Positions 1-26,431 of a stretch of 26,431 bases of DNA are shown here, piece by piece. Source of the stretch: a virus; the IMG/VR virus record IMGVR_UViG_3300025853_000551, positions 1-26,431 of that record. The stretch is one strand, 5' to 3'. Position 1 is the stretch's first letter, and every line of letters begins with the position of its first letter. The notes under the pieces were generated by a model that saw nothing but the letters and a program-made list of their open reading frames with translations, did not search any database and had not been told where the DNA came from. The position numbers and the translations under genes were made by a program.

Positions 1-1
1 G

Positions 2-1855
2 GCAGATGAACTGACCGTAACAGGTGATGCTGAGTTTAACGGTAATCTAACCGTTAAAGGTACAACCACGACTATTGATAGCGCAAGTGTACAGACTGTT
101 GACTTGGGCGACAACGATAAGATTCGTTTAGGTGATGGCGATGACCTGCAGATTTATCACGATGGTAGCAATAGCTATATTCAGGATGTTGGAACAGGTA
201 ATTTAATCATAGAAGGTGCAAACGTTGTTATTGATGGCGCAAATGGCAATCGTTTAGCATCTTTTGTTAGTGGTGGTCGTGCTGAACTGCAATATGACGG
301 AGCAGAAAAGTTGCGCACCACCAGCACAGGCGTGGATGTCACTGGCACGGTGACGGCTGATGGTGTTCTGAACAACAACAAGTCAGAGTTTTTTGCATCA
401 GAAAGCGCATTGGTTTCCACAGGTAGCACTGCAAAAGTCTATGCTACAAATAGCACTTTTGATGGTGTAAACGGCTCACTTGTTTTGCAAAGCCGTCCAA
501 CTTCTGGTGCTGATGTTTACATTGCTACAGGCACAACACCTAAAAAAGTGGCAAAGTTTGATGATGGCGGCGACATCAGCTTCTACGATGACACAGGCGT
601 AACGCAAGGTTTCTTCTGGGATGCCTCAACTCAGCGATTAGGGCTGGGGACGACTTCGCCTAGTGGGACATTAGATATATTAGCTCCAGCCACCACTGAG
701 CCTTTAAGAATAAAAGCAACGACTGATGTCTATAACTACATAACACACAAAAACGCTGCGGGAACAGACGTTGCGTACACGGGTCTTGGTGGAGGTGCTG
801 CTGTAACAACAGGGGCTGTCACTGACTATGCAATAAGAGCAACTGCTAATTTATTGTTTGGTGCAGGGGCAAACACAGAACGGATGCGCATCGACAGCAG
901 CGGCAACGTGGGCATTGGGACGACTTCGCCTAGTGCTTTGTTGCATTTGGATGGAACTACTCCAAGCATTTTTTTACAACCATCCGCTGACACTGAAGTC
1001 GCAGCTATCCGCTTTAGAAATGCAGCAGATAGCAACACTCAAGGAATGATTGAGTACAACCACAGTGAAAACTCAATGTCGTTCAGAACAAATGGCGTTT
1101 CTGACAGGCTTTTCATCGACAGCAGCGGTAACTTGCTGGTGGGTACGACTAGCACTTTTGCGGGTTCAGGAATAACCCCTATTTTAACTGTACAAAAATC
1201 AAACGGTTCTGCCATTGGTGCTACTGGCATTGGCTCAGCTGAGGTTGGAATTGCAACCAGACCCTCAGCAAATCATAATTATTATGCAGGGTTTTTCTTA
1301 AATAGTTCAGGAACTGGCGTTGGTAATATACAGGTTACACCAACTAGCACAGCCTACAACACATCCTCAGACTACCGCCTAAAGACCGCAGTAACCTATG
1401 ACTGGGATGCAACCACACGCCTCAAGCAGTTACGTCCTGCTAGGTTTGAGTGGATTTCTGATGGGGATGATGCTGTCCCTGTCGATGGCTTCCTTGCACA
1501 CGAGGTGCAGGACGTTGTTCCAGAGGCTGTCACCGGCACTAAAGACGCTATGCGTGACGAGGAATATGAAGTCAGCGCAGCCACAGGTGACATCTACACA
1601 CCAGCTATTGAGGCTGTATTAGATGAGGATGGCGTTGAGGTAACACCAGCGGTTGCTGAAGTTATCCACAGCACTGACGTTGAACGCCCAGAAGAACTAG
1701 CAGAAGGCCAGCAATGGCGTGAGACAACTGCGGCGGTTATTGGTACACGTTCAGTGCCGGATTACCAAGGCATTGACCAGAGTAAGTTAGTGCCGTTGCT
1801 GGTGAAGACCATACAAGAATTAGAAGCCCGTATCACGGCACTGGAGACTGCATAA
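2..1855 (+). CDS. Tail fibre protein with C-terminal S74 chaperone, 5' partial
   Basis: The frame is open to the left edge, so the start lies outside the window; a TTG at 104 is only an internal codon. The protein has the marine-phage fibre style: a DLQIYHDGSNSYI segment near the left end, then repeated IDSSGNVGIGTTSPS modules. The C-terminus is an endosialidase-type intramolecular chaperone (Peptidase S74): SSDYRLK at about 1364-1384, then GFLAHEVQDVVPEAV and a terminal coiled coil (QELEARITALETA). In this family the fibre trimerises and the chaperone cuts itself off just before the Ser of the S-D pair (codon 1367-1369), which would release about 162 residues. About 65 residues of extra sequence sit between the EVQ motif and the coiled coil. 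The stop overlaps the next start as TAATG. Role: host receptor binding; the receptor cannot be read from sequence. Confidence 0.88.
   Translation, partial: ADELTVTGDAEFNGNLTVKGTTTTIDSASVQTVDLGDNDKIRLGDGDDLQIYHDGSNSYIQDVGTGNLIIEGANVVIDGANGNRLASFVSGGRAELQYDGAEKLRTTSTGVDVTGTVTADGVLNNNKSEFFASESALVSTGSTAKVYATNSTFDGVNGSLVLQSRPTSGADVYIATGTTPKKVAKFDDGGDISFYDDTGVTQGFFWDASTQRLGLGTTSPSGTLDILAPATTEPLRIKATTDVYNYITHKNAAGTDVAYTGLGGGAAVTTGAVTDYAIRATANLLFGAGANTERMRIDSSGNVGIGTTSPSALLHLDGTTPSIFLQPSADTEVAAIRFRNAADSNTQGMIEYNHSENSMSFRTNGVSDRLFIDSSGNLLVGTTSTFAGSGITPILTVQKSNGSAIGATGIGSAEVGIATRPSANHNYYAGFFLNSSGTGVGNIQVTPTSTAYNTSSDYRLKTAVTYDWDATTRLKQLRPARFEWISDGDDAVPVDGFLAHEVQDVVPEAVTGTKDAMRDEEYEVSAATGDIYTPAIEAVLDEDGVEVTPAVAEVIHSTDVERPEELAEGQQWRETTAAVIGTRSVPDYQGIDQSKLVPLLVKTIQELEARITALETA
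884..933 (+). repeat. Fibre cassette, copy in first fibre gene
   Basis: Codes MRIDSSGNVGIGTTSP. The DNA starting atgcgcatcgacagcagcgg recurs at 2509 and 2791 in the second fibre gene, a partial copy is at about 1112-1160, and gtgggcattgggacgacttc recurs at 2309. Synonymous positions are kept, so these look like recent duplications or recombination tracts rather than protein-level convergence. Confidence 0.8.
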
Positions 1856-3531
1856 TGGCATATCTAGGTAAAACACCATCACAGGCTGTACGCAGTCGTT
1901 ACTATTATACTGCAACTGGCGGTGAAACATCACTGTCCGGGGCAGATGATAACAGCAATGTATTGACATTTACAGATGGCAATTACGTAGATGTGAGCCT
2001 CAACGGTGTAGCACTTGTAGCTGGCACAGACTATAACACAACAACCACGAACACAATAGGTGGACTCACTGCCCTTGTTGCAAGTGATGTGGTTGAAGTT
2101 ATTGTGTATGACACGTTCAGTGTGTTTGGCGGTAATATGGCTGCTGACCTGAACTTTAAAGATAATGTCAAGGCTAACTTTGGCACAGGCAATGACCTTC
2201 AAATATTCCATGACGGTTCTAACTCAATAATCCGTGATGCAGGTACAGGGTCACTGAAGTTTCAGTACGGCACTAGTGATGGTGTTGTGATTGATAGCAG
2301 CGGTCGGGTGGGCATTGGGACGACTTCGCCAGCGGGTCAATTACACGTTTTTAACTCTTCTGCTGGTGAACAATATATTTCCAGCAGCACTTCTGCTATT
2401 CGTTTTGTTTCTACTGGAGGCGAAAACTATATTCAGTCAGGCACTGCAACTACGGGGTCATCTCCCGCACCTTTGATTTTTACGAATGTTGGTGGCACTA
2501 ACGAAACAATGCGCATCGACAGCAGCGGTAATGTTGGGATTGGGACTGCGGCACCGACTGGTAAATTATCTATTGCATCTGGCACATACAACTCGGCTAC
2601 GCCTCTTTCAACCGCTGACGACCTAGTAATTTCTGGAAACCAATCACTTGGAATGTCATTTATTACTGCTGCGGCAGGTAGTTCAAATCAGTTTATTGTG
2701 TTTGGTGACAGTGACGACACTGACGTAGGCAGTATTAAATACGCTCATTCTGATAATAGTATGCAGTTTTCTACTAATGCAGCAGAAGCCATGCGCATCG
2801 ACAGCAGCGGCAACTTGCTGGTGGGTAAGTTGAGTTCCACTTCTAGTTCCGTTGGAGTTGAGATTAGGAATGGAGCGTCTGGTTATACGGCTACATTTAC
2901 TGGGAATGACGCTGCTAATTCTGTTCTTTCCGTCATGCGTAACAATGGCGACGGTGAATTTCTTCGACTTCGTAATAGTAGCGGCTCCGCTGTGGGTAGT
3001 ATTGGTGTTGGTAACGCCTCGTCATACACATACATCGGGACTGGCGATACTGGTCTTATGTTTAATTCTGGCAACGACTTCATCCAGCCGTGGAATCCAT
3101 CTACCAATTCTACAAGAACAGAAAATATAGGGCTTGGTAATGCTTCAAGTCGCTTCAAAGACCTCTACCTATCCGGCGGTGTATACTTGGGCGGCACTGG
3201 TTCGGCTAATCATCTGGATGATTATGAGGAAGGCAATTGGACGCCTAGTGCAACAAGTGGCATCACAATTAATGGTATAAGAAACGCAACCTACACAAAG
3301 GTTGGCAGAAGCGTGAGTGTTGGTTTTTGGATAAACGCAGATATTACATCAACAGATTTTATTATTGCAGGACTTCCATTCACAATATCTGGCAGGGTTG
3401 GCGGCTCTTTGTCGAACCAAAATCTTAAAGAAACCCTAGCTGTCACATCTATAACAACATCTATTTATGCCTATGGTGCGACTACAGGAACAGATGACGA
3501 AATTTTATTTTTCTTAACATACGATACATAA
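1855..3531 (+). CDS. Tail fibre-like protein without chaperone domain
   Basis: The gene encodes 558 residues. The N-terminus (MAYLGKTPSQAVRSRYYY, then a DGNYVDVSLNGV segment) is a type I know from tail fibres of marine podo- and myoviruses and probably anchors the protein to the virion. Residues about 100-140 (LQIFHDGSNSIIRDAGTG) are paralogous to the equivalent part of the preceding fibre. The middle repeats IDSSGRVGIGTTSP / IDSSGNVGIGTAAP / IDSSGNLLVGK modules. From about residue 455 (LDDYEEGNWTPSA) it changes to a beta-rich C-terminal domain; no S74 motif or terminal coiled coil follows. Start is the ATG sharing one base with the upstream stop. Function as receptor-binding fibre is inferred from family style and position between two chaperone-bearing fibres. 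Confidence 0.82.
   Translation: MAYLGKTPSQAVRSRYYYTATGGETSLSGADDNSNVLTFTDGNYVDVSLNGVALVAGTDYNTTTTNTIGGLTALVASDVVEVIVYDTFSVFGGNMAADLNFKDNVKANFGTGNDLQIFHDGSNSIIRDAGTGSLKFQYGTSDGVVIDSSGRVGIGTTSPAGQLHVFNSSAGEQYISSSTSAIRFVSTGGENYIQSGTATTGSSPAPLIFTNVGGTNETMRIDSSGNVGIGTAAPTGKLSIASGTYNSATPLSTADDLVISGNQSLGMSFITAAAGSSNQFIVFGDSDDTDVGSIKYAHSDNSMQFSTNAAEAMRIDSSGNLLVGKLSSTSSSVGVEIRNGASGYTATFTGNDAANSVLSVMRNNGDGEFLRLRNSSGSAVGSIGVGNASSYTYIGTGDTGLMFNSGNDFIQPWNPSTNSTRTENIGLGNASSRFKDLYLSGGVYLGGTGSANHLDDYEEGNWTPSATSGITINGIRNATYTKVGRSVSVGFWINADITSTDFIIAGLPFTISGRVGGSLSNQNLKETLAVTSITTSIYAYGATTGTDDEILFFLTYDT
2509..2558 (+). repeat. Fibre cassette, first full copy in second fibre gene
   Basis: Same opening 20 bases as the copy at 884, followed by a diverged GNVGIGTAAPT-coding end. 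The nearby 2291-2330 segment carries the other half of the cassette (gtgggcattgggacgacttc). It marks where the two neighbouring fibre genes can pair and recombine. Confidence 0.75.
2791..2826 (+). repeat. Fibre cassette, second copy in second fibre gene
   Basis: Begins with the same 20 bases as the copies at 884 and 2509, then continues caacttgctggtgggta, which matches the segment at about 1130-1144 in the first fibre gene nearly base for base. Confidence 0.75.
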
Positions 3532-3577
3532 CCCCACCGGAGGTGAGGGTCGGACAGTCCATCCATAGGAGATAAAA

Positions 3578-3862
3578 ATGGCACTAACAGAAGAAACAGT
3601 ACAAGACAAAATCGAAATCGTAGGCGACTACAAGCACGTTCAAGTACGCACCGCAACGGTCATCAAGCGTGATGGCGTTGAAATTAGCCGTAGCTTTTCA
3701 CGGCACGTTGTAGCACCTGACGCTGACATCACAGGCGAAAGCACAGAGGTGCAAGCTATCTGTGCAGCGGTACATACACAGGCTGTTAAGGATGCCTATG
3801 CGGCGCATCTGGCGGCACAGGCTGCTGAGATGGCTCCGGCTGAAGAGGAAGGCGCAGAGTAA
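3578..3862 (+). CDS. Small conserved-type hypothetical protein between fibre genes
   Basis: 94 residues; no recognised domain. It begins with MALTEETVQDKIEIVGDYKH, has a predicted beta-rich first half (VQVRTATVIKRDGVEISRSFSRHVV) and an Ala-rich helical second half ending in an acidic tail (EEEGAE). A clear Shine-Dalgarno AGGAG (3568-3572) precedes the ATG, unlike the flanking genes that use stop/start overlaps, so it is probably translated independently. The stop overlaps the next ATG (TAATG, 3860-3864). I recall similar short proteins next to fibre genes in marine phages; a fibre assembly or accessory virion role is only an inference from the neighbours. Confidence 0.75.
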   Translation: MALTEETVQDKIEIVGDYKHVQVRTATVIKRDGVEISRSFSRHVVAPDADITGESTEVQAICAAVHTQAVKDAYAAHLAAQAAEMAPAEEEGAE

Positions 3863-6096
3863 TGAGTAGAGCAAGAGACTTAGCAGATAGTGCAGATAAG
3901 GATATCACAGGAACCCTTACGGTTGACGGCCTCACTGTAGCTGGCAACGTCTCTGTTGACTCCGGCACAATCAAGCTGGACGGTAATTATCCTGTTGGCA
4001 CAAACAACGTGGCGTTGGGTAATCAAGCATTAGATGATGGCAGCTTGTCTGGAAATCACAACACTGCCATCGGTAACGATGCGCTGACTGCAAATACATC
4101 AGGTTCAAACAACACAGCAGTCGGTAAGCATACGCTAAAAGCCAATGTAACATCAAGTAACAACACGGCAGTTGGTGCTGGTGTTTTGCAGAGTTCTACA
4201 GGTGCTAGTAACACTGGTGTTGGTGCTGGTGCTTTTGCTTTCAATACTTCTGGTGCAAGCAACACGGCAGTTGGTATGGATGCGCTTTCCGCAAACACCA
4301 CCGCCAGCAACAACACTGCGGTTGGGTATCAGGCGTTGGATGCAAACACCACGGGCGGAACCAACGTTGCAGTGGGTGTGGATGCTCTTGGTGCCAACAC
4401 CACCGCAAGCAACAACACGGCTGTTGGTTATCAGTCACTGTACGCAAATACCGCTGGTAACAACACAGCGGTTGGTGGATATGCTTTAAGCACAAACTCA
4501 AGCGGGACGGCAAACGCAAGTGTTGGGTATTCTGCACTATATTTAAATACCACTGGGTCATATAACACGGCACTTGGGCAACAAGCGCTTCGCGCCAACA
4601 CCACCGCATCTGGCAACACAGCAGTGGGTTATCAGGCTGGGTATAGTAATACAACTGGCGAACAGAACGTTCACATTGGTTTTACATCTGGTCAGCTAAA
4701 CACAACTGGTTATAATAATTCTGCTTTAGGTTACAATTCGTTAAAGTCAAATACTACTGGTGCGCTTAATACTGCTATTGGTCATAGTGCATTAACAGCC
4801 AACACCACCGCGAATAACAACACTGCTGTTGGCTATCAGGCGGGGTATGGTAATACTACTGGAACCCAAAACACTTTTGTTGGTCGTGGTGCTGGGTACA
4901 GCAATACTACAGGCGCATACCAAGCAGTGTTGGGTGACGGCGCATTAGAAACTAACACGACTGGTATTTCTAACACCGCAATTGGTCAGTACGCCCTTCG
5001 TCTTAACACCACCGCATCTGACAACACGGCAGTGGGGTATCAGGCTGGATACAGTAATACCACTGGCGATAGCAACAACGCTTTCGGTCATCAGTCACTG
5101 TATTTCAATACCACTGGTGCAAACAATCAGGCATTTGGAAAATTTGCTCTGTATGATAATACAACGGGCAGATACAATGTTGCCATAGGCCAAAGCGCAC
5201 TAGAAAACAACACCACCGCCAACAACAACACTGCCGTGGGTTATCAGGCGGGGTATAGTAATACTACTGGCGTAGAAAACACTGCTATTGGCTATAAGGC
5301 AGGGTATAGCAGTACAGTTTCTAGTGAAAATACTTTTATTGGCGAACGTTCTGGGGAAAATACAACGTCACAAAGTAATACGTTTGTTGGTCGTTATAGT
5401 GGCGGTTTAATAACCACAGGCGAAAAGAACACTATATTAGGTCAATTTACCGGCAACCAAGGCGGCCTAGACATCCGCACATCCAGCAACAACATCGTGC
5501 TGTCGGATGGGGATGGTACTCCTCATATGTATTACAGTGGGCCTAATTCGTATTGGAGAGCATCAGGACAAACAAGTTCTGCTGCTTTTGGTATGAACAG
5601 CTTAATCACATCAGGAAACGGTGGTGTTTGTTATGCGTATTTTCCTAACTCAAGCCCAAATAATACCAGTTCTTACTTCTTTCGCGGAGTAGATAGCACC
5701 ACAAATCGTGTCTACATTTATGCTAACGGAAACATCGTAAACTCAAACAATAGCTACGGCGCACTTTCTGACCTTAAACTAAAGGAAAATATTGAAGACA
5801 GTGGGTCTCAATGGGAAGACATAAAGGCTATTCAAGTTCGCAAATACAGTCTGAAAACAGACAGTATTGATGTACCGAATAAAATAGGTGTAATTGCACA
5901 AGAGTTAGAAGCGTCAGGGATGTCCGGTCTTGTGTTTGAAAGTCCTGACTATGACGCAGATGGTAATGATTTAGGCACTGCGACAAAACAGGTAAACTAT
6001 TCTGTTTTGTACATGAAAGCAGTCAAGGCGTTGCAAGAAGCAATGGACAGAATTGAAACACTTGAGGCTAAAGTAGCCGCACTTGAGTCCAACTAA
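3862..6096 (+). CDS. Repeat-rich tail fibre/adhesin with C-terminal S74 chaperone
   Basis: The gene encodes 744 residues. Residues 1-45 form a short N-terminal region (MSRARDLADSADKDITGTL). Residues about 48-533 are about 29 tandem units of 16-18 residues with consensus N-T-A-V-G-Y-Q-A-x-x-x-N-T-T-G/A, resembling the beta-roll head repeats of YadA-like trimeric adhesins though with a longer period. A linker follows, then a Peptidase S74 chaperone starting at SDLKLKENI (Ser636), with IGVIAQELEASG and a coiled coil (ALQEAMDRIETLEAKVAALE). In this family cleavage before the Ser releases the chaperone after the trimer folds, here about 109 residues. The start shares one base with the upstream stop. 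Function: distal receptor-binding fibre or decoration, inferred. Repeat number may vary between relatives. Confidence 0.88.
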   Translation: MSRARDLADSADKDITGTLTVDGLTVAGNVSVDSGTIKLDGNYPVGTNNVALGNQALDDGSLSGNHNTAIGNDALTANTSGSNNTAVGKHTLKANVTSSNNTAVGAGVLQSSTGASNTGVGAGAFAFNTSGASNTAVGMDALSANTTASNNTAVGYQALDANTTGGTNVAVGVDALGANTTASNNTAVGYQSLYANTAGNNTAVGGYALSTNSSGTANASVGYSALYLNTTGSYNTALGQQALRANTTASGNTAVGYQAGYSNTTGEQNVHIGFTSGQLNTTGYNNSALGYNSLKSNTTGALNTAIGHSALTANTTANNNTAVGYQAGYGNTTGTQNTFVGRGAGYSNTTGAYQAVLGDGALETNTTGISNTAIGQYALRLNTTASDNTAVGYQAGYSNTTGDSNNAFGHQSLYFNTTGANNQAFGKFALYDNTTGRYNVAIGQSALENNTTANNNTAVGYQAGYSNTTGVENTAIGYKAGYSSTVSSENTFIGERSGENTTSQSNTFVGRYSGGLITTGEKNTILGQFTGNQGGLDIRTSSNNIVLSDGDGTPHMYYSGPNSYWRASGQTSSAAFGMNSLITSGNGGVCYAYFPNSSPNNTSSYFFRGVDSTTNRVYIYANGNIVNSNNSYGALSDLKLKENIEDSGSQWEDIKAIQVRKYSLKTDSIDVPNKIGVIAQELEASGMSGLVFESPDYDADGNDLGTATKQVNYSVLYMKAVKALQEAMDRIETLEAKVAALESN
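4003..5463 (+). repeat. Tandem 51-base coding repeats with a 204-base higher-order period
   Basis: About 29 imperfect units of mostly 51 bases (17 codons) encode N-T-A-V-G type motifs. The unit that reads NTAVGYQ(A/S) after TTAS or TTAN starts its Asn codon at 4312, 4414, 4615, 4819, 5023 and 5227. The last three steps are exactly 204 bases (four units), the one before is 201 (one codon short), and the first is 102. The array therefore seems to have grown by duplication of two-unit and then four-unit blocks. It lies wholly inside the third fibre gene and stays in frame. Confidence 0.85.
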
Positions 6097-6108
6097 TAGG
6101 AGATTAAA

Positions 6109-6351
6109 ATGGACGAACTAACAGCAGAACAAATCGCACAGCACTACACAGCAATGGGTCACAGCGTTGACCTCATCAATGCTATTATTGCTGGCGAGGT
6201 TATGGCTGATGATGATGCCGCAGACAAGCAGGACTGTGTGGACAGGAATGTTGAACATCTGGAAATCATGGTTGCTAAAGACTTTTGGACTACAGAGGAT
6301 ATGACTGCGGCTAATGCGGCTATTGCTGCTGGTCAAGGCTATACAGCGTAG
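6109..6351 (+). CDS. Hypothetical acidic protein, 80 residues
   Basis: A strong ribosome site (AGGAGA, 6098-6103) precedes the ATG by a normal spacing, right after the fibre stop at 6096. The protein (MDELTAEQIAQHYTAMGHSV...) is predicted mostly helical and acidic (ADDDAADKQD), with no signal peptide or membrane helix. No family is recognised. It is followed after two bases by the putative holin, so the two may be translationally linked. Its place between the last fibre and the membrane protein suggests a fibre-related or lysis-related role, but nothing in the sequence decides this. Confidence 0.7.
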   Translation: MDELTAEQIAQHYTAMGHSVDLINAIIAGEVMADDDAADKQDCVDRNVEHLEIMVAKDFWTTEDMTAANAAIAAGQGYTA

Positions 6352-6353
6352 CT

Positions 6354-6578
6354 ATGGAAATTACCAGTCTCGTAGATATGCTATTGGGTATACTTGCTGC
6401 GGCTGGTGCGTGGTGGGCTAATGGCATGGTGCGTGAACAGAAACGTATTGAGATTCTATTGAACAAGACCCGTGAGGAATATGCAACCCGTAACGAGATG
6501 CGTGATGACATGCGCCGTGTAATGGAAGCGTTGCATCGGGTTGAAGACAAGTTAGATAAAGTATTGCAAAAGGACTAA
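6354..6578 (+). CDS. Single-membrane-helix protein with coiled coil, holin/lysis candidate
   Basis: 74 residues. Residues about 4-24 (SLVDMLLGILAAAGAWWANGM) form one hydrophobic helix; the remainder is highly charged and predicted coiled coil (REQKRIEILLNK ... ALHRVEDKLDKVLQ). That layout fits a small membrane protein with a cytoplasmic tail. In T7 the one-helix holin gp17.5 follows the tail fibre gene, and this gene sits in the same place after the fibres, which is why I propose a lysis role. The sequence itself does not prove it: no endolysin or spanin pair is visible in the window. Starts two bases after the previous stop without a clear Shine-Dalgarno, suggesting coupled translation. Confidence 0.55.
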   Translation: MEITSLVDMLLGILAAAGAWWANGMVREQKRIEILLNKTREEYATRNEMRDDMRRVMEALHRVEDKLDKVLQKD

Positions 6579-6581
6579 TCA

Positions 6582-8339
6582 ATGGCAACTAATCCTCCAC
6601 CTATCGTAGGAATGCAGCCAGTTGACATTTATATGGGAACACAGGCAACTGCCCCAGTAATGCCAACACAGGCAGAATACACTCCTCAGCAACAAGTTGT
6701 CCAACAGAATGAGCTTGTAACCCCTACCTCAGGGCAAGTTTCTGGTACTGTCCCTACTCCAACCACTCTTGCAGCAGCAACTGGTGCACAAGGGCAAGCA
6801 CCTACAGCGGCGTCTGCGTACCAAGCGGCAACAACAGCAGGACAAACACCTACAGCTACCGCTGCACAAGGGACTGTAGGACAGCAAGCACAAGCACAAG
6901 CTGCACAGCAGGCCGGCCTTACACAACAAGCACAAACTGCTCAAGGTACGGTTGCTGGTACCGTACAGCCAGGCCTTACACGTCAGGTTGGCGCACAGGA
7001 ACAAATCCAAGCTGCACAAGCTAGCACTGCGTTTTTACAGCCGTATCAAGCTGCACAATCAGGTTTCGTAAGCACCGCGCAAGGTGCAACTATGCAAGTT
7101 ACGCCAAATATGACCGTAGAAGGGCAACTTGCACGTCTTTCTCAGCAGTTTTCTGGAGGCCAGGTACCAGCATGGGCAGCAGGCGCAATTCGTGAAGCTA
7201 ATTCACAGATGGCGGCACGTGGTCTGTCTGCTTCTTCAATGGCTGGTGCGGCTATTGTACAAGCGGCTATGGAAGCTTCTGTTCCAATTGCTAACGCTGA
7301 CGCACAGACATATTACAAAACTGCATCACAGATTATGGCCAATGACCAACAAGCAATCTTGGCCAACACCCAGAATAACCTTAATGTAGACTTAGCTAAT
7401 ACATCTAATCGCCAGCAAATGGCACTGGCTAAACTACAGGTTAACGCTTCTTTGGCAGGACAAGAACTCAGCAACCAACAACAAGCTAACGTCCTCAACG
7501 CTGAAAAGTTCGCCGAAGCCGCAAACATGACGTTTAACTTTGAACAACAACGTCAGTTTGCAAACTCTAAAATGGTTGAGACGCTTAATCTACAGAATCT
7601 TAACAACCAGCAAACAACAGCATTAGCAAATGCTTCTGCAATGGCACAGCTAGATGTAGCCAACTTGAATGCAAGACAACAAGTAGCTGTACAAAATGCT
7701 CAATCATTTTTACAGATGGATATGAGTAATCTGTCCAATGCACAGCAAGCAAATGTTATAAATCAACAAGCACAACAACAAGCGATGCTGTCAGACCAAG
7801 CGGCGCAGAACGCAGCAGCACAATTTAATGCTACGTCACAAAACCAAGTTGACCAGTTCTTTGCTAATTTATCTCAAGATATCAATAAGTTCAATGCTAC
7901 AGCTGCTAATGCTTCTCAACAGTTTAACGCTGGACAAGCTAACGCAATGCAACAATTTGCCGCAACAATGACTAATCAACGTGAACAATTTAATGCAACT
8001 AATGCTTTAGCTATTGAACAAAGTAATGTACAATGGCGTCGTGACATTAACACAGTTAATACTGCGGCGCAGAATGCGGCTAACCAAATTAACGCCGCGA
8101 ACTACCTTAGCATATCAAATACTGCTCTCAATAACATATGGCAGCAGTTCCGTGATGAAGCAGATTACGCTTACTCGTCTTCTGAAAACTCAGCAGACCG
8201 TGCCTTTAACATGGCTATGGCTGTTCTGGAAGCAGACATTAACAAAGATATGTATAACAGCTATCTTGACCAGCAAACTGCGTCATCCATCGGTTCTTTC
8301 TTAACGTCTCTAGGCGTGGCGTATATCCAAAATTCATAG
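6582..8339 (+). CDS. Ala/Gln/Asn-rich virion protein with hendecad repeat, putative ejection protein
   Basis: The gene encodes 585 residues. A ribosome site (AAAGGA) precedes the ATG. Residues about 1-175 are low complexity, rich in Gln, Ala, Thr and Pro. Residues about 180-250 form a compact helical domain (PAWAAGAIREANSQMAARGL) that I recall from structural proteins of marine phages. Residues 270-522 are a gapless 11-residue repeat (separate entry), predicting a very long alpha-helix or helical bundle with few charges. The C-terminus (RDEADYAYSS...) is helical. I recognise no enzyme motif. With the two giant proteins downstream it probably belongs to the internal core or DNA-ejection apparatus (functional analogues of T7 gp14-gp16); this is inferred from size, composition and neighbourhood. 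Confidence 0.7.
   Translation: MATNPPPIVGMQPVDIYMGTQATAPVMPTQAEYTPQQQVVQQNELVTPTSGQVSGTVPTPTTLAAATGAQGQAPTAASAYQAATTAGQTPTATAAQGTVGQQAQAQAAQQAGLTQQAQTAQGTVAGTVQPGLTRQVGAQEQIQAAQASTAFLQPYQAAQSGFVSTAQGATMQVTPNMTVEGQLARLSQQFSGGQVPAWAAGAIREANSQMAARGLSASSMAGAAIVQAAMEASVPIANADAQTYYKTASQIMANDQQAILANTQNNLNVDLANTSNRQQMALAKLQVNASLAGQELSNQQQANVLNAEKFAEAANMTFNFEQQRQFANSKMVETLNLQNLNNQQTTALANASAMAQLDVANLNARQQVAVQNAQSFLQMDMSNLSNAQQANVINQQAQQQAMLSDQAAQNAAAQFNATSQNQVDQFFANLSQDINKFNATAANASQQFNAGQANAMQQFAATMTNQREQFNATNALAIEQSNVQWRRDINTVNTAAQNAANQINAANYLSISNTALNNIWQQFRDEADYAYSSSENSADRAFNMAMAVLEADINKDMYNSYLDQQTASSIGSFLTSLGVAYIQNS
7389..8147 (+). repeat. Region coding 23 gapless 11-residue repeats
   Basis: Cutting the 585-residue protein every 11 residues from Asp270 gives 23 consecutive units with no insertion or deletion, for example DMSNLSNAQQA, NVINQQAQQQA, QQFNAGQANAM, EQFNATNALAI, NQINAANYLSI. 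By my count column 4 is Asn in 16 of 23 units; column 11 is usually hydrophobic and columns 2-3 frequently are. Eleven residues are three helical turns, so this predicts a nearly straight amphipathic helix or hendecad coiled coil. The DNA itself is too diverged to show obvious direct repeats, so the pattern is maintained at protein level. Confidence 0.75.
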
Positions 8340-8347
8340 GTAAATAA

Positions 8348-8620
8348 ATGTTTGAATTTATTGCACAAGCCGTTATGGGTGGCATAATGAGCGGCGGTAA
8401 AAGCGACAGGCAACAGCAAGTTATGCGGGAACCACAACGCGTAAACTTAACGCGTTACATGCGGCCTACTGGTCGTAGAAGCAGTGGTGCGCGGCGTAGC
8501 ACAGCGGCTTCTGTAACAACGGCATCTCCTCATATTGGAAATAGCCAATATACTGCGCAACTACGCGGAATGTTGCGTGACCAATTAAGTACAAAGCAAG
8601 CAACAACTCCAAAGGCATAG
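8348..8620 (+). CDS. Small basic hypothetical protein, probable virion component
   Basis: 90 residues. The first 16 residues (MFEFIAQAVMGGIMSG) are moderately hydrophobic and glycine-rich, similar in style to N-termini of phage structural proteins; the middle is strongly basic (RYMRPTGRRSSGARRS). The gene lies in a run of virion genes on the same strand, eight bases after the 585-residue protein gene, with TAGGT as a weak ribosome site. No family recognised. A nucleic-acid-contacting or core-associated virion role is plausible from charge and position only. Confidence 0.65.
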   Translation: MFEFIAQAVMGGIMSGGKSDRQQQVMREPQRVNLTRYMRPTGRRSSGARRSTAASVTTASPHIGNSQYTAQLRGMLRDQLSTKQATTPKA

Positions 8621-8622
8621 AT

Positions 8623-9153
8623 ATGTTAGAACTTCCTGAGAATCTTACACTTCCATCAGGACGGGAAAAGTCCCGTTTTGACACAGCTATTCCTGGTCAA
8701 TCTTTGACCAAGGCGCCTAAGTCTTACCCTTGGGATAGCCCTCCGCAATTTACGGATGCTGACAGTATTGTAGAATTCTACATGGACAGATTTAATCAAG
8801 AAGAAGTCTTGTTTAATTTGTTTGCTATGCTTGAAGCAAAAGTTCCCGTAACTAAAATTATTGATGCTATGCTGCTTCATGGGTTCTCAGAAGGCTTGTA
8901 CACACCTGACTTAGCTATACTTGTAGCTGAAGATTTGACAATGATTATTATGCTTATAGCTGAAGAAGCTGGCATAGATTATGTAACTGGCGCTAAAGAT
9001 AATACCATGCGAGCGCTAAAACAAGCCACAAAGTTAAAAGAAGCTTTAGTAGAGCGTGAAGAAATGTTTATGCCACAGGTAGAAGAAAAACTAGAAGAAT
9101 TGCGCGCAGAACGTAAGGGGTCTGGCCTAATGAGCCCAATGGAGACTGAATAA
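8623..9153 (+). CDS. Conserved-type phage structural protein, 176 residues
   Basis: The N-terminal part holds a proline-rich stretch (IPGQSLTKAPKSYPWDSPP, about residues 23-41) that I recall as a conserved signature of a virion-associated protein in many marine T7-like and pelagiphage genomes. The rest is predicted helical with an amphipathic hydrophobic segment (DLAILVAEDLTMIIMLIAEE, about 95-115) and a charged C-terminal helix (QVEEKLEELRAERK). Function unknown. It starts two bases after the previous stop and its own stop overlaps the next ATG (TAATG), so it is part of the same translation-coupled virion operon. Confidence 0.72.
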   Translation: MLELPENLTLPSGREKSRFDTAIPGQSLTKAPKSYPWDSPPQFTDADSIVEFYMDRFNQEEVLFNLFAMLEAKVPVTKIIDAMLLHGFSEGLYTPDLAILVAEDLTMIIMLIAEEAGIDYVTGAKDNTMRALKQATKLKEALVEREEMFMPQVEEKLEELRAERKGSGLMSPMETE

Positions 9154-11555
9154 TGGCAGGTTTGATGAGTGGAATTATTCGTGGCGGTTTAGATACTGCT
9201 ACCGATATTATTCAAACTGGGCTGAAACAAGGCCAGAAGAATATTGAAGATGATGTAAAAGGTTTTGGTGCTAAATTCAAAGACTATCAAAACAAGCAAA
9301 GCGTGTTTGAAGCTGAGTCTGCGACGATTAAAGAAACGGCTGCTGCATTGGCGGCACAAGATGATGAGTTTCTTAAAAACTTAAGTCCGTCCCAATTAGA
9401 GGGCGTGGCACAAACATTGCTGACGTATTCTGGGCAGAAAACGACGGCATCTGCTATGGAATTCTTTACTAAAAATCGCGATAAGCTAAACGTTAAGCCT
9501 GTTCAGCCTACAACTGAAACAGCTGTTACACCTACAGATGCACAGACAACTGCGGCTATGGAACAGCCTGCGTCTGCGCCTGCAACTACAGATGACAGGT
9601 CATTCCTTGAAGTAGTATTCGGCGGGATGCCTGCCGAAAAAAGAAAAAGCGAAGTTGCTAAACGCCTCGGCATTTCTGTAGAAGAATATGATACTGTGAT
9701 GGCAGGCAAAGTGCCTACGCGTGCGCCGTCTACTATGCAAATTGGTATTGGACAAGACGACAAATATGAAAAAATTATTGATGGACGCCAAGAAAAAGTT
9801 TTGAGTGCTATTAGTAAGCAAGCTTTCTTACGTATGGAAAACATAGAAATGCCAGATGGTACTAAAGTAACTGGTAAAGCCTTTGCTAGCAGCATGCTTC
9901 GTGCTTATGAAGATTATAAGGTTCATGGTGGGGATGGCGCTGCGCTAGCTAAAATGCAAAACTTTGCACTGACACTTACTATGCCGCCAGACCTAAAAGA
10001 TTTCTTTAAAAATCATCACGGTAAAGCCATTGATGCTATCTCTGCCGGTGTATCCAATTCTGCAATTCCACAAAAACAACGCGAAAGACTTGCTACTATT
10101 TCTCAAGAATTAACAGACCACATGTTCAATGCAGTTAGTGTTCCAGGATATGCCACGCAAGAAGGTAATGCGTCTAAAGTACAAGCCTTGGTTATTGAAG
10201 GCAGAAAGCTTTTAGCTTCAGAAGTTAAAGATGGAAAAACTAAGCCATATGATGTAGAAATTATTGAAAAATCTATCGACAATATTCTTACTAGAGCTAA
10301 CTCTACAAGTAGCACTGCTCCTCAACTAAAGCCAGAATATGCTGAGCAAGTGTTTGGTCTCCGCTCTAAACTTGTAGAAGCCCGTAACTCTGAAGACCCT
10401 GTAGCTTCTATAAAAGCGCTAGCGGATGAAGTTAGAGATTTAAGTGTGAGTGCATTTACAGCGGCACCAAATACTCCTAATGCAACAGAAGTAAAACTTA
10501 CTAATACCATAAATATGCTGAGAGATATGCCCAGATTTAAAAATAAATCTGATGAAGAGCTTACAGAAATTGCAGGCAAATATCTTGCTCTTAATCCTAA
10601 CGGGCCGCAAAAAGATAAAGCAGGGCGCGTATTTGTTATAATGCCGACGCCTAATGGGCCAGTAAGTGTACCTGTTGGCACAGAAACAGGCGAGGGATAT
10701 GTTGCTTCTCTTACGCCAGACCAAGAAGTTGAGTATCGCACTAAAATTAAAGATAATTCAAGAAGCTTGAATTTGTATGCGGAACTAACAGATACTGTTG
10801 CCGAGAATCCGCTTGTATACACAGCTTTTGGTAAAATGGCGGTACGCGGTGCTACATATGCTGATATTGCAGGCGAATTAACTGGTACAAATATTGGGCA
10901 AGCATACAGCAGATACTTTAACATCCCGCAAAATGCTGAAGCGCAAAGACGCGCAATTGAACTTGTAGGCACAGCTAAAGATAGGCTGTTTGATGACCCA
11001 CGACTTTCTGACCAAGACTTGCGCCTTGTGTTGCAATACATTGCGGTTATTGAGCAAGGCGGTTTAGGCACTGGCGCTACTCAATCAATCGCTGCTTTGC
11101 AAGGTCTGCAGATGGCATTGCTTAAAGATACCGCGTCTCGTATGTACTCTCTATCCGGTAATAAAATGCCGGTATTGCCAAAGGCTACAAGAGCAGGCGG
11201 CGAGCTTGATTTCTATGATGATAACGGGCAATTTATCGACAAAGACGCGCTTGCATCACGGCTATTCTTGCAAACAGCTTCCGCATACAAATTTAATGTC
11301 CAGCCGCTTAGTGTCGTAGCTAATATGCCAGCTAATGAACAGCAGCTGTATCTTGCTAAGCACGACATGATTCAAAACATGGTTGAGAGCGCTTTACATG
11401 ATATTGTAACATATGAAGCACTAGGCGTTGATAGGCTTACAGCACCGTCTAACCTGATGTCTATGGGCGAGGTTAATAACGGTATCATGAACATCGACGG
11501 AACAGATTATAGAGTACAAGCTCTAGAAGATGTAAAACGCTCCAGAGGTATTTAA
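9153..11555 (+). CDS. Large internal virion/ejection-type protein, 800 residues
   Basis: Starts with MAGLMSGIIRGGLDTATDII, a glycine-rich amphipathic beginning, followed by predicted helical and coiled sequence (KNIEDDVKGFGAKFKDYQNK). Residues about 110-145 are a Pro/Thr/Ala linker. The remainder is a mix of long helices with no recognised catalytic motif. Length and place directly before a still larger protein match the pairing of T7 gp15 (747) and gp16 (1318), which form part of the transperiplasmic DNA-ejection conduit; I infer an equivalent role without visible sequence homology. Both ends overlap neighbours by one base (TAATG at each), indicating coupled translation and possibly fixed stoichiometry. 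Confidence 0.65.
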   Translation: MAGLMSGIIRGGLDTATDIIQTGLKQGQKNIEDDVKGFGAKFKDYQNKQSVFEAESATIKETAAALAAQDDEFLKNLSPSQLEGVAQTLLTYSGQKTTASAMEFFTKNRDKLNVKPVQPTTETAVTPTDAQTTAAMEQPASAPATTDDRSFLEVVFGGMPAEKRKSEVAKRLGISVEEYDTVMAGKVPTRAPSTMQIGIGQDDKYEKIIDGRQEKVLSAISKQAFLRMENIEMPDGTKVTGKAFASSMLRAYEDYKVHGGDGAALAKMQNFALTLTMPPDLKDFFKNHHGKAIDAISAGVSNSAIPQKQRERLATISQELTDHMFNAVSVPGYATQEGNASKVQALVIEGRKLLASEVKDGKTKPYDVEIIEKSIDNILTRANSTSSTAPQLKPEYAEQVFGLRSKLVEARNSEDPVASIKALADEVRDLSVSAFTAAPNTPNATEVKLTNTINMLRDMPRFKNKSDEELTEIAGKYLALNPNGPQKDKAGRVFVIMPTPNGPVSVPVGTETGEGYVASLTPDQEVEYRTKIKDNSRSLNLYAELTDTVAENPLVYTAFGKMAVRGATYADIAGELTGTNIGQAYSRYFNIPQNAEAQRRAIELVGTAKDRLFDDPRLSDQDLRLVLQYIAVIEQGGLGTGATQSIAALQGLQMALLKDTASRMYSLSGNKMPVLPKATRAGGELDFYDDNGQFIDKDALASRLFLQTASAYKFNVQPLSVVANMPANEQQLYLAKHDMIQNMVESALHDIVTYEALGVDRLTAPSNLMSMGEVNNGIMNIDGTDYRVQALEDVKRSRGI

Positions 11556-14500
11556 TGGCTAATCTAGCACAACAGATGCAGAACAAAGGGTTTAACCCTG
11601 CGCCTGCACCCGCAACAACTCCAACACAACCAGAAGAAGATAAGTATAATCTTCCCGGCCCTATCGAAATTTACCCCGGTGTTACGTTTGACCCGCAGGT
11701 AGCTAAGGATGAACCGGAAGAAAATTACTTATTTGGTTTGTTCAAAGGCCCATCTGCAAAAGCATACACCCCAACTACCCCAGCAATGCGTGCTCAGTCC
11801 GAGCAAGCTTTTGAAGCTGCTCGTATGGAACGTCTTACGCCAAAAGCGCAGGAATATGGCGTAAATGTAAATCCGTACGGAACGCAAATTTCTGACTTAA
11901 TTAGGCAAAAAGCCCCAGAAGGAATGTTTGAGGGGCAGTCCCAATTGTACCTTGCTGATACTGATGAACAGTATATGAATGCAATGGAAAATATATTTGG
12001 CGAAGGCAACGTCCGTATGATTAAGGACGAAGGCCCGAAAGTAAGTATGTTTGACGCTACAAACTATATCTCTGTAAAAGACGATACCGGCGAATGGACA
12101 GACTTTGCGCCTGCGTCTACTAGCTTTAAGGACTATGCCGAACGCGTAGCGCCGGGGCTTATTGCTGAAGTTGGTGCATCTACTGCTATTGTTCCTGCAG
12201 CTTTTGCTACTAGCACAGCTGTATCCGCTGTTACAGGCCCGTTTGCTTTAGTACTAGGCCCAGCAACATTTGTATATACCCTGTATGCTGGCGGCAAAGG
12301 AATAGAAGCTGGAAGACAATATCTGCAAGATGAACTTGGACTTAACGACCAAGAAGCTATTGATTTTTCTGGATACTTAGATGCGGCGTACAAAATTGGT
12401 GTTCCTCAGATTGAGGGCATGACAATAGATAAGCGTACCCCTGCTGAGACACAGCGTGAAGTATCTGGAATTTTAGAAATGGCGTTTGCCACAATTCCAG
12501 GGCTTGCTGATAAAATGAAGTTAGCTATTGGGCGGGTGCGTAGCAGTGGCAAAATTGGCCCGACTACATATGAATCTGCTGTTAGCGCAACTAAAACTGT
12601 TGAAGCCACTATGCCAGGCGGCGCTATGGATATAGGCGTACCGCTGGAAAACTTGATGCTTCAACAAATTACGCCAAATAAAATTGTTGAACGCCTCGGC
12701 AAACTTACTGAACAAACTTCTTTAGTCATACCCCTCAAGGTACGTGAGCAGATGCAGTCTGCTGTTGCGTATTTGAAGCAGTTTGGGCAAAACGTAGGGC
12801 AAGGCGACTTCACTAAGTTTCGTAACGAAGTTGCAAGCATTGGGCAGACATTGCAATCTGTAAAGAATGCTCCTAACCCAGACGAAGTTGTTAAAGACCT
12901 GACCACTATAGGCGAAAATTTAGGCACATTAGATGATTTGTTTTTACGTCTACGCGGTATTGAAGCACGTGGACTATATAATAACGTCTTTGATAAAGTT
13001 AAAACTTCCTCGTATGACTTAGATAAAATACGCGCACTTCTTCCTGAAGGCACTAGAACTATTATTCCGACTACCCCTGCCGGTGCTACGCGCACAAGTA
13101 AAGACAAAGTAGCTGGTGCCGTACCTCCGCCTAAACGTGGGGAACGCCTTGTTGATGATTTAATTACTGACTTAATGAATCTTGGCCGTGTGCAAAAAGA
13201 TGGTACACGAGTTATGACACCAGCACAGGTAAAAGCAGCAGTAAAAGACTTTACTGAAAAGAACCCTGGGTTTGAGTTTGACCCTAAAAACCTAGATAGC
13301 CCAGCAAAGATACTACATTTGTATGCGTCTCGCTTTGGCCAACTTGCGCGTGATAATTTCAGCACAGCAGGAACAACACCAGACAGTGCACAATTCAGAC
13401 AAGCAATGGAAATACGGAATGCTTTGCTTGATTTGATTGGCAATCCTACAAAACCTGTAGCAGGAGTTGCAGATGACTTGGCTACAGCTAATTCATTTTA
13501 CAAAGAAACGTTTGATTTATCTAGCACAGAAGCTCAAATTGCTGCGCGTAACTCACGCCGCGGTGCTATCAAGGGCGAACCTGCTGTATTGCCAGAAACT
13601 CTGGCTACAACTCCTACAGCTGGTGGTCGTGTAGCCCCAGGCACTATTACTATGGAAAACATCAACGCACAAGAAAAGTATGTGCGTGATTTCTTAAACA
13701 ATCCAGCTAACGTAGAAAAAATTACGGCTGATACTGCTGAAAAATTTGAAGTTGCAGGAGGAGCAGCACAACAACTCAAAGACTATTTTGCAAACACAAT
13801 TTCTAGCAAATTAGCTCGTGCTACTCCTACAGACCCTGCTGATGTAGTTGGTGCTAATGAAGTTATTAAGTTTCTTGATTCATTTGAGCCAAGACAGTTA
13901 CGTGCTCTGGGAATTGACGAAGCAACAGAAGCACAAATTCGTAACGACGCAACTTTAATAGCTAACCTTCAAAGAGGTGGTGCAGTAGAGCAAGTGCTAG
14001 GAGCGCCGGCGCGAAGCACTATGGCAGAACAATTTGAAACTATATTGCGCGGTGATACAGCACAAGTACGCACAGGATTTAATGAATTACTTAGCGTAGT
14101 AAGAAGAGCGGCAACGCCAGAAGCAAAAGATGCCGCAAAGGAAAATCTACGCCAAGGGCTACTAAACCACATAATTTCTCCTCAAAGCGGAGTCCTCAAA
14201 CAATTGTCTTCTAACTCTGCATATGGAGAAGTAGGACAATACACAATTGATGTACCTTCTTTGCAAAAAGTAATTGAACAGCTTAACAAAGTTAATGCTT
14301 TCGACGATATCCTAACAGCACAAGATAAACAAGTACTAGATGGTATCGCTGAGTATGCTGGCGTAGTAGCAAAACGTGGCGAAGATGCAGGTTCTGCTCT
14401 TGCTGGTGCGCAGATTATCGGTGAGATGTTTACGTTAGACCCAAGTAAATTTGTGGCTGGATTAGCTAGACTAGGTTCGCAAGCTCGTATTGCACGATTG

Positions 14501-14749
14501 TTTGCTAACGAAGAGTTTGTAAAAGCTGCTACAGGGATTGGCAAACCAATGTCTACTGCTGAAAAGCTTCGTACTATGTTCTTCGGCAAAGGTACTATGG
14601 GCACCATAGCTGCGCGTATTGCTATGGAAGAAATGGGATTTCGTGAGTCAGATGACGAGCAAACAAATAGGATGCTACAACAAAGTGCAGCATCCTCGGC
14701 TCTTGGTAGAAGATTACAACGGTACCAGAACGCACCTACGACACCTTAA
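11555..14749 (+). CDS. Giant virion/ejection-type protein, 1064 residues
   Basis: The longest gene in the window and the last of the + strand arm. Residues 1-30 are Pro/Ala/Thr-rich. Residues about 201-247 (GLIAEVGASTAIVPAAFATS onward) form a long Ala/Val/Gly-rich hydrophobic stretch that could insert into a membrane. The rest is predicted mostly helical. I looked for a lytic transglycosylase or lysozyme motif, as in T7 gp16, and did not find one I can defend. The start overlaps the preceding stop by one base. The TAA at 14747-14749 overlaps the TAA of the convergent gene. DNA-ejection role inferred from size, hydrophobic stretch and order. Confidence 0.65.
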   Translation: MANLAQQMQNKGFNPAPAPATTPTQPEEDKYNLPGPIEIYPGVTFDPQVAKDEPEENYLFGLFKGPSAKAYTPTTPAMRAQSEQAFEAARMERLTPKAQEYGVNVNPYGTQISDLIRQKAPEGMFEGQSQLYLADTDEQYMNAMENIFGEGNVRMIKDEGPKVSMFDATNYISVKDDTGEWTDFAPASTSFKDYAERVAPGLIAEVGASTAIVPAAFATSTAVSAVTGPFALVLGPATFVYTLYAGGKGIEAGRQYLQDELGLNDQEAIDFSGYLDAAYKIGVPQIEGMTIDKRTPAETQREVSGILEMAFATIPGLADKMKLAIGRVRSSGKIGPTTYESAVSATKTVEATMPGGAMDIGVPLENLMLQQITPNKIVERLGKLTEQTSLVIPLKVREQMQSAVAYLKQFGQNVGQGDFTKFRNEVASIGQTLQSVKNAPNPDEVVKDLTTIGENLGTLDDLFLRLRGIEARGLYNNVFDKVKTSSYDLDKIRALLPEGTRTIIPTTPAGATRTSKDKVAGAVPPPKRGERLVDDLITDLMNLGRVQKDGTRVMTPAQVKAAVKDFTEKNPGFEFDPKNLDSPAKILHLYASRFGQLARDNFSTAGTTPDSAQFRQAMEIRNALLDLIGNPTKPVAGVADDLATANSFYKETFDLSSTEAQIAARNSRRGAIKGEPAVLPETLATTPTAGGRVAPGTITMENINAQEKYVRDFLNNPANVEKITADTAEKFEVAGGAAQQLKDYFANTISSKLARATPTDPADVVGANEVIKFLDSFEPRQLRALGIDEATEAQIRNDATLIANLQRGGAVEQVLGAPARSTMAEQFETILRGDTAQVRTGFNELLSVVRRAATPEAKDAAKENLRQGLLNHIISPQSGVLKQLSSNSAYGEVGQYTIDVPSLQKVIEQLNKVNAFDDILTAQDKQVLDGIAEYAGVVAKRGEDAGSALAGAQIIGEMFTLDPSKFVAGLARLGSQARIARLFANEEFVKAATGIGKPMSTAEKLRTMFFGKGTMGTIAARIAMEEMGFRESDDEQTNRMLQQSAASSALGRRLQRYQNAPTTP

Positions 14750-15054
14750 TTAAGTTTGTCTCCTACAATTTGCATATCTTCAATGCGCTGCCATAAGCTA
14801 TTAGCTTCGCGGCGCATTTTTTGTGAGCAATCTCTGATGTAGTTAAAGCTATCTCTACTAATTCTGTAATCATTTTCTTGGAGTACAGGAACAGCATGTG
14901 CTTCAATCATATCATTAACTAGCTCTTCCCAGGGATATTCGCTAAAGGAAGTCTCACAGTCATCTCCCGATATGGTTACACCGATACCGTGTTTCGTAAG
15001 ACTCATATGTACGTCTAGTTCACTGAGAACTGACAGGGTTTTTACTGCAGCCAT
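14746..15054 (-). CDS. Hypothetical protein, last gene of the minus-strand arm
   Basis: The protein is 102 residues from the ATG at 15054. A GTG two codons upstream (15060) is possible but would sit inside the ribosome site AAGGAG, so I chose the ATG (MAAVKTLSVLSELDVHMSLT). It reads as a small mixed alpha/beta protein with a helical C-terminus (FNYIRDCSQKMRREANSLWQ). No family recognised. Its first codons overlap the end of the upstream nuclease-like gene by 35 bases in another frame, and its stop overlaps the stop of the convergent virion gene, so any transcript past it runs into the opposite arm. Confidence 0.65.
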   Translation of the reverse strand: MAAVKTLSVLSELDVHMSLTKHGIGVTISGDDCETSFSEYPWEELVNDMIEAHAVPVLQENDYRISRDSFNYIRDCSQKMRREANSLWQRIEDMQIVGDKLN

Positions 15055-15469
15055 CTGCACTCCTTTGAAATGCTTTTATTACGTCAGTCGAAAACAATTT
15101 CTGTATATTTAACAAATACATTTTTGACGCATAGTTATCACCGCCACTAACGCTCTTCTTGTAATCTAGGTTATCTATAATACGTTTCAGTGCGTCTACA
15201 TTAAAGACGAGCGTGGCAAATACCTCGTCTCCGATACAAAGATTATGGAACCAGTAGTCAGATTCTGTAGCAGCGATGCCGCTAGGTTTGCCATAGGATT
15301 CGTATTCAATAGCAATGTTACCTGTTCGTGCCCACATATCTCGCTCTGATTTAACTTCAATCTTTTTGTTCTGAAGCATATCAGCAATAAGCTTTTCACG
15401 AACCTTGCCATACGACAAGTCTATATCAAACTTTTTTCTGTCCTGAACTGCTGGTTCCATATTTTTCAT
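15020..15469 (-). CDS. PD-(D/E)XK nuclease-like protein
   Basis: 149 residues. The core reads FDIDLSYGKVREKLIADML (helix with Glu25), then KIEVKSERDMWARTGNIAIE (E38-V-K40), then EYESYGKPSGIAATESDYWF. The E-x-K strand, and the G-K-P-S-G-I...D-Y-W signature that I recall from a widespread phage family related to restriction-type/Holliday-junction nucleases, suggest the PD-(D/E)XK fold. An upstream acidic metal ligand is not certain, so activity is not assured. Role might be host DNA breakdown or recombination. AAGGA lies eight to nine bases before the ATG; the start shares one base with the previous stop (TAATG). Confidence 0.6.
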   Translation of the reverse strand: MKNMEPAVQDRKKFDIDLSYGKVREKLIADMLQNKKIEVKSERDMWARTGNIAIEYESYGKPSGIAATESDYWFHNLCIGDEVFATLVFNVDALKRIIDNLDYKKSVSGGDNYASKMYLLNIQKLFSTDVIKAFQRSADGCSKNPVSSQ

Positions 15470-15705
15470 TAGGCACTTTCCTTAACTTCTTCTGTCACCT
15501 CGTCTTTAACGGTTGAAGAAGTCAGAGCACTAGAGAATGCGTTCTCTGCGGCCTGAAGCTGGTCTAGGTTAAATCTCGCTTCTGCAATCCTAGCCCGCAA
15601 ACTACGAACTTGATTAAGGTAATAAACTTGCGTTTCATCAAGTTCATCAACAAAGAATTCTTTGTCGTTAATTGTGATTGTATCACGTACAGTTTTTTCA
15701 GTCAT
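15469..15705 (-). CDS. Small coiled-coil protein, DUF6447-like
   Basis: 78 residues: a short beta region (TITINDKEFFVDELDETQ) followed by one long helix (YYLNQVRSLRARIAEARFNL... AENAFSSAL) and an acidic tail (VKDEVTEEVKESA). The ITI-D-x-K-E-F-x-V-D-E-L beginning with a coiled-coil following matches a very common small protein of marine phages that I remember as DUF6447; the assignment is by recall. Function unknown. It overlaps the upstream 45-residue gene by eight bases and the downstream gene by one, so it belongs to the translation-coupled chain after ribonucleotide reductase. Confidence 0.7.
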   Translation of the reverse strand: MTEKTVRDTITINDKEFFVDELDETQVYYLNQVRSLRARIAEARFNLDQLQAAENAFSSALTSSTVKDEVTEEVKESA

Positions 15706-15835
15706 TTTCTTTTGCCTTCTCTTTTAGTTTTTGCCATTCTTCATAGCTTGGGTGGCTACGTGGGGGGTTAAATTGTATAGAACCTTCGCGACGTTTCCAC
15801 ACCAGTTTCTGTGGTTTATCAGGTTTCTTTTTCAT
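15698..15835 (-). CDS. Tiny basic hypothetical protein, 45 residues
   Basis: ATG at 15835-15833, TGA at 15700-15698. The product begins MKKKPDKPQKLVWKRREGS and ends SYEEWQKLKEKAKEND; strongly basic with a Pro-rich middle (NPPRSHPS). It overlaps its upstream neighbour by 17 bases and its downstream neighbour by eight, the same pattern as the adjacent genes, which is the main support for it being real. No family recognised. Codon use and lack of stops in this frame across the exact gap between two other genes favour a gene over chance. Confidence 0.6.
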   Translation of the reverse strand: MKKKPDKPQKLVWKRREGSIQFNPPRSHPSYEEWQKLKEKAKEND

Positions 15836-15977
15836 GTGTTTCTAGCGTTCTTTGAATTACAGCAGATAATCCTTCTGAAATTAAAAGTTGCTTAGCTGTT
15901 TCATCACATTCAAAAACAACCTTTGCAGAACCGTCTTCATTTTCTACATAGTCTATTACAGTAACTCTACCAGACAT
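15819..15977 (-). CDS. Small hypothetical protein, 52 residues
   Basis: ATG at 15977-15975, TGA at 15821-15819. The product starts MSGRVTVIDYVENEDGSAKV, continues through a beta strand (VVFECDETAKQ) and a helix (LLISEGLSAVIQRTLETHE). The pattern of a strand-D/E-NEDGS-strand hairpin then helix is one I recall from many short phage proteins; role unknown. The start shares one base with the upstream stop (TAATG) and the end overlaps the 45-residue gene. The length is below usual gene-calling cutoffs, so it is easily missed. Confidence 0.65.
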   Translation of the reverse strand: MSGRVTVIDYVENEDGSAKVVFECDETAKQLLISEGLSAVIQRTLETHEKET

Positions 15978-16174
15978 TATCTATGTCCTTGTCGTTTTAG
16001 GTTGTCAAAGTACCCAGCATTGTACCCGCGTTGCCATTCCTTTCCTCGAAAGGACGATTCGCTATACGGATTTTCAATTGTGTGAAAGTACACTCGTTTA
16101 TTAGTTGTGACTTGCGTAAAGTTATAGAAAGCTCTACGCCCCTCATAGAAAAAACGGTCAGCTGCGTTAGCCAT
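15977..16174 (-). CDS. Small hypothetical protein with EWQRGYNAGYF motif
   Basis: 65 residues, preceded by a good ribosome site (AGGGGG) a few bases before the ATG, eight bases after the reductase stop. The protein is aromatic and basic (DRFFYEGRRAFYNFTQVTTN) with a C-terminal EWQRGYNAGYFDNLKR. The R-G-Y-x-A-G core faintly recalls ribosome modulation factor, but the similarity is too short to assign. It sits directly downstream of ribonucleotide reductase and probably shares its transcript. Function unknown. Confidence 0.65.
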   Translation of the reverse strand: MANAADRFFYEGRRAFYNFTQVTTNKRVYFHTIENPYSESSFRGKEWQRGYNAGYFDNLKRQGHR

Positions 16175-16182
16175 AATACCCC

Positions 16183-18123
16183 CTATGCTGCGTTGATGTC
16201 AACAATTTCACAATGGTCTGATGTGCATGCAAGTGTTTGCATAGCTACAGTATTGTCTTCTTTCTCGTAATTTGCAAGTGCTTTCCAGTCAATAAAGTCG
16301 GGCATTTTCTTTGCAAATTCAGTGTAGTAAGCTTCATCACAATCTTGGTATGGAGCTTGCTCATAAATATGCTCTGAGCGCGGCAAGAAAGACAAACCAG
16401 ATGCAATATTAAAGTTCTTGTAAATCCAGCCGCCTACTTCTAGCCATTCGTCATCACTAACAGAAATAGTCACAGATGGTTTATGCTCGCACCAGTTGTT
16501 AGCATATATCTTCCAGAACTCTAGCTGTTCGATAGCTGACATATCATTCCGTGTCACGCATTTATCAGGCGCCTTTACTGGGAAGCTAAATACAGTATTG
16601 CTTTTATTCCAGTTATCGTCTTCGTACGGAATGCCATGCTCCATCATAAACTGCGTCAATGGGTCTTTCTTGTCCCCACGTACAGTACGGATGTAATACT
16701 GGCTATGACGTGCGTGGATGCCTGACGCTGAGTCAGTTAGCTGTGAAACAGTGCCGCTAGGCTTAACACAAGTAATAGCAGTAGACGCGTTAACGCCAAT
16801 AGCCGCTGCAACTTCCTTGTTTGTGTCTACGGCTACCTGCCGCAAATCCTGCAAAATTTTAGCAATGTTCATGCCATATTTTGCGCTTCGGCCATTAAGA
16901 ATAGCGTTATCCATAATGCCAGTCATTGACACTCCAAGCAACCGCTCTTCCTCTGTATTCTTTGACCAGATACGGCGCAAATACGGAAAGTTAGTCAGCG
17001 TTGACTGCCACGTACCGATAATTGTAGCAATACGAACCTTACGTTTTAAGTCGTCAAGAGTATCACTGCCACGCACAATAATTTCTGACAAGTTACAGAA
17101 TTGGTATGGGCGTAGTATGATTTCACTACAAGGATTTGTACCAAACTCCTGCTCTGCGTCACGACGGCCATTTTCTGCCGCTTTCTTTTGTGCGGCACCC
17201 CGGTAGAACATACCACGTTCACCTGTACCAGACTGCGCCAGTGAAATCCATTCACGCATAAATGTCTGCATATCTGGCTTCTCTGTGTATGCCACAGAGT
17301 TGTTTGCCATTTGCCGCTGCGGGTCAGTTTCCCAGAACGAACCGACTTTAGCATGCCGCATCCGGTCATCCGACAGATTAGATAGGCTAATCATAGCTGA
17401 GCGCCGTACGCCACCTGACACGACAACCTCGCCCACTTTACACATAATATCGTGGCACTCAAGGCTAGACAGGCGCCGTCCTTTTGCTTTCGTGAATGTT
17501 TCTACCGTAAAACGGAACAAATCTTCTAGTGGGGCAGGACCAGATGCACGTCCTCCAAATGTCTTAAGTTTAGCGCCAGCAGGACGAACTTTAGACATAT
17601 CCCACTTAGGAATTTCGCCCGACCACAGTAAAGCAAGCAGTTTACGGAAAGCTTTTGCCCATCCTTCTTTGCTATCTTTAACAAGAATGACTTCATCCGC
17701 TGCGAACAAGTTTTCTGGTACTTCTGGCAATTTAGATATGTATTGCCGCTCCACAGAGAAGCCTACACCGGTTCCGCACATAAGTATGTACATGGCCTCA
17801 TCAAAAGCTTTAGGGTCGTCTACGGGCAAATATGAGCAGTTATAGCCAGCTGTATTATCACGTTCTAGGGCTTTGCCAGAGGTCATCATAGCACGCATAG
17901 AAGGCATAACTTCAGAATGCAAAATAGCGTCTTGTACTTCTTCTTTTAATGAATCAGAAAGCTTATAGCCATGATTAACAGACAAGTGGTTAGCCATATA
18001 ATCAATATATCGTGATACAGTTTCATGCCATTCTTCTCGCCGTCCTTCATTGTCAAGCCAGCGTGCATAGCGCGACTTGTGAATAAATTGCTGATAATAA
18101 GTTGGTAGTGTAATATTACTCAT
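16183..18123 (-). CDS. nrdJ: Class II (adenosylcobalamin-dependent) ribonucleoside-triphosphate reductase
   Basis: 646 residues. Reduces ribonucleotides to deoxyribonucleotides using a cobalamin-derived radical, so the phage can make dNTPs without oxygen-dependent subunits. Visible signature: NPCSEI (Cys332, Glu334; radical cysteine and catalytic acid), Cys96 in YNCSYLP and Cys343 in QFCNLSE as the redox pair, PSGTVSQL at 455-462, and a C-terminal CTSDHC pair (Cys633, Cys638) that would be re-reduced by thioredoxin. It resembles the monomeric Lactobacillus-type enzyme, somewhat shorter (739 there). No NrdB gene is nearby. A ribosome site (GAGGA) precedes the ATG and the start overlaps the upstream 58-residue gene by eight bases. 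It depends on host cobalamin. Such enzymes are common in marine phages. Confidence 0.93.
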   Translation of the reverse strand: MSNITLPTYYQQFIHKSRYARWLDNEGRREEWHETVSRYIDYMANHLSVNHGYKLSDSLKEEVQDAILHSEVMPSMRAMMTSGKALERDNTAGYNCSYLPVDDPKAFDEAMYILMCGTGVGFSVERQYISKLPEVPENLFAADEVILVKDSKEGWAKAFRKLLALLWSGEIPKWDMSKVRPAGAKLKTFGGRASGPAPLEDLFRFTVETFTKAKGRRLSSLECHDIMCKVGEVVVSGGVRRSAMISLSNLSDDRMRHAKVGSFWETDPQRQMANNSVAYTEKPDMQTFMREWISLAQSGTGERGMFYRGAAQKKAAENGRRDAEQEFGTNPCSEIILRPYQFCNLSEIIVRGSDTLDDLKRKVRIATIIGTWQSTLTNFPYLRRIWSKNTEEERLLGVSMTGIMDNAILNGRSAKYGMNIAKILQDLRQVAVDTNKEVAAAIGVNASTAITCVKPSGTVSQLTDSASGIHARHSQYYIRTVRGDKKDPLTQFMMEHGIPYEDDNWNKSNTVFSFPVKAPDKCVTRNDMSAIEQLEFWKIYANNWCEHKPSVTISVSDDEWLEVGGWIYKNFNIASGLSFLPRSEHIYEQAPYQDCDEAYYTEFAKKMPDFIDWKALANYEKEDNTVAMQTLACTSDHCEIVDINAA

Positions 18124-18292
18124 TTTTTGTCCTCACCGTAATAGAGACAGGGTCTACGCCTTCAACATCGTACAATAAATCAGACATGTATTCTTTCACA
18201 ATTTCTGATACTTCGTCAACATCAGCGTTAAATTCTTCTAGGTCTACTTTTGCTTTTACAATAATGTCCGCCCTAACTTTTGTCCTGCTCAT
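18116..18292 (-). CDS. Small hypothetical protein upstream of ribonucleotide reductase
   Basis: 58 residues; ATG at 18292, TAA at 18118-18116. The product starts MSRTKVRADIIVKAKVDLEE and continues as a beta-alpha-beta-like unit with an acidic helix (DEVSEIVKEYMSDLLYDV) and a final strand (DPVSITVRTKNE). It overlaps the DUF3310 gene by 20 bases upstream and the reductase by eight downstream, so it may couple reductase translation to the upstream genes. No family recognised; a role tied to nucleotide metabolism is only suggested by the position. Confidence 0.65.
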   Translation of the reverse strand: MSRTKVRADIIVKAKVDLEEFNADVDEVSEIVKEYMSDLLYDVEGVDPVSITVRTKNE

Positions 18293-18575
18293 TTTCTTGT
18301 TCCAAAATTAAACGGTCTAAATAGAACCGCGCCTTCTGCAAGTCCTCAAGGGGCTTGCCTTTGTAGCGATGCCGCCACAAATACTTTATTGTATTGCCGT
18401 TGCAATAGCCTTGAAAAAGCTCTGAACCGAGGGCAGCGCGTATTGCATCAAGGCACTCAATGCCCCCAGTGTTATAATGTGGTGGATGATTTACGATATC
18501 TACCGGCGGGTTGTTCTCACCATAATTACCGTACTCATCAAACTTACGTTTCATAAATGCTTCGTGTCTTTCCAT
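18273..18575 (-). CDS. DUF3310 protein, T7 gp1.7-related (possible nucleotide kinase)
   Basis: 100 residues from the ATG at 18575; a GTG three codons upstream (18584) is an alternative and neither start has a clear ribosome site. The signature HPPHYNTGGIECLDAI followed by GYCNGNTIKYLWRHRYKGKP and DLQKARFYLDRLI is that of DUF3310. The T7 member, gp1.7, has been described as a dTMP/dGMP kinase; whether this short version is active is unknown. Placement beside ribonucleotide reductase fits a role in dNTP supply. It begins one base after the stop of the 59-residue gene and overlaps the next gene by 20 bases. Confidence 0.8.
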   Translation of the reverse strand: MERHEAFMKRKFDEYGNYGENNPPVDIVNHPPHYNTGGIECLDAIRAALGSELFQGYCNGNTIKYLWRHRYKGKPLEDLQKARFYLDRLILEQENEQDKS

Positions 18576-18576
18576 A

Positions 18577-18756
18577 TCAATCACATGAGTCTAGACGAGA
18601 TAAAATAGCCACGTATGTTCCGTCCTCGTCGTTGTGGGTGGAAATAACTCTAGTATCGTAGGCTATCGTTGGATACTGAGTCTTGTATCTTTCAATGTCT
18701 TCCTGCAATTCTGCAGAGCTATCTGCAGTCAATAGTACACGCATATCTTTAGGCAT
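18577..18756 (-). CDS. Small hypothetical protein between methyltransferase and DUF3310
   Basis: 59 residues; ATG at 18756 with AAGGTGG upstream, TGA at 18579-18577. The product runs MPKDMRVLLTADSSAELQED, then a helix and strands (IAYDTRVISTHNDEDGTYVA) and ends LSRLDSCD. Its start overlaps the methyltransferase end by eight bases. The alternating strand/helix pattern and the filled gap between two recognised genes make it likely real. No family recognised. Confidence 0.65.
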   Translation of the reverse strand: MPKDMRVLLTADSSAELQEDIERYKTQYPTIAYDTRVISTHNDEDGTYVAILSRLDSCD

Positions 18757-19690
18757 TTTGCGCCACCTTTATTGCTTCACCAATCTGTTGTGCTATCTGA
18801 GGTACTATAGCGTTACCTAATCCTTTAAGACGGTCCACCCTTCTGGATACCCCATTAGCCACTCTACCCACGTCGGGTTCAGAGTACCAGTTCCACTTTG
18901 CCGCACTTCTGGATGATTGCCAAGCATTTTCTGCATTTTGTCGCCCGGCTGGCCGGCCTTGTGTTCGCTGGCGGACGGCGTTGGCCACATCTTTACCTCC
19001 GCGCAAAGGTAGTTCCTGTTGTACATATGTGTGTGGCTCTTGCTTCCCACTGGGCCGCAGTCCTTGTGTTCCGATGCTCGTGGAGTCGGCCACATCCGTA
19101 CTTGGTCTGCTAGGTTCGCCCCAAACTTCAGATTGGGGTTGGTCTTGCTCACCCTGCGTCCTTTCTCGTCCAGCTGTCTCGGTCCCCCTGTCACATCCGT
19201 TGTCCTCGGTGTAGCCCACAATCCAGACTCGGTTTCTTTTGTGGGGTGCGCCGACGGCGACAGCTGGAACAATAAACGTCCTTGTGGTGTAGCCTTCGGA
19301 TTCCAAGTCAGCGAGCACAGCGTCGAGTCCCAAGCTGATGTGACCATAAACGTTTTCGAAAACAACCCAAGTGGGTCTTTTGGATGCAACAATTTTGAAG
19401 ATGCTCGGCCAGATGTGGCGTGGGTCTTCTTCGCCTTGCCGTTTGCCGGCTTGACTGAAGGGCTGGCAGGGGTATCCTGCTGTGATGATGTCACAGTCTG
19501 GAACAAATCTTGCTGGGTCATTAGCTAACACCTTTACGTCTTCGGCTACAGGAACTGTAGGCCAGTGTTTCTTTAGGATTCTGCGACACCACGGTTCGAC
19601 ATCACAAAACAAAACAGGCACAGACAACTTCGCCATCTCAAAACCTAACGCGAAGCCGCCAATGCCACTGCATAAATCTACGTGTCTCAC
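18749..19690 (-). CDS. DNA (cytosine-5) methyltransferase
   Basis: 313 residues from the GTG at 19690. That start is chosen because GGAG lies seven bases upstream and GTGA forms a four-base overlap with the previous stop; an in-frame TTG at 19711 lacks both. Motifs: I DLCSGIGGFALGFE (5-18), IV GYPCQPFS with catalytic Cys75, VI ENV (112-114), VIII HKRNRVW (150-156), IX-X RLKGLGNAIVPQIAQQIGEA (287-306). The target-recognition segment (about 160-270) is polar and low in hydrophobics. It transfers a methyl group to C5 of cytosine, probably to protect phage DNA from host restriction; no partner endonuclease gene is adjacent. The region is GC-richer than its neighbours (34 of 60 in 19021-19080), hinting at separate acquisition. 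A second long frame lies inside it. Confidence 0.92.
   Translation of the reverse strand: MRHVDLCSGIGGFALGFEMAKLSVPVLFCDVEPWCRRILKKHWPTVPVAEDVKVLANDPARFVPDCDIITAGYPCQPFSQAGKRQGEEDPRHIWPSIFKIVASKRPTWVVFENVYGHISLGLDAVLADLESEGYTTRTFIVPAVAVGAPHKRNRVWIVGYTEDNGCDRGTETAGRERTQGEQDQPQSEVWGEPSRPSTDVADSTSIGTQGLRPSGKQEPHTYVQQELPLRGGKDVANAVRQRTQGRPAGRQNAENAWQSSRSAAKWNWYSEPDVGRVANGVSRRVDRLKGLGNAIVPQIAQQIGEAIKVAQNA
18817..19521 (-). CDS. Possible overprinted protein inside the methyltransferase gene
   Basis: A 234-codon frame on the same strand, shifted by one base relative to the methyltransferase. It opens with ATG at 19521, preceded by AAAGGTG at a workable distance, and ends with TAG. It reads ATSGRASSKLL, LTWNPKATPQGRLLFQL (72-88), three copies of a W-P/A-T-P-x-x-S/T-E/D motif (101-109, 143-151, 178-186) and LNPTWVEWLMGYPEGWT (214-230). 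I recall proteins with exactly these motifs in phage and bacterial databases, usually of unknown function and near cytosine methyltransferases. Against it: the region is GC-rich, several antisense frames are also open here, and the database proteins may themselves be shadow frames. Real or not is unresolved. Confidence 0.4.
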   Translation of the reverse strand: MTQQDLFQTVTSSQQDTPASPSVKPANGKAKKTHATSGRASSKLLHPKDPLGLFSKTFMVTSAWDSTLCSLTWNPKATPQGRLLFQLSPSAHPTKETESGLWATPRTTDVTGGPRQLDEKGRRVSKTNPNLKFGANLADQVRMWPTPRASEHKDCGPVGSKSHTHMYNRNYLCAEVKMWPTPSASEHKAGQPGDKMQKMLGNHPEVRQSGTGTLNPTWVEWLMGYPEGWTVLKD

Positions 19691-19899
19691 TTTATTACTC
19701 CGAGTACCCAATTTTCAGCACAATTTTCAACGTACACTTCGCTGTGTCCTTTGATATTGCGCTCTTCAATAATGGCTCCGTCTTGCATCATTATAACGGT
19801 AAAACTGCCATCGGGTTCTCGGAATACGGTTGCTTTTCTATATGCTGCAAGCCCACGACTACAATCTTCATCACTATAGAATTCGTGTAATAAAGTCAT
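19687..19899 (-). CDS. Small hypothetical protein upstream of methyltransferase
   Basis: 70 residues, ATG at 19899 with GAGGT before it. It begins MTLLHEFYSDEDCSRGLAAY and continues with strands (SFTVIMMQDGAIIEERNI) and an aromatic C-terminus (ENWVLGVIK). The stop TGA overlaps the methyltransferase GTG (GTGA), implying coupled translation. No family recognised; predicted as a small soluble alpha/beta protein. An anti-restriction or regulatory role cannot be read from sequence. Confidence 0.65.
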   Translation of the reverse strand: MTLLHEFYSDEDCSRGLAAYRKATVFREPDGSFTVIMMQDGAIIEERNIKGHSEVYVENCAENWVLGVIK

Positions 19900-19906
19900 A
19901 ATAACC

Positions 19907-20155
19907 TCAGTGTTGTGTTATAGTTATATTTTCATCCTCAAAACTTTGACGCCCCATGTCTAGCACAGTTTCCATATCCTGTGTAGCATGGTAAGCCATA
20001 CCCCTAGTAAGTAGGGTATAGAATACAACATCGTCTTCTGACATTGAATCTGCTGGACGATGATAAATTTCTATTCCGAATCCGCCGTTATCATCATCCT
20101 CGTGTCGTATTATTACAGCTGAATCTCCTAGGCCTAGCTTCACTTCTTGTGACAT
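19907..20155 (-). CDS. Small acidic hypothetical protein, 82 residues
   Basis: Starts with ATG at 20155, inside the last 16 bases of the upstream nuclease gene. The product MSQEVKLGLGDSAVIIRHED leads into a beta-rich domain (GGFGIEIYHRP) and a helical second half (VFYTLLTRGMAYHATQDM). Acidic overall. No membrane helix or signal peptide, no family recognised. Position between a resolvase-like nuclease and the methyltransferase group suggests an accessory early protein. Confidence 0.65.
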   Translation of the reverse strand: MSQEVKLGLGDSAVIIRHEDDDNGGFGIEIYHRPADSMSEDDVVFYTLLTRGMAYHATQDMETVLDMGRQSFEDENITITQH

Positions 20156-20487
20156 GATACTACCTTAATAAAATGTTCAGCATCTACTACAGCTAATGGT
20201 TTCTTATGATTCATCTTAATAACTAACAAGGGTTCGCCGCCTGTGTCGTGACTTATCGCCTGTTCATAATAATTATAAAGTGTCGTCATCCGTTCCGTAT
20301 TTTTACATTCAATATCATACGGAAACTTTTTGTATGCCGCTGTTGATAACTGTACGTCCACGCCGTTAACGCCCATTGGGGTTGACCGCACATCTAGATT
20401 AGTCAACCCCTTGAAGATGTCAAGCAGCTTTTCCACTACCCAGTTCTGAAGCTTCCGCCCCTTCGCTTTCGCCGACCTCGGCGACAT
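20140..20487 (-). CDS. Holliday-junction-resolvase-like PD-(D/E)XK endonuclease
   Basis: 115 residues from the ATG at 20487. It reads KGRKLQNWVVEKLLDIFKGL, D-V-R-S-T-P-M-G-V-N-G-V-D-V-Q-L, then KKFPYDIECKNTERM: Glu19, Asp44 and E60-C-K62 are the PD-(D/E)XK metal and catalytic residues in the proper order. Family members cut branched DNA or structures made during replication and packaging, the task T7 gp3 performs. The frame is open a further 53 codons upstream, but that extension is Ser/Lys/Arg-rich and covers the body of the neighbouring gene in another frame, so I reject it. It overlaps the end of the preceding gene by 68 bases and the next gene by 16. Confidence 0.72.
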   Translation of the reverse strand: MSPRSAKAKGRKLQNWVVEKLLDIFKGLTNLDVRSTPMGVNGVDVQLSTAAYKKFPYDIECKNTERMTTLYNYYEQAISHDTGGEPLLVIKMNHKKPLAVVDAEHFIKVVSCHKK

Positions 20488-20677
20488 TCGTTTCGATACG
20501 GACTTCGTGGATTTTGTCTGCTGAGAAGACAAAGCTTTGCTCCTTTGAGATGAGCGAGGGGAACGGCGCACCTTCGTTGAGCTCCGAGATGAAGTCGTCA
20601 GCTTCGTCCGTGGTGACTTTGAATATTTTTGCACGCTCCTCGCCATTAGCTGCCTGATACTGAATTGTCAGCGTCAC
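20420..20677 (-). CDS. Small hypothetical protein between two nucleases, GTG start
   Basis: 85 residues if translation starts at the GTG at 20677 (MTLTIQYQAANGEERAKIF). The first 65 residues look like a folded alpha/beta domain; the tail is acidic and Gly/Ala/Ser-rich (EVGESEGAEASELGSGKAA) and overlaps the nuclease start in another frame. The frame is open upstream to 20917, but that part is antiparallel in sense to the Cas4-like nuclease coding frame and looks like a shadow. The start overlaps the upstream gene by 32 bases and has no strong ribosome site. No family recognised. Confidence 0.55.
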   Translation of the reverse strand: MTLTIQYQAANGEERAKIFKVTTDEADDFISELNEGAPFPSLISKEQSFVFSADKIHEVRIETNVAEVGESEGAEASELGSGKAA

Positions 20678-21539
20678 GCCATTCGTCTGTGATGTGTGTG
20701 TACCAGACGAACTTTGGGTTTTTCCCTTTGCTTGGAAGCTGTCGTCTGAATTCCAGTTCGCTCCAGCAGTGGTGCTTGAAGTCGCACCAGGAACACTCCA
20801 TACAAAGGGTCCTATTCCCAGTCTCCTTCTTGTAAAATACTTCGGGAATGTCATCGAATTGTTTCCGAAATGGCTTTGTTGTATCAGTTGCCACAATGGA
20901 TTTTCGTATCGTCTCATTTACTTCGTCCTTTTCAGATTTGGATTCTACTGCTTCAGCAAAAGCTATCTCGCCAGTAGATTTATTTAGTGCAATCCAGCCC
21001 TTGAATGGCTTATTTGCTGCCATTCCGTAGCCGATACCTTGCGCCACGTACCCAAAAGAATCATTGCTTTTGATACGTTCAAATGCAGACGTTGAGTTAA
21101 ATTTGTGCTCAAAGGCATAGGGAGATGCTGTTTTGATGTCCCAAATACCATCTTCAAGCTCAATGTCATACTCGCCGTTAATAATAGTCCCATCAATCTC
21201 GTACGAGACTTTCTGGTGCTTGGACTTGATTTCAATTCCCGAAGCTTGAATTAACGCAATGAGTGCGGCTTCCATAAGGTCGCCCATAATCATCCGCATC
21301 TTAAAATCGTAGGTGCGTTTTTCGGGTTCAGCGCCACGAGCTTGCAAGTGAAGTTGGCAGGAAGGTCTGCCCATATTACTCATACGCAGAGTAAAATCGT
21401 CCTTCCCATCAGTGAAATGCTTCTCTAGTGCATCACGCGCAGCTTGAGCAAAAGAATCAAGGATGTGAGGAGGCATCTCAGCCTCCCCACTAGCCGCCCT
21501 AGAAAGGAAAGAAAGAAGGCGGCTTTGGTTCACATTCAT
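20646..21539 (-). CDS. Cas4/RecB-like PD-(D/E)XK exonuclease with cysteine cluster
   Basis: 297 residues. Catalytic core: GDLMEAALIALI (Glu90), N-G-E-Y-D-I-E-L (Asp125), W-D-I-K-T-A-S (Asp134, Lys136) and the QGIGYGMAA helix (RecB-type Gln motif). A cysteine set, Cys61 (RPSCQLH) plus C246-x2-C249-x2-C252-x5-C258, matches the iron-sulfur binding arrangement of Cas4/AddB-type nucleases. Likely a DNA exonuclease for recombination or host DNA recycling, the role of T7 gp6; there is no CRISPR array or other Cas gene, so it is not a CRISPR component. It starts at an ATG overlapping the previous stop by four bases (ATGA-type) and sits after the ssDNA-binding-like gene, consistent with a recombination module. 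Confidence 0.82.
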   Translation of the reverse strand: MNVNQSRLLSFLSRAASGEAEMPPHILDSFAQAARDALEKHFTDGKDDFTLRMSNMGRPSCQLHLQARGAEPEKRTYDFKMRMIMGDLMEAALIALIQASGIEIKSKHQKVSYEIDGTIINGEYDIELEDGIWDIKTASPYAFEHKFNSTSAFERIKSNDSFGYVAQGIGYGMAANKPFKGWIALNKSTGEIAFAEAVESKSEKDEVNETIRKSIVATDTTKPFRKQFDDIPEVFYKKETGNRTLCMECSWCDFKHHCWSELEFRRQLPSKGKNPKFVWYTHITDEWRDADNSVSGS

Positions 21540-22396
21540 GCTGTCAATGACTCAGGCAAGTCATCATTGAGGGCATCATCAATAGATTCTTCAAAGGTGC
21601 TACCGTCAATCACGTCGCCTGACATGCGTAACGCCTTGTCATAATCTTTCATGATTTGTTTGTTTTCACCGTCGATAGTGTCCTTGAAGTACTTAAGCAG
21701 TTCTTGGTCTGCTTCCCCAAAATTAAGCGGGCCTTCTCCTACACTAAAATCAGCGACATAGTAGATAAGTCCACCGTTCTTCTGGCGATTCAAAGAAGCA
21801 TTCAAGCTATAGAAGATAAATGGCTTCTTCTGCGCTGACAGTGAATCCAGTGCCTTTGAGATTGGCATAAAGTTAGACCCACGTGCTCGCCACAATACAG
21901 GCATATCTACGATTTCTACGTTGTTGCCGTTAGCATCAACTGCATCATTAAATGTAACTTTGCCGTAAAGCATACGGAAACACTTAATGCTTTGCTGTTT
22001 CAGAGCTTGTTCAGCGCTCAAGTTTTCACGCTGTGAAGATGGAACAGAACCGCACCGCATAGACCCGATGGTATCAGGAATTTCGGTTTGCGGATACAAG
22101 TCAGATGCAAGAACAGACTTGGATACCATTTCATTAGCTTCAGCATCATAATGCATGTACTGGTAACGTTGCATAAACAACTGAAACTTAATAGTTTTTG
22201 CATAGACAGCAGTCCCAGAATGGTTCACAAAGAACGCACCAGCAGGGATAGACCGTCCATTATCGTCTTCGTGGTCACGGTTGATTTTCAACAGTGCGAG
22301 AGACGCTGCGCCGCCAGTTGACGGCAAGTCTTGGCCAATAATGCTGGCCAGTTGTTCAAACGAAATATCATTTGTAACGGTAGGTAATGTGCTCAT
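21536..22396 (-). CDS. Conserved phage protein with acidic tail, putative ssDNA-binding protein
   Basis: 286 residues from the ATG at 22396 (MSTLPTVTNDISFEQLASII). The frame is open 21 codons further upstream, but AAGGAG lies directly before this ATG and is the strongest ribosome site on this strand. Features: INRDHEDDNGRSIPAG (about 38-53), FQLFMQRYQYMHYD, and a strongly acidic C-terminus (FEESIDDALNDDLPESLTA). I recall this family from marine phages, usually unannotated. Location between polymerase and recombination nucleases, expected high expression and an acidic tail as in T7 gp2.5 and bacterial SSB make a single-strand-binding role likely; there is no decisive motif. Confidence 0.65.
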   Translation of the reverse strand: MSTLPTVTNDISFEQLASIIGQDLPSTGGAASLALLKINRDHEDDNGRSIPAGAFFVNHSGTAVYAKTIKFQLFMQRYQYMHYDAEANEMVSKSVLASDLYPQTEIPDTIGSMRCGSVPSSQRENLSAEQALKQQSIKCFRMLYGKVTFNDAVDANGNNVEIVDMPVLWRARGSNFMPISKALDSLSAQKKPFIFYSLNASLNRQKNGGLIYYVADFSVGEGPLNFGEADQELLKYFKDTIDGENKQIMKDYDKALRMSGDVIDGSTFEESIDDALNDDLPESLTA

Positions 22397-22411
22397 AACC
22401 TTCTCCTTTTT
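22385..22411 (-). promoter_or_regulatory. Strong ribosome binding site of the ssDNA-binding-like gene
   Basis: On the minus strand the bases before the ATG at 22396 read GAAAAAGGAGAAGGTT, giving a near-perfect AAGGAG core at a workable distance. Most other genes on this strand start by stop/start overlap with weak sites. This decides the start against the longer open frame and predicts high protein output. Confidence 0.75.
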
Positions 22412-22424
22412 CACACGAGTACAA

Positions 22425-22453
22425 TTTTTATCATAACTACGCTCGCTAGTCAA
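22425..22453 (-). promoter_or_regulatory. Possible sigma70-type promoter before the ssDNA-binding-like gene
   Basis: Minus strand: TTGACT (22453-22448) and TAAAAA (22430-22425) separated by 17 bases, five and four matches to the consensus hexamers. It overlaps the last codons of the polymerase gene and lies in the only real intergenic gap of this arm. As the window shows no phage RNA polymerase, host-type promoters are expected. The -10 match is weak, so this could be chance. Confidence 0.3.
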
Positions 22454-24551
22454 GCACAAAAGATTGCATGTCTAGCCAGTTTTTTCCAATCTCAAGGTCA
22501 ACCTCAAGGGGCACGTTCCACTTAACATTGTATATTTCCTCAAATGCTTTATCTACATGCTTCATAGCATCATAAGTAATTCTGGCAACTTTTTGTTCTT
22601 CGCCAGGGTACACGTCAAGCACTATTGAGTCATGAACCGTATTGATAACAATAGATTTGCATTCTTGATTTCTAAGTTCATTGTGAAGTGAAATAAGTGC
22701 GAGCGGCACCACGCAACCCCCTGCCAAACCTTGTACAGGGTAGTTCTTGATGGAGGGAGCGTTGGATGCAGCGCCAGAAGGAAGCCGTTTAGTATCTGGA
22801 AAAGCGAATTGCTGACCAGTATGCAGACTAACAATCCCATGCGTAATAGCTTCAGTCTGTAAATAATCATGCCATTTACCAAGGGATGGGTACTTCTGCA
22901 CAAAAGCTTTGTAGTATTCGACTTCGTTCGGACTGCCCGACATGCCACCATATAGCGGCTTGAAGGTATGGGCCTTCGCCGCAGTGCGCTCATCTTTTGT
23001 AACGTCACTTTCTGACTTTTGGAATATAACTGACGCAGTATATTTGTGAACATCGACACCATCCAATATGTCTTTAAGCATCTGCTCATCTCCGCACAGC
23101 TGTGCCGCTACACGGAATTCTAGCTGGCTGTAGTCAGCCTGTAAGATTGACCCGCCCTCAAACCTAGATATAACAACAGCGCGTACAGGAAAGGTATTAC
23201 CGCGAGGCTGGTTCTGGAAGTTAGGGTCTGACGAAGATAAGCGTGTAGTACGCGTAACGCATTGGTTAAATCTTGGGTGCAAGATACCATTCTGCTTTAC
23301 ATTACGGGCAATACCACCAATAAAACTAGATAGGTATACATCTACTGCATTAAGCCGGATTGTGGCTTTCAAAAAGTTAGCAGCATTTTCGTTACCTTTG
23401 TGAACGGCGGCGGATAATAAACGAGCCAACGTCGTTTTATCTGTAGCAAAGCCACTAGCAGATACGTCCATAACGCCGCTAGGATTCATTGTGAGCCCGC
23501 CTACTTTTGGCAGCGGTATCTGCACATAGCCGTCCCCGCCGCACGTCTTACAGCGCGTAGGATTCTTCCACAAAGAACCATCTTTGCGTATCTTATAGTA
23601 ATCGCCTTTACCTTTACAATTACCACATTGCTCTGCACGCGTCTTGTGAATGCGTGTAGTCATGTCCTTTACCTTTAAGGCAAATTGAGCGATAGACATA
23701 CGGGGACGAAGTAATGGCTTACCTTTTTCATTTAAGCCGATGTTAAACGCTTCCGCCCACTTCTTCTTGTCAGTGATGCGGCGCGAATAGATTAACTGAC
23801 TTAGCTGTTCGGGGGACGCAAAGTTAATACGACGGTCGCCCATCACAGTGTGGCATATGTCTTCCATTGTTATCTGCAACTGATTCTTTTCAATCTGGTA
23901 ATCAGACTTAACTTTGTGCATTTCCGTAAAGTCAATCTTAATGCCATTTTGTTCGATTGTTGCTAAAACAGGCAGGAAATTGTTCATAAGTTTCAAATGT
24001 TGGCGGAGTGCAGCGTTACTGTTACGGGAAAACAGCTCACGGTGTGCAAAAAATAGCTCACGTGTAGACACGATATCAGCAATACCATATTCCTCGACAG
24101 TTTCCGGCGGCATACAGTCAAAGCCAACGCCGTTGCTTAAGTAATCTTGCACTAAGTCGCCTTTCTTCATAGCAACCTTACGGCGAGCACAGCTATCCGC
24201 TAGGCTTACGCCCCACTTCTGACAACGCAGAAGTAAATACTCTGCAATCATCGTATCGTATACGGGGCCGTCATATACAAAGCCGGCTTCCCACAACCAC
24301 ATTAAATCAAACTTAATGTTGTGCCCAACAAGTAGCTTAGTGTTGTGAAGTACATTTTGTATAGCCGCGTGATTAACCCGCGGGTCTATGTCTTTGTCTT
24401 GATGGTAGAACCATTTGAATACAGGTTCCGCATCATCTAGCGCATATTGTACCGACACAAGTTTGTTGTCCCTGTGAAATGGGGACGGGTCACTGCGTTT
24501 TGTGTCAGGATTAGTTTGAAATGTTGTTTCGACATCCAAAAACGTAATCAT
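22446..24551 (-). CDS. Family A DNA polymerase with 3'-5' exonuclease and DnaJ-like zinc module
   Basis: 701 residues. Replicative polymerase of the phage. Exonuclease: DVET (Asp6, Glu8), GHNIKFD (Asp82), YGIAD (Tyr155, Asp159). Polymerase: motif A ILQADYSQLEFR (Asp473, Glu478), motif B R522-x3-K526-x3-F530-x3-YG, motif C TVHDS (His640, Asp641). The residue equivalent to E. coli 762 is Phe530. Between the domains sit C309-GN-C312-KGKG and C334-KT-C337-GGDG, two CxxCxGxG pairs like half of the DnaJ central zinc domain. I recall the same unusual combination from the SAR116 phage HMO-2011. No 5'-3' exonuclease domain. Starts in an ATGA overlap with the helicase stop. Confidence 0.95.
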   Translation of the reverse strand: MITFLDVETTFQTNPDTKRSDPSPFHRDNKLVSVQYALDDAEPVFKWFYHQDKDIDPRVNHAAIQNVLHNTKLLVGHNIKFDLMWLWEAGFVYDGPVYDTMIAEYLLLRCQKWGVSLADSCARRKVAMKKGDLVQDYLSNGVGFDCMPPETVEEYGIADIVSTRELFFAHRELFSRNSNAALRQHLKLMNNFLPVLATIEQNGIKIDFTEMHKVKSDYQIEKNQLQITMEDICHTVMGDRRINFASPEQLSQLIYSRRITDKKKWAEAFNIGLNEKGKPLLRPRMSIAQFALKVKDMTTRIHKTRAEQCGNCKGKGDYYKIRKDGSLWKNPTRCKTCGGDGYVQIPLPKVGGLTMNPSGVMDVSASGFATDKTTLARLLSAAVHKGNENAANFLKATIRLNAVDVYLSSFIGGIARNVKQNGILHPRFNQCVTRTTRLSSSDPNFQNQPRGNTFPVRAVVISRFEGGSILQADYSQLEFRVAAQLCGDEQMLKDILDGVDVHKYTASVIFQKSESDVTKDERTAAKAHTFKPLYGGMSGSPNEVEYYKAFVQKYPSLGKWHDYLQTEAITHGIVSLHTGQQFAFPDTKRLPSGAASNAPSIKNYPVQGLAGGCVVPLALISLHNELRNQECKSIVINTVHDSIVLDVYPGEEQKVARITYDAMKHVDKAFEEIYNVKWNVPLEVDLEIGKNWLDMQSFVLD

Positions 24552-25765
24552 GCTGTGTACCTACTTGTAGCTGTTTCAAGGTTACAAACTATATTACCGT
24601 GGAATCCTGTCAACTTGTTTTTAGATATTGTGAGGTAACGGCGGCTGTCATTATTATCTGTGATGTCAGACTTACCAATACCTACAATCAAGTCAGCTTC
24701 CGCAGCTTTACCTGTCTTGCTGTTCTCCATCATAGCATATGTGACGTTGGTTTTGTTCTCAGCGTCAGCAGATGCTTGACTGATGCCTATGCCGAACAGG
24801 TCATGTCGCTTACAGATTTCACGAAACTTCAAGTATATTTCACGAAGCTTTTCGTCAGTACGAGCAAATGTGCCAGACACATTTATCTTGTCCAGCTGGT
24901 CTACAATGAGAATGTCAGGCTTTTTGTCAGCGCAATACTTATTAAGCCACTCAAGGCTAGCATCCACATAATCAAGCATAGTAATATTGTGAGCTATCTC
25001 AGTAAACTTTTCGCTAGCATGCTGGCGATTCATGTAAATTTGTTCACTACTGTATCCCGTGTACGCAGACACCGCACGTAGCATTGTGCGTCGTGCTGGT
25101 TCCTCATTAGTAATAATGTGAACGTTGGCGCCCTGGGCACAGAAACCATTAGGGGCGGTAGCCAGTGATACATAGAAAGCAGTCTTGCCAATCTCAGGGC
25201 GAGCGAACGCAATCATGAACTCTCCGCCTTTACCACCGCGCACAGCTTTAGCTAAACTAGGTATATTGAATTCCCAGCAATCTTCGTTAGCTGTGTACTG
25301 TAGCAATTCCTCGACACTGGTAGTGACGGGCGTAACTTCATCATCAGGCACGAACCCATTCTCAGAGTTTTCTACTAACTCTTTGATTTCATGTATCTTT
25401 TCAGGATGGCCTTCCATCATCATCAGCCCCATGTCTGCGATGCGCCGGCCTATTTCCTGCTGCCAGAGTTTTTCTAGTACATCATTTGCAACGTCTTCAC
25501 CAATGTTAGCGTAGGCGTTAATGTCTTCTAATATCTCGGCAATCAGCTCACGTTTAGCCCGCGTAGCTGTAGGGTTGTGAACGCGAAAAAGTTCACGAAC
25601 TTCCAACACGGAAATATCGCGTTCATACTTATTGTGTGCTTGTACGATTGTGTCATACAAGTCTGCTAGCTCGGAGGGAAACATAGACCGCAGCACGCGA
25701 GCCTTGTTTGCTTCAAAGAATTTACGACCAAGCAGTAGCTTGATTAACTGTTGTTCCGTAGTAAT
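24548..25765 (-). CDS. DnaB-type replicative helicase, probable ATT start
   Basis: Unwinds the replication fork. Core: Walker A ARPEIGKTAF, Walker B PDILIVDQLDKI, then GIGISQASADAENK and a terminal SKNKLTGFHG segment, in DnaB/T7-gp4 order; the N-terminal helical domain (SELADLYDTIVQAHNKY) resembles DnaB-like phage helicases. The first ATG-type codon is a GTG at 25696 (382 residues), but 23 further in-frame codons read TTEQQLIKLLLGRKFFEANK, typical of this family's N-terminus, and run back to an ATT at 25765 that has GGGAG eight bases before it. No ATG, GTG or TTG exists between the upstream stop and 25696. I give the ATT start (405 residues). It overlaps the primase end by 22 bases. Confidence 0.85.
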   Translation of the reverse strand: MTTEQQLIKLLLGRKFFEANKARVLRSMFPSELADLYDTIVQAHNKYERDISVLEVRELFRVHNPTATRAKRELIAEILEDINAYANIGEDVANDVLEKLWQQEIGRRIADMGLMMMEGHPEKIHEIKELVENSENGFVPDDEVTPVTTSVEELLQYTANEDCWEFNIPSLAKAVRGGKGGEFMIAFARPEIGKTAFYVSLATAPNGFCAQGANVHIITNEEPARRTMLRAVSAYTGYSSEQIYMNRQHASEKFTEIAHNITMLDYVDASLEWLNKYCADKKPDILIVDQLDKINVSGTFARTDEKLREIYLKFREICKRHDLFGIGISQASADAENKTNVTYAMMENSKTGKAAEADLIVGIGKSDITDNNDSRRYLTISKNKLTGFHGNIVCNLETATSRYTA

Positions 25766-26431
25766 TGTGATATCTCCCGCGGTTCATAATACTTAAGGTC
25801 GTCGTTTATTCTTATTATTGTCGACGATACAAAATACGACAGGTACTTGTGGATGTCAAGCGCCTTACGAGTAGCATCAGGGTCAAGGCATACGAATACC
25901 TTTTCGTATTCCCGCAACTGTGTAAGGTCAGCGTCTTTCATATTAGTACCCAATAGTGCCACGCCAGTGGCAATAGGGGATATAGCACAGGCAGATGCAG
26001 CATCTTCAACTACAACTGCTTGTGAATGGGTGCCGGCTGTAAATAGTTTTTGCGATTTTCCGTACCGATACCATTTTGGGATTGCCCCTTTCTTTAATGC
26101 TCGCCCAATTGCATCATATATTACTCCATCTTTTTGGACTATGAAAACAACTCTGTCTTGCCGTGGGTCATACATGATACGAGCCCTTTGGTTGTGGTAG
26201 GCATCCAAGCAATTATTTTTCTCTAGGTATTTTAATGCGCGAACATTTTCTGTAAAAGGTGTGAACTGTTCGGGCAAAGAAAAATTTTCATGCGCATGAT
26301 AGTTCGTGATAGTTGCACGGATTTTGCTGGATATTTCTGTTTTTGAACGCTCTGTTTTCATCGTGCCAGATGATTTGCACGAAGCAACATAGCAATTCCA
26401 CAATAGTTGGCCATGTATTTTGGATATAGTA
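25744..26431 (-). CDS. DNA primase (TOPRIM), N-terminus cut by the right edge
   Basis: The frame is open to the window end; the TTG at 26403 is an internal codon since the residues before it (IHGQLLWNCY) continue the fold. Near the edge W-N-C-Y-V-A-S-C-K-S-S-G is the end of a primase zinc finger whose first half is outside. The TOPRIM core is visible: AVVVEDAASACAISP (Glu133 of the 219 residues after the TTG) and VFVCLDPDATRKALD (Asp174, Asp176). It makes RNA primers for the polymerase. Unlike T7 gp4, primase and helicase are separate genes here, with a 22-base overlap if the helicase uses ATT. Ends PREISQLLRNNS. Confidence 0.85.
   Translation of the reverse strand, partial: TISKIHGQLLWNCYVASCKSSGTMKTERSKTEISSKIRATITNYHAHENFSLPEQFTPFTENVRALKYLEKNNCLDAYHNQRARIMYDPRQDRVVFIVQKDGVIYDAIGRALKKGAIPKWYRYGKSQKLFTAGTHSQAVVVEDAASACAISPIATGVALLGTNMKDADLTQLREYEKVFVCLDPDATRKALDIHKYLSYFVSSTIIRINDDLKYYEPREISQLLRNNS

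Follow-up and report, generated by a model that had tools for sequence, protein, structure and literature searches.

Overlapping reading frames of a phage cytosine-5 methyltransferase gene appear to encode separate catalytic and specificity chains

A gene in the viral sequence studied here (the window, a whole stretch of 26,431 nucleotides) very probably specifies a two-chain DNA cytosine-5 methyltransferase from overlapping reading frames, in which the nested frame, beta, encodes a specificity chain that supplies target recognition and motif IX in trans. In this model, alpha, the chain read from the methyltransferase frame, would bind AdoMet and carry out catalysis through motifs I-VIII and X and would have an unstructured linker where a recognition domain would be. 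Ribosomes would also initiate at an internal ATG behind its own Shine-Dalgarno sequence and produce beta, in which an N-terminal domain is followed by three exchangeable recognition cassettes and then by motif IX. Beta would then dock on alpha and complete the small DNA-recognition domain in trans, with each cassette probably adding one target sequence. Both the expression of beta and its assembly with alpha are what we infer from the evidence below. The nested frame is neither a shadow of the methyltransferase nor a gene born de novo, which settles, with neither answer, the question of overprinted newborn versus shadow posed by the initial annotation.

The features of the gene are listed below, with the evidence for each in brackets; alpha residues are numbered from TTG 19711.

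18749-19690, minus strand: alpha subunit of the cytosine-5 methyltransferase, with motifs I-VIII, linker and motif X (Pfam, AlphaFold2, Foldseek)
19529-19535, minus strand: Shine-Dalgarno-like AAAGGTG of beta (retention of ATG plus Shine-Dalgarno, enrichment of the site)
18817-19521, minus strand: predicted beta subunit, 234 aa, +1 frame, with N-terminal domain, three putative recognition cassettes and motif IX-like end (phrog_1008, codon-position flip, openness)
19454-19477, minus strand: alpha motif IV, GYPCQPFS, with the catalytic cysteine at residue 82 (Cys82 and its neighbours invariant in 99 sequences)
19349-19357, minus strand: alpha motif VI, ENV (invariant in 99 sequences)
19229-19237, minus strand: alpha motif VIII, RxR (Arg159 and Arg161 invariant in 99 sequences)
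18863-19204, minus strand: alpha linker at the place of the recognition domain, unstructured and unconserved as alpha protein (pLDDT ~40; identity 0.585 versus 0.901)
18794-18823, minus strand: alpha motif X, GLGNAIVPQI (Gly299-Asn300 invariant; the methyltransferase-type codon pattern is back here)
19219-19422, minus strand: beta conserved N-terminal domain, residues 34-101, with hairpin SLTWNPKATPQGRLLFQL (ratio of position 3 to position 1 change of 0.40-0.77 at alpha residues 100-149; hairpin pLDDT ~82)
19093-19218, minus strand: beta putative cassette 1, beginning WATPRTTDVTGG (family in 26 of 110 proteins, in first or middle position)
18988-19092, minus strand: beta putative cassette 2, beginning WPTPRASEHKDCGPVG (family in 15 proteins, in first, middle or last position)
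18889-18987, minus strand: beta putative cassette 3, beginning WPTPSASEHKAGQPG (family in 23 proteins, always in last position)
18832-18882, minus strand: beta motif IX-like segment LNPTWVEWLMGYPEGWT (holds most invariant columns of 110 sequences; motif X comes next in single-frame and split homologues)

The beta ORF starts with ATG 7 nt downstream of AAAGGTG and lies wholly within the methyltransferase ORF (18749-19711, minus strand) in the +1 frame, just as the initial annotation had described for a shifted frame of 234 codons. The motifs quoted there for the nested frame are also present, as three W-x-T-P modules (WATP, WPTP and WPTP) followed by the motif IX-like segment. Alpha probably starts at GTG 19690 rather than at TTG 19711. 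This GTG has GGAG 7 nt upstream and overlaps the stop codon of the preceding gene as GTGA; the overlap of the upstream TGA with the probable alpha start (19687-19690), together with the GGAG, suggests translational coupling.

Alpha matches Pfam DNA_methylase (8.7e-40), with the match limited to residues 9-185 of 320, and its motifs I, IV (PCQ), VI (ENV), VIII (RxR) and X (GN) are invariant among 99 homologues. Canonical enzymes have LTPREC..LQGFP in frame between motifs VIII and X. The same interval of alpha contains no conserved block at residues 188-277, and neither a recognition domain nor a motif IX of its own was found there. In the structure modelling, five rows from phage records were left out of the input. 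An AlphaFold2 model built from the 99 sequences has pLDDT values of ~95 at residues 8-167 and ~94 at residues 301-320, which include the motif X helix; residues 188-283 have values of ~40 and no secondary structure. The best Foldseek match of the model is M.HhaI (2e-14 over 168 columns). With its core and motif X ordered and its linker disordered, alpha lacks a small domain. Collectively, these data show that alpha has no recognition and motif IX part of its own.

We next consider whether both frames are genes. In loci gathered from phage records, viral contigs and bacterial genomes, beta is open over its full length, always at an offset of +1 from alpha, in 250 of 250 related loci, a count biased by the retrieval of this set with beta itself. 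Nested beta is likewise present in all 80 loci retrieved with the alpha N-terminal segment, a query made from beta-carrying loci. The loci share descent, and their numbers are not numbers of independent events. Codon reshuffling was applied to 164 loci, likewise retrieved with beta, that are less than 80% identical to one another. Resampling alpha codons synonymously leaves 0.43 open beta frames expected against 164 of 164 observed, and the reciprocal resampling of beta codons leaves 0.28 open alpha frames expected, again against 164 of 164.

The pattern of substitution changes under the overlap. At this offset, alpha codon position 3 is beta position 2 and alpha position 1 is beta position 3. 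In pairs at 0.10-0.15 divergence, the divergence at alpha positions 1, 2 and 3 is.143,.086 and.358 outside the overlap, the pattern of an ordinary gene, versus.226,.070 and.099 inside it: alpha third positions are nearly frozen and first positions, the third positions of beta, are variable. In sliding windows, the ratio of position 3 to position 1 is 1.6-4.3 ahead of the selected part of beta, 0.4-1.1 over motifs VI-VIII, 0.08-0.14 at alpha residues 170-209 and 3.3 directly after the end of beta. At alpha residues 170-209, the two frames have amino-acid identities of 0.585 (alpha) and 0.901 (beta), as against 0.819 and 0.477, respectively, in the non-overlapping N-terminus. By contrast, canonical T4-like methyltransferases used as a control show no flip, with ratios of 2.3-7.3 throughout, recognition region included, and in three canonical enzymes the frame corresponding to beta is broken by 11-26 stops. 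Alpha and beta are thus both coding and selected, and within the linker the methyltransferase frame looks like a passive reading.

These findings bear on the idea that the nested ORF goes untranslated and only reflects conserved methyltransferase codons, its family being an annotation artefact. In keeping with that idea, every nested-form homologue found sits over a methyltransferase, and in the sliding windows no separate selection on beta is seen over its first ~20 residues. However, a shadow would not make alpha third positions cease to be the most variable and nearly freeze under the nested frame, nor make the nested frame the better conserved of the two at residues 170-209; the retained start with its Shine-Dalgarno site and the occurrence of PHROG 1008 in frame in other phages, both described below, also speak against it. 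On the codon-position flip, the synonymous reshuffling and the canonical control, we rejected this reading and regard it as extremely unlikely. The initial annotation was right that both frames are meaningful. Its alternative suggestion, that a large hypothetical family is a shadow of methyltransferases, fails: over the recognition region purifying selection on beta exceeds that on alpha. It had also named stops in the second frame of close relatives and a lack of purifying selection there as observations against a gene; instead, the frame is open in each of the 250 related loci and the codon-position patterns show selection on beta.

Beta appears to have its own initiation site. Of 140 loci, 124 (89%) have an SD-like site ahead of the beta start, versus a background of 20% at other positions, and such a site is common to divergent alpha sequences (VKELAND, TLTKESFYE and TREVLEQDG). 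ATG and SD are retained together in 109 of 124 loci, when synonymous resampling of alpha codons predicts 26.5. This retention favours internal initiation over programmed frameshifting, in which a ribosome would exit the alpha frame after motif VIII, read beta and re-enter before motif X to make one long chain. A single chain of that order is known in mycobacteriophages. Yet the scheme requires two shifts and does not account for an ATG and SD belonging to beta; moreover, beta is selected as protein upstream of any useful shift point (alpha residues 100-149), and the alpha linker is kept free of stops (164 observed versus 0.28 expected). We consider frameshifting very unlikely.

What kind of protein is beta? 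It matches PHROG 1008 (3.9e-34), a family labelled 'DNA methyltransferase' in the category other, and so the statement in the initial annotation that database proteins carry the nested-frame motifs proved correct. Searches of Pfam and NCBIfam gave no family match, and a profile search found no relatives of solved structure. AlphaFold2 modelled beta alone poorly (pLDDT 62, pTM 0.26), with a hairpin at residues 70-90 and a helix at the motif IX-like segment; a fold search with this weak model returned no meaningful match. The motif IX order L-x-P...L-x-G-[FY]-P is present in beta as LNPxWVEWLMGYPxGWT, and motif X comes next in single-frame homologues. The canonical motif, L-T-P-R-E-C-x-R-L-Q-G-F-P-D, would have as its counterpart L-N-P-T-W-V-E-W-L-M-G-Y-P-E. 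Profile comparison with canonical methyltransferases places LNP..GWT on motif IX, although not significantly, for beta (E 0.71) and for a set of split and fused relatives (E 0.19).

The relatives fall into three architectures. In the first, that of the window and most loci, alpha contains motifs I-VIII, linker and X, and beta is nested. The second is that of the Arthrobacter phages Andrew (gp43/44, L282) and ArV1 (067a/067b, L290) and of phiBT1 (L378): alpha ends after motif VIII, and the cassettes, motif IX-like segment and motif X all belong to a beta read in an overlapping frame. In the third, motifs I-VIII, LPTP cassettes, EWMMGWPAGWVT and motif X follow one another in one frame, as in the mycobacteriophage proteins Ramsey gp69 (L283) and prophiT46-2 gp23 (L287). 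PHROG 1008 also matches the separate Arthrobacter phage beta chains (2e-74, 3e-64). In the single-frame mycobacteriophage enzymes it matches the C-terminal half (2e-72, 7e-56), with Pfam DNA_methylase covering the N-terminal half only. Consistent with this, nested beta aligned with the set of split and single-frame proteins in a profile comparison (98.4%, E 9e-15). Since PHROG 1008 is common to the nested, separate and in-frame forms, beta is best read as a recognition domain plus motif IX acting in trans. These sequence comparisons place the beta family at the recognition and motif IX position of single-frame homologues, and the family label hides that its members would be this part rather than a whole methyltransferase.

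Could beta instead have been overprinted de novo and serve a purpose other than methylation, such as anti-restriction or regulation, while merely sharing its DNA with the enzyme? The missing Pfam match and solved-structure relative would fit such a gene. However, single-frame methyltransferases share homology with beta across their C-terminal half, as do separate beta chains bearing motif X, and a recognition domain and motif IX are just what the alpha frame is missing. A newborn gene should have no homologue outside the overlap; since phrog_1008 members stand in frame with a catalytic domain, we rejected this candidate and judge it quite improbable. No homologue detached from a methyltransferase occurs among the 250 aligned loci, and three plasmid matches (L372-L374) hold no detached beta, each having a methyltransferase in the other frame. 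The check for homologues in loci without a methyltransferase, proposed in the initial annotation, thus came back empty among the loci examined. With the family in frame in single-frame mycobacteriophage methyltransferases as well, the notion of an overprinted newborn that later became independent does not stand.

Out-of-frame HNH genes within phage methylases have been described (PMC11855218), and the nested ORF might analogously be a homing endonuclease inserted out of frame in the methyltransferase gene, as is the ShiLan element of mycobacteriophages. Both cases involve a second frame within a phage methylase gene. The ShiLan element, however, is a mobile insertion of sporadic distribution (PMC11855218), whereas beta belongs integrally to the enzyme gene and the nested ORF is present in every close relative. 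No HNH or other nuclease match was found in beta by Pfam, NCBIfam and PHROG searches, and the ORF is not an insertion because it extends over motifs IV-VIII. The probability of a mobile element here is close to negligible.

Beta proteins contain one to five 'WxTPxxxD' cassettes of ~35 residues (three in the window), flanked by the conserved N-terminal domain on one side and the motif IX-like end on the other. The 315 cassettes in 110 beta proteins form 110 clusters, and several cassette families are found at the first, middle or last position. In 186 pairs of proteins, a cassette is at least 80% identical yet the N-terminal domains are at most 55% identical; conversely, 28 of 66 pairs with N-terminal domains at least 80% identical have no cassette family in common. 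These sequence patterns indicate that cassettes have been exchanged between viruses, as exchangeable recognition units would be. In the methyltransferases of the Bacillus phages SPR, phi3T and rho11s, motifs VIII and IX are separated by a contiguous run of several short recognition cassettes of ~40 aa. By analogy, the beta cassettes would recognize DNA, with one target per cassette. The likeness lies in the layout, tandem exchangeable cassettes of ~35 versus ~40 aa; the multispecific Bacillus enzymes are one chain in one frame, whereas in the window a second frame holds the array, which would form a separate chain, the single-frame state being that of some mycobacteriophages. For the Bacillus enzymes, Trautner et al. 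1996 is cited in PMC12707154.

The frame of these elements differs among close relatives. In relatives of Ramsey (mycobacteriophages and relatives, L387-L419), the cassettes, the motif IX-like segment and motif X are mostly in the alpha frame and are in the +1 frame in three loci (L403, L405 and L408), which are 90-92% identical in the best segment. Most single-frame loci keep an N-terminal beta piece with at least one cassette in the +1 frame, and change at alpha position 3 is reduced over this piece (ratio 0.42-0.88 at alpha residues 121-155). A single gene thus carries cassettes in both of its frames. The roles of the frames thus change between relatives of the two-frame gene.

Two-chain cytosine-5 methyltransferases have precedents, and the window enzyme is best read as a heterodimer like M.EcoHK31I. 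M.EcoHK31I is a heterodimeric YGGCCR enzyme, to which M.EaeI is similar, and its small chain is read from an alternative frame inside the large-chain gene. M.EcoHK31I requires two polypeptides, a large one with motifs I-VIII and X, as in alpha, and a small one with motif IX, and its predicted recognition domain is assigned to the large subunit (PMC3404938). That assignment differs from ours: in the window, our data place the recognition region in the small chain as well, as an array of exchangeable cassettes. Our loci also differ from M.EcoHK31I in being orphan phage genes, with no adjacent nuclease in the loci read. M.AquI, an alpha/beta enzyme, similarly has catalytic motifs in one chain and the rest in another (PMC3404938); its beta has motifs IX and X, matching the Arthrobacter phages (L282, L290) and unlike the window, and the sources consulted describe no cassette array for it. 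Direct searches of the literature on overlapping frames in cytosine methyltransferases found nothing on the nested arrangement.

The window gene is probably an orphan phage enzyme that would protect phage DNA from host restriction. The two-in-one gene is spread over hundreds of phages and many bacterial phyla. Phage records with the gene come from phages of Bacillota, Actinomycetota, Pseudomonadota and cyanobacteria; contig titles, from which the bacterial phyla were taken and whose metagenome bins may include phage contigs, name Bacillota, Pseudomonadota, Acidobacteriota, Bacteroidota, Chloroflexota, Verrucomicrobiota, Nitrospirota, Actinomycetota and others. In two plasmid loci read with wide flanks the neighbours are prophage genes, with no restriction nuclease among them. 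Nested, split and single-frame forms all exist, the last two among closely related mycobacteriophages. We lean, by a little, toward a broader reading in which these genes make up a large, mostly unrecognized class of two-chain phage and prophage cytosine methyltransferases, with swappable arrays of ~35-residue cassettes nested in a second frame and several targets per gene; cassettes could move between frames, and the choice of frame would be a source of new specificities. The two-chain model would account for the many phage methyltransferases with two annotations, an 'inactive' label or an apparent lack of a recognition domain. If cassettes correspond to targets, phage genomes would hold a readable record of the restriction sites that each phage had to hide. 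The gene is also among the clearer cases of two long frames strongly selected in the same DNA, one frame dominating in some regions and the other elsewhere.

Several annotations of relatives deserve mention. In Streptomyces phage phiBT1 (L378; ORFs at 1510-2010 and 1628-2557), gene 9.1 overlaps an unannotated ORF that contains cassettes, motif X and a motif IX-like segment. The annotation 'DNA methylase may be inactive' was given to gene 9.1 because its frame stops after motif VIII; judged by its ORFs, the phiBT1 enzyme may be split and active rather than inactive. Both frames are annotated as DNA methyltransferase in phages of Paenibacillus (L002, 2781-3851 and 2983-3687), Escherichia (K1ind2; L285, 1607-2536 and 1695-2492) and Xanthomonas (L286, 1652-2644 and 1734-2639). 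In the marine phage Deep1-GF2-KM23-C739 (L006, 2755-3591), an N-terminal methyltransferase piece and beta are annotated as two genes; what remains of alpha continues in a different frame, which points either to a frameshift in the assembly or to another organization of alpha. Elsewhere in the window, three large ORFs at 6582-14746 (585, 800 and 1064 aa) have no PHROG match at 1e-4. Finally, a chromosome assembly of an uncultured Roseovarius (G002) contains five identical-scoring copies of the locus (L096-L100).
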